Origin: Naematelia aurantialba
Lineage: Eukaryota > Basidiomycota > Tremellomycetes > Tremellales > Naemateliaceae
Length of the DNA stretch: 64,000 nucleotides
Assembly: GCA_021527695.1 (NCBI GenBank)
Contig: JAKFAO010000009.1
Coordinates: 620,001-684,000 of the forward strand
Direction of reading: 5' to 3'
The position numbers were made by a program, and so were the translations under genes. How positions within the stretch are numbered: the stretch's first letter is position 1; each line of letters opens with the position of its first letter. Shown here piece by piece: positions 1-64,000 of this stretch. Below the pieces are notes generated by a model that saw only the letters and a list, made by a program, of their open reading frames with translations, was not told the DNA's origin and ran no database searches.

Positions 1-1998
1 CCTTCCCCATCGCATACTACTTTCACAAATACCCCTACCGCCGCATACCGCTCATCGTCGGCGTCCTCATCCTCGAGGTATCACTCATCCTGTTCATCGT
101 CGTCACGCCGTATTGGTTCATGGTCATCTCGCGGTTCATCCAAGGCGCATGTAGCACCGTCGTCTGGACCGTCGGCTTTGCACTCATGTAAGTCGGCTGC
201 GTGCTCCTCAGTCACATGCATCCGGTCCGTGCTTTCCAAACACATGTGGCAGGTCTCTACTCCGTAAGGATTGTGCCAGTCTTCCGAGGGGCAGAACCGA
301 TTTCCACAACACCCCTTAACTCAGCTGACAGTCGCTGACCTTGTGTAGCTGTGAGAACGTCGAAGAGAAAAATATTGGCCGGCAGATCGGTTTCGCCGTT
401 TCAGGCGTATCAATCGGGACGACCATCGTACGTCCCACTCGCACACTCACACCCCTACCTGCCTGGCCCAGGTGCTAGCTTCCTGGTCCTGCGATGCTCT
501 GTCGCTCAGACGAGAGGATCTGCAGACCTAACGTGTGCAGGCTCCACCGATCGGCGGCGCGCTGTACCAGCGTCTGGGGTGGCACGCGCCATCCATCTTC
601 TGCATCATTGCCCTCTTCTTTGACCTGGTCGGTCGTATCCTCGTTATCGAGCAGAAAGAACTGTCTCGCTACGGCGTCGAGCGCGGCGGTCCTACCATGC
701 AAGAAGCATCGCAAGCAGCGTCCGAGCCGCCAGTGGCGGTGCCCACGGAGCCCGCGGACGACACGGCGACTCTGCAGCCTGAGGATGAAATTCCAGCTCC
801 GACTCTCCCTGTCGCTGCGGTTGGCAATGATGAGGGGATGAAACCGCCAGCCAAGGCGTTGTCTCCATGGGGCGTGCTGAAGACGCTGGCAAAACAGCCA
901 CGGGGGATGACGGGTATCCTCATATCCTTCACCATCGGGAACATGATCGGTGCCCTCGACCCTACGTGAGCTCGTGCATACGCTTGGTGTGGAGTACGAG
1001 GCTGATCGTGTCAGATTGACATTGCGCGTCGAGACAGTGTGGAACAAGGACTCGGCGTTTGTCGGCCTCGTCTACCGTGAGTCTGCGGCTCCTGCTCTCG
1101 TGGTCAGCGGTTCTGACGCTTGATTCAAATAGTCGCGGCGACAGCACCCACATTTGTCAGCGCGCCCATCACAGGTCACCTCGCAGACAAGTTTGGCTCG
1201 CAATGGGTCATGGCGCCTGCCCTGCTGCTCACGCTTCCCTGGCTGCCCCTTATGCTGCTGAAAAACTCCCTTCCGGCCTTCATCATCTACTTTGCCCTTG
1301 CCAGCGAGTCCACCCTGTTCTAGGTATGGCAGTCATTGACGCGCAGCAGATACACTAGCGTCCTGCGCATTTGGACCGGTCGGTCTGGAGCTCGCAATGG
1401 CCGCCCGAGCAGCAGAGGGTATTGGCGAGATCCGTAAGTCCTCCCTCTTCTCTATCTTCAGCCCCTCTTCCCTATCCCCATCCCCTCTTCCCTATCCCCG
1501 CGGACGTAACTGTGCAACGAGGGAGCTGACCTGAGTGTCTCTCCAGACCAATTCGCCGCGATGAATTTAGCGTTCTGTGAGTCACCTTTGTGGTCAAGGA
1601 GAGACGTGCTGATCGAGCAGCATTGTCGACCGCCATTGGCTCCATCGTGGCGGGCCAGATGTACAATAACCTAACTTACGGATGGGGCGCGACGGTCTGG
1701 TATGTCTGTCCCTCCTCTATGTCTGTCCCTCTTCTACCGTCTGGTGCCCTAACCCATACCCCGTATCCCACCCCCTTCCACGCCTCACCAATTTAATCCC
1801 CTGGCGCGGTCCCAATCGCCCTCAGGCTCGTGCGAACAAGACTGAATGATGTACAGGTTCTGCTTTGGCTTGACGGCAGTATCTTCGATTGTGCCATTCT
1901 GCCTGGGTGGATCGCCCACGTTGCTGCAGATCGCTTTGCGGCGCTATAGAGCAAAGCACGTAGCCAAGGGAGTCACGACAGAGACCGAGCCCGCCTGA
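1..1998 (+). CDS. MFS transporter, 5' end cut off by window
   Basis: C-terminal part of a major facilitator superfamily membrane transporter, in the style of the fungal vesicular-amine/drug-proton antiporter group. Exons: <1-187, 349-427, 541-965, 1015-1076, 1133-1303, 1359-1433, 1547-1576, 1621-1699, 1857-1998; the stop is TGA. Hydrophobic helices are clear (VGVLILEVSLILFIVV; PSIFCIIALFFDLVGRIL; WVMAPALLLTLPWLPLMLL), and ITGHLADKFGS fits the conserved MFS loop 'G x L A D K/R x G'. A long hydrophilic central loop (about residues 125-190) is typical of the family. The intron at 1304-1358 appears to use a GC donor, because every GT choice leaves an in-frame stop. The substrate cannot be inferred. 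The family call is firm; the exact splicing around 1300-1360 is less so. Confidence 0.82.
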
Positions 1999-2265
1999 TT
2001 GGCAGTATGACAGCCACTCCACTCGATCTGTAGCATTGAAATATAAACTAGAAACACAAGGGCGACACCGCGGCAGTCGTATCCCTCATCTACCATGCAT
2101 CGCATTGCATCGTTTGCAATGGTCTGATCCCAGAATGTCAGACGTGGTATATATAAGTGGTTCTTCATGTTACACCAATGATTTCGAGTCCATATCCCGG
2201 TCCTCCCATCCTACACCAAGGACTTTGTCACCATATTCCGCGCCCCACAAGACAGGTTCTCAGCC
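1999..2265. other. Convergent intergenic region, MFS/CCS1
   Basis: Non-coding stretch between the two convergent stops. It contains a degenerate repeat of about 60 bp ('tacaccaa/tg ... tttc/gagtccatatcccgg ... cct') at about 2170-2310. The last unit runs into the 3' end of CCS1. No other feature is visible. Confidence 0.5.
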
Positions 2266-3454
2266 CTACACCAAGGACTTTTTCTCCATATCCCGGCCCT
2301 CCTCCCACATGGTCCTTCCCGAGCAGGCACAGACCGTCTTGTCGTTACCCCACGCTCCCGCGCTGCGCGCCACGACGCCGGCAAAGATCTTGCCGATACT
2401 CGACGAGGCGTGAGGCGGAGGCGACGTTGGGCTTGTTGGGCGGGGGGCACTGTTGTCGTCGTTCTTTGGGTCTGCCTCGACGATACAGCCTCTTCCGATC
2501 CATTCGCCGAGGTCCCCGTCTACCTCCTTGAACAAGTCGCCGTAGCCTTCCTTGTCGGGCACGATCTGGCCGAGACTGAGGAAAGGCCGGCCGGTCGTTG
2601 TGGGGGGATCAACGAGGTTGCCCGTCGTCGAGATGTAGACGTTGAACGCGCGGCGGGCGGGACTGAGACCGACGTTGGCGGGCGGCGGCAGACGTACCGT
2701 CAGGTCCATCAAGATGAGCCGCGGGGCGATCTGGACGAACCGGCAGATCCCAAAGACCTTTTGCGAGTGCTCCTCCTCGTTCATGCCTGGCAGCGACGGC
2801 AGCGACGGCTGTGGCGGGGCCGGCTCACGCGCCGCCAGGACGGGGTTCGAGGTGGACGCGATCGACGTGGGCAGCGGCAGGGGGGACTCGAGAATCGACA
2901 CGGCGGCGTGCGTCGGCGCAAGCGGCGACGTAGATGCCGAAGCGGCGGACGCCCCGCGCACGATGACCTGCCGGTTCGTGCTCTTCAGCGCGGAGAGGAG
3001 GTACGACGGCGGTGCTGTCGTCCCCGTCAGCTCTCGTGCACGTCCGGCCACACCCAAGACAAGCAAGTTCGTCTCGAAATGGAGAGACGAAACTCACTCC
3101 TGCCGACGACAGTCACGCGTTTGCCCTCGAGATCGATGTCCCACCGCTCGATGCCTGTCAGAGCATCAGCAGGTTGGCGGGACCAGCGACGGCGTGGTAT
3201 TTCGAGGTTTTGATATCGAGGGTTCGGATGCAGGACGCCGGACCTACCGGGAACATCTCGCAGAGCACCAGAGACTGCTTTGACGCACTGCGCGGGGCGT
3301 CAGTGCTCACCGCGAGGGTGACCGAATCCCACTCACTTCCTGGCAAGTCATGTCGACCGCAAATTCGGACTACCATGTCTCGGTGAGCTTGACCGGGAAT
3401 ACGGTGCATCGCCGCAGCCAGACTCACCTTGTAGGCCACTGTTGCGAGAGTCAT
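2266..3454 (-). CDS. CCS1: Copper chaperone for superoxide dismutase (Ccs1/Lys7)
   Basis: Delivers copper to Cu/Zn-superoxide dismutase in the cytosol and mitochondrial intermembrane space and forms its disulfide. Minus-strand exons: 3454-3428, 3369-3337, 3287-3248, 3154-3098, 3014-2266, giving 301 residues with all phases consistent. The N-terminal HMA domain carries the copper-binding MTCQEC (M-x-C-x-x-C) motif, split by an intron just before the second Cys, followed by VKAVSGAL and the strand RWDIDLEGKRVTVVG. The central SOD-like domain ends in GEWIGRGCIVEADP and IFAGVVARSAGAWGNDK. The C-terminal CAC motif (VCACSGRTMWEEG) is the copper-transfer and disulfide site. The usual SOD-like copper-binding His residues are not evident in the central domain, as in yeast Lys7. 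The upstream intergenic is shared with the divergent gene at 3731. Confidence 0.93.
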
Positions 3455-3730
3455 CTTGGAGAGCTGCCTTCTAAACTTGTTCGAGAGGGTCAGCGCTGCC
3501 GACTGGCAAATGTCGTGAATGACAGGGGCAGCGAATTCTGCAACCAGCTTACCAACACACTTTGCGGACCACCTCCACTCTGGAACAGCCATTTAGGCGT
3601 GCAAGACGCTATGCAAGCCTAAACACTGATTGCGCGCGCGAGTGACTTTTGCCTTGGCGGCTCTCGTAGCAGTTGCAATTGGAATCTATGCACGCCGCTC
3701 AAAGACAATAGACAGCGCCAACACAGCGCC

Positions 3731-6723
3731 ATGGCCGAGTCGCTGGGCTCGTGGATCGCCCGAGCCATCATCCAGCACGACGAGAAATACGGCGCAAACC
3801 TCACCGTCCACTGGACAGGCCAGCGGCTGTGTCAGGTCATCGGCGTGGGTCACCCTCCAGCTTGAAGCGCATACTGTACACAGTTTCTGTTTGTTCTGAT
3901 CGGGACCGCAGTTTGACACGTACCGGACGCCGGAGGATCCGCACCGACAGATCCTAGGCCGGATATCTGATCAGACACATTGGGTGCATGTGCGATTCGA
4001 CGTGACTGCCACGGACGAACAGGAAAAGTTAGTCAACCCTCCCCTCCCCTTCCCCCCCCCCCCCCGGGCGGTAGCCTGCAGCTTGTGCTGCCCCGTCATG
4101 CTGCACGGCACTTCTTATTCATTTGACTGACTGAGCGGCAGGCCAATTCCAGGCATGCAGGCTGAAACGCTCACTTCCCACCTTCGCTACATCTTCCTCA
4201 TCAAACACTTCAAGATCCGCCTATCCGCTCCCCCCGCACCGGCCCTCGGACGCAGAGCGGGAGCCAGGGGACCGGCGCTGCCTCGCGTGGAGCTGGATAT
4301 CTTGGACTGGGATGTATACGATGGAGACAGGCATGACCCCGTCTTCTGGGAGAATGCAGTCCAAGTCGGCACAGGCAAGGACGCGGCACTGGTCCAGAGG
4401 ATACTTGCAAAGTGGTGGATTGGCGAGTACGTCCGGCACTGCCATTGCAGGTAACGCAACTCGTGCTTATCTGTATAGATCGTATTCGGATCCCAGCCAG
4501 CAAAGCCCAGAGGCTGTCCCGTCAAGAGCGAATGTGCGTGCACGGAAGTCTGATGTACATGTTCTGACACAGCCCCAGCAATCAGTTCGAGGATCGGATC
4601 ATGAAGACCCCCTACCGTTCGAGGAGTTTTTGGAACCATATCTCAACCCCCCGGACGGGCGAAAAGCAAAGCCCATCCCAGAGTACATTTTCGACATCCC
4701 GGAAGAAGCCCAGCGCGAGCTTGCGCAGATAAGCGTATTCGGTCTCGATCTTGATCGACCAGTCGAAGTGACGACGACTCCAGCGCGCAGTGGTATCGAC
4801 GCGCAGGTCCCAGTCGAGGGTGGAAAGAATGACAACCTTGTTGAAGAGTTTGAGGCCGCGACGCACTCCGCACCGCCGGATTCGCCACTGCCTAAAAACA
4901 TATACCCTCCGTCGCAGCCGCGTCTGTCGACCTTGGGAAACGATGAAGCCGCTCGAGCAGACACAAGCGAGAGTGAAGAGGACATGCCCATCCGGCGGAG
5001 AGGTCGACTCCCACCAATACGACGAGATGTGATAGATCCCTCGTTCTTCTCTGATTCCCCAGGTCGCAGATCACATGATAAGACCAATCCTCTCGCGGAG
5101 GTGTCTGTGGATATAGCCCAGTCATCTCGTGTCCACCTCGCCAGTCAGATCCACTCCAACAAGTCACAAGGCATCGCTGAACCCGATGAACCTGATCCGT
5201 ATGAACATGACGGCGGCGGAGAAGACGACGACGAAGATCTCTCGGACTACGAACGGAACCAGCGACAGCGCGGGAAGGGTGCTGCGCCGTCGTTACCGAC
5301 CGGGTCTGCGAGTCAGGCCCATAGAGGACCGTCCTCGGCGGGGATGGTGGCAGGGCCATCCAACGAATCACTTGGCGAGTCACAGCCTGCTGAGGACTTT
5401 TCGTTATCCAGATATGCGACCCAGGCTCCGCCTTCTAGCAGACCACCTCGCACGATTATAGAGTCGCCTACCAAGTCGCCGCTTAAACAGAACACGATCC
5501 TAGTCGACAACTCTGACGAATCGCATAACAAAGCTCAAAATGTGTCTCCGAGCCAGACAGACTCCAACTCCCACAGCCGCTCTCAGCAAATACCTGCCTC
5601 GCAAGCTTCTCCAAAGAGCAGTGGAGTAGACGCACCCCGCCACGACGCATCACAGCGGGAATCGCCACACGAGGGAGACGACGAGCATACACTGTCACAT
5701 TCTCCGCAAAGTCGTAAGCGCCAGAAGCGGGAACACGAATACGAGCACCACCACGAGACCGCATTGCCGAATTCGGCGGGGCGTCTGAGCTATCTCAATC
5801 CCATCAACCTGTTCCGATCGTCCCCGCGGCGTGTGGATCGCGAGATGGGCGGCGGCGGGCAGGACGGCGGACGGGAGGACTCGCCTACGCGAGATGCGCG
5901 ATCGAGGGGCGGGTCTGTCCTAGGTCGGTTGTTTGGATGGGGAACGGGCGAGGACAGAGATGGCCACTCGCTGAAACCTGGACATCTGCTCGAGGAGCAG
6001 GGTGGTGACGAAGACGGAGACCTTGGAGAAGTGCAGGAGGAGGGAGACGACGAGGGAGAGGAGTATCGAGCAGAGGATCTCGGCATTGAAGCGAACCCCG
6101 CCTCCATCGGCGGTAGCCGAGCGGCCCAGCCGTCAATGTCAATGGGGCAAGACGACGTGAACCTTCTGAACGGGTCGGGGAGAGTCTCAAGCGTGATGGA
6201 GATGGACATCGACGACATCCCCAGCACGCAGGCTCAGCACGCGGCGGAAAGCGCCGCAGACGTTTCGGGCGTGAGACGCGTGGTCGACGAGAGATTTGTG
6301 CAGAACGACAATTTCAGCGTGTCTCCAGGGCGCGACGACGGCGACGACGACGACCGCGTCGACCGACTGTCTACAGAGCACGATAGTGGTAGTCCTCACG
6401 TCGGCGTCGAGGCGAGCCGAAAGCAAGAACGAGCCGCTCGCACCGAGGGCGAGGCAGCGGCTATCGTCGCCCCACGCGCGGCCGTGTCTGTGCCTGTTTC
6501 GTCCATCCGGACGGCGACAGACCCGACCGTCATGACCACCGCCACCACCGCCACTGAGCCGATTCACCCTCTGCCCGCCAAGACCACCAAGCCTACCAAG
6601 CTCAGAGGCTTCAAGCCTGTGCTTACGCCCATCGACGGTCTGCCGGAAGACTGGGTGATCCGCATGACGACCAGCGTCGTCGCGGCGAGACAGCGCACGG
6701 CGCAGCCTCGTGGGACAAATTGA
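3731..6723 (+). CDS. Probable TPP1/Tpz1-like telomere OB-fold protein
   Basis: 919-residue protein. Exons: 3731-3844, 3912-4027, 4142-4426, 4479-6723. The first roughly 170 residues look like the OB fold of shelterin TPP1/Tpz1/Est3: an opening WIARAIIQHDE helix (compare 'WIREL I' at the start of the TPP1 OB fold), a strand ISDQTHWVHVRFDVT (compare 'VSDGTHSVRC'), then HFKIRL and VELDILDWDVYDGD. The remainder is a long acidic, Ser/Pro-rich disordered region with SQ/TQ-like sites, and a conserved-looking C-terminal tail (KLRGFKPVLTPIDGLPEDWV). In shelterin the OB fold recruits telomerase and the disordered part binds Pot1 and other subunits. The OB-fold assignment is inference from motif resemblance. 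An unrelated OB-fold or scaffold protein remains possible. The start at 3731 has a good context (gccATGgcc). Confidence 0.55.
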
Positions 6724-6800
6724 CCGTCGGGTTTCTGCAGAAGATCTAGGCATATCTGCAGAAGCTCGAGGTATATCTGCAGAAGATCGAGGTATATATC
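6724..6800 (+). repeat. Short imperfect tandem repeat after the TPP1-like stop
   Basis: About three imperfect copies of a 24 bp unit (tatctgcagaagatcgagg) lie directly after the stop codon at 6723. They are too short and degenerate for a functional call. Confidence 0.6.
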
Positions 6801-7008
6801 TAAAGAAGACAACGATGGGAAATATCAAGTCGTTGCTAGAGTTTGCCGAGCTGAATACGCTGTCTGTAAACATGCAAATTTGTAGAGCAGGCTCGGAGTG
6901 GAACAAGCCGATTTGTGCAACAGATCGATGCGCATAAATCAATCCGTACACCAAGCCAAGCATCTGTTGTAATGTATGCATCACCAAACCAAGTCATGCG
7001 TCGTACAA

Positions 7009-10000
7009 TCAAGCTTTCAGAGCCTTCTGTGAGATGGTGATCTGGGAGCATTAGCCGGGGTAGACAATACGGTAGTGTGCAACTAACTTTATCGCCCAAC
7101 GATAATGCGATGCCTTGTGTTTTGGCTCTGACAGTAGCATTAGCATTTAGCGTATGGAAGGCGGAAGGTTGCAGCGGGTAGTGAGCAGTAGCGGTAGGCA
7201 GTAGCAGTAGGCAATAGGCAGTAGGCAGAAGAGGTAGACAGTAGGCAGTAGCGGCAGGCAATAGGCAGTATGCAGTAGCGGTAGACAGCAGCGGTGGGCA
7301 GTAGGCTAGGCAGCACAGGGGCAGCGGGGAACATCTCGAGACATACCGTATTCTGACGTGTCCCGAGATAGTCTCATCTGCGTTGAGCTCGATCGAGCAA
7401 TTTGCCAATGCGTCCTCGCCGAACAGCGACCGCGCTGCGAGGTTGGCCGACAAGTACTGGCACTCGCCGGAAATGGCGTTGAGCGGCGTCAGGAGCTTCA
7501 TGTTGGTCGCGGCGAGGAGGTGGTCTAGGTATGCGCGCAACGAGGAAATTTGCGTGTTGACTAGCATCGCCCGCGTGAGCAGGCGGGGTGGTATCTCAGA
7601 AACCAGCAGACTCACCAGCAACCTTGTTTTCCCACTCGAATTCCGTCCAGAACGACCGGAACCTGAATGGTCAGCAGGGCGAGTAGGAATGAGAGTGAGA
7701 CGCGACACGACGTACTGCGCCTCGTTGACATAGTTGGGCTTGATGTACTCCAGCACGTCGGTGTGGACATCGCTCATCACGATCGTCACGGAAGAGTCCG
7801 AAGCGCCCTGCTTGTCATATCTGAACGATGTCAGCCAGGCCACAATGCAGCCCTCGGACACTGACTGTATAGCACCAAAGATCACGCCCGTTTCGGTCGA
7901 CGACACCTTGACCGTTACCGTCATGTTGTGGAAGCCGTGGGGTGCTAGTGTTGTAGGTGCGGCTCGCTCGACAATCTACATGCTCAGCTGGTGATTCAAA
8001 GACGAATCTCACCTTTAGGTCGCCAAGTGTCGCAAAATCGACGCTCAGGTTCTGGAATGTTTCGGTAGTCTGGTTGACGATCAACACATCTTGAAATGAT
8101 TAGCCACCTCGCACACGTTCGGTCAAGACGGCCTACCCAGCACAATGTCAAACTGTTGGTGGGTGACAATAGCCTCAGCGTAGACGGGATCCGAGAAACC
8201 GGTCAGCTGTGTTATACGAGACAGCTTCGACACAAAGTCGTCCTGTACGGCGGCTGCCCCGGTGGCACGACCGACATCCGACTCGAACTGCACCAGATTA
8301 GGGCATGTCATTGGAACGTTCCCATTACTCACATCGTCCTCATCGCCTCCTGCAGATTTCTTAGACAATTGCCGGAACGAGATGAGATCGTCGGCCTGAA
8401 TGACATTGACTTTACTTGCGGCATGCTTCTTCTCCAGAGCCTTTTTCTGCAACCGTCAGCAAAGTCTCACGGCTTGAAGCTCACCTCTTCGGTCGCCACC
8501 ATGTTGCTGAATGCCTTCTTGCTATCTTTCAAAAACACCTCGTTCATCACGGTTGACGATGCTAATTGAGCCAAAGTCTCAATGCAGTTCATGATGCGCT
8601 CCTGAGAGTCTTCGTCGATAGCAACCGCGACAAATTTGGACTGTCCAACGCGAATCACCGAAGTCATGATCAGAATCGCCTCGGCTCGCATGGTGTTGGC
8701 AGCTTCGGCGTCAATGCCAGATTCTGAGAAGCGCAAGACGAGCTTCGTGAGGGTCGCGGCAAGTACAGAGCCGGTGAAGAAATCACCGCCAAGGATGAGA
8801 GAACGGAGAGGAGGCTTGGCAGCAGCTCGAACCTGCTCCAGTCGAGCAGCAGCACTGTTCGATGTGTAGACAGTCTCAGTAGCATAGGTGCCGTCGGCGA
8901 GCACTCGGGTAGTCGTGACCGCTTTTGGCGCTTCTGGCTCTTTAGGGGCAGAGTCGTCAGCCGCTTCGGCGGCGTCCAGCAGCCTTTGCTCGGAAGCCAG
9001 AATGGGGATCTCGCCCAGCACTTTGCGGATCTCAAACATCGCTCGTTTGATCTCTACTTGATCAGTGAACTGGCTCAAATGACATTACGCACCAGCAGCA
9101 CCGGTGCAGTATTCTCCGACGATCCACATAGCCCCTCGGAAGACTTTGCCGCTCTTGATTTCGGCAAATGTCGACACGAGCTTCTCCGTGATAGCTGGTC
9201 TGAGGTCGGGGAACTTCTCCACGACCTCGCGGACGAATGCAATAACATCTACAGCTGATGGGTTGCTCGAATCACCAAGGAAGTCCATGAGGACGTAGAC
9301 GACATTGGCAGCCACTTCGGAGAATCGGATAGCGCAGGAATGGATTGATTGAATGAGAAGTTGCCGGTACTCAAGATTCTGCACGATCAGCATGCCGACT
9401 CGACACGAAAGACCGAGCAAACCTTGTCAAACTCCTGGTCCATTGTGCTCTGCAGTTGTTTCTTGAGGAAGAGCACCACGTCCTCAACGTTTCGACTGCT
9501 AATCAACTGCAAAGCGACACCAATGGCTTTTCGCTTGACCTCCATATCAGGACTGGAGCCGATCAGCTTTCTTCCAACCATTGCTTTTTCATCTCACCTA
9601 GAGAGGACCTTGAGGATGTCCATGACCATTGGGTCCAAAACGTGCTCGTGCTTTGCCCGTAAATTATCGAAACGATCCAGGACGATCAGCTTGACATTAT
9701 TGTCCGCCTCTTTCACAATGAGTTCGGCAAGGGCACCTGCTGCCGCTGTCCCAGTCAGTATGTTCCGGTGCGAAAGAGCGTACCTTTGACGGCCGCAGGG
9801 TTCTGAGTCAACGTCGTCAAACTCGTCGCGGCCTCGTACTTCACAGCGTGTGAGGGCGAGTTGAGCAGCTCGAAGATGCAGCGAATCCACTTTGCCTGTG
9901 AATCGTTAGCACTCGACATTGACAGTGCCTTAGCACGACTGACTCTGTGTCCGCCTTCGGTCTTGGCTTCTTTTCGGACCAGCTCGATCACCGCCATCTG

Positions 10001-10893
10001 CATCAACTCGTCCATTCCGGCAATCTGGTCAAAGTTGCTGAGGAGGTACCGCACGGCCGTCGGCTGCGAGATGTTGCAAAGTGTGACGAATGCATTCCGC
10101 TTGCAGGTGGAGTCGGATTCCTGATCCAGTAAGAAGCAAACACTCTGAATTTAGAAACGGATATCTCACAGCTGCAAGGAAGGTATCGAGGAGTTCTGGG
10201 GCGTCGGGGATGAGATGTTCGTGGTCTTGGTAAATCGAGTACACCGCGAAGACGGCGTTTTTGCGTACGAATGAGTGACGGTGTTCCTGCTCGGGTCAGT
10301 TGGCGGTTCTTGCAGGAGCAGCTGACGCACCAAGCAGGAGCGGACCGTCGGCACGAGCGGTTCGAGGAGCTCGGCTTCTCGCACTTTCTGCAGAAAACGC
10401 AAAGTCGCTCCTCTGATGTACTCGTTGGGATGTTGGAGGTCGTTACGGATGGCGTTGCTGATATCTCAGCAGTGTACGACCAAACGGACATACCAAACCA
10501 AGATCATCTCGTGCTTCAACTTGCCATTATCATCGAGTTTTGGACAGATTCTGAAGATCAGCCCTCGCGTCCCCTGAGTGTGAGCATCGACACCTACTCC
10601 CAGTAAAAGTGCAGCATCTTCTTGATCTGCTTGTTCCGCGACGGCAAGACATACTGGATAATAGGCATGAGGAGTGTGGGCTGGCAAGCTCATTAGTTGT
10701 GTTGCATTCTACGAGTGAGCTGGGTGTCACTCACATAGGATTGCCCGTTGAGGGTTCCCACAATTATTCGTCGCATGGTCTCCAGCTTGACTTCGTCAGA
10801 CCCCTTCTGCAGCGCGTTTCTCAGATCTTGCGTCGATGGCACGTCCACGAGGTCGTCATGGACGATGGTGTAGCATGTTGCGGAGGCGTTCAT
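7009..10893 (-). CDS. SEC26: Coatomer subunit beta (beta-COP, Sec26)
   Basis: Core subunit of the COPI coat, which drives Golgi-to-ER and intra-Golgi vesicle transport. Twenty exons give 951 residues, the usual family length. Minus-strand exons: 10893-10735, 10680-10598, 10550-10494, 10457-10331, 10286-10170, 10120-9944, 9895-9784, 9745-9598, 9552-9423, 9378-9093, 9053-8485, 8446-8333, 8287-8137, 8089-8013, 7975-7866, 7820-7716, 7662-7616, 7560-7347, 7127-7088, 7041-7009. N-terminal hallmarks are [20 protein letters not shown] and the adaptin-like HEAT solenoid. The C-terminal half has [11 protein letters not shown], the beta-COP appendage ([21 protein letters not shown]) and the ending [13 protein letters not shown]. 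Most introns are 40-60 nt. The one at 7128-7346 is 219 nt because it holds a tandem repeat. Divergent from the ATP synthase subunit e gene. Confidence 0.97.
7150..7320 (-). repeat. Tandem repeat inside a SEC26 intron
   Basis: Degenerate repeats of 'ggcagtagcggtagacagtag' type units (6-13 bp period) fill the second-to-last SEC26 intron and explain its unusual length. Confidence 0.8.
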
Positions 10894-11378
10894 GCCGGGC
10901 GACTTGGCGAGCAGCTGCCTGGAGAAGGTCGGGTGCTAGACGATTGGCCTCACACCGCCTTGACAAGAGCGGCCCGTGATCACTGGTCGATTCGACGACG
11001 ACGACGTTGGGAACAGCAGTGTGACAGCGAGCAAATGCGATCTCCCACTGCCAGCGAGCAGTCCTACGCGCCTGGCGTCGAGAGTGCCACATGGCGGAGA
11101 TAGCCGGTGTTATATCATCTGATTCCGCTGACCCGCATCGCTCCGGGGAGACGGTTTGGATGTGGAAGCGTAAGAACGAGTTTTCGGCAATCTAAAAAGG
11201 CAGCAGTGACTCGAAAGGTCAAGCGCAACAGCGGGCGACAGCACGTAGCCAGCGACGGACGCCACACACCTCTTCTACCGGACGCTTACCTCCTCCACCC
11301 ACTTCCCCCCCCCCCCCGTCCAGTCGGAGCGCGCTCCTCGCTCGGCTCCCTTCATCCTCCGTTCCCCCCTTCCCCAAC
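10894..11378. promoter_or_regulatory. Shared divergent intergenic region SEC26 / ATP synthase e
   Basis: 485 bp between two divergent start codons, so it must hold both promoters. A pyrimidine-rich tract with a C run (about 11300-11370) lies just upstream of the ATP synthase subunit e start. I see no convincing TATA box and no open frame that looks coding. Confidence 0.5.
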
Positions 11379-12248
11379 ATGGCGTCTTCCGTCCGGAATG
11401 TGAGTCCCTTCCTTGTCGGCTGTATGCGACAACGACAGAAAATTACGAGGACTGTATTCATCTTTCTCCAGGTCGTCCGATACACTGCGCTTCTCTCGGG
11501 TATCGGTTACGGTCTCGTGCACCAGGGTACATTACAGGCGAAGTATGACTCGGAAAAGGTCGGTCTGGCGGCTTCACTGCAAGGCAGACTCAGAAGCTGA
11601 TCATGGACTCCTCATCCCTGTCTCTTGTATCCTATCCCAACATCCTCGATGGTCATCATGCTGCCATTACCTTCGAATGACCTTGAATCCTGTGCTCGCC
11701 TGGATCACCCCTGCAGGAACTGGCCGCGGAGAAACGACGAACGCATTTGATCGAGGAAGCACGTAAAGCATACCTCAGCAAGATTGCGTCGGAGAAGGCA
11801 GGATCATCAGGACGTGAGTAGCCGTGCTGTTTCAGGTCTTTACTCTCTATTTCTCTTTCCTTCCTTCCAGAATCGGGTGTGTTGTGGAGTGCGGATACCT
11901 CGTCGAGTAAGGGTTGCCGGGGGTTCAGAAGGGAGGCTCTGATGACTGGGATCCCTGGGGACGAGCGATTAATTGTGCGCTGTGCACATGGAGATCTGTG
12001 ACCGGCATTCCTGAGAGACAGGAGAGTTTGCTCGCCTCGTCGCAGTCAAGCTACCGCTTCGTCCCGTCCTGTTGTCGTCAGCCATCGTTATCGAGGGCAT
12101 GCTTAAATCGCGGTCATATTCCACTCCGCTCCTGAAAGGCTTTGAATGCCGGTCGCGTGCTGATATTGCTTTTACAGTCATCACCGACCCGGAGGACCCC
12201 CAATTCGACCCCGAAAAGATCGCAGAATACTACTCTCGAGAGTCATAG
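11379..12248 (+). CDS. ATP21: ATP synthase subunit e, mitochondrial (Atp21/Tim11)
   Basis: Small inner-membrane protein that dimerises F1Fo ATP synthase and shapes cristae. Exons: 11379-11399, 11472-11558, 11717-11813, 11871-11906, 12178-12248; 103 residues. After a seven-codon first exon comes a transmembrane segment (VVRYTALLSGIGYGLVHQ) containing the family's GxGYG dimerisation-type glycine motif. Next are the LQAKYDSEK and ELAAEKRRTHLIEEARKAYL helices, then an acidic tail TDPEDPQFDPEKIAEYY. Length and layout match fungal subunit e. The last intron is long (271 nt) for this window and holds no repeat or coding sequence that I can see. Confidence 0.92.
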
Positions 12249-12632
12249 CTCTAGATACGGAATGCAAGCATTGGATTCTTCTCGGTGTGAGGCGTCTGTA
12301 GCAAGCCTCGCAGTCGCCCAGGGCCTCTGCTCCCTGTTGGAAGCTGCCTTGAGCTGTGCCGTGCTTGATTTATATGGATTCATCGAGGAATGAGACGGAA
12401 TCAAAATGCCACGCGGATTTCACATCTGTGTAGACGCGTTTCTTGATCTTTTGACCACCTCAACTTGACATTGTCACTGACCCTCACTGGGGAACAGCTG
12501 TCCACATACTGTTGCCCTCACATATACACGCAGCCAGACCTATTGTGGGCAAAAGCTGTCCATTTACATTGCAGGATAAACATACCATCCATCTTCAAGG
12601 CAGCTTGAACGTCTCGATACCGCCGCGACGAC
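12249..12632. promoter_or_regulatory. Intergenic region upstream of MSI1
   Basis: 384 bp between two genes on the same strand. It carries the 3' end of the ATP synthase e gene and the promoter of the WD40 gene. No specific element recognised. Confidence 0.4.
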
Positions 12633-14437
<1,805 letters not shown>

Positions 14438-14911
14438 GGGTTTAGCGTAGCTGGGGGTGGTTGATGACGGTGGACACACGGAGTAGGATGGAGATGGACG
14501 TGCGAGGGGAAGCGGGGTGGAACGTGCGAGGGTATGTCGGACGGGACGTGGGACGTGGGACGTGGGACGTAGGATGGAATCCGGATGAGAGATGGGATCA
14601 GTAGACGAGGCGGAACGAGGGTAGTGACTGTAGAATGTGTCACTGAGGAAGTAAATGAGTTGGGAGTTGGGAGTTGGTAGGTGTAGAAGGGCAAGAATGG
14701 CGGCCGACGACGAAGAATGAAGACGAGGAGAGGCCGACACAACGCATGCATGCATGATCCCTAGTGATACCACAATGTAGATGCTGCCACGAAACCTGAT
14801 CCCCGCGAGCTCTACATACTTCCCCGACAACCCCTACATGCTCTCCTGACGCCTTCCTGCTCTCTTGACAATCCCTCCATGCCCTGCCCTATTGACAATC
14901 CGCTCGGGCTC
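14438..14911. other. Convergent intergenic region MSI1 / SIW14-like
   Basis: 474 bp between two converging genes. It holds a short direct repeat (cgtgggacgtgggacgtggg, about 14545-14570) and otherwise no recognisable feature. Confidence 0.5.
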
Positions 14912-16737
<1,826 letters not shown>

Positions 16738-17203
16738 TGCTCGCTGTCCCGAGCGGGCTGCTGGGGCTTACGGATCGACCATGCTGAGGATGTGCAGTGT
16801 GCGATGTCAAGGAGCAATAATAGATGGACAATCCAGTGATCAGCAGTCAGCAACCTTTTTGATTTGATTCCGTCCTTGCCACCGTCGTCCAGTGCGATAT
16901 TGATAGGTCGTGACAAACGCCTTCAAGCCCGCATATGTGTAGATAATCTACAGGCTGTGACTAGGCCGGGCTGGTGTTCGCATCTGGGACGTAGGAGAGT
17001 TCAGAGACAACTAGGCAGCCAGCGTCCAGCACGCATCATGCCACCAAAACAATCCACGCATTATGCCAATGCTGCTTCATGGCAGTACAGTAGACGAGCA
17101 TCTTCAGTGGGGCTGGAAGGCTACTAGTTGTCTGGCGACAATCACGCATGCTCAGCTGTTGTACATCTCCAACGAACCGCGACGTCATATGCGAATTCTT
17201 CAC
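16738..17203. promoter_or_regulatory. Upstream region of the Siw14-like gene / 3' of BRX1
   Basis: 466 bp between two minus-strand genes, containing the promoter of the phosphatase. No element recognised. Confidence 0.4.
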
Positions 17204-18513
17204 CTAAGCAAACACCTTCTTCCGACTCAACACATCCTCTGGAACCGCCTCCCTCCTTCTCTTTCCACGCACATCCCGCTCGCCCTGCTCGTCTTTCCTG
17301 ATACGGTACTTGTCCCCGGCGGTGCGCTTGGCGCTCGCCCGCATCGCGGCGGGGGACACGAACTCGGGGTTCTCGAAGACCGTAGGGCCGCCGAAGGAGC
17401 CTTCGAATATCCGGATCGGAGTGAGGACGAATCGCGGGCCGATCTCGACGAGGGATGTCTGGGGTGGGCCGGACGGATGGAGGGGGTCTTTCTCGATGAT
17501 CTGCGTGCGTCAGCTGGCAGCTTCTGTATTCCTCAAGGGGCCATGGCGCAGGAATCGTGCAGACGAGGCATAGATTGGCGAGATGACACGGCAAATGGAG
17601 GAGATCTGGCACGGGACAAGATGATGGCTCACTTGGTAATTCCGGAACCAGATCTTGTTGTCGAGGATGGAGAACATCAGGATGTGGTCGATGAATGGCT
17701 TGAGGCGCCGCGAGGTCTTGGGCACGCTGAAGACCTGGGATGATCAGCAAGGGTCGCTCATCGTAGATATCGTTGTAGCATCCCATATCCTCCCCAACGC
17801 ATGTCCTCTTCAACGCAGCCACACCGCCTAGGACAAGCTCCAAGACTTCCATGGCCCACTTCTACTCCCGCTCCAAGACGAATAACGGTAGTCCCGCGTT
17901 AAGACTCACGTGCGTGAACATCTCCTTCAACAATCTCCAGTGGTCATCCGCGTCCCACCCGCCGTCAAACAGAACCAGCCCGCGACTGCCCTTGAGGCAG
18001 TTGCCCGTCATCTTCAGTTCGTCCATGGTGTGTATATTCTGGACGTGGCACTTGACCGAAGGCCCGTTCGGCGCCCGCGACAGCCAGAGGTAGAGGTCTT
18101 CGTGGCGCCGCGCTTCAAAGTACAGCGTATTGTTGCACGAGTGCAGGTCGGCCAGCTCGTTGATCAGGTGCAGCGAGGACTTGGTGTCGAGCTTGGAGTC
18201 TGTGAACTTCAGCCTCTGCTCCAATATTGGGCTCTGGACATCGCTGCGAATCCTCTCAGAAGCAGACGATGCAGACACATGGCCATGTGTATAGTGACGA
18301 GGCGAATGTCTACTCACCCTTCTTGGTGTGCGGTAGCAACACCTCGAGGTCGCGCATCAGATGCCGCATGCGCTGGGTGACCCCCCGTGAACAGAGCATC
18401 AACACCTTGTCCTTCCGCGGCTTGGTCTCGCCATTCCCAGCTGCCGTGGCCTTGCCCTTGCCCTTGGACGACGAGCTGACAATCTCGTTGGATGCTTTGA
18501 GCAGGGATGCCAT
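17204..18513 (-). CDS. BRX1: Ribosome biogenesis protein Brx1 (Brix domain)
   Basis: Nucleolar factor for 60S subunit assembly and pre-rRNA processing. Minus-strand exons: 18513-18318, 18199-17910, 17734-17633, 17500-17204; 294 residues. The Brix domain is evident: VLMLCSRGVTQRMRHLMRDL, LHLINELADLHSCNN, YFEARRHEDLYLW, GPSVKCHVQNIHTMDELKMT, KPFIDHILMFSILDNKIWFR, and the terminal LVEIGPRFVLTPIRIFEGSF. The short N-terminal extension is Ser/Lys-rich. Divergent from BCS1; the start codon gaps between them are under 200 bp. Confidence 0.96.
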
Positions 18514-18698
18514 GAATGCAATGTTGAGGTTGCTAGCAGCGAAGAATTGAATTTTATTGAAACATACGGATCCGAGATGTTTACACGGGGGTCCGAATAA
18601 AGATGTGAGTTTCCGGCGGAGGATCTGCTTTGAGGCAAGGTCTTGACTTCACCTCGTATTTTACATTTCTCGACTTGAACGGGCGACTGAGGGCACAG

Positions 18699-20944
18699 AT
18701 GTTCAGGCCACGGCCAGCTGTGGCCCCAGAGCGGCCAGATGCGGGCCTGTCATCGGCACTTGGTGACAGCTCAATGTCCTCTGAGGGCAGCTCGAGCATA
18801 TCGCCTGCTCCGGCAGCCCCTCTTGCACCAGCACCCACACCTCCTGCTGCCGGCGGCCACAGCGAGTCGTTCCTCTCCAAGATTACCGCGGACAAGTGAG
18901 ATTCCTCGATTATCACACCGAGTGTACCTAACGCCTGTCCAGTCCGTACTTCTCCGCAGGGGCTGGCCTGATGGTAGGCCTACAGGCAACACCATCACAG
19001 CTTGCAATCTAACTCGACTGCAGGGTATAGGCGTGGCGCTGACCGCTCTGCGACGCGCGTCGACCCTCGGCACCTCCTTTGCCCAGAGGCGGCTGCTAGT
19101 GACTCTGGAGATCCCGTCCAAAGACAGGGCGTACCCTTGGTTCCTAGAGTGGATGGCTGCACACGCGCCGCAGCCCGGCAACGCCAGCGCCAGCGCCAGC
19201 AGCAGTGGGAGGTTGGCGGGAAAGGGGAAAGGCCGAATGGGGTTTCTGAGCCACGAGCTCGCGGTCGAGACGTCGTACAAGCAGCACGAGGGGGGTTCAG
19301 GCGAAGCTATATTCAACCTCGTTCCGGGGCCAGGAACACATTACTTCAAGTACCGCGGGGCGTGGTTTCAGGTATGTCCGATATCTGGTGAAGAGTCATG
19401 TTCGTGAATTGCAGGCATTCTGTGGAGAGTCCTGTTTGGCGTGGAGTGCGGGACTTGAGAGTCCGACTCCAAGGTCAAAGTGCCAGCTGCCAATTGCGAT
19501 GAACACCAGCCTCGCCTCCCGCGGTTCCCAGTGCTACATACTCCTTACACCGCGCTTCGTCTCAGATATTCTGCCAGTTCACCCTGATGTCCGCTAACGA
19601 GCCCCACAGGTCAAGCGCGAGCGCGACGCCAAACTCATGGACCTACACTCCGGCTCTCCATGGGAGACACTGACACTCACCACCCTGTCGCGTGACCGGG
19701 CGCTCTTCCCTTCCTTGCTGTCCGAGGCACGGGCACTCGCCGAACAAAGCACAGAAGGCAAGACGGTCGTGTACACTGCGTGGGGTGTGGAGTGGCGGCC
19801 TTTCGGCAAGCCGCGCAGACGGAGAGAGATGGGTAGCGTCGTCTTGGCGAAAGGGACGGCTGAGCGAGTGGCGCAAGACCTCAAGGGGTTCCTGGGGAGG
19901 GCAAAGTGGTACGCCGAGAGAGGTGCGTTATGCTCCTGGGCTCGCGTTTCGCTCTTGTTCTCATTGGCTCTCTTGTTGTCTCTGGCCGTCTTCAGGCAGG
20001 CTGTTGGGCTGTGCACTGACGCCACCTCGCAGGCATACCATACCGCAGGGGTTACCTGTTACACGGCCCCCCGGGATCCGGCAAGACGTCGTTCATCCAA
20101 GCCCTAGCAGGCTTGGTGGGCTACAACATCTGCTTGCTGAATCTTGCGGAGCGCGGCCTGACCGACGACAAGCTCAATCATCTGCTTGGACTCGTCCCGG
20201 AGCGGAGCTTTGTTCTTCTCGAAGACGTGGACAGTGCATTTAGTAGACGTGTGCAGACGACTGAAGATGGGTGAGTGTGAGCGGCTTTGTGTAGCATCGT
20301 AAATTGCATAGCACCGAGACTTGTACAGGATTCAAGACGCGCGAGCTACGCTGATTTGTCGTAGATACAAGTCGTCGGTGACGTTCTCTGGGCTACTGAA
20401 TGCCTTGGACGGGGTGGCGTCGAGCGAAGAGCGCATCATATTCATGACGACCAACCATGTGTCTCGGTTGGACCCTGCCCTGATCCGCCCAGGCCGGGTG
20501 GACGTACACGAGCTGCTGGGCGACGCGACGCCGGAACAAGCGCGGAGGCTGTTTGTCAAGTTCTACGGCCGATCAGGCTTCAACGAGGGTCCGGATGGAT
20601 CAGCGTTTGCGCGTGCGCAGGAACCAGGGGCTGCCACGGGGACGGGGACATACAGGGAGCAGAGGGTGGGAGACGAGGCGGAGAGAATGGGCGACGAGGC
20701 GGAGCGGATGGGCGACGAGGCGGAGCGGATGGGCGACGAGGCGGAGCGGATGGGCGACGAGCTGGAGAGAATGCGAGACGAGGTGGAGAGGATGGGCGAC
20801 GAGGTGCAGCAGATACTGGAGGAAGAAGGCCAGGCCGCAAGGTCGGTCAGCATGGCCAGTCTGCAGGGCTTGTTCATTCGGAGTGGAGCCGCCGAAGCTG
20901 TTCACGCAGTCAGAGGTCTCTGTCGGGCGTCGCCTGAAGAGTGA
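18699..20944 (+). CDS. BCS1: Mitochondrial AAA protein Bcs1 with C-terminal repeat insertion
   Basis: Inner-membrane AAA translocase that moves the folded Rieske protein Rip1 across the membrane during complex III assembly. Exons: 18699-18895, 18943-18973, 19024-19371, 19610-19922, 20033-20270, 20365-20944; 568 residues. After a Ser/Pro/Ala-rich N-terminus there is a transmembrane segment (about 70-85), the BCS1-specific domain ([28 protein letters not shown]), Walker A GPPGSGKT (about 308-315), Walker B FVLLEDVD, and [35 protein letters not shown] 21 bp minisatellite in the last exon (about 20665-20805) encodes tandem heptads [14 protein letters not shown], inserted after the AAA core helical region. 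This is not seen in yeast Bcs1. The TTG at 18630 was rejected in favour of the ATG at 18699. Confidence 0.94.
20665..20805 (+). repeat. 21 bp coding minisatellite in BCS1
   Basis: Six to seven copies of gacgaggcggagcggatggg-type units, in frame, encoding a charged heptad repeat (E-R-M-G-D-E-A). A long amphipathic helix or coiled coil is expected. Confidence 0.93.
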
Positions 20945-22225
20945 TGGCTGCCATTATTATCTCGCGTCGTGTCCATCAGCCCTCCCCATCAGTCATCTAT
21001 CTCTGTGAGCCATGTGTGTCATGCGCCATGCGCCCCTCCTGCACTATCATGTACCATCACGCGACCATGCATCATGCCCATCATGCATCTACCATATGAT
21101 GCATCTAATAGGAGAATTTCGTCGCTGGCATCCTGCGCGCCTCACCGGCCGAGGCACGTGTACGCCTGTCGGAGGACAGACGCCATGGCGCTTCTCTGTC
21201 GTTGCCGTCGAGCAGCCGGCGGACCGACTCGCACGGTCGAGCGAGAAGCAACGGACATGATGGGTGTGATGGGAGCACTTCGAGGACTGGTACGCCGTAT
21301 ATTCGACTATTCTTATCTTCCCTACGAGCCAGGTATGGGACGCACTCGAGTGGGTCACACGAGCTCTGGGTTGCCAAAACCCTGAGGTATAAGCTTACGA
21401 CGAGAGCGGCAACGCCGTTTTTCCCCCTCTCCCCTCTTCCCCCTCTTCCCCCCTCTCCCCTCTCCCCTCTTCCCCCGTCCCCCGTCCCCCGTCCGCCCGC
21501 CCCTTGTACCCCCGACTCTTCGCCGCCGCCGTGCTCGCCGCAGCGTGCCCCTGGTTCCAAAGTTCCATGGCTACAGAATTCAAACGCGGAGGAAACCCGC
21601 ACTGCAATTCTCCGTCCTGCAGCTCGGCCGCCGTGGCGTCCACCTGCCTGCGACTGTGACGCGCAGGACCGCCACCTGTGCCCGTATCTGCGCAGCTGTG
21701 TCTGCACATGCACCAGCACGGTATCCTGCCCTTGCTTATACTGCACAGCAGCGCGGTCCCGAGCGCACTGCGACACTGCACACTGCACACTGAGCGAGAG
21801 TTGGCGGGTGCCGCCGAAAGTGGGAGGGCGGCAAACGTAGTCAGTCAGTCGGAGAGCGGGGGAAAAAAAGTCTTGGCATCTCAACACACGCCCAACAACA
21901 TCGTCCCCGATCTGAGGAATCCCCCGTTTTGTCTCCCTACCGCCGTCCCCTACCAAGCACAAGGACCCAAGACCCAAACCCTCCCGCCCATGCTCAGACC
22001 CCCGTGGATCGCCGAGATAACCTGAACGCCAGCGCCGAAACCTCCTTTACACCTCGCAGTCCTCGACGTCCGGCCGGTCTTGGGGATCTCGATTGGCTCC
22101 GGCCCCGGCTCAAGGCCCTAAACATGGCTGCTTGTACATGCGCATTGTTCTCAACAACATCATCATCTCGCTCATTCATCTGAATAGACCATCACGCTAG
22201 CCGGACGCTTCTGTCCATATGACTC
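20945..22225. other. Long intergenic region BCS1 / glycosyltransferase
   Basis: 1.28 kb without a gene I can support. It holds a pyrimidine tract of ccccctctcccctcttcc repeats at about 21420-21500. Long open frames exist on both strands (for example minus 21977-21105), but their translations are Gly/Arg- or Cys/Pro-rich and are driven by this biased tract. The promoter of the downstream gene should lie in 21900-22225. Confidence 0.5.
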
Positions 22226-24887
22226 ATGTCGACGCTGTCTCCTCGCAGTCGGTCCACGCCGCTCCATAGCGACCCATTCGATGCAGTCTTCCCCCGCGCA
22301 CCTCTGCACAACGAGTCCAAAAACTCGTCCTCGTCGGGCACTACCTCGGCGTACTTCGCGTCGAGCTCAAACTGTGACTCTACATCTCCGCTCGGTCTCC
22401 CTCGCTTTGCCGCGACCTCCCCCGCCAAACGCATCCCCTATCCCTACACCTCTGCCTTTAACCTTCGGTCGACGCTGCGGCCTCGCCGACGCAGTTCCAT
22501 TCCCATCATCGCGCTACTGCAGCGCCGTATAGTGTCTCTCATTGTTCTCCTCTCGATTCCCCTCTTCGGCCTCCTGCTGCGCAGCGAGCTGCACTATCAT
22601 GCCCAGATACGCACCCGCTCCCCCGCTCCCCACATTCAGCGCTTCGAACTGCAGAACCTCGAGATGACGGCTGTCAACCTTGCTGCGCTAAGGAGCGAGC
22701 ACGCGCAGCTACGCCGTGTGGCCAATTTGCGCGGCCGCGCCAAGAGAGGCTGGGAGGACTATGCTGGCAGTCCCGGGTGGAAGGACGAGGCGTTGCTGGA
22801 TCCAGTAGCAGACGACAGGATCAAGAGCGAGGTCTCTGACCTATGGCCGGCTTGGTGGGGCAATGTCGACGAGGTGGGCAAGAGTCCCTTTGACCATGAG
22901 CCAGGGCCACCACCAGCCAACAAGTGGAGAATCATGTTTCTCACCGGTGAGTCGCTCTTGACGCATATGGAAGACGACTAATGTCCAGACTATATTGACT
23001 ACCTGGAGCGGATGAATACGCACACTTACGAAATTGTCGATGGTGGGTCTCATCTTTCCCCATGTTTTGCTGACAGTTAGCTGCCATGCGACATCCACAC
23101 GTCATCGTCGATGTCTGGGGACCGGGTTGGGCAGGTTACGATCGCTCGGTGCCGCTGTCGACGAACGTCAAGCGGCGACAGCGACGGCTTCAGCAGGTCG
23201 CAGACTCCAAGGCGGCATTTGGCGTGGAGGAGGATGGACGCCGGAAAGAAGTTGCACGCAAGAACAGGCGTGCGGGGTGGGCGCTCGATACACCGGAGAT
23301 GTTTGTCGAGCAAGAGTTCAAGATACCGTCGTGGCCGGACTGGGAGACCGAGGACGATACTTGCGGAGACGTCAACTTTGATCTCGTCTGGACCATCTCG
23401 TGAGCTCTCCAGTTTGCGACAATTACTGACGAAGTAGTGACATATTCAAGCAAGACGATCCTCACGTCGATACACTCGACTGCGGCACCTTGCTCGTCCA
23501 GCACGTCCTCCTCTCCATACACAGCCCAGCCCAGGCTAATGCTATTTATAGGCAATTGGGCGATTGCCACGAGTTGCGGTGCATGAATGAGTGGTACCCG
23601 CGTGCCAACAATATCACCTTGTCCAAGTATGCCTTTGAGCTGCAAGAGATCTTTGCGTACGACAATGTCAAGCAGCGGTTCCCCGATTGGGAGATGGGCT
23701 TGTTTGGGCATAGTCCGGATACAGTGGGTTCTGCAAATCGTACCGCCGGTTGTGCTGATATGCAGGGAAACGAATGGGATTACTGGCCTGTCTCGGAGGC
23801 GAAGAAGACGGCGCAGGCGTCGGTCTTTGGTTTTGATGGATCTTGTGAGTGTCGGACTGAAGCCGTCTTGTTGTGCCGCTGTGGATGAGTCGCCGAGTGC
23901 TCGTGGGCTCGTGCTGCTGGGCTTGTGCTCTGCGGTCATGTTACCTGGGACATGCTGGTGGGCTCGTGCTGATCTGCGTAGTCTACCCCATACGAACGAC
24001 AGTCACCGACTACCTAGGCTCCGAAAACCCAACACTTATCACCCGCCATCCGCACCCGGGCTACACCCTCGACAGTCCCGCGGACGCGCGGGACCACCCG
24101 CTCGAGACGTATACGCCGGGACACCAGCTGTACAAGAACCATCTGCTGTTGCGCGCCGACTTTGCGAGGGCGATGCGAGAGGCCAAGATTTGTGTCTTTG
24201 ATGCAAGCTTGGAACGGAAGTTCATTCGCAAGGTCCGTCCTTCCTTCGCTCCTTCCTTACTTCTTTCCTTCCTTCTTTCCTTCCTTCGCTCCTTCCCTCC
24301 TTCTATTCTTCCTTCCTTCCTTCCCTCCTTCCCTCCTTCCTTCCTTACTTGCGAGAAGCATCCTAGCACTATGTGCTGACGATCCCAGTATGCACAAGCC
24401 TTACTGTCCGGCTGCGTGATCGCTGCCGACCTGCCGACAGAACACGAGGAAGCGTTGGAGAAATTCACGATTCCACTCAAGCCGTCGTGGGGCATCCAGC
24501 AGATCCACGCCGAGATTGAGCGGTATCTCGCCATGCCTGAAAAGCTGCACCAGATGTCGATGGACGGGTTCATCTACGCCCGGCGGCATTTGACAACAAC
24601 GTGAGTGTGAGGCTGTTCGGAAATCTGCAGCTCGGACCTCGGGCCGTTTCAAACTGCTTTAGCCCGGTGGACTCTGCACAATTGCTCTCTGCACAGCGCT
24701 GATGAGTTGCAGGAGAAAGGTTAGCGATGTGCTGGAGATGGCTCAGGCGTACCGGGAGGGCGTCAGGGGGTATATGTGTACGTTTTTTTTATTGGAGAGG
24801 TATGACCGCGCTAATGGCCATCCAGATCCACATAGCTGGTCATCGCGATGTAGAGCCTACTGGTCAGGGGATGCATGGCGACCGTAA
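22226..24887 (+). CDS. Type II membrane protein, CgeB-like glycosyltransferase domain
   Basis: Probably a Golgi/ER type II membrane glycosyltransferase-like protein. Exons: 22226-22946, 22989-23042, 23081-23399, 23438-23723, 23766-23844, 23982-24232, 24389-24600, 24713-24887; about 698 residues. A cytosolic Ser-rich tail is followed by one transmembrane helix (about 101-119, IVSLIVLLSIPLFGLLL) and a short coiled stretch, then a catalytic-type region with HPHVIVDVWGPGW, AFELQEIFAYDN, and YAQALLSGCVIAADLPTEHE. The last resembles the Glyco_trans_1_2/CgeB 'YAEAL.SGC...' signature. The last exon is uncertain: the frame can run to 24887, or be spliced near 24775. Donor and acceptor are not identified. 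An ATG 7 nt upstream (22219) is out of frame. I cannot name the sugar or acceptor. Confidence 0.7.
24240..24355 (+). repeat. CCTT-rich microsatellite in an intron
   Basis: Imperfect (ccttccttt/cctc) repeat filling most of the 156 nt intron 24233-24388 of the glycosyltransferase-like gene. Confidence 0.9.
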
Positions 24888-25809
24888 GTCCGCTTTGGCG
24901 CTAAACGTACACGTCGTGAGGATGATTGCTGATCTGATCAGGTCATGGTGTAGCACCGAGAGAGGTTTCAGAGATCTTGAAGACTAGAAAGTCAATCTCA
25001 GGCTAGAGAGGAAGGATAGAGAGTTGAATTACATGTTGTCTCATCGGAAGGAACGACTGGTCGAGGGCTCTGTGAGATATACCGAGCATAGGTAATACCC
25101 AACTGTATCACTATTAGCAGGTCGAGCGAAGTAGGTAGCATTGACTGTTGCAGATTATGCATCAGTGCTACACATGTGAAACCCTGGTAGGCGATGAACC
25201 CGCCTGGCGTCTACAAGTCTCCTGACGCGTGTCTCGCACGAAGGCACTACCGGCTGTGAGCGAACGGAGTCACAGCACACCTCTGAATTATATCACACAG
25301 AAGGGGCAAACGACTCGGTCGCAAATTCCGGGACACGACGCACAACTCATGCCTTGAGCTGCGACATGCAGGACACGCCATACATGCCTTCCTGCTTCGA
25401 GAACGAGACGTAAGGGGCTGAAACGCCCAGTCGCACACGCGAGTACAGGCGTGCCTTCTTACGAGTAGCTTTCGACTTTGGGCAGAATAATGGACAGCCC
25501 CGGCATTTGAGATGATGTTGTCGTTGAAGGCTCGGTGCGTATCCCACTTCCTTGCCGTGAAGGCTTTGGGGAATCCAGGAAGACAATTGCTCGCAACGCA
25601 GTGGAGATAACGCCGTCTGCTCCCATATCCTTTCACAGGGTGATCCACTGACGAAGTCCCTTGGGCGAAACTCCTGATTGGTCTATAGCCACGACGCGAT
25701 CCTTGGTGACTTTCCATTCCTAGGTTTGCAACTCTCTGAATTCCCCACTTGACTCCAGCTTCAGACCACCTCCCCCCTATTTAGCTCCGCGAGCATATCC
25801 ACCCACCTC
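24888..25809. other. Boundary of accessory island
   Basis: 922 bp between the glycosyltransferase-like gene and the first module gene. A minus-strand open frame (25717-25247, 156 codons, ATG start) has Cys and His pairs (HCVASNC...; CMACPAC) but matches nothing I know. I do not call it a gene. It could be a degenerate relative of the neighbouring module family or a short divergent gene. Confidence 0.35.
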
Positions 25810-26795
25810 ATGAACAACACCAGTTCTTTGGGCACCAAGATGAGCAACACGCATCCTCGGAATTATGCCCCCGACCTGGATGTCAAGCCGGATGTCAAAC
25901 CGGATGTCAAGCCGAGGATCAAGCTCGACATGAGCGATGCGAGTAGTTCAGACAACAAGACGCGGTTCAAGAAATGGCTACAAGAGCCCATAGATACAAA
26001 GTTCGTGCCAACAGATTGTGACAGCGTCAAGCGTCGCGAAACCGATGACGAAGGCGATGAACAAGAGGTCCGACACCTCCTGTTGTGCCCGAGCGAGCTA
26101 CCTTGGAGACACACCACACTATTCACGGATGACACCCCACGTATGGAAGATGGCGATTGCAACTCTGGCTCAAAACGTCCACGCACTACACGAGATGGCA
26201 ATGATGTACGTGCACTCTAGCCGCTGAATAGCGGGCTGATCTGGTTCTGTTCCAGCCCTCCCCTCAGCGACCCTTAGCGCCCACCTTCAATCGGTTGGAA
26301 ACCACGGCCCGCACGTACGGCATTGCTTTTTTCCCCACAAGTCTCCTTACTGGGAACTACCGACTGGTCAACGTGCAGCTCGGGGACGAGATCGAGCGGA
26401 GCGAGTCGCTGACTTTCACACACGGGTCAACGTATCAATTCGAACAACGTGGAAGGTGGGCTCTTTGCTTATCCGGAGGGTTCGATGTTGTATTTTGCAG
26501 ACTCTCAGACGGTACACAGGTAATCACCACAGTGTCACAAAACACAGGCTCGCTCCCCATATCGCCCATCTGCGCTGTACCTCGGTGTCTTACCATCGCA
26601 AGCGAAAAGTTGAAATCCGGTGGCCGCAAGAGCCGACTAAGCACTCCCTATTGCATCTCATGCTACCCGGTCATATCGGAACACTCTATCATTTCAGCGA
26701 GAACCCGCACTATAAGAGCACGGGACAAGAGATTAGATACGTTGCAGAGATTGAATAGGTTGCGGAAGTCAAGGACTGACCAAGAGGATGAGTAG
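25810..26795 (+). CDS. Single-module member of a novel Cys4-tail family
   Basis: Unrecognised protein of 311 residues. Exons: 25810-26205, 26256-26795. The N-terminal half is acidic and disordered, with three tandem DVKPDVKP-type units encoded by a 15 bp repeat. The C-terminal half is one copy of the module shared with the genes at 27696 and 29587: opening AFFPTSLL (family motif [IL]F[IVF]P..[ML]), a central FEQRGRWAL (W/F-x3-G-x-W), and the tail VPRCLTIA...PYCISCYP, that is C ... C-x2-C-Y. The paired cysteines suggest a zinc ribbon; by analogy with the acidic tails a nuclear role is possible, but no function is assigned. The family grouping is seen in the sequence. The zinc binding is inference. 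Confidence 0.65.
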
Positions 26796-27187
26796 GCCGA
26801 TAAAATTTCCCAACGAGACTGATTACTGTCTTCTTCCTTGTTGTCGCCATATGCATCCATTTGGTAACAGTAGTTGCAACCCAGGTAGGTGGCGCTTGTA
26901 CAACTCAATGACTCCGAGTCCACGAGGAGTGGAAATTTAGTACAAGTGGAGAGAATTATGACAGTCAGAGGCGCGGCGCACGGACCAGAGCAGATCTCTG
27001 TCGAGAACGCCGGGACAAGCGCCCAAAGTCTCACGAGAGACTGAGGAGAAGCACAAAGTACAACGGCATTGGCACCAAATGAATTCATCAAAGCAGCATG
27101 AACACAATATGCCAGTATCTCTGGATGGATGGTTTACAAAGGCCTTTCGAATCTACGCTCTCGCACTGGTGTGCTGTCAATCTGCGC

Positions 27188-27695
27188 TCAAGCCGATGTG
27201 CCTTCGCGTGTTGTCATTGAAACAAGCACCATGCCCTCATAGCAGATTTCCTCCTGGAAGACGTGACTTGCGGCGATTGCAGCGATGTCGACTCACGGCT
27301 TCTTTGGACCACGAAGCTCCGTCTACCTTGAAGAGGACCGTTTGATCCAAGGGAAAAACTTCTAATAAACGCACCGAGTGAGCTTCCACAGTAGAAAGGG
27401 TTTTTTAGGAAGACCCCAGACATCACTGACCTACAAAAAGCATAACCCTACGGGGGTCCAACAGTTCCATCTGTTCAATTCCCCAGGAGCGTTCTTGTTC
27501 TGGCTCAAAGGCTCTCTGCAGTCTGTCGTAGCAGAGTCCTACATATCTAAGCGTTGACTCCACCTCTTCAGTTGACTGCCCGTTCAATCCATCCCATTTG
27601 CTCCTCGTAGGTATCGCTAAGCCGTATAAACCCTGCCAAGGCAGCCACTCAACTGAAACGAACTTGTGGACTACTTTCGTGACCAAGCGAAGCAT
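27188..27695 (-). CDS. Hypothetical protein, head-to-head with 27696 gene
   Basis: Possible 131-residue protein. Minus-strand exons: 27695-27431, 27361-27297, 27253-27188. Frames and splice sites close to an exact reading frame: SWGIEQMELLDPRRVMLFV, then VFPLDQTVLFKVDGASWSKEA, then EEICYEGMVLVSMTTREGTSA. No family recognised. Its ATG abuts the ATG of the plus-strand gene (sequence CATATG), leaving no space between the two. Either one start is wrong or the two are transcribed from overlapping promoters. Composition is ordinary and non-repetitive, which argues mildly for coding. Confidence 0.35.
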
Positions 27696-29065
27696 ATGTT
27701 AACAAGAAGCCGCCGCCGCGCCGCCTTGTCCGGAGATAGTCGAGTGAAGACCGAATCCAACACCCACCCTCCATCACCCTCTGTCAGCCAGGGGAAACGC
27801 AAGAAAGAAGAGACTGATGAGCCGTCTGACGACAGCGATAGTAGCGAGTATTGCTATTCTGTCGACACTGCCTGCAGCGAGCATCTCAGTGACGGGGACG
27901 ACATTGAGGACGACAACGAAGTCGAGTCGCTTATACGGCTTGAAGCCGACACGGTGAGTCTGCGCCACGACTAGGACAGTCTGGTTCTCATGCTGTTCTT
28001 GACCAGGAGCCTAATGACACTATTCATGAGCCGAAGGTTTGCATATGTGGTAAAATACCCCGGAGATTTGACCCAGAGGATTACACGTCATTCGGAAGGA
28101 TGAAAGAGACATTATCAGAAAGAATATTCATTCCAGGGGCGATGGCATCGGACAAGGTCATGCAAGAATTGGTCACCGCTCACACCGACGTTTCCGTCGT
28201 GTGGAAACAAAAGTCTCAAACGGTGAAGCTTCCGAGGGGGAGACGGTTTCACTGGACGTCCAATGGATGGGAAATCACCATATCTCGCAAGAGTACAGGT
28301 ACGGGGGTCAAGGCCCCATTGGGTCTGAAGTTGAGTGTTGAATACGACAAATACCTGCCAGTATTTTTCCACCGGGTGAGGTCCTTGGGTTTGGCCACTT
28401 CTCAAAGCGAACTTTGGCCACTATGTCGTAACGTTGGTTGCGAGACAATCGCGTGCAGGTCACATAGAACGTCAATTTGGTGCGGTCTTTGTCGTGGTGC
28501 ATTGGTCAGAATTACAGGGGCTGGATGTTCTGGGAAGACAACACGGGATGCAATGCCCAGGACTGGGAGAGTCTTTAGACCCGAACTCTGTCCAAATCAA
28601 AATCCTACCAGGGACAAGATTTTCATACCGCACAGAATGTTAAAGTCAGTTCCCAGCACTATCCCAGCTTTCACCATAACTCAAGAAGACAGGCATTTCA
28701 GCTATAAGCGTGGCTCAAGAGTCGTTAGCTGGACACAGAAGGGCTCATGGTTTCGTATCCGCGACGAGTACCGGAGTCAGTCCTCTTTTATAGCGGTGTC
28801 TTTGGTTCATGACCCTCTCGTCAGTGTGTACTGGCACAGCGTTACCAGGGTAGGGCTGATTCAACATGAGTCGAAGAATGATAGGCCACCAGACCTGGCT
28901 ATCACATGTGTTACCAAGGGTTGCAACTCTCTGGCGTGCAGGTCACTGACAACTCCGCATAAACCTCAACAGCGAGCTCTCTGCGGTGACTGCTACCTCA
29001 CGAATGACTCCAGTGCGAGGGCATGCCGAGCCAAGAGACCGAGACGCGACAGATCTACAGAGTGA
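27696..29065 (+). CDS. Two-module member of the novel Cys4-tail family
   Basis: Unrecognised 438-residue protein. Exons: 27696-27953, 28007-29065. A basic then acidic disordered N-terminus (RSRRRAA; KRKKEETDEPSDDSDSSE) precedes two copies of the module. Copy 1: RIFIPGAM ... FHWTSNGWEI ... PLCRNVGCETIACR ... WCGLCR. Copy 2: KIFIPHRML ... VSWTQKGSWFRI ... ITCVTKGCNSLACR ... LCGDCY. Both copies keep C-x4-C-x3-A-x-R followed by C-x2-C. The copies are strongly diverged in their middles, so the conserved positions probably matter for fold or metal binding. No enzymatic motif is visible. A role cannot be assigned. Confidence 0.65.
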
Positions 29066-29586
29066 GCTGATAGCTTATTCAACAGGGGATCAGAGTGTCT
29101 GTATTTACATGCATGCCAGAGTGCTATTCTTCAGCCTTCACCAAATGCGTATCTCTTTCGAAAAGATTGGCTGCCGAGTGCGCACGGACCTATTTGATAT
29201 TCTGTCGATGCTATCGGCTTCGAAGGGAAGGTCATGGTCTGCTCTTGTCCTTCTCACTCTGGCCACTTAGTCAGACGAACAAACTCTCTTTGGCTTCCTA
29301 CAAGTACCCATCGTTTGAGGTGGCCACGTAGAAGGCTAGTGTTTAGCTGCTTCTCTGCAGCCTGGCGATGGAGCAGAAGACGCTTTTCCAACTTTGTCGC
29401 TTGGATGGACAGAAGCAGTACTTCACTGGGGCCGGCGTTTTCTGCGCAAAGTCCAGTCCCTTGAGCGTTTTCGGTGTTTCGCTATCCAGAAGACTTCCTC
29501 GGTTGTATAAACAGTGAATTCGTCTTAGCGTGAGCTGGTTTAGAATTGCGTCTTGTGTTCAACACTCACAGTCACTGCGCAAAACA
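29066..29586 (+). other. Gap between module genes with possible degenerate module tail
   Basis: 521 bp. One frame around 29095-29235 reads ...CMPEC ... TYLIFCRCYRLRREG, which resembles the module tail (TYCGFCYLVRTRKG in the next gene). It lacks a start and the rest of the module. It may be a decayed copy; weak evidence. Confidence 0.3.
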
Positions 29587-31518
29587 ATGCCTCCACTCAA
29601 ACGCGAGACCATCGTGAAGGACGATCCGGATGGCTCTGAGATGGACAGCGGAAGCGCGTCCGAGGATGCGGTCTCGGTTAGTGGATCAAACCGGGGAGAA
29701 TGGGCCGGCAAATACGAGCAAACCAGTGACGCCGAGAGCAGTGAGGATGAGAGCATGGATGACGACGCGGCCGCCAGTGAGGAAGAGGTGCTCAAATTGC
29801 TGCAAGATGCAAGTTCTCACACCGTACTGGACTATAGCCGCCACTCTCCAAATCATGATGACCATCTAACAGGCTTGGCAGACGGCGACCTTAATCCTCC
29901 ACACGCAAGGTACAGGCTGGAAGCATATCAGCAGACCAAACGTGTGAAAAGGATTTTCATCCCAGGGGCCATGTGGGGTCCGAACGTATCGCTGGATGAG
30001 TCTATCCAAGTCGAACCATGTCGTAATCGGAAAGCGACCTTACATACTGGAACGCGCACCGAGATTCAGTGGCAAGTTTCTGGCCGGTGGATCCAATCAA
30101 CAAGCAGAAGAAGTCTGAGGGTCGAACTGGATCCAGCCACTTCGAAAGTCACAAAAGTGACTCTCACAACATCTCCTGGGGGTGCACCAACCTGTTTCAT
30201 CCCTAAATGCTTGACTTTAGCCGAGAGGCCGGCCAAGTTTGGCTCTGGGGTTCATTGTCAAGCTTGTTGGGACACCCAACGTACAGTCAGCGCCGCACGA
30301 CAACCTCAGGGGAGCACCTTCTTCCGCCACCTGCACGACTCCTCTCAGCCTGGTTCTGTCTGGAATACAGGACAGGATATCTTTGTGCCAGCTCAAATGC
30401 TGGCAAATCAACCTCTTGTACTGGAAGGGGTCCGCATGATGTCACACGAGGACAACAGAACGTTTTTCCCATACGGCAAAAAGTCCCCTTGGTGCTGGAA
30501 GCAGTCCGGTACATGGTACAGAGTTACCCAACCCAGCGGAGGAGGCATCAGCCTGTCTGGAAGGCTAGCAGTCAAGATGAGACGAGACCCGTCGATCTAC
30601 CCGGCGTTTCACTATGTCGAGGAATTGTCGCGCTCGACCGAGACTACCCCCCCGGAAGAGATTGCCTTGTTGTGCATAGAGAAGGGTTGCAATACCATAG
30701 CAATCAGACAAGTACAGCATAGACGAGTCAGTACGTACTGCGGTTTCTGCTACCTGGTACGAACACGCAAAGGCCACCAGTCGAGAAGACAGTTCACAGA
30801 TTCCCAGATGATTGTTTCCAGCGACAGTGTCACTCCCAGATCGTACCACACCAAGCGCGTCTCACGTCAGTTCTCAGAAGCAAGCCCCACAAACAGTGTG
30901 AGTCGTACTCGGTACTGGTACAGACGATGCCGTCCCCCAGAGGAGTGTGGTAGTTCGCAAAGATACCCTAAAGTCAGGCTGACTTCATCTCAGCATACAG
31001 GTTCACACGTTCGCATCGCCTCTGCTTACTTGAAGAGCGTGTACAAGTTCGACGGCTCGATATGCCAACAAAATTGGAACTGCGGAGAAGGTCTCTTCAT
31101 TCCCGACGCCCTTGTCAATGCAAAGACGATAATCGACACACGCGGTCTCAAGGTCCTCGGTAAGGAAACAAGGGTATCGTATACTGAGCGCCATGGAGTT
31201 CGTTGGGAATTTCCAGTTGAGGGCACGCTATATAGTGTGAAGAACTCTGCGAGCACGGCAAGTCATGCTTGTAAAGCTGGGAGAATTGCCATCACTTGGC
31301 AGCAAGATACGACTGTCAAACCCGGAAGATGCATGATTCGCCGGTTGAGTCGTTCCGATGCGAACACAGACGCGAAAGAGATCGCTCTTGAATGCACGGT
31401 CGACGACTGCAGGACGGTGGCGTCCCGAATGAGGCGCGGCGGCTACATGAAACTGTACAAAGCATACTGCGAGCCTTGCTATCAGACACGCGCCCAGGCC
31501 GCAGAGCCCCCTAGCTAG
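29587..31518 (+). CDS. Three-module member of the novel Cys4-tail family
   Basis: Unrecognised 643-residue protein in a single uninterrupted frame from the ATG at 29587. Residues 1-115 are acidic and Ser-rich. Three module copies follow: about 122-230 (RIFIPGAM; WQVSGRWIQ; C203-x4-C208, C224-x2-C227-W), about 264-390 (DIFVPAQML; WCWKQSGTWYRV; C363-x4-C368, C385-x2-C388-Y) and about 503-640 (LFIPDALV; VRWEFPVEGTLYSV; ECTVDDCRTVASR; YCEPCY). The invariants across copies are the aromatic-aliphatic FxP opening, the W...G.W/Y core and the four-Cys tail with a following Ala and Arg. It is the most complete member of the cluster. Function unknown; a structural zinc site is inferred. Confidence 0.7.
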   Translation: MPPLKRETIVKDDPDGSEMDSGSASEDAVSVSGSNRGEWAGKYEQTSDAESSEDESMDDDAAASEEEVLKLLQDASSHTVLDYSRHSPNHDDHLTGLADGDLNPPHARYRLEAYQQTKRVKRIFIPGAMWGPNVSLDESIQVEPCRNRKATLHTGTRTEIQWQVSGRWIQSTSRRSLRVELDPATSKVTKVTLTTSPGGAPTCFIPKCLTLAERPAKFGSGVHCQACWDTQRTVSAARQPQGSTFFRHLHDSSQPGSVWNTGQDIFVPAQMLANQPLVLEGVRMMSHEDNRTFFPYGKKSPWCWKQSGTWYRVTQPSGGGISLSGRLAVKMRRDPSIYPAFHYVEELSRSTETTPPEEIALLCIEKGCNTIAIRQVQHRRVSTYCGFCYLVRTRKGHQSRRQFTDSQMIVSSDSVTPRSYHTKRVSRQFSEASPTNSVSRTRYWYRRCRPPEECGSSQRYPKVRLTSSQHTGSHVRIASAYLKSVYKFDGSICQQNWNCGEGLFIPDALVNAKTIIDTRGLKVLGKETRVSYTERHGVRWEFPVEGTLYSVKNSASTASHACKAGRIAITWQQDTTVKPGRCMIRRLSRSDANTDAKEIALECTVDDCRTVASRMRRGGYMKLYKAYCEPCYQTRAQAAEPPS

Positions 31519-31663
31519 GGCAGCACCAACGCAACATGCTTCTCAACTGGCGGGTCCTCCTCTCTTCGGAAAAACTGTTCTACGTCACTTCCCCACAGTT
31601 AAAGCCCATATTGTTACTGCTAGCCAGGCTTGGTCGATGTAACCGGCGAGATCCTCCTTCAGT

Positions 31664-31969
31664 TTGTTAATGTACCCCGTTTCTTGTCTCGTGGAGGCTT
31701 GTGGATTCCGAGTCGCTGATACCTTCTCGTGTTACCACACCTCCCGCTGTCTGGCGAGAAGGTTTGAACGAGGCATCTTTCTATTGAGCTCTATACATGC
31801 CTGGTCGCCTGAATCTAGCCCGACAGACATCGCCCTCAGCTGTTATAACACCTATTGCTATTCTTTGGCGACCAGATTGAAAATCCGCTCCCAAGGCGCG
31901 CGCGCCTATTGTCGCCCCTGTTATGTCACAGGGCTGCGCCTAGTGGCTCCCATGCAAGAGCATGAATGA
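31664..31969 (+). pseudogene. Relic of the Cys4-tail module
   Basis: A short frame ends in ALSCYNTYCYSLATRL ... AYCRPCYVTGLRL, a good copy of the module tail (C-x4-C-x3-A-x-R ... YC-x2-CY). The FxP opening and core are missing or unrecognisable upstream. It most likely is a truncated fourth family member. Confidence 0.5.
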
Positions 31970-32160
31970 TCTGGCCAGCGTCGCGCCTGTCACTCTGCGT
32001 GCCCCTCCGGTAGCAGGATGGGTAATGATGTATATATTTTCTTGGGCGCGGCATGGGGGCGGTCGAGCGAGAGCTTTCATAACCATAGCGGCAACAGTTT
32101 GTCGTCTTGTCCGTGATCTCAGGACCAGCGCAAGCGGAAGGGCATGCTTGAATTGCCCTA

Positions 32161-33791
32161 TTAGCGTCTATGAAGTGACGTCTGGTCGGATTTGAGAATA
32201 GCCGAACTTCGGCCCGTGTCCACCGCTGCTTGGGTCGGGCTTGAGTGTGCAGGAGGACTCTCTCTCATCTTCTCTGACTCCTGACTGACAGGTCCTGGGG
32301 CAGCCGAATAGATGACAGTGCCGACTTGTTTCCATGAGCAAGTACACCCAAGTGATATCAGCTTACTTAGAACCATGGCACCGCCCACAGCGAGTCCAAC
32401 GGTGAAGCCAGAACCGTAATACCAGACTGAGATAGCCAGAGATATCGCCTTGCGCAGTGTGAGGACCAAATTGACGGTCGTTGAGTTGACTTTCTGGGAA
32501 GAGTAAGTAACTGCACAGCACAGGACGAAAGCCCTACCGCTGTAAGTCGATTGACGCCGCGTATGCAGATACCTTGAGTGACCACGTCCAGCGCGACCGC
32601 GAATAATGCGGAAGGTACCACAACTTGTCGCCACTGCAGCAGCGCCTTTCCTGCCGAGCCACCGAGGTCCCCCATGGAAAAGAGGGCCATGGGCATCGGC
32701 TCAGGGATAGCGAAAAGCGCCAGACCTGGAGATGCAGCCAAGCTTTGATACGTGCTCGAGATATCCGAATGGAGCGGAATGAAAAATGGCAAGGAAAGCA
32801 TGTGCTGTCCAGCGTCAGTAAATGCTTTTCTTCGTTGACAACTGCTCACGGAGTAGAAAAGCCCTTCACGCCATTGCTTGCCGTACTTCCTGAAGGTCTG
32901 TTCTTGCCATAATCCTAGAAAGGCGGATACGAAGAGTGCAACGCTCAACAGGGCGATACCAGCAAAGAATTGGGCTGACGACTCGGAGAACCAGTCAGTA
33001 GAAACGGCATTCGTGGATGTGATCGCTGCCGCCTTTGTGCTCGGTGATCGCCGTCGAGGGGTACTGAGTGTTGCCAGCACGATCCCAGTCGTGATCATGA
33101 TCCCAGCTGACTGAAGGCATCAGCTGGAAGCGGTAATCATTGCGTACAACTTGGCCAAAAGAATACCTCTTGCCAGCCATCAAGTAGCCTGTGAGCATAG
33201 ATACGCAGAGACCTGGTACGATAAGCTGGAACTCAGCCCCTAGTCTCAGTCCCACCTCCGCTGCGGAAAATGATATGCAGCGTAACCGGAATCTGACATT
33301 CAGGTCAGATCGACCACCTTGCATTACAGCCATCATAGGCTCGCTCACCTTGAGGGCAAAAGCATAGTTGTTCACTTCCTCATCAGCGACAGTGCTCCCT
33401 CACTACACTTCAACCTACTCAAGCTGACTCCTAGGAAGAGCAAGACCTGAACCAACCACCGTCGCATTGGAACTCGGTTTGTTCTCCAACGGGGCAGCCT
33501 CAAGCGCTTACTTGCGCCTGCTTGTCGAGGCGGAAGATACAGCTGTGATGAAAGATTCTGTACCGCTACGTAGAGAAACTGGGCAAAGGTCAAGAACGTT
33601 CCTGATGATTGTCGACGTTAGTAACAACTTCTCAAGGCTGAGTCGGGGCATGCACCAGATTTGGGGTGATCCTTTAATATCGCCTCAAGAGCCCAGACAT
33701 TGCTGCAATTTTGTCAGTGTCTCTCGCAATAGATTGAGTGAGATGCAAGATCTCACCTGCAGCATCCACCAAAAACAAGAGACAGTATCAT
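32161..33791 (-). CDS. YEA4: UDP-GlcNAc/nucleotide-sugar transporter, Yea4/SLC35B family
   Basis: Multipass ER/Golgi nucleotide-sugar transporter (UAA family), in yeast supplying UDP-GlcNAc for chitin-related glycosylation. Minus-strand exons: 33791-33757, 33702-33656, 33601-33419, 33374-33349, 33292-33256, 33212-33148, 33110-32850, 32804-32538, 32493-32367, 32324-32161; 403 residues. Hallmarks: LVFGGCCSNVWALE at the N-terminus, TFLTFAQFLYVAVQNL, VPMRRWLVQVLLFLGVSLMNNYAF, HIIFRSGGLCVSMLTGY, ITTGIVLATLSTP, CIRGVNRLTA, and VNLVLTLRKAISLAISVWYYG. One intron uses an AAG acceptor (before 33374). The transposon lies 217 bp upstream of its start codon. Confidence 0.93.
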
Positions 33792-33999
33792 GACCCATTC
33801 CCCTGCTGTAGACTGCACAAACGCCTTAAGCAAAGACACATCTGGCATCACAGCAGCTTCAGTTGACGAGATTCTCCAAAGCACTGCTCGACGCTTCGAC
33901 CTTCTTTCTGGCGGTTGAGGATGTGACAGTCACCGAAAGAACACAGCCTACTATAGCATCATGTTGTCAAGGATGCTCTCGACGTCGTCAGTGATGGCG
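33792..33999. promoter_or_regulatory. Left remnant of the YEA4/NCR1 divergent promoter
   Basis: Intergenic DNA left of the transposon. Together with 43647-43789 it formed a divergent intergenic region of about 350 bp before the insertion. A 40-odd codon plus-strand frame starts at 33790, overlapping the YEA4 start (CATG). I do not consider it a gene. Confidence 0.6.
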
Positions 34000-34008
34000 C
34001 GTCCAAGC
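34000..34008 (+). repeat. 9 bp target-site duplication, left copy
   Basis: CGTCCAAGC directly abuts the left terminal inverted repeat. The identical 9-mer abuts the right end at 43638-43646. Confidence 0.9.
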
Positions 34009-34141
34009 GCAAGTATATTTTAACCCTCCTTTAAAATAAATCATCACCGACCAGGACCCACCTTGTGTATTTTTGCCAGTACTTTTGCATTTTTTTGACC
34101 GACCACTTGGCATATTCCCTCACTTTCATGAGATCTCGATT
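34009..34141 (+). repeat. Left terminal inverted repeat of the MULE
   Basis: Begins GCAAGTATATTTTAACCC and ends ...CATGAGATCTCGATT. Inverted match to 43504-43637, with differences confined to the outermost roughly 15 bases (TATA versus AATTA). Confidence 0.95.
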
Positions 34142-34577
34142 CGAGCCTGCCTTAAGCATGCAGCGCAGCTGAATCTGTGTGTGCTTGATGACCTTCTTGG
34201 CCTTCAAGATGGAAGGTTCTTCGATTCAAGTTCAGAGCTAGATTACCATCAAAGTGGTCAACCCCCTAGATCTGTCTCGAATCCAGGTCTCGAATCTAGC
34301 CTAAGTCTCCTATGCACTGAATGACAGATAAAGCCGCATAATCGAGACCATTCGGAAGCGATTCTGCTAGTGTAGCATCAATCAAAGGATTCTGACCCTG
34401 TAGAACATCACTAAACCGTACAATATCACTCAACGCCGGCAGGCAGACAAACAAAGATTCCCCATCACACGCAAACACTCTGTGTACTGATTTTGACGAA
34501 CTTTTCGAGTACACCACATCCAGAGAGCTCGGCACAAGACTTTCAGGCATTATCAGCAACTTACATATCAATTCAGG
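34142..34577. other. Subterminal region of the MULE, left side
   Basis: 436 bp between the left TIR and the accessory gene, holding that gene's presumed promoter. It contains several GATTCGA / CTCGAATC motifs (for example about 34138, 34215, 34275 and 34290). No coding sequence recognised. Confidence 0.5.
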
Positions 34578-37139
34578 ATGGCTACCGCTGCTGAGATTCA
34601 CGACGCAAAGGCTATCGGGCCAAATGCCGAAGAATGGGTGCGCTCGATCCGTGAAGACCCTGTTTGGAAGAGCCCGGCAGCCAGACGTCGGTTCGAACAG
34701 AGATTCGGTGGTCCCATCCAAGACTGGCAATGCTCTGCAGATCGGTACTTTCCACCGTCGGCAGCGAGGCTAGGTCTCCATCGAATCGACTTGGAAGACG
34801 GGGGTTTGACCACCATCCCGAAAACTGCTCACCGGGGCGTGAATTGTGAGGGATCTGGAAAAAAGGATCATATTTCGAACTGTCATCCAGCGTTTATTTA
34901 TGAGTAAGTCGGGATCTACACGCCCATCTTGAATCGAGCTGACGAAAGCAGACATCCTTCTTTGATTTGTCCAAATTCCGATTCTATTCACAGCAAGACT
35001 TTTGTTACAAAGTGGCAGCTCAATGGACGAACAAATGTCTGCCTTCATTGCTATGTGAAGCCGGAAACGAGTTGCGCTTTAAAGAATGTCCAACTACCTT
35101 ACACTGGGCGATGGCATATTCTGCCTACACTTGAAAGCGAGAGGGATAAGGTCTGGGATATGGTCTTGAATCGAGCAGTCAAGAAGGATGTGATTGCAAC
35201 TCCTCGGCAGACACATGGGATTGGCTCAAAATCTCGGGCGACATCATCCTCTATCGCCAGCAAAAGATTGCGAGGGTCCATTTCACCCCCAAGGCAATTC
35301 GACCGTCTCGGGAAAAGAAAGTCTTCGGTTCGAGATGTATCTTCATCTCCAACCCCACATCAGAAGAGGAAACTGCCCATGTATCCGGTGATCGATTTGG
35401 CGGAGGGTTCGAGCGAGGATCAGGAGGGCGAGAGGGAGCTGTCTGAGGAGGATCAGCTGGCAGATGACGATGAGATTGTGCCAGTTGCAAGTCCTCAAGC
35501 CGGAAGCGGGAGCCGAATTCATTCTTCGATTCGATTCAAAGAGACTAAAGCTCCAGCAAGGCCAGCGGCAGCTCGGATCTTGAAGCAACCTGGTACATCA
35601 ACTGCCTTCGAATCGACACGGCACACCTCGAATCCGACACATGTGACTCCTGCTACCTCTCAAGCATCGCCAACGGCCTGGGCATCCATAGGGCGAACAC
35701 GAATATCAGCGCCAGCACCAGCACCAGCACCAGCACCAGCACCAGCACCGATTGTAACTCGTACCAAAGTACATGCATCGTCGAGAGATGAACCGGTGGC
35801 TACAGTACTGGCAGGAGACCAAGCAGAAGCAGCAGCGGCACCAATGGATTCGACCGTTCTCACGTTCTCTCGGCAGAGGCGCCAGATCACGCTACAGCTG
35901 CCACTGTATCATACGGCATCAGAAATTCTTTTCGACGAACGGGCGCCTCATAATCCCAACGACCTGTCTTATATTCGGCGGGAGAAACCTCTTTTCGAAG
36001 TTCCAGCACACATGCTCCTTCCTATCAACTTGCCGGCAGTCGATTCGGGCTCTTCAGATTTAATTCTGAATGATGCATCCATTGCTTCGATTCAAGACAG
36101 GATTTCGAATAGTCTGAATCAGGTTCCTCCGGAGTACGCAGACATGTCAAATGAGTTGATTCGGGTGGGTACCAAGCTCGGACAACTCAGTACTTGGCAT
36201 GCGGCAAACAACAAAGCTGTGGCAAGAGCAGTCGGTGCTTTCGAGAACGAGCTGCTTGAGGCGAAAGATGCAATTGAGTCTCATCGAATAGCAGCAGAAA
36301 ACTCAGAGGAAATGATGAAGAATCTCGACCGACGCCTCATGAATCTGCTCGATGAGCTCGAGGGCAAGAACAACGAGCTCGAAACCATGAAGCATCAGCT
36401 CCAATCCATAGACTCTGATGCACGAACCGAGGCATACCAAGTCAGAGGGGAGCTGAGGACACTCGAGGAGCGTTTTCGAACGGCTGTGAAGGATAGGGAG
36501 GCCATCCAATCTACGAACAGCAGAATACTTCGAGAGGTCGAGGAGATGAGGGCAGAGCGAGACAATGCAATTCGCAGCCGGGACGAGTCCATTCGACGTC
36601 ATGCAGAAGCGGATTCGGCAGCGACAGAGAAGGACCAGCAGCTCAAACAGTCTCAGAAAGCGGAAGCCGACTCGCTGCTCAAGCAACAGCAGCTCGAAGA
36701 TTCACTGAAAGAGCTCCATGGTCTGAAAACTGAAAACGAACGCCTTGTGGAGCGCATGAAAGTGATGGAGGCCCAGATCAAGGCGGTAAAGTCAGCACAT
36801 GTCATGACAAACAACGCTCTCGATGAGGCCGAGTCAGCAAGAGCAGAAGCTACTTTGAGAGGTGAAAAGCTGGCATCTCAGCTGTCAGAATCCGAAGAGA
36901 AGCGAGCTCAGGCCGAGAAACAGCTAGAGGCTGTCCAAGCAGAGAAGGTGCAGGGGGCTAAGGAGACAGACGAGCTTCGAATCGAGGTAGAGCGCCTTCA
37001 GAGGGAACTTGAGGAGCTGCGAAAACAGCCTACCGAGACTCAAGATGAGCCACTGACTCCTCTCCCAGGACCTACTGTCCCAGGACCTGCTGCGTCGTCC
37101 TCGGAGACTGTTTTGAGGAGATCTACCAGAAAACATTAG
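34578..37139 (+). CDS. MULE accessory protein: Cys motif N-terminus plus long coiled coil
   Basis: 837-residue protein. Exons: 34578-34903, 34952-37139. The N-terminal roughly 145 residues contain DRYFPPSAARL (about 55-65) and a Cys-rich tail with C115 and C139-x2-C142-Y (VCLHCYVK), echoing the module of the 25.8-32 kb gene cluster. A disordered middle follows, with a (PA)n run from a ccagca microsatellite (about 35705-35750). Residues about 440-810 form a long heptad-rich coiled coil (EELEGKNNELETMKHQL; ERLQRELEELRK). It is carried by the transposon and converges on the transposase gene, with 203 bp between stops. A role in element binding, oligomerisation or targeting is possible but not shown. 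No known family recognised. Confidence 0.7.
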
Positions 37140-37342
37140 GAAGCCCGTTGTAGCGTAAATGTATCTTGAAATATCATCCTCGAAAGTGCATATTGTCTCT
37201 TCGAATCACTTTTCAGTGTCGAGGTGTCAATGACAGCCCTCAAAAACGTAACTTAGACGTGGTTTGGCATAGATTCGAGGAGAAGATATTGGATTCGAGC
37301 TCGTCTCACATTGTAGCTAATTTTTATCCAGGTGCATGAGGC

Positions 37343-40300
37343 TCAAGCAGATGCAGTAGTCTTCTCTATATCTACCGCGTACTGTCTAACGACTCTACTT
37401 ATCTGTGATGATCCCCAGACCGAATTCGAGACCGGTTGCAAGACCCAGCTGGACATAAAGAGCTGAATCAAAGACTGCCTCAAGCTCTCCGCGCGCCGTG
37501 TGTTGAAAGTTCTCCCTGACATACCAAGCGCATCTCTGGTGGGCATGATATTTTGGCTGAGCAGGAGAGCCGACGCCACTGTGAGGGGTCCACAACTGTG
37601 TCCATCTTCCTGTTGAGGCCAATCCAGGAGTTCCATCATTTTCTGATCCGGTTAGCAAGGCCAATTCGCCACTCACTGGGGAATTCGGAGCAAAAACCCA
37701 ATCCTCCAAAAGTGCTCTGTCGACTGCATTCTGCTTGATCTCATACTCGAATCTTGTCCTGAAGATGGCAGGGATGCTCTGATGGAACATTCATTAGCAA
37801 TTAATCCTTTCTGGAGCATCTCTCACCTGCTCCAATTTTTTCGAGTCACATTTGCCACTCATGCTGTCATAACGCACGACAATCTTTTCTGGGCCGAAGA
37901 CAGCCATGAGAGACCAATGAGCATTTTCGTTTACAAATGCAAGCGTTGTGCGCTGTAGCCAAGCCGAAGACTTGCCAAACAACCATTCGGAGGGGATTGA
38001 CCCTCCTGCAGAAACATACAAAGACGGGTTTTCCGGATGGTCCTTCACACACCATCTTCCCAGGCTGGTTTCTCTCCGAGCAGTTGTCAAATCTTCGAAA
38101 GCTTCGCCAATGGGGTGTCCTAATGCAGCACGTCTCCTGACCAGACTCATGCCGACTGTCACAAGGGCCTCCATCCAGTCGTCAGCCCACCAATCAGTCA
38201 CACTGAAACCCGCTTGAAGTGTTTTTAATGGGAGACCCATTCTTTGACCAAAGATGACGACAAGATTGTACTGGCCTTCGTAGTCATCGTATCTGAGCAG
38301 GTGTTCGCGAGATGCTTCAAGGTGTGCCAGAATTTTGTGAAGTGATGCTTGATTGTATGCCCTTGGGGATTCGAGTGCTCGAGTGGTGACCATGGGGACA
38401 ATCGACTTTGCCTGCGAAAATTTGATAGATTTGAATCGAAGTATTACATTTGGCTCAAGCAGCTCTGGGACGACTGAATCGTCCAGTACATGTTTAGGTT
38501 CGGATGGTCGACTCCTTGCTTTGGATGGTGGCTCTGCAATTTTAGAGTCGAATTGTGAGGAAACTTTCGATTCGAATCGATGATTGACTGCTTTATGTCT
38601 CTTCCCAATGTCATGTTGAGCTGATTGCCTGTCTTGAAGATCTTTCCAGCTATCAGCTTTGACATTCTAAGACAGGTCGGCTTACTTCTCTTTCTGCCAA
38701 TTGGCACAACTGGTTCTTTACCCAGCGACACGTCCGAAATGTCCAAACGCACGTACCAAAAGGCCACTGGCATTCGGCCGGCCTCAAATGCATTCGAAAG
38801 CAGATGGATTCGATGAACTTGCTCGTCATCAATCTCAAACCATGCCTCGTCCTTGGGAAGGAAAACGGTGTAATGCGGAGGATGCTTGTGGTTGACTTGC
38901 TGGCATATAATCCCGCCAATCCGATACTGAACAACTTGCCTGAGCAAAATATCAGTCCTTACAGGTATGTCGATGTTCGAATCGATCAGAAGGAACTCTT
39001 CGAATGAGTGGAGCTGACTACTGTTCCAGGTGACTTGGAGGAATAGAATTGAAGGATTAGATTCGAAGTCCACAGTATGCTTGAATTCTCCCGTTTTATG
39101 ACAGGTAGCGCATGTTCGCTGCCGGCTGAATGTGAGGAAATCTGAGAGAAGTTCTCTCAGAGATGCTGTATGACCAAAGGCCTTCTTCTTCAAAAACTCT
39201 GAGCCCTGGAGTTGTATCGAATATCGTTCTTTGGCTTCCTGGCGAATTGAGTTGCAGTTGGGACATCTATCGACAGTGATCGCTCGCAAGTTGAAGAAGC
39301 TTCGAGCTAAGTCACCATGGTCTCCCCTGCTGACCAGAACCATCATTCTCTCAAAGAAGATGCCTGGACTGTCACAGCCATCTAAGTGGAGCTCATCTAC
39401 ATCGTGGTCAGCACATGGTCGAAAGGCTAGGAGTTAACAAGTACCTTCCAAGGCTAGTCTTAAATTCGGAATGTCAATGACTCCCGTTCCACTTGATCTC
39501 GCATGAAAGGCTCGCCATGTATGTAATACACGCGAATTCCGCCCACAAGACATGGATTCGATTGAGCTGAGACCAGCCGAGACAAGTGATTCTCTGCTCA
39601 ATAGGTGAAAGACTGTTAGAATATGACTGATGTTATCGTGATTTCGAGCACCCAATGGTCGTTTCGGTGCTGATTGCTCCTGGATTTTGATGGCAAGAGA
39701 GCTCCGCTGACCTTTTCTACCCAATTGCAGGGGGACAATTTTTCGGGGTCGACCAGTTGGTGGCGAGTGGATCTTCACAGCTGGAGAGGTTTCGATTTCT
39801 ATATGTTTGGCCCAGAGATCTTCTCCAGTCTCTAGGTGTAGCGAACTCCTGTTGCCAGTATGGCGTCTAGAGATGGGGGATGTCGCATGTCGAAAGTGCT
39901 CATCTTCGGAGCTTGCCTTGTCTATTCCCATGAATCTGCTTGAAACCGCTGCCACATCCCCATCCGGCTGATCCCCAAGTTTCCAATCGACAACAGGGCT
40001 CTTCCAAAACTCAGTGACATCTCCAATATCATCTCGAATGTTGACAGTGTCGTCATTATAGTTGTGGACATGTGGGGAGGCCTCTTCAAATCGATTCGAG
40101 TCTCGAAATTGTCCGCGAAGTATCTTGCCAGAAATGTAAGCAGTTTCTTCTTCGTATGAATTGACGTTGCCGGCAATTCGGTAGACAACCATGGCCCAGA
40201 GGTGAGGACAGCGTTTTCCAGTTTGCTGGAACTGCACACATGTGCAAGTTTCTCGTCCATTCGATTCGAGCGTGCCGCAAAATTGTGTGACTGCTGAATC

Positions 40301-43240
40301 ACCTGCAATTGCCCGATTAATGACTGGATCCACTCGAAAGGCCATCTGGAGAGCGCCCAACTGGTACGCAAGCCCAATATGTGTGGTGGGATCGATGAGA
40401 TCTTGTTGCCACATTTTTAGGCCTGTGGTGATGGCATTCACCAAATTCGGATCGGGTCGCGCTTCTTTATGCTCGAAAAGCTCATAATAAGGAAAGTATT
40501 CCATCAGAATAATTTGAATCAAGCGATCCATGCTTTCGAATCGTCAGCCTGCAGAATATGACCAGAATATCGTCTCTACTTACCGTTTGTTGACGCGACA
40601 AGACAAAAATGTCCGGTCAAATACTCGGAACGCCACTTCCGCATAATTGTTAGTCGACCAGGGGCCATCCCTGTTGTAGTGTGGTGGAATACCATAATCG
40701 ACACAATATGGGCGCCAGCTGTCGTCGAACCAATACTTCGAGAGGTAAGTGCCAATTTTTTGCCAAGCCGCTCCATCGTCCCTCGCGATCGCATTCACAT
40801 CCGCCCCCAAAGCCTTGAAATATTTAGGCCACTCGGCCTCTATTGGGCATCGTTGAGCCTTTCGAAGCGCTTTCATGTACATGTTGAGTTGAGTTGCGCC
40901 TTGTCTGTCTCGAGGGAAAGCCGTTTGCCCGTTGGATTTGCAGGCCTGCATGAAATGAAATTGGCATACTCGAATCGGTAAACCTGGAAAGACGGTCCGT
41001 ATTGCATTGCGCTCTGCGGCGCTGCGATCGATCATCATAAATGCAGGGCAAAAGCCTTCACCGTCGTCTCCGGCTACAGCCAGTGCTCGAAGATATAGTA
41101 ATTCTTGTGTTTCCTTGTCCGTGCCGTCGTCTCGATTCGAATATTCGTCAACTAACTTCGAAGCCAGCTGATTTACGCTCTTCAGGATCGTTTGCAGGAA
41201 TAAAGTATATATTTGTTCAGTAGCAGTATTTGATACCATTACAGCGACTGCACCATGAGCTCTATTGGTGCTCAGGCAAGAGGAATTAAACCTACTAGGA
41301 ATCATGCGGTGGAATTCATTGATAGTGCTTAGAATGGTCATGGGACATCGAAAAGCATTCTTGTTGCGCCAGGAGGAGTCCATATACATCCCCCGTTCCA
41401 CTGCATGAAGCAGAGCATTTTTTAGACCAGATTTTGGTCCAATGATGCATTCAAATCGGTCTCCAGGCTTGAATTCAGAGTTCAAATCTGACAGACACGG
41501 ATAATGGACACTGTTTGAGTTCACTGTATCAGAATCATTTCATATGAAGACACAAAAGCAAAGACGTACTGCAAGAATGCCTCGGGAGAACGTTTAGATA
41601 AGATCTCAATCGCTGCCAGAGGATCACGATCCAGGCGTTTCTTCCGTGAGGCAGCTAAAATCGCCGACCGGAAATCTTTGTCTTTTGGCTGTCTCCATGG
41701 ACACTGCAATCGAATGAAACGAGCATATGGATGTTCCTTAGCTATCTCCTCCCATTCTACGCAGGAATCAAATCAGTTTCGAAGTGGTGATGGGAGCTCG
41801 AATCCATTCTGAACTCACGCCTCTTCAATTGCCCGGGTGTCGAAGAGAAAACAGATGCCATGTCGCACAGAATCCTGCGCACAAATGGGGAAACATCGAG
41901 GAGCTCCATGTCCGGACAATGCTGATGGCCTGACGTTTCGAAGATCGTGCATGTCTTTGTGAAGGTTTGAGCAATGCTGACCTGAAGCTAGACCCAATCA
42001 GTTCCGCAGCACACTGCCAAGAATGAATATGCTTACAATCAGCTTGGCTGTACATGAAAACCTGTCTCGAATTGGTCCTGCGTTTGCTGCCATGGATCCC
42101 TCGTCTGAATTCGATGAGCAGTCTTTTCGAAGTAGATCCGCCGCTAGTTGTACTTCCTCCTCAAAGGTTTCCGGAATATGAAGCATGGCTCGACTTCGAA
42201 TTTGCTCGCATGCCCCAGCACAACTATACACGGACCTCCATAAGATCCGCTCTGATCTAGATGCTGCTTCACTTCCTTCAAAATGGAAATTGCAGCGTCG
42301 AGCTCGGAGATCCGCCGGTCGGGGACCAGGTGGATCAAGAAATTCGATTCGAACATCTGGTGCGGCTGTGTGATGATCGAATGTCCATTGTTGTGGCTGT
42401 AGAGCATCAGAAGGTCTGCCACAATCTTTAACAACATACCATTTTATCAATGAATGCCGGAAATTCATCCTGTGGTATCTCTGTCTGTTCGAAAGATAGT
42501 GATGGATGCTGCGAGAGAGGTCTTGCATGAAGAAAGCCTTTTGTGATCCGAACTGAGGGAAGACGTGCAGGGTGGATAGTGCGCCTCTCAATGACAGAAA
42601 TGGCACTCTTTGGCAATTTCTTACGGCTGCATACCGAAGTTTCGATGATATTTCGCTCTCTTCTGGCTGCAATTCGATGATGCGATGGAGCGGAATGATT
42701 ATTGCTACCTGACCGTGTATTTACTGAGCTTGGGGAGTGAGCACTTCGAGGTAGAGGTGTCAGGCGACGTGGAGAGTGCCTCAAGCTGCCGTAGTCGGGC
42801 TCGGGGACAATTGCTTGTTCGATTTCAGATACTGAAGGGTCCCGAAACCTGGAACTGGAATAGGTCGGCTGATTTCGAATTTGAGTGAAAGGCAGTGAGA
42901 TTTCCGAAGCTGTTTTGGCGTGTTGTCCTACGGTAAATGACGCTGTTGAGGGGGCAATGACCGACGATTCGGAGAATCGATTGGCACTTTCATGAACGCT
43001 GTAGGTCGACACCGAAGAGTCTGATTCAGAAACTGGATTCGGGATAGCATCAAGTGCCCTTAATTCAGCCTGTTCTGGCTCTGCTAAGTCATGAAGCACG
43101 ACAGAAGTTGAAGCCACAGGTGGGGAAAGCACTTGGAAGTGTTTGCGTGGTCGTCCTCGCCGCTTTCGAGGAGTGACAGCCTTGAGCAGGGTCCCTCTTG
43201 GCAAAGAGCCAATTATCTTCGAATGGTCTTTGATGGCCAT
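37343..43240 (-). CDS. MULE transposase fused to SWIM, USP-like and ULP1-like protease domains
   Basis: One 1,788-residue protein. Minus-strand exons: 43240-42440, 42356-42232, 42193-42037, 41981-41819, 41756-41570, 41510-40584, 40532-39445, 39396-38686, 38632-37827, 37778-37677, 37642-37343. All phases agree. Domains in order: AT-hook KRRGRPRKH (about 26-34); disordered region to about 265; MULE-type DDE transposase with D522 (YMDSSW), D639 (MMIDRSAAE), the C-x2-H of VCQFHFMQA (660-663) and E769 (NNYAEV); SWIM finger C883-x-C885-x9-C895-x-H897; a USP-like domain with Cys box SCGRNS (C1116), CPNC/CATC zinc cysteines and His box HYTVFLPKDEAWFEIDD (H1324, D1339); a ULP1-like domain with H1625 (NAHWSLM), D1642 (RYDSMSG), Q1700 and C1706 (PQQEDGHSCG). 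Fusion of ULP domains to MULEs is known in plants (Kaonashi). The added USP-like domain is unusual. Confidence 0.88.
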
Positions 43241-43503
43241 GATGCGATACAGTTAGAAGGAGTGTGATGTGGTGAGCAGCTGGACAAGACCCAGAGTCAG
43301 ATACCTGCAGCACCATGACATCAAGTAGTAACTGCGTATAAAATAGAATATGGATGTTGAGAGAAAGGACCTAAGATCAGTGTCTGTTTGAATCGTGAGA
43401 AAAAACAGATTCGGGCGCGTGCAGCAATGGTATCCAACTCGAATTGATATGCTACGTCTTTGAACGATAGATTCGTGCTTTATACATCGGATTCGAGGGA
43501 TGA

Positions 43504-43637
43504 AATCGAGATCTCATGAAAGTGAGGGAATATGCCAAGTGGTCGGTCAAAAAAATGCAAAAGTACTGGCAAAAATACACAAGGTGGGTCCTGGTCGGTG
43601 ATGATTTATTTTAAAGGAGGGTTAAAATAATTCTTGC
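43504..43637 (-). repeat. Right terminal inverted repeat of the MULE
   Basis: Inverted copy of 34009-34141, ending ...GGGTTAAAATAATTCTTGC. The rest of the 3' subterminal region, 43241-43503, is non-coding and presumably holds the transposase promoter. Confidence 0.95.
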
Positions 43638-43646
43638 CGTCCAAGC
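43638..43646 (+). repeat. 9 bp target-site duplication, right copy
   Basis: CGTCCAAGC, identical to 34000-34008. Confidence 0.9.
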
Positions 43647-43789
43647 CTCACCTTCGACGAATTGCCACGTGGTCCGGGCGCGAGCGGCGAACGAGCCATA
43701 CCATGTCGTTCTGATTCTTTCCTCTCGCAACTCTCATCTCATCCACCACCAGATACTGCACTTCTCCCTCTGATCGAGGAACCAGGGAG

Positions 43790-46700
43790 ATGGGTGCTGA
43801 AGCACAGCGCGCTCCGCTTCGACGGGGCCCAGGGATCTGTGCGATGCGCGGGAGCTGCGGTCGAGCTAGCATCTTCGGTGCAGAGCTCCCGTGTCCTGAT
43901 GACGGTGATGCGAGCGAAGTGAGTGATCTTCTGGTATTTTGGTCATATCGCTCATCAGTACAGGTGGATGACTCTCTTAGGGAGCTCATGTCAAATATCT
44001 GTGGTCCGGCGTACGAGCTTCCAACACATGTGTGTTGTACTGCCGACCAACTTTCGACCCTGGGCGATCGCATGCAGCAGGCTGCACCGCTGATCGCTTC
44101 TTGTCCGGCTTGCCTCAACAATTTCCGCCTCTTTTACTGCGACTTCACATGCTCTCCAGATCAATCGACCTTTCTCACCATATCCGAGCAGCAGGAGACG
44201 ACGACGGGAGAGCAAGCAGTGAAGACGGCAGAATATGCCGTCAGCGATGAGTTCAAAGAGGGGTTTTATGGGAGCTGCAAGGACGTGCAGTTTGGTGCTA
44301 CGAATGGTTTTGCCATGGACCTTATTGGAGGAGGGGCAAAGAACGCGTCGGCCTTTCTCAAATATATGGGAGACGAGCGACCAGGCCTGGGATCGCCCTT
44401 TCAAATCAACTTCCCCCATGATCCCGAATCGAGCTACTACAGGACCCCATTGGGATGTGCAGACGCCGGCCTCAACTCTCGATGCGCTTGTGCCGACTGT
44501 CCGGAGATATGCCCCTCCCTTCCCTACATCGCCCCGCCCACCTCGGAGAGATGTCACGTCGGCCCTGTGTCCTGCCTGACCTTCTCCCTCCTCATCATAT
44601 ACTCGGTTGCGATATTGATGGGGATCCTCTTTTACTCGTGGAAGCAAGCTCTACGGCATCGACAGAGAAGATACGAACGGGTTGCGCTTTTAGATCCGCC
44701 ACACTCCCCCACCGAGCGGTCAAATGGGCTCGATGGCCTGGTTGGGCGAGGTGACGATGCCGAGTCTGGCCCCTCGGGGTCAATACATTTCCGTCTTGGC
44801 CGCGGCGCGAGTCTGCTCGACCCGATGGAGCACCTGCAGCCCAAGCAAAACAAAATCAATGCGATTCTCCGCCGGTTCTTCTATCGCCTTGGGTTGACCT
44901 GCGCTCGACGACCAATGGAAACTCTAACCTTGGCTGCTGTGATCATTGCGGCATTGAATATCGGCTGGAAAGACTTCAAAGTGGAAACGGATCCTGTGCG
45001 TTTATGGGTTGCCCCTAATAGCGAATCGGCAATACAGAAGCACTTCTTTGACGACAACTTCGGGCCATTCTACCGAGCCCAACAAGTCTTCATCACTAGC
45101 ACGGATGGCTCGAGTCCGTTGCAACATGACACCCTCGACTGGTGGCTTCGCCTCGAGAGCGAGATCGGCCAGCTGCAGTCACCTTCTGGTTACAGATTAG
45201 ACGATGTTTGTTTTGCTCCTGCAGGACGAGGAACACCCTGTGTAGTGCAATCCATCTCTGCATGGCTTGGAGAAGACCTGGCAGACTGGGGCGAGGATTG
45301 GCGCGAGCGGATATCCGATTGCGCCGCCCGACCCGGAGAATGTCTGCCTGCCTTTGGCCAGCCCATTGATCCGAAACTCATATTAGGCGGTGCCGAGGAG
45401 GGCTACCTGGAAGCCAAAGCTCTAGTAATCACCTGGGTGGTCGACAATTTCAATGACGACAGAGTACTGAAGGCTGAAGATTGGGAGCGTACCCTCAAGG
45501 ATTATCTATCTGGTATTTCACGACCGGGTTTGAAGATCAGCTATTCTACGGGTGTCTCTCTCGAGGAAGAGCTCAACAAGTCAACCAACACGGATGTCAA
45601 GATAGTGGTGCTCTCATACATCGTCATGTTCCTCTACGTATCTCTCACCCTTGGTGGCGGTCTGCCACCCTCCGTCATTCGCTCGGTGCTGCATCGACTT
45701 TGGCATGGTGCCCTTCATCTTGCTCACCTCCTCCGTATCACAAAATCGCCGCCCGAACCCTTGTCCGGCTCGACTAGCATATCCGTGATACCCACACTGC
45801 TGTCGGTCAGCTCGAAATTCTCCCTTGGGCTATTTGGAATTGTAATTGTCCTCGTCGCTGTCTCATCGTCGGTCGGACTCTTCTCACTTCTCGGCGTACG
45901 GGTCACGCTCATCATCGCCGAAGTAATCCCATTCCTGGTGCTTGCAGTAGGAGTGGACAACGTTTTCATCCTTGTGCACGAACTGGACAGGCAAAACTCG
46001 CTTCACTCTACGGGTGAATCAGATCCCCCAGTCACTGGTGATGGCGACGACGAGAACGAGCAGGTTCAGCCGTCACTCCCCGCTGAAGAACGGGTTGCCC
46101 GGGCGGTCGCAAGAATGGGGCCTTCAATAGCTTTGAGCAGCATAACGGAAACAGTAGCATTTGCTTTGGGCGCTCTGGTGCCAATGCCAGCGGTGCGGAA
46201 CTTCGCTATCTACGCAGCAGGCAGCGTCTTCCTGGGAGCGGTTATGCAAGTGACGGTGTTTGTGTCAGCAATGTCGCTAGATCTCAAGCGGGCAGAGGTA
46301 CGCTCTACCGATAAACTGTGCTAACTCATAGGCGATGAGGATTGACTGCGTGCCTTGTGTCCAGCTGCGACCACCAATAGGACTATACGAAGGCACCCCT
46401 CCAAGTGAAGGGGTCGTAGCGAAATTTGTCAGGCGAGTGTACGCACCGGTCTTGATCCAGCAGGAGGTCAAGCAGCTGGTTTTGGTCTTCTTTGGCGGTT
46501 TATTCTTGACAGCCGTGATCGGCATCCAGCACATAAAACTTGGCTTAGGTGGGTTACTTTGAATGTGACAAGACTGACCCCAGATCAACGTCTCGCCCTG
46601 CCTGCCAATTCTTATCTGATCTCATACTTCGATGCCCAAGAACAGTATTTTGAAGTCGGCCCACCTGTTTACTTTGTCGCAGAGCATACCGATCTCCCGG

Positions 46701-47943
46701 CACGACATGGACAACAACAACTCTGCGGACGCTTTACTACGTGTCTCGAGCTGAGTGTGGCCAACTCACTTGAAGCGGAACGGAAGCGGCCTGAATCCAG
46801 CTTTCTTGCATCTCCCCCTGCTGCCTGGATAGACGACTTCCTTCAGTGGACCAACCCGACTTTCGAGTCTTGCTGCCGTGTACGCGAAGCGGATCCTTCG
46901 GTGTTTTGTGCTCCTCGTGATTCGGAGCGGCTCTGTCGGCCCTGTTTTGAGGGCCAAGAGTGGGACTCGACCATGCAAGGTTTACCCGAAGGCGACGAGT
47001 TTATGCGGTACCTTTCGCGGTGGCTAGTGTCTCCAACAGACGAGAACTGTCCTCTCGGCGGTCAGGCGCCATACTCTGCTGCGGTCAAGCTTGCTCCGGA
47101 TAACTCGACGGTGACTGTATCACATTTCCGAACATGGCACACCCCGCTCAAAACGCAGGATGATTTTGTGAACGCTCTATCAGCTGCGCGACGGATCTCT
47201 GCCGACATTACTCGACGGACCGGGGTGAAGGTCTTCCCCTACTCGCTGTTCTACGTCTTCTTCGACCAGTACGAGCACATTGTTGGAATCGCAGTGCAGA
47301 TTCTGAGCTTGGCGCTGCTCGCCATTCTGGGCATCACGAGCATACTTCTCGGCTCCTGGCGGACGGGCGCTACGGTCACTGCGACCTGTGTTCTCGCCGT
47401 TGCTAGTGTGATGGGCATCATGGGGTTCTGGGGAATCAGCCTCAATGCCATCTCGCTGGTGAATCTCGTCATTTCGGTCGGGATCGCCGTGGAATTCTGC
47501 AGCCATATCGCCAGGGCGTTCATGGGTGCCGGGAGCGGGATCGCATTGGGCGGAACCTCGGATGGCGGAGCGGCCAAACGGCGCGAGATGGACGAGCGTG
47601 CTCTCACTGCTCTGGTGGATGTCGGCCCATCCGTGCGTCCCTCTTTCGCTCTCGCCACACCTTATTGGTTCCACGGTACCTGACGGACGCTGAGCGCTGA
47701 CGAGTCAAACAGGTGTTCAGCGGGATCACCCTGACAAAGCTCATTGGCATCTCGGTGCTCGCCCTGACGCGGTCCAAGCTCCTCGAAGTCTACTACTTCC
47801 GCATGTGGCTCACCCTCATCGTCTCGAGCGCGCTGCATGGCCTCGTGCTCCTCCCGGTCTTGTTGAGCTATACCGGCGGACAGGGGTACAGCCTGGAAGA
47901 TACCGACGAAGAATGGGTGACCAGCCAGATGAGGCGACCGTGA
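43790..47943 (+). CDS. NCR1: NPC1-like sterol transporter (Ncr1), N-terminus uncertain
   Basis: Vacuolar/lysosomal membrane sterol transporter of the Niemann-Pick C1 family. Exons from the first usable ATG: 43790-43918, 43964-46297, 46332-46548, 46584-47632, 47713-47943; 1,319 residues. The N-terminal sterol-binding domain shows CAMRGSCGR, GAELPCPDDG, ICGPAY, VCCTADQ, CPACLNNFRLFYCDFTCSPDQS and many paired cysteines. The middle has a sterol-sensing domain (VIPFLVLAVGVDNVFILVHE), and a luminal Cys-rich loop and the RND-type C-terminal helices follow (NLVISVGIAVEFCSHIARAF). NPC1 proteins need a signal peptide before the CAMRG region, but none is readable here. The reading frame upstream of 43790 reaches a stop near 43710, and the transposon ends 152 bp upstream of the ATG. 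A first exon may lie elsewhere, or the insertion may have displaced it. Confidence 0.92.
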
Positions 47944-48474
47944 GTCGCCATGCCGGTTGCCTCCCTCCCCCTCTTTGCATCGAGGTTCCCTCTTTTCCTT
48001 GCACTCTTCTCCTTTGCGCTGCGCCTACACTCTCTGCGTTGCACTCGCCTCGTTTGCGCTGCGCCTTCTCTCTTGTGCCAGCTTCCCTTCACCCCACTGC
48101 ATTCCGCTCTGTGCATCAGAACAGCGTAAGACCCGTCCGGGGTCAAAGCTCATATATTATACAGGATGGACTACGAGTATGCCCCGTTTGCGGATACCGA
48201 TTCGATGGTCTCGGACGGATAAATGGTCAGCCCAGAGGAGGGACAATTCGCCGGAGCACATCATCTATCAATAGTGTAATGAATATCAAAATGGAAAACA
48301 AGACGAGACCTGCCCCTTCCAAACGACAGTTTTGAGTTTTAGCGACCGTTTGTCTGTTGCAGAATTTCATGACAAACGTAGCGCGAGCCGGTGCTGCTGC
48401 TGTCTTTGCTGATCAGACGTAGAAGCAAGCTTGCATCTCTACCGGTCTCGCTTTGGGTGATCCTGACAAAGCGC
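47944..48474. other. Convergent intergenic region NCR1 / NDK1
   Basis: 531 bp. A pyrimidine-rich tract with 'cctcgtttgcgctgcgcc' direct repeats (about 48000-48080) follows the NCR1 stop. No gene seen. Confidence 0.5.
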
Positions 48475-49951
48475 CTAGGCCTCGTAGATCCACTCCTGCC
48501 TCGAGAGCTTGTACTGGTTGACCTCGCTGGGACAGTCAGCTCGGCTATATCCGGATCCAGCGTCACTCGGCAGCACTCACCCGTTGAACCAGAGGCCGAT
48601 CTCGTGCTGAGCAGTCTCGACGGCGTCGGATCCGTGGCCTAGAGCAATCAGCGGTGTCTCTTGGCAGTATGGCCAACGCAAAGACTTACAGACGTTCTGT
48701 TTGGCGGCCGAGGAGGAACGCACCCGCGATCAGACATGCACGCAAGGACAGAGAAAGAGCACTCACCATGCCGACCTGGAGGGCGTAGTCGCCCCGGATG
48801 GTTCCTGCATGGGTGAGCTCGTGGTGCACCACAGGCGTGGCAACTCACCGGGCGCAGAGGCGAGAGGGTTGGTGGCGCCGAGCATGGCACGGCCGGTCTT
48901 GACGGCGTCAAGGCCCTCCCAGACCATGCCGACGACGGGGCCGGACAGCACTGCGGTGGGTCAGAGTTGTGCTCGAGGGGATCTCAGGGCTGCGTGCAAG
49001 AAAGAATACTCGAATGGGGAGGAAGAAGGACGAAAGAGGTAGATGAAGTATGCGAAAGAATTGACGAAACAAGACACCAAGGAAAGAGAAACGATCGTCA
49101 GAAAGAAGACGCACTGTACGCGACGAGGCGGGGGAAGAAAGGCTTGTCCTTGAGGTCTGCGTAGTGCTTCTCCAAGAGCTCCTGCGCGGCGTCAGCTGGA
49201 GCCGCAGAAGCAAATGTCAGCTGACTTTGGACGGCGAGAACATCTTCAAAGCGACGAGCTAGACAGGCGTCAGCTGGTTTGCGGTCAGAGAGGAGGCGGG
49301 GTACCTTGAAGCCGCGCTTCTCGAAGCGGGCGATGATTTCGCCGACGAGGCTGTGATGATCAGATATTGTTCGAGCTGCGGCTGCGGTTCGGTGGAGGGG
49401 GGTGGGGGGGGGGTAATACGAAGATGGAGAGGAGAGAGATCGGAGACCGAGACCGGAAAGGGAGGACGACAAGGCGGCAGGAGAGGCAGGAGAGGAGTAA
49501 GGGTAACAAGAGAAGGATGACAGTGTGGAGGACGAAGAGACGTACCCTCGCTGGACACCGTCCGGCCTGTGGACCGTGCGCACGTGGGGAGGTGCATAAG
49601 GACAGAGGGCCGAGCGGTCGAATGTCGCACGGGAGGACGAGGGAGCGAGGAAGTGCGGGGACGGTGCAAGGAGTGATACCTGGCGTCAGCTTGGCCAGAA
49701 CGAGCCAGAGGAACGGAATATGGACAGCCATGCACCAGGCCAGCGCTGAGGGGTGTTGAGGGGTGTTGAGGGGTGATGAGGGGTGATGAGGGGTGCTGAG
49801 GGGTGATGAGGGGTGATGAGGGGTGCTGAGGGGTGATGAGGGGTGATGAGGGGTGGTGAGGGGTGATGAGGGGTGATGAGGGAGTTGGAGGGGAGAGGGG
49901 AAGCACAGGTACTGACTTGACCATGATGTAAGTCTGCTCCGTGGTGGACAT
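48475..49951 (-). CDS. NDK1: Nucleoside diphosphate kinase (10 exons, one of 7 nt)
   Basis: Transfers the gamma phosphate between nucleoside tri- and diphosphates through a phosphohistidine. Minus-strand exons: 49951-49917, 49566-49546, 49350-49305, 49258-49226, 49181-49115, 48950-48849, 48804-48767, 48696-48690, 48638-48581, 48526-48475. The sum is exactly 152 residues, the canonical length, and the catalytic NVCHGSD His falls at position 118 as in other NDPKs. Other hallmarks: [67 protein letters not shown], and terminal QEWIYEA. Exon 2 is 21 nt and exon 8 only 7 nt (encoding N-V and the first base of Cys). The first intron, 49567-49916, is long and carries a decamer minisatellite. Confidence 0.96.
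49745..49885 (+). repeat. Decamer minisatellite (ggggtgatga)n in NDK1 intron 1
   Basis: About 13-14 copies of a 10 bp unit, ggggtgatga / ggggtgttga / ggggtgctga. Entirely within the first NDK1 intron. Confidence 0.95.
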
Positions 49952-50747
49952 GTTGAAGCTGAGGAGGGCGAGGTGAGAGAGGTGGTCTAGGTGGTCTAGG
50001 TAGTATAGGTAGGTGGACTTGCAGAAAGCCAAAGCGTTGCTGGTAGTCACTACTGGAGAAAGAAAGTCGGCGAGTGCCACATGCTTAAACGCCGCGTTCT
50101 CCCACGGTCGTCACGGCAGCCCTGGAATGTGGGGAAAGCGGGGGATCGGCACGGGATTATACGAGTACGCGCCAGTGTCGCGAGTTGTCTGGTCGGACGA
50201 GCTGTCGGATCTTCGTGTCGTCAAGCGGCATCTACGGCTCAATCTCCTCCATCGTACACTCGGTGTTCTCTATCGCGGCCGCCACGGCATATCATCTTCA
50301 ACGTCGTCACCGTCACCGTCACCGTCACCGTCAGTCACGGATCATCATCATCCCGCGCCCGTCCTTCACTTTCGTGTTACCTTTGCGGCAAGAACAGCTC
50401 CAGCTCAAACTCAGTTTCGGATTCTGCTTGCCCTGCCCTGCCCGACCGGCCTTGACGATCATTCATAGTAACTCGTCTTGCCTACCGACATTCGCACTAC
50501 ACCGCCTTGACAGTCGTGAACCGTGAACCGTGAACCGTGAACATCGTGAATCGTGAACATCGTGAACCGTGAACATCGTGAATCGTGAACATCGTGAATC
50601 GTGAACATCGTGAACCGTGAACAATCACGCTACTCTCGCCTTGACATCTAACGACCGCTACTCGCCTGCCGGGCTTTCAGCGAACCTTCTCAGCGCCCAG
50701 CCCCACTTCACTCGCCTTGCCTATCGAAGCATACTCTGACACTAGCG
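49952..50747. promoter_or_regulatory. Divergent intergenic region NDK1 / 50748 gene
   Basis: 796 bp between divergent starts, holding both promoters. It contains a (ccgtca)n hexamer run near 50305-50335 and a repeat array at 50515-50622. Alternate plus-strand frames here are low-complexity and unconvincing. Confidence 0.5.
50515..50622 (+). repeat. Tandem repeat of cgtgaaccgtgaacat units
   Basis: About 7-8 imperfect copies built from 'gtgaaccgtgaacatc' / 'gtgaatcgtgaacatc', located about 125-230 bp upstream of the start at 50748. Confidence 0.93.
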
Positions 50748-51509
50748 ATGTCCGTCAAATTCACGCCGGGCCCCCACCCGACCTCGCAGTCCCGCACCGT
50801 CAGCGCCTCCCACGTCCTCTCGCACACGCTTTCCATTGCAGGCGCCAGCGACGCCCCGTCGGCGCCCTCGTCGTCCCTCTCCACGCCGTCTCGCGTGGAC
50901 GGGCCGCACGCGCACTCGCAGCTGCACTCGCAATCGCAGCCTCCATCGCAATCACACTCGCAATCGCACTTGACGCCGTCGCGCGTCCCCGACGTACCGC
51001 ACTCGACGCCGACCTCGATCTTCCTGCGAAGCGGCGGTGACGGGACAGGGCATGGGACTGGGACTGGGACTGGGAATGGGAATGGGAATGGGACGGGGGA
51101 CGTGACCCCAAGCACCGGGTCACCACTGTCCATGTCGTTCCGCCCGCGCGCGTTCCGCGAGCCCGCCAACGACCCTTCCCGCCGCGCCAACTCCGACACC
51201 GACCTCGAGCGCCAACCGCTCTTACCTGCATCTGCAGGAAATGCCGGGCGCAGATACCCCAACGCCAACGCCAACCCCAACCCCAACGCCAACCCCAACG
51301 CCAATGCTGACGCCGATGCCGCCGATGCCGGTGTCGATGGCGTCGGAGCGCGGGGATGGGCAGGGGGATGGAGGGCCAAGGCGTACCCGGCGCTCGTCGG
51401 CGTCGGCGTGGTGCTGGTCCTCGGTCTGGCGGGGCTCGGCGGGTGGAGGCTCGGCATGGGCGAGGGCGGGGGCCGCTGGCCCGGTGGCCCGCACTTCGTC
51501 CCCCAGTAG
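50748..51509 (+). CDS. Hypothetical single-pass membrane protein, low complexity
   Basis: Unrecognised 253-residue single-exon protein. The N-terminal two thirds are Ser/Pro/His/Gln-rich and disordered, with a GTGTGTGNGNGNGTG run and an (NANANPNP) run produced by short coding repeats. It also carries a DLERQPLLP patch that resembles an acidic dileucine sorting signal (inference). Near the C-terminus is one transmembrane helix (about 213-233, ALVGVGVVLVLGLAGLGGW), followed by a short Gly-rich tail. The layout suggests a tail-anchored or type II endomembrane protein. The start ATG has an ordinary context (gcgATGtcc). The coding call rests mainly on the clean frame and the transmembrane segment. 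Confidence 0.5.
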   Translation: MSVKFTPGPHPTSQSRTVSASHVLSHTLSIAGASDAPSAPSSSLSTPSRVDGPHAHSQLHSQSQPPSQSHSQSHLTPSRVPDVPHSTPTSIFLRSGGDGTGHGTGTGTGNGNGNGTGDVTPSTGSPLSMSFRPRAFREPANDPSRRANSDTDLERQPLLPASAGNAGRRYPNANANPNPNANPNANADADAADAGVDGVGARGWAGGWRAKAYPALVGVGVVLVLGLAGLGGWRLGMGEGGGRWPGGPHFVPQ

Positions 51510-52204
51510 ACGGGCGTCCACGGCGCGGTTACGTTCCCACGACGCGGTTCCGTGCGTTGGCGTGGTGGTTTCCGTCGCCGCCTCTAGCTGTAGTGGTTCC
51601 CTTGCCGACGTCGTTGTTTCCTTGCCGACGTCGTTGTTTCCTTGCCCGCTCTATCGCTGTTTCCTTGCCCGCTCTATCGCTGTAGTGGTTCCCTTCGAGC
51701 GACACGCTCCATACCCCGAGTCCCGAGTCGATCGTCCGCTGCGGACCCACGTGTTGTACCAGTCAAAAGGCGAGCGCCATACCAGTAGTGTAGCTTTCGC
51801 GTCAGAAGAGGATACCTCCCGTGCCAGTGTCTTGCTGTGTTGTACAAGGTCAGAAGGAGATAGCTGTACGAATACATCAGTAGTTGGTATGTCTGCACGT
51901 CGAAAGAGAGATCACAGGTCATAGTATTGTTCACGTCTCGACAGCCCTTGAACGTATTATACGATGCAGTCTCCTATGATACTACGCCTCCTACGATACA
52001 CGCCCCTTATGACACGACGCCGCCTGATGTGATTTGACGCCGTCTTATATAATCCTATGCCTCCCTGTAAGATATGCCTCCTTATGATAGATACGTGTAC
52101 ACCTATGTCTCGAACCGCCCCCGCTCCATGCCCACATCCTGCGCTGCGGCTCTTCGCCCCCAACGCGACTTACACGCGCACTGCGGCTCTTCCCCCAACG
52201 CAAC
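51510..52204. other. Convergent intergenic region 50748 gene / aquaporin
   Basis: 695 bp. It holds a short tandem repeat 'ttccttgccgacgtcgttg' / 'ttccttgcccgctctatcgctg' (about 51598-51690) and a family of 'tatgatacgacgcc' like units (about 51955-52090). No gene seen. Confidence 0.5.
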
Positions 52205-53819
52205 TTACACCTCCTGCATGGGCGATGCCTCCTCCTCTGTCGCGTCGGCGCCGGGGTTAACATTCCTGTGCACGGTCAGCGCTGGGTCGAGCCGTGGCAG
52301 ATCAAGGCAGACGAGGACGTACCAGTAGTGCACGTATTTCAGGAACACGTAAAAGCCAGTGGCGAGCAGTGCGCCGAGTGTCGGTCCGAGCCCTGTCCTG
52401 TCAGCGTGTATCCGTACGGCGACATATCGCCAGAGTCCCGCCAGGTCCAGTCACAGTGCCATCACAATCCCGTCACAGTCCCGTCTGGGTGACAAAGTAA
52501 TCGAGGCGACTTTGCATGCTCCCCAACTCACAGTAGATCCAGTGCGAGTGGTCAAACCCCGAGATACACGCCGGCCCAAACGCACGCGCGGTGCTGGCGG
52601 TGTCAGCGCTGCACACTGGTACAGGGCATGGGGGCCTAGGGACTCACTTGACTGCGCCGCCAGTGAACTGGACGGAAAACATCATGACGGCAAACAGAGT
52701 AAACCCAAGCGACATGGGTGCCAAGGGCGTCATGTTTGACTTTTCTGCGCGGGTCAGCCGAGAGTCCTCGGCCCGATCGGATGAGCAGGGATAGGGATAA
52801 GGACACTATTTGCTCGACACGACAGACAGGAAGATTTGCTCGGCGCGACAGACAGGAAGATTTGCTCGACACGACAGCCACGAGATATTGCTGGACGTGG
52901 AAGTGAAGAGAAACACCTAACGCACCAGCAGCAAGCATGAGGACGGCAATGACAAGCCCCGCCGTGGTGAACATCTCGATAAAGACACCCTGGGTCCGGC
53001 TCGTGCCGTTCGACAAGGCCACGCCGGCCTGGAGGGCACCGGGCGTGAGGGCGTCCACAATGGCCGCCGCAACGATGCCGCCGACCATCTGCGCAAAAGA
53101 CACCACTGCGGGGTCAGTACTGTCAGATATTCGAGATTCGTGCCACATTTATTCGCCCCCAACAATTCGGTGGACAGAGTCCATCTCGACCGATCTTTGG
53201 TAACGGGGGAGGAGTGGGTGTTGCGAAAGGGGATGGGCGTGTGTTGCGAAAGGGGGAGGGAAGAGAGCGGAAGGGTAAGAAGCGGGCCACTCACAAACAA
53301 AACGCAGCGGCTTGATCACGCCGATAAGGACGAGTGCGAGCGATACCGAGGGATTGAAGATACTCCCTGTTGCGCGGAAGAAGACCGAGGCAAAGGCGAA
53401 CAGGCTGATGCCAAACGCCGCGCTGACGTAGAACGCCGACTAGACGGGCATAAGCACTAGCACTGAGCAACACTACACACTGTCTCTGTCTGGCGCGACG
53501 CGTGCCTGGGTGATTGGACTCACGATAATCTTGGAGGCGGCATCGCCGACTGCCTGAGTGCCGTCTGCCGCGGTGGGCTGGGCGGCCGCTGTGAGCTGTA
53601 CGGCGCCGAGCGCGAACATCAAAAACAGCACGGTCCCGACAAACTCGCCCTTGAAAGCTGTCAGCGTCTGCAGGATCCACGAAACAGACGACACTTGGCG
53701 CCTGTAGGCGCTGCCGACGTGCCAGGGAAACGCATGGAGAGGACATGACATACGACCATGGCGACGAGATCGTTCTTCAAGTCTGCAAAGACCTCCTTGC
53801 GGCCTGAGCGTTTGGGCAT
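52205..53819 (-). CDS. Aquaporin (MIP family) with NPS and NTA motifs
   Basis: Membrane channel for water or small solutes. Minus-strand exons: 53819-53754, 53649-53524, 53439-53295, 53105-52926, 52744-52648, 52593-52532, 52392-52205; 287 residues with six predicted helices. Family landmarks: EFVGTVLFLMFALG in helix 1, ATGSIFNPSVSLALVLIG (first half-helix, NPS instead of NPA), FAQMVGGIVAAAIV, GVFIEMFTTAGLVI, FTGGAVNTARAFGPA (second half-helix, NTA instead of NPA, followed by the usual Arg), and HWIYWLGPTLGALLA. The last intron splits the NTA motif after the Asn. An aquaglyceroporin-type Asp after the second motif is absent, which favours a water channel, but the altered first and second boxes make selectivity uncertain. 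Confidence 0.9.
52795..52890 (+). repeat. Tandem repeat in an aquaporin intron
   Basis: Three to four copies of a 27 bp unit (aagatttgctcgacacgaca gacagg) fill the intron 52745-52925. Confidence 0.9.
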
Positions 53820-54601
53820 GGTGGCTGCGTGGGTTGTCTGTTGACAAGTAGAAGCGAACGTGTAGGCGAGAAGAGAGAAAGATGCTATCGAGAGCCCAGA
53901 GTCAAGCAGTCAAGAAATGTACAGCGGAAGGAAGGAAAGAAAGCAAGGCTGGCTTTGTTTGGTACGACAGTCGCACCAAGACTTCTTGTACGAGTACCAG
54001 CCATGACCGCATTCGTCTGCAGCGTGCATCCCCGAGCTCTGACGTCGTTGGTCGACTCCGAGAACATTCCTGATCAGACAGTCCCAATGCCAAAGTTACG
54101 ACAGGCAGGGATCGGTCTGCGTCATGGCACGGTGAGACACCGAAGCGTGCGGGACCCAACTGGGGGAGTACATTGGGGAGAAGGGGGGGGACGATAGCGT
54201 TACTCTGCGGATAAGCAGACCGCTTCCGTGACAGCCAGGCGGGGGAGGAGAGGGACGCCGATGAGATTCCCGTAGATCAACGAGTAGGGATCGACGACGG
54301 GGGCAGTCGAACGCAGGCGACGCAAGCCACGCAAAGACAAACGCAAGCAGCGTGACCCCGTCGGATGAGCACAACGAGAAAAAAAAAAACGCTTTTGGCA
54401 AGGCGCCACGGCAAAAGCGTAAGCGAAAACCATTGGAACGATCGTCCCCAATGACGGTGGAGCCAAGGCCCTGAGTCTGTGCCTGAGTGACGGGTTGACG
54501 CGCCTTTTCAGCCGGTGAGGTCGTCTGCACGCCTATTACCAGGCTAGACTTGCACGGAGCTTCACCTACTGACACGAGTCTCGTAGCGTCTCGGAGCTCG
54601 C
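53820..54601. promoter_or_regulatory. Divergent intergenic region aquaporin / NDUFAF3-like
   Basis: 782 bp holding both promoters. No convincing gene. An A run (about 54380-54390) and G run (about 54185) are present. Confidence 0.4.
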
Positions 54602-55577
54602 ATGAAATATCCAATGCAGATGGCGCTTGGCCGCGTACTGGGCTTGGGTGCGCCGCAGGCGTCCCGCAGTGTTCTCGCCCAATGCCACTTGCCATTCATC
54701 CCTCACCGTGGTGTGCACTCGACATCGCAATGTCTTCGGGCTGTCCGCCGTCGCTCTCGATCGCCGGCATCGGCATCAGCATCAGCACCAGCACCAGCAT
54801 CAGCATCAGCACCCGCTCCGTTCTATCCATGTAGGCTGCGGCTGGGACCTGCTGGTCGCAGGCTGGGACCCGCAGTCTGCCGGCTACCAGCTTCGTCCGC
54901 CCGCAGGCTACACACCACCCCCCGCCTACAGTCCCTGGAAAACATGTTCGACCCCACCCAGGCCCCGTCGTTGACCATCGCCCGCGTGACCGACCGCGGC
55001 TTTGAGCTCTCCGACGACCTGCTCATCCCTGGTGGCGTGGTGTTTCTCGACAGCCAGCCGTTGCTGTGGGACGTCAGTCCGCCTCGGGGGGATAGCGAGG
55101 CGACGTTGGAGCAGGCTTGGACGGGGTGGAATAGCGACCGATTTGGGGTGTTTGAGGTGGTGACGCCCAGGCCTGGTGGGTGTTTCGTCACCTCTTTCCT
55201 TTCGAACGTGCTGCTTCTTCGACGTTGAGTAAAGTCGGGAAAGCTGACCGTGGTCACACAGAAATACTTCTGTTCGGCACGGGAAGCAGGACGTTCCCTG
55301 TACCCCAGGAAATCAAAGACTACATCAGCTCTCTGGGCATCCAGCTGGACGTGATGGACTCGGTAAGTCGGAGTGCTGGTGCTCTGCTGCTGTTGGGTGG
55401 GAGCGCTACGGTGCCAGGCAGGAAGGGGGGGCAGCGGCGAATGAGCAGGACATGGCTGACGGCCAGCAGAGAAACGCAGCGTCTACGTACAACATGTTAC
55501 TGGAGGAAGGAAGGAAGGTGGCAGCGGCGCTGTGTCCCCTCGGCCATGTCGATGTGAGAACAGGCAAGAGGCGGTAG
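54602..55577 (+). CDS. Mitochondrial NDUFAF3/DUF498-like protein
   Basis: Probable complex I assembly factor 3 (Mth938/DUF498 fold) of the mitochondrial matrix. Exons: 54602-55175, 55262-55362, 55467-55577; 261 residues. The domain shows ITHFELSDD-like opening (GFELSDDLLIPGGVVFL), EILLFGTGSRTFPVPQEIKDYISSLGIQLDVMDS, and the end RNAASTYNMLLEEGRKVAAAL, all typical. The N-terminus to about 110 is Arg/Ser/Ala-rich with several possible starts (54602, 54617 and later) and fits a mitochondrial presequence. It also contains an (SA/PA) run from a 'atcagcacc' repeat. The exact start is uncertain. Domain recognition is firm; the complex I role is inferred from the family. Confidence 0.85.
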
Positions 55578-55804
55578 TGTGTGTTGGGACTGGTGTAGTC
55601 GGCTGATCTAGGGCGGGTAGAGGGCCGGCAGAGCAGGTGGTACTGGTCTAAACAGACGATTATTCGGCGTATTGGTCACCAGGCATCACTCATATGTAGC
55701 TTAGACAGGCAATGCATTGGGCTCCTGCACAACTATACTGCCGGCCATCTAGTGTCTTTTACGCATACGACCATCTCTCGCGACCTGCCTCATCGCGCTT
55801 GTCC

Positions 55805-56576
55805 TCAATCATACACTGCTTCATCAGCTCTGCAAGCAACTCGAGACGAGGGAAGGGTCGAGTCGAGGGAAGGGTCGAGACGAGGGAAGGGTCGAGTCGA
55901 GGGAAGGAGGGGAGGCAGCAACGCTTACCATGTATGAGCGCGTACCCGCCGATCCAAAATAACAAGAATCCAAGCACGTTCTCCTGTCCCAGGCCTAGTA
56001 GGCCCAACCACCCTCTCCACCGCTTGACAGCCCCGGACGGCGACCCCGCCCCGGCCGCTCCTGATGCACCGACGTGGGCTTGTGGGACGTACCGCGGCAT
56101 GTCGAGGTGGCACTTGAGGACGAGGATGCTGGCAGCGCTGAGGAGGGAGGTGAGTAGGTACAGCGCGAAGCCGCTCAGGTTGGTCAGGCCCAGGATGCCC
56201 GCGGTGAGGCCTGAGAAGCAGGCCGAGAGCTGTGAGGTTAGTATCGGGAGATGGGTCGAGGAGGGAGAGGAGCATAGATAGGAAACTAAATGGAGAGAGC
56301 AAGAAGCGGAGCAAGAAGCAGACGGTGGAAGAAGCAGACGGAGCAAGAAGCAGACGGAGCAAGAAGCAGACGGAGGGAAAGAAGAAAGGACCCGATGAAA
56401 GAGCAAGAAACACTCACAGTCGCCAGCGATGACAGTATCCGGACATTATGGACGACAGACGGCGGGTGCATCGGCGAGGCTGTGGGCGAAAAGGCCGACG
56501 ACGATGCCGTCGGCGGCGCTGCTGGTGGTTCGAGGGCGTTCATCGTTGCTGCACCTCGAGCGGAGGATATGTTCAT
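55805..56576 (-). CDS. EMC6: ER membrane protein complex subunit 6 (Emc6)
   Basis: Small subunit of the EMC insertase, which places tail-anchored and polytopic proteins in the ER membrane. Minus-strand exons: 56576-56418, 56229-55929, 55815-55805; 156 residues. Hallmarks: VVHNVRILSSLAT, then SGLTAGILGLTNLSGFALYLLTS, and LGFLLFWIGGYALIHVYD at the very C-terminus, the classic EMC6 ending. The final exon is only 11 nt; the acceptor at 55816 was chosen because it restores the conserved HVYD-stop. Both introns carry tandem repeats. An alternative start 36 nt downstream exists. Confidence 0.88.
55840..55925 (+). repeat. Repeat gtcgagacgagggaagg in an EMC6 intron
   Basis: About four copies of a 17-18 bp purine-rich unit in the intron 55816-55928. 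Confidence 0.85.
56300..56385 (+). repeat. Repeat agcaagaagcagacgg in an EMC6 intron
   Basis: Four to five copies of a 16-17 bp unit in the intron 56230-56417. Confidence 0.85.
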
Positions 56577-57025
56577 CAGACACTGGCGAGACTGGGACAG
56601 GTCTGGCTACTGACACGTGCAGGTTGGCCTGGTAGTCCCAGCTCCACCCTCAAACCACGTGCCAAGTGGCCGGGTGGTCTCCTCGGGCAAGTGCCTGACG
56701 GCGTCCTCCCGACCACTCTTTGCTGCTTCACCTGGTACACGACTATCGACGATCCCTGGAATCACTGACAGTGCTGCTGGCCGTGTGGCCGTCTGTACGT
56801 CGACATCTCCTCCTTTGCTGTATACGATATCGCCCGAATCCAGACTGTACATGGTGTATAGAGGCTAGATTGCACGCCGTACATGCCCAGCCCCGTTGCT
56901 CAGCCCCACGACCCACCTACCCACATCAACGAACCGCCACGACGCCGGTCCCCATCTTGCCTGACGATGCCTATACGCCCATTATCGACGTTCCACTCGA
57001 TCGTTCGCACAAAGGATCGACCGCC
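56577..57025. promoter_or_regulatory. Divergent intergenic region EMC6 / tail-anchored protein
   Basis: 449 bp between divergent starts. The plus-strand frame stays open back to about 56720, but the ATG at 57026 (ccgccATGgct) has the best context. Confidence 0.5.
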
Positions 57026-60000
57026 ATGGCTACTCACACTCTCACTCCCACCACCACTAGTGCAAAGGACCCTCTGCAAGATCCGTCTCCTCGGACCCCA
57101 CCGCCGCCGCCCACACCGTCACCCACGGCAGCACCCACGAGCCATTCTGCCGTACCCACACGCTCTCCGTCGCTCAAAGCGGCGGATTCAGGCGCGGATG
57201 CAGCAGACGGTGCCTGGGCTCCCCCTCCCCACGAACACTCGTCATTGTCACCCCCACCACCCAGCGCTCCCTCTTCTCGCCAGCACTCATCCTCCATCTC
57301 GTCTGTACGATTCGCAGACCCACCACGAAGAACGTCCATGACACTGGACAGAGCGTCTAATGGTACACCACCGGCACCGCACCCGCAACAGCAACAGCAA
57401 CCGCAACAGCAACTGAAGCCGCCACCCCAAGTGCATCCTCTCTCTCGACCCACCCTCGAAACAAGTACATCCCACCGATCCCTCAATGGAGCCATCCCAC
57501 CGAATAGTCACAATGCCGACCAATCCTCCTCCTCGCTCACTTCCCAGACCAACGGCCACGCGCCAATCCCGCATCCCCCGCCTCGGCAGGCGGCGTCCTT
57601 CGAGTCGCCCTTGCGCCGCGATCGCAATCGCGACGCCACTGTCCGCCGGCCAGAGTCCCTCATCCAGCATGGCAAGCGCGCATCCCTCGTCACGGGAGGC
57701 TACGAGACCAGCTCTAGCGACACCTCGTCCGCCGACCCACCCTCGTCGCAGCCGCGCATCAGCATCCTTCCCTCCCCTTCCTACGGTCCTGCTCGGACAA
57801 TGCCGAGACTCGGCTCGTCATCGAGGTCCGAGAACGGTCGCCGTCGCGCACAGACACTCGCCGCGCCGCCCGAGGAGAGCTCGCTCACAGGCACACCCAG
57901 CGCGGATATCAGCGGAACCAGCGATGCAGGTCGCGAACAGCTGCGAAAGTTTCCAAAACACCTCGAGCAGCCCGAAATTCGAGTACACCGCTCCAACTCG
58001 CTCCGCAGCCCGTCTCTACCTACCTCTACCCAGGCCCATCCTCACTCTCGCTCCTTCTCGCAACGATCCAGTCGGTCGCAACCGTTCCCTCGCTCCGAGT
58101 CTTCCGGCGCCGGGCACAGCCGCCTCCGGTCCGAGACGTCCAGCCGCGTGCCAAGTGCGGCCAAGATACCCGAGGAGCGCACCACCAGCAGCCCAGACAG
58201 TAGGAAGGGTAAAGAGAGGGAGCGGCCCCGCGGTCTCGCTGCCACTCTGGGGCTCGACGACTCGGGGATCAAAGATGCCGCCCTGACTCCCGGTAGGCAA
58301 ATGTCGGTAGAGCGCCAGCTGATGGCAGAACAAATACACAACCTGCTTGCCGACTCGGACGTGGCCATGGCAATGCGCATGATGTCGTCTCCTTTCGCGT
58401 CGCGACCGCCTATCCCGTCCCCCCGAACATTCTCTCCAGAATCCTCACGCGCAGCAACTCCCGTTCCCCCGCCTCCCCATGCAGAACCGTTCATAGCCTC
58501 TGCCCCTCCTCCGCTGACGGGCGAATCGCATCTCCGTGAACGCACCGATAGCGTTGCCTCGACCATCGTACACGTCAATTGGGACACATCACCACCGAGG
58601 CACAGCTTGGATTCTGACGTGAACAGGCAAGATCCCAGGAGGCGTCGAGCAAACAGTGTGGCAGTGCCGGAAGGTGGACATATCCCGTTCACACATCATG
58701 TCCCCGCTGTACTGGTAGAAAGCGACAGTGAGGGGGAAAAGCCCGAAGACCTGCTGCGGCCGCCTGCTCCTCTCGCCCAAGGGATAAACGGGTTACCGAA
58801 GAGCGCGAGTACGGGTAAACTCAAAGAGGGCGGTCGTAATAGGCTGTCCCACTTGTTCCATCTCAAGCGCAAGAAATCGCCCGACGTCCTGCCGCGGACG
58901 AATACCCAGTATGCCAATCCCAGCACGCCACTGCGAAACGCCATCCCTCCCGCCATCCCCGAGGCACCCAAGACCGACCATCAGAAGGAGCTGGTGCAGT
59001 CTGAGCGCGACGCGCTGATGCGGCGGAAGGAACAAGAGCGGCGGGATGCTGAGCTCGCTCAAGGTGAGCGAGATGATCCCGAATGCGCTGACCAGCAGAA
59101 CGCCGCTATCGCATCCTCACGCAGATCGCAGCACATCCCGAAGCGGAGCGGCACGCATTTCGTGCGTCGTCGCATTTCCGGGCGTACTACAATCACGTCT
59201 ATGACGGGATTGAGACCCCGCCAAAGCTGAATCCGCTGGCGGTGTTGCGCTGGAAACATCGTGTGGAGGAGCAGGCCGAGGCGAAGGCCCGCTGGGAAGA
59301 ACAGCGCAAGCTCCCACACGCGCCGGCGTGGTCGAGAAATGGCCCCGTGCACGACAGTCCCGTATCGATCGAGTCATCACGATACCGCCAGTCGGGCGAG
59401 TCGGCACGACCGACGTCGCTTGGCTCGTCGCGGCACGAACCACGTCGCAAAGGCCACGGATGGAGATACACCATGGAAGACGTCGCGGCCTACAAGTCCT
59501 GCGACGGCGCTGTCAACTACTTTATCCCGCCTCACGAAGACCCGGCGGCGTCGAGTGTTCTATCCGAACGTGCAATCTCGCCAAGACCGGAAAGCACGAC
59601 GAGCAAAAAGTCGGCCCTGGCTAAAATGCGCGTGACGTCGGCATCTGCCATCAGCCTCTTTGACGAACCGCCGCCGGAGCCTAGTCTCGCGCTGTCACGG
59701 AGCACGAGCGGCGAGACTGGCAGCCGCAATAACAGGCTGTCCCATCTTCCGCGCCACTCGCTGTCCTCTATGGCTCCGCACCAGTCGATGGCTCTCCTCA
59801 AAGTGCCGTTTGAGAAGCTTGGATCGGTGGGCAAGAAACGCACTCGCGAGGAGGAGCTCCCTCTGGACCAGCAGCATCAACAACAACAACAACAACAGCA
59901 GCAGCAGCAACAACAGCAACCACAGCAAGTGCGTCCACAACTGCCTGTCAAGCCTGCCATGATACCTGCTCGTGCTGCTCGAGATGCGGCTCAGGCCCCG

Positions 60001-61543
60001 CGGCCGGCGAGAGAGTTTGGCCTGTTCCGGAGGGACCAGACGCTGACCGATGACGAGCACCAATCGCACCTGCGCAAACTGTTCATCAAAGGCCAACGCG
60101 GGCTGGAGATCCAGCCTCCGCGGATCACGGCACCTGCGTCGCTTGACGATCGGCAGTCTGAGCTGCACGAGCTAGAGCGGGCGCTCGCGCGCGAGACTGC
60201 GTTTAGAGAACGGCAGGCCGAGGTCGACCGCCGGACGCAGCTAGAAGTTGAAGCGAAGGAACGCATCCAGCAGGTCGAAGGAGAGATCTACGCGGAGCGC
60301 ATACAGTGAGTCGATGTTCTGGCGCTTGGTTGGTGTTTGTGGCGCTTGGTTGGTGTTTGTGGCGCTTGGTTGGTGTTTGTGGCGCTTGGTTCACGTCTCC
60401 AACCTGTTTCACTCCTTCACTATGACCCCTCATCCGTGCTCGCTGTGACTTTATGGCTCGCTGTGAACTCTATGGTGCGCCGTGGACTTTATGGCTCGCT
60501 GTGACTTTTATGGCTGGCTGTGACTTGTATGGCTCGCTGTGACTTTATGGCTCGCTGTGACTTTATGGCTCGCTGTGACTTTATGGCTCGCTGTGACTTT
60601 ATGGCTCGCTGTGACTTTCATGGCTCGCTGCGACTTGTATGGCTCGCTGATGCTCATGCCCAGCCTCGTGAGCGTCGCTGCAAGGCGATCAGAGCAATTC
60701 AAGATCGGTCTGAGCCATCTCGACGAGCATATGATTCACTTCCTCGCGCAGGTGGACCAGATTGCGCTCGTTGCCAAGGTGTCCGCCGAGGTCGACACGA
60801 CGTGGCCGGATCTCGGCCCGATCCGCGCGGCGCACGGGTCGGCAGATCGGGACTGGGATTATCAGGATGGGCATGATGGGGGTGCTGGTGTCGGTGCTGG
60901 TATTGGTGCTGGCCCTGGCTTTGGTGCTGGTCTTGGTGCTGGCCCTGGCTTTGGTGCTGGTGGGCGGCGCAAGTCGACACTGACGCTGCCGCGGCTGTAC
61001 AACGTTGGCGTCAAGCCGTGGCCGCGGCGCACGTCGCTTGACCCATCTGGCACGCGGCAGGTCAACCCGTTCACACGCGTCGAGCTCACGCTCGCTCATG
61101 CGCGAGAACGGCAGTCCGACATGGTGCGCTACCGGACCGAGACGACGCGTGACCTGCAGCGCATGATCCGGCAGATCGACGGCCTGATGCGCCAGAAAGA
61201 CGCGGTTCGCGCCTGGGCAAAGGCGGCGCAGGAGACACACCGCAGCCTCCAGCTGGGGGTCGACCAGCTCCAGCGCCAGCTGAAAGGCGGGGGACGGACC
61301 AATGTCCAGTGGGACCGGATGACCGATACCCTCCTAGACACGATGTGGAGGCGCATCGCCTCGCCGATATTCAAGAGCTTCTTCGGGGTCTTTTACGTCG
61401 CGAGGTGGTTTTGGAGTCTGCGGCACCCGAGTACCCGCGTCGGGACGCGGCCGAACGAGCGCGGGCCGGAGATGTGGGGCTGGTGGAGTATTGCCGTGGG
61501 CGTAGGGGGTGTGGTGGCGTTTTTCTGGTGGCTCGGTGCGTGA
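57026..61543 (+). CDS. Large disordered coiled-coil protein with C-terminal membrane anchor
   Basis: Unrecognised 1,374-residue protein. Exons: 57026-59063, 59099-60305, 60664-61543. Residues 1-650 are Ser/Pro/Arg-rich and disordered, with RQMSVERQLMAEQIHNLLADSDVAMAM as an ordered island and a positively charged patch (LSHLFHLKRKK). Next are an ordered, helical stretch RRYRILTQIAAHPEAERHAF ... HFRAYYNHVYDGIE ... LAVLRWKH, a poly-Gln run, a helical region (ERALARETAFRERQAEVDRR), a Gly/Ala tandem run, and helices DLQRMIRQIDGLMRQKDAV. A final transmembrane helix (IAVGVGGVVAFFWWLGA) makes it a tail-anchored protein. The second intron (60306-60663) is swollen by two repeats. Membrane tethering or a contact-site role is only a guess. 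Confidence 0.72.
60315..60660 (+). repeat. Two adjacent minisatellites in an intron
   Basis: First, four copies of an 18 bp unit tggcgcttggttggtgtt (about 60315-60390). Then about 9-10 copies of ggctcgctgtgactttat (about 60440-60650). Both lie within the intron 60306-60663. Confidence 0.95.
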
Positions 61544-61937
61544 GTGCGTGAGTGCGTGGGTGCGTCAGCGCGTGTGAGCGCTTGCCGATGAGTCTGCTAC
61601 GTGCGTTGTGGACGGCTGGACGGGTTCTTCTAGCTATATCTCTTCCTGGACTGGAGAGGGCGACGAGCCCCGAGGTGTGGTCGAGAGGAAGGGATTTAAT
61701 TTGGGAGAGATGAAGGTGGAGAGGTGGAGTGTGTGAGGCGTCGACGATCCACGACTGTATCGTTGTTGAACATTGTACACCTGCCTGATTCACTGGCATA
61801 TGCATGACGGGGAGTGCTAGGACATCTACAGTGGGGTTACGTGACGGGGAACAACAGTGTTTGCTATTCTAAGCCGCCGGGAATGCACCCAAGGAGAGCA
61901 AGGATGGCGTGAGCAGTCTGTCACATTGTCCTGGATA
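61544..61937. other. Convergent intergenic region
   Basis: 394 bp between converging genes; nothing recognised beyond a short gtgcgtgagtgcg repeat right after 61543. Confidence 0.4.
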
Positions 61938-63158
61938 TCATAGCTCTGCCCTGCCAGCTTGCGCTTGCACCGACGCCGGCATCTCAGCCTTGTACTGCGC
62001 TGCCATCTTCCTCAACTCGGTATTGCGAATAACGCCCTGCGGGTCGCGCCGGTCCCAGGCGCGGGTGCCGCTGGCCAGTTCGGCCAACACCACGCCGAGG
62101 TCGAGCGAGTCGATGATGCCCGCCGGGTAGAGTGTGGCCAGCACGCCGCCGAGGGTCGGGAGGAGCCAGCGCTCGTAGCCTGATAGTCTGGGCCGGTGCT
62201 GATGGTGTCAGCTGGGATTCGGATACGACGCTGCCGACGCTGCCAACACCGACACCGACGTCGACGTATACGCCAACACCGACACCGACGTCGACGTATA
62301 CGCCGACAGCCACACCGACGTCGACGTATACGCCAACGCCGCAACTCACCTCCTTGGTCGGCAAGATGCCCCCGGGCCTGACAGAAACAGTCATAAAGCT
62401 CTCGCTGTCCATCGCGTGCAGCTCCCTCTCGGTGCGGCCCTTGATCCTGGAAAATATCGCGCGGCCCGACTCGTCCTGCGCGGCGCCTTCGCCAGAGACG
62501 TAGATGAACTTGAAGGGGCGGTCCGGGGTGCCGAGCGGCCGGAGCGCGTGCGCCGCGGCGAGGGTGTAGTCGTGTGTGATCCTGTTTGCGTCAGCGTCTC
62601 CTGGTCGGCTTCCTGACTGCCTTGCCGCCCCATATCCTGACTGCCTTGCCGCTCGGTCCTGACCGCTTTGCCACTCCACAGATTAGACTTAGAGACCCAC
62701 CTGACATATTCCTCCGCAGAGACCTTGGTCTGCGAGATGCCCAGCGCCCAGATGATCGCGCTGTGGTCCGCAACCTGGCTGACCACGTCGGGAGGCAACG
62801 TCGAGAAGTCGGGCAGGATGATCTCGTGGATCTTGGGGTCGGCGGTATACGGCGCACGACGGGACAGCGTCGTCACGGCGCTGATGAGCGGGTGCGCAAT
62901 GGCAGCTATCAGTGCGGCGCTGCCAGCTAACGAGGGAGTGTCAGCTCTGTGTCAGGCAAGACGGGTGGAGGGAGACGGTGGAGGGAGGCGGGGAGGGAGA
63001 TGGGGTGGAGAGAGACGGGTGGAGGCTGAGATGAGTGATGACATGGCCGGCACACAGAACACGGAACACACAACACAGAAGGTATCAGAGAACGCAGAAC
63101 AATCAGAGAAACCAGACGAACCATTGCCTGTCGCGCCGGTGAGGATGACTTTGACCAT
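61938..63158 (-). CDS. NAD(P)-binding epimerase-like (atypical SDR) protein
   Basis: Rossmann-fold protein of the NAD(P)H-binding / atypical short-chain dehydrogenase group. Minus-strand exons: 63158-63122, 62926-62701, 62581-62350, 62198-61938; 251 residues. The N-terminus is MVKVILTGATGNAGSAALI, with the dinucleotide-binding GxTGxxG motif split by the first intron. Further landmarks are HSAIIWALGIS, KFIYVSGEGAAQ, the catalytic-type S...K pair region (FSRIKGRTERELHAM), VRPGGILP, and the C-terminal GVIRNTELRKMAAQYK. The substrate is unknown. The acceptor of the last exon (62198) was chosen to keep the conserved LLPTLGGVLATLYPAG frame. The intron 62199-62349 is built of 30 bp repeats. Confidence 0.85.
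62215..62345 (+). repeat. 30 bp minisatellite in an intron
   Basis: About four copies of a unit containing acaccgacgtcgacgtatac, inside the last intron of the epimerase-like gene. Confidence 0.93.
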
Positions 63159-63564
63159 GATCCAAACAAAAGCACACTGGACGAGCTGGAATGCGAGCTG
63201 CCGAGGGGCACAGCACCAGTTGATATACGCTCAAGAGGCCGACGGTCACTGATCCGGGCAATCCGGCGTCCGTTCAAAGGGGCCGCATGCCGAGCTCAGC
63301 ACGCAGTGCACTCGGCGCAGCGGGTGTGCGTCCAAGCAGCGTTGGCCGTGCATCCGTAGCTATGCATCCGTCTCAGGCTGCATGAGCATCAAAGACGCAC
63401 ACGGTAGAGGAGCGTGGGATGTGATGGAGATGGATGTCAACACGCCGAATGCGTGCACGAATTTCCGCGGATCCTGCCCGGCCCTTCATCTGCTCTGGCG
63501 TAGACGGACTGTATCTTGCCTAGACGTGCAGTATCTTGCGCAGACGTGCGATACACCACCGTAG
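63159..63564. promoter_or_regulatory. Divergent intergenic region at the right end
   Basis: 406 bp between two divergent starts, containing both promoters; a 'gcagtatcttgc/agacgtgc' direct repeat (about 63510-63550) lies just upstream of the plus-strand start. Confidence 0.4.
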
Positions 63565-64000
63565 ATGTCTGAACATGATCCAGGTCCCGCGTCGCCCGAC
63601 GAGCAGCTCGAGGTACGCAATGCCTGCATCGGCAGTACCTGCCAGCGCTGACTGTATCAGCCGCAGATGCTCCTCATTCTCGTCGGCCTGCCCGGCGCAG
63701 GCAAATCGACCTTTTCCAACGCTCTCGTCGCGCATGCGTCCTCGGCAGACTGGGGCAAACCGTCGTCTCTGGCTCGTCCGCTGCCATCTTCACACCTATC
63801 AACACCGCCACCTTTGACCAATCCACGACCATCATCACGACCATTATCCCCGTCACCGTCACCATTACCGTCACCGTCACCGTCACCGTTACCGCCACCG
63901 TCACCGTCCTTGAACCTGCCGCAGGGCAAACGGCGCCGCAAGTGGGTTCGAGCGTCGCAGGACGAGGCTCCGTCCAGGCGTCGCCAGGAGTGCGAGAACT
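63565..64000 (+). CDS. P-loop kinase-type protein, 3' end beyond window
   Basis: Start of a P-loop ATP-binding protein of the polynucleotide-kinase-like (AAA_33) group, which in many fungi and plants is linked to aprataxin/HIT-type repair or RNA proteins. Exons so far: 63565-63612 and 63661->64000. Walker A is LILVGLPGAGKSTF. After an inserted Ser/Pro repeat (about 63775-63915, from a ccgtca hexamer) comes KWVRASQDEAPSRRRQECEN, which matches the 'W.R.sQDe.g.rr.CE' region of these kinases. The rest is outside the window, so domain partners cannot be read. Confidence 0.7.

Follow-up and report, generated by a model that had tools for sequence, protein, structure and literature searches.

USP- and ULP-type proteases normally strip ubiquitin-like tags from proteins. 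Elements of the MULE superfamily are recognised by TSDs of 8–11 bp (usually 9 bp), long TIRs, a MULE-type DDE domain and a SWIM finger; in MuDR, mudrA and mudrB form a convergent gene pair. The table of one MULE survey lists an antisense MutB for Mutyl, and the extra motifs in it include OTU, SET, FAR1 and PMD; its main text does not contain 'ulp', 'peptidase', 'protease', 'sumo' or 'ubiquitin' (PMC6446971). The available text of PMC5735166 likewise mentions neither Ulp, SUMO nor peptidase. According to the accessible sections of two papers, Kaonashi (KI) MULEs, KIU and VANC-ULP are implicated in escape from silencing (PMC13317346, PMC2528002), and what Ulp1 does in plant MULEs is described as still unknown (PMC13317346). 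In KI-MULEs, the ULP is a separate gene in reverse orientation to mudrA and is therefore not part of the transposase (PMC2528002, in part). In the sections available, Ginger1 is described as a DDE transposase with C-terminal Ulp1 or OTU; Table 1 of that paper gives either OTU or Ulp1 for each element, never both, and its text mentions the T. vaginalis protein XP_001314237.1, which carries transposase_11 plus Peptidase C19 (PMC2836005). As described in the accessible text, CACTA-ULP elements encode Tnp2 plus ULP1 proteins (PMC2528002), and 121 cases of Helitrons combine VTD and OTU deubiquitinase domains in one protein (PMC9741609).

The locus studied here lies in a 64-kb stretch of DNA of probably fungal origin, the window, and is a complete MULE of 9,629 bp (34009–43637). 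Its 9-bp TSD is present as a left copy, CGTCCAAGC, at 34000–34008 and a right copy at 43638–43646. The left TIR (34009–34141, plus strand) begins with GCAAG and the right TIR (43504–43637, minus strand) ends with CTTGC; 126 bp, from 34016 on the left side, are 100% complementary. At least four further copies of the family, with 1–9 substitutions each, are located elsewhere in the genome, which also contains two diverged sister families, R (four copies) and S (two copies). Perfect 9-bp TSDs, differing in sequence between copies, flank 5/5 window-family and 4/4 R copies; the TIRs of R are 125–126 bp in length and 96.8% identical. Both the TSD length and the long TIRs of MULEs are thus found in the window family and in R. 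Of the five window-family copies, four have an open transposase frame, and in the fifth the ULP exon carries an insert. A second gene, which converges on that of the transposase, occupies 34578–37139 on the plus strand (exon 1, 34578–34903; exon 2 from ~34949 or 34952). Its 837–838 aa product contains a Cys/His-containing N-terminus and a C-terminal part that by eye resembles a coiled coil; it has no Pfam match above cut-off, and is kept in R (81% over 109 aa, 39% over 818 aa). Scanned for tRNAs and against Rfam, the window gave no matches. Judged from its sequence, the element is best read as an autonomous-looking, recently mobile MULE with two convergent genes. The TIRs, TSD, other copies, sister families and second gene are all absent from the initial annotation.

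The transposase gene occupies 37343–43240 on the minus strand; it contains 11 exons and encodes 1,769 aa in a single open frame. Introns 1–5 are located at 42439–42397, 42036–41982, 41818–41757, 41569–41511 and 41295–41260, and introns 6–10 at 40583–40533, 39444–39397, 38685–38534, 37826–37779 and 37676–37643. R possesses ten introns at the homologous junctions, with the same phases (0,0,1,2,1,2,1,1,0,0), and its protein is 1,764 aa in length. Our own model and the R introns bear out the 11 exons and one frame (43240–37343) of the initial annotation, but not its length of 1,788 residues; the difference fits the 36-nt intron 5 having been counted as coding (D-D spacing of 117 vs 105) together with different linker introns. 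From a basic N-terminus, the protein continues through a DDE (RNase-H-like) core and a predicted SWIM finger to a USP-derived domain, and closes at the C-terminus with a ULP1-type cysteine protease. The window family shares this arrangement (DDE, SWIM, USP-like, ULP1) with both sister families, R and S. Taken together, the conserved introns, the Pfam scores and the shared order in three families give good support to the predicted presence of the DDE/SWIM transposase, the USP-derived domain and ULP1 in one polypeptide, and we hold the anatomy of the element as described with high confidence.

The DDE catalytic region (40637–41380, minus strand) carries the triad D548 (41380–41378), D653 (41029–41027) and E783 (40639–40637), which agrees with the triad first numbered D522, D639 and E769. 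D653 and E783 are invariant in an alignment of 20 rows (the window plus 19 database relatives), and D548 is kept in 9/9 rows that extend that far. The 19 database proteins found with the MULE exon are 215–419 aa, near the exon in size, and uninformative on the tail; the DDE exon has no relatives among viral contigs. The predicted fold of the DDE exon (pLDDT 75.7) has the ISCth4 transposase as its top PDB match, with a probability of 1.00 and an E-value of 2.9e-3, short of 1e-3. The predicted SWIM-type finger, CxCx9CxH, is located at C897–H911 (40202–40246, minus strand), as had been proposed, and is kept in R and S. Its motif is present in 3/3 families, with Pfam SWIM (PF04434) scores of 11.9–12.9 against a cut-off of 19.6. 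Pfam MULE (PF10551) scores 27.6 on the spliced window protein, equal to its cut-off of 27.6, and the R protein is over it. For the spliced window protein, the MULE, Peptidase_C48 and UCH_1 profiles are at or over their cut-offs, and UCH and SWIM are below.

The ULP1/C48 protease domain starts from ~residue 1450 (37343–38387, minus strand). As claimed earlier under the numbers H1625, D1642, Q1700 and C1706, its catalytic set is complete (H1606, D1623, Q1681 and C1687), and the His, Asp, Gln and Cys are present in 3/3 families. Peptidase_C48 scores 25.0 on the spliced window protein and 25.6 on that of R (cut-off 20.7), compared to 13 on a single window exon; Pfam found no match in an N-terminal piece of the S ULP that lacks the Q-C part. 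The six-frame C48 scan of the genome gave three matches, none of which is inside window-, R- or S-family elements, where the domain is split by introns. In the PDB, the window ULP has one match by phmmer (E 1.5), and the R ULP matches weakly to an Ulp1-like SUMO protease (E 0.022) and SENP2 (E 0.15).

The USP-derived domain extends from residue 1072 to ~1383 (38738–39721, minus strand) and contains one intron. It scores 22.6 against Pfam UCH_1 in the spliced window protein (cut-off 22.2; 22.6–26.8 by construct), and 20.3 against UCH in the full protein, under the cut-off of 23.9 (20.3–24.0 by construct). In R, UCH_1 is over cut-off (27.1–30.7), and UCH is 14.0–17.4, with 14.0 for the full protein, under 23.9. 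The S domain matches UCH with 61.4 bits (E 1.4e-16, profile positions 1–241 of 254). The genome-wide six-frame UCH scan (E 1e-3) gave 30 matches, both S copies included; none of them is in window- or R-family copies, where introns split the domain. The window domain has no PDB match at E 1 by phmmer, and its single-sequence AlphaFold model has a pLDDT of 31. The His box and zinc cysteines of the initial annotation are present (His1338, Asp1353, and cysteines 1208, 1211, 1259 and 1262), and all are kept in R. The Cys box, however, is degenerate: the catalytic-Cys column contains Ser1103 in the window family, Ser in R, and Cys only in S, whose textbook Cys box aligns to that of the window family without gaps. 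Only S possesses complete residue sets for both proteases, and two working protease domains in the window element, as first suggested, are unsupported. The domain is best read as a candidate pseudo-USP, which keeps the catalytic His, Asp and zinc cysteines and evolves under constraint, and Ser1103 probably renders it inactive.

Between the window family and R, dN/dS is ~0.06 for DDE, 0.08 for SWIM, 0.16 for USP and 0.14 for ULP, compared to 0.28–0.44 for the linkers and N-terminus, all rough values as dS is near saturation. Both tail domains therefore appear to be under constraint. The architecture is drawn from one genome, and the fused protein and the USP part have no relative found outside it: searches with the full-length transposase (best 7,991 candidates scored) and with the USP-domain alignment (6,121 candidates) gave no relatives at E 1e-3, and NCBIfam gave no match. 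The window family and R are the families with more copies, and S keeps the complete deubiquitinase residue set.

As a whole, the locus is best explained as a MULE encoding one long polypeptide with a tail that counters SUMO/ubiquitin tags, an account to which we give slightly better than even credence; the anti-SUMO/ubiquitin role of the tail, taken separately, is tentative. The tail domains would act in cis with the transposase. The substrates of ULP may be the transposase itself, or chromatin and repair factors present at the TIRs and target, from which it would take off SUMO or a related tag. The USP may originally have stripped ubiquitin attached to such SUMO-marked proteins by SUMO-targeted ubiquitin ligases; in the window family it would now have a structural or ubiquitin-binding role without catalysis. 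The transpososome would thereby be shielded from tag-dependent degradation or silencing. The earlier proposal was that host factors have their ubiquitin or SUMO marks edited by the element; within the window family this would be open to the ULP half alone, and in S to both halves. More speculatively, and with rather low confidence, a DDE transposase may have combined a deSUMOylase and a deubiquitinase in one chain, able to undo the two steps of SUMO-targeted ubiquitylation and with residue sets that S retains in full, the USP then being selected as a non-catalytic ubiquitin-binding module in the window family (five copies) and R (four copies).

The tail proteases might instead cleave the transposase itself between modules, in a polyprotein-like maturation, and leave host tags alone. 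ULP1-type folds include viral maturation proteases, and the very long polypeptide with its low-constraint linkers is compatible with cleavage sites. However, by eye the linkers have no strongly conserved motif in the window-R alignment, and a pseudo-USP would be superfluous, which makes self-cleavage unlikely.

A different nucleophile would restore two active proteases to the window element. The initial annotation took C1116, here C1130 (39545–39547, minus strand), as the Cys-box cysteine; residues 1130–1134 read C-x-x-N-S, similar to the C-x-x-N-S found in the Cys boxes of many USPs (CYVNS in USP46), and the surrounding SIE..SCGRNSR.L is conserved in R. However, C1130 is outside the Cys-box position, 27 residues downstream of the column matching the catalytic Cys of S and USP46; placing it there needs ~27 extra residues before and about as many fewer after, and S has Thr in the C1130 column. 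N1098, five residues ahead of Ser1103, fits the conserved Asn of the Cys box. In ungapped comparison with the Cys box of S, Ser1103 scores 35 (reached by 0/2000 shuffles) and C1130 −14; with USP46, Ser1103 scores 18 in the same register (24/2000 shuffles) and C1130 −17, the comparison of R alone with USP46 being not significant (485/2000). C1130 was rejected on the scores against S and USP46, and we regard an active USP in the window element as quite improbable; a pseudo-USP beside an intact ULP remains our reading.

It is still less probable that USP and ULP are made from separate genes or transcripts, apart from the transposase. The USP frame meets a stop at 38444, an ATG starts the ULP frame at 38393, and the switch between them depends on a predicted intron, intron 8, which joins the two parts and, in its acceptor, is the least certain of the model. 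Against this, R has at the equivalent site a GT-AG intron (GTGAGC...TTGCAG) of 62 nt with the same phase 1, and the ~177 nt between its USP and ULP matches leave scant space for a promoter. The frames of USP and ULP overlap in S, at ~502.5–502.7 kb. In the window and S, a single stop-free frame runs through both SWIM and the USP Cys box, and the SWIM-USP fusion is therefore independent of splicing. That the tail consists of captured host fragments, functionless passengers as in Pack-MULEs, is scarcely credible: capture of gene pieces is frequent in MULEs according to the available text of PMC13317346 and PMC2528002, but the reading frame of the transposase takes in both tail domains, which are constrained at a rough dN/dS of ~0.15, and their order is kept in three families, with only 44–54% identity between the window and S in the DDE exon.

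Under the preferred reading of one polypeptide with a tag-countering tail, one genome contains near-identical and recently moved elements in which an active-looking (S) or dead-looking (window, R) USP stands beside a conserved ULP, and this offers a comparison of a catalytic with a binding-only USP while ULP stays constant. SUMO/ubiquitin control of transposases as a general host defence would become testable.

ULP and DUB domains are recurrent across unrelated transposons. The initial annotation held the architecture to be undescribed. In the accessible text of the open-licence PMC matches listed, we found no DDE transposase with USP plus ULP; two DUB classes in one transposon protein are already known from Helitrons, which differ in having a rolling-circle Rep-helicase, no DDE and other protease families. 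The T. vaginalis protein is, like ours, a transposase-USP fusion, but of the transposase_11 family and with no ULP mentioned in the text available; Ginger1 and CACTA-ULP belong to other transposase superfamilies. The Kaonashi parallel drawn earlier is loose: Kaonashi, KIU and VANC-ULP of Arabidopsis are likewise MULEs with a ULP domain, but Kaonashi elements are non-TIR, with ULP opposite to mudrA (PMC2528002, in part) and no USP mentioned in the accessible text, whereas the window element has TIRs and its ULP is fused in frame. With MULE/Mutator elements the window element shares the 9-bp TSD, the long TIRs, the MULE-type DDE and a candidate SWIM-type finger, and with MuDR the convergent second gene; different from them, it adds USP-derived and ULP1 domains at the C-terminus of the transposase.

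The transposon around the transposase gene is, judged from its sequence, complete. It carries two 126-bp inverted repeats with perfect complementarity (34016–34141 and 43504–43629), and comparison of the copies extended its outer ends, GCAAG...CTTGC, to 34009 and 43637; in the window, the transposon is flanked by a 9-bp duplication, CGTCCAAGC. We searched the genome (21 Mb, 15 contigs; the window is on C15) for copies, all copy numbers being lower bounds, and found at least four more, on contigs C11, C2, C1 and C14. They have 1–9 substitutions apiece; three of the four differ in repeat length, two contain 417–418 bp inserts, and the aligned pieces (4–10 kb) are 99.6–99.98% identical. Perfect 9-bp duplications, different in sequence between copies, flank all five window-family copies, and the transposase frame is open in four of the five; in the C14 copy, the ULP exon is interrupted by a 418-bp insert. 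In C1, the 417–418 bp insert, with ends GTCATGACGGAGACG...GAGCATCGTGACA, lies within the right repeat, and in C14 it lies within the ULP exon; it is probably a small non-autonomous transposon.

The insertion site lies upstream of an NPC1-like plus-strand ORF, ∼150 bp before its first ATG (region 43638–46324; Pfam NPC1_N, 7.6e-73). Two adjacent plus-strand ORFs at 27944–31518 have motifs in common, such as RIFIPGAM and paired cysteines; a Pfam search at E 1e-5 returned nothing for the longer one, and the pair is possibly a tandem lineage-specific gene family.

Protein searches of the same genome identified two sister families, R and S. Family R has at least four copies (one each on C9 and C14, two on C12), and its DDE exon is 79–80% identical to that of the window. 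Its terminal repeats are ∼125 bp in length, and all four copies are flanked by perfect, different 9-bp duplications; two copies match the C9 copy at 99.99% over 9,782 bp. Inserts are present in the fourth, R12b. Family S has at least two copies (C10 and C12), 99.97% identical over 3,660 bp. Compared to the window, S is 44% and 54% identical over DDE-exon residues 90–314 and 7–80, respectively, 26% in the USP and 31% in the ULP.

The transposase gene (43240–37343, minus strand) is predicted to contain 11 exons encoding 1,769 residues, with splice donors and acceptors picked from the window–R alignment. With the homologous junctions, the R gene model has 10 introns of the same phases and a predicted protein of 1,764 residues. 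In both the window and S, the SWIM finger and the USP Cys box share one open frame, so the transposase and USP can be joined without splicing; joining of the USP to the ULP depends on predicted intron 8, and of all the acceptors in the model, that of intron 8 is the least certain. A second gene (34578–37139, plus strand; 837–838 residues), convergent with the transposase gene, is kept in R; Cys and His residues at its N-terminus are followed by a probable coiled coil.

The initial annotation had placed a USP-like and a ULP1-like protease in one transposase. In Pfam searches of the spliced window protein, the MULE (27.6 bits; cut-off 27.6), C48 (25.0; 20.7) and UCH_1 (22.6; 22.2) profiles reach or exceed their cut-offs, and UCH (20.3) stays under its cut-off of 23.9. 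The R protein likewise matches MULE (30.1), UCH_1 (27.1) and C48 (25.6), with UCH (14.0) under cut-off. The S USP matches UCH with 61.4 bits, covering nearly the entire profile; with E up to 1, it matches 27 distinct PDB sequences, 25 named ubiquitin carboxyl-terminal hydrolases and two TssM, USP46 being the best. A six-frame UCH scan of the whole genome gave 30 matches, including both S copies and none of the window or R copies; the others are presumably host genes. The equivalent C48 scan gave three matches, none within the window, R or S elements. The fold predicted for the DDE exon (with 19 relatives; pLDDT 75.7) has the ISCth4 transposase as its best PDB match (probability 1.00, but an E of only 2.9e-3). 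Database ORF P0001 (326 residues) is 92% identical to this exon, therefore a close relative of the element exists elsewhere. One further MULE-domain locus (C3:997642–997821, 45.6 bits) probably belongs to another lineage, because three exon searches did not report it.

The nucleophile proposed initially for the USP, C1116 (C1130 in our numbering, within SMSCGRNS), could not be retained. The S box PIGAINTGIDCYVLSLLQVL aligns to PLGARNHDNISHILTVFHLL of the window, with Ser1103 at the Cys position. The pairwise S–window alignment is ungapped over ∼90 residues, from RK.Q.SSLA through P.LR..L, and the MAFFT alignment has one four-residue gap, far downstream of the Cys box; in both, the Cys position is occupied by Ser1103 in the window and by Ser in R. 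When slid along the window segment, the S box scored 35 at Ser1103 and −14 at C1130 (shuffles reaching 35, 0/2000). The USP46 box also favoured Ser1103 (18 versus −17; shuffles, 24/2000), and the S box chose the same Ser in R (22; 12/2000); taken alone, the USP46 box on R is not significant (485/2000). The window domain retains the Asn, His and Asp residues and the zinc cysteines, and on these alignments it reads as a pseudo-USP. In its His-box region, Pro1344 (38856) is found only in the window copy; the four other copies have another base in common, and residue 1344 is Arg in all three modelled copies.

The H-D-Q-C set of the ULP is complete in all three families. Between the window and R, dN/dS (Nei-Gojobori) is 0.06 for DDE, 0.08 for SWIM, 0.14 for ULP, 0.16 for USP, 0.21 for the pre-DDE region, 0.38 and 0.28 for the SWIM–USP and USP–ULP linkers and 0.44 for the N-terminus, values that are rough because dS (1.3–2.1) is near saturation. 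That the USP was kept despite its lost nucleophile suggests a binding or structural role. The sequences show a MULE that looks autonomous, has transposed recently and carries a protease tail under constraint.

The ULP may act on the transposase, or on proteins at the transposon ends and target, by removing SUMO-like tags. The ancestral USP would have taken ubiquitin off SUMO-marked proteins, and that of the window and R families may now bind without cutting. In the published work, action via ubiquitin/SUMO control of repair was suggested for Ulp1 and OTU in transposons (PMC2836005), Helitron DUBs may keep proteins required for transposition from degradation (PMC9741609), and Arabidopsis VANC genes that contain Ulp1 are involved in anti-silencing, the role of Ulp1 being unknown (PMC13317346). 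These papers support the general idea of the mechanism only.

Among the papers listed by searches of the open-licence PMC literature, none was seen to describe a DDE transposase that combines USP and ULP, and a word-based protein search, of a collection in which such genes seem to be split into single exons, gave no USP–ULP transposase fusion outside this genome. Related combinations have already been published: ULP in MULEs (PMC13317346, PMC2528002), ULP or OTU in Ginger1 and a transposase_11 domain fused to C19 (both PMC2836005), and VTD plus OTU in Helitrons (PMC9741609).
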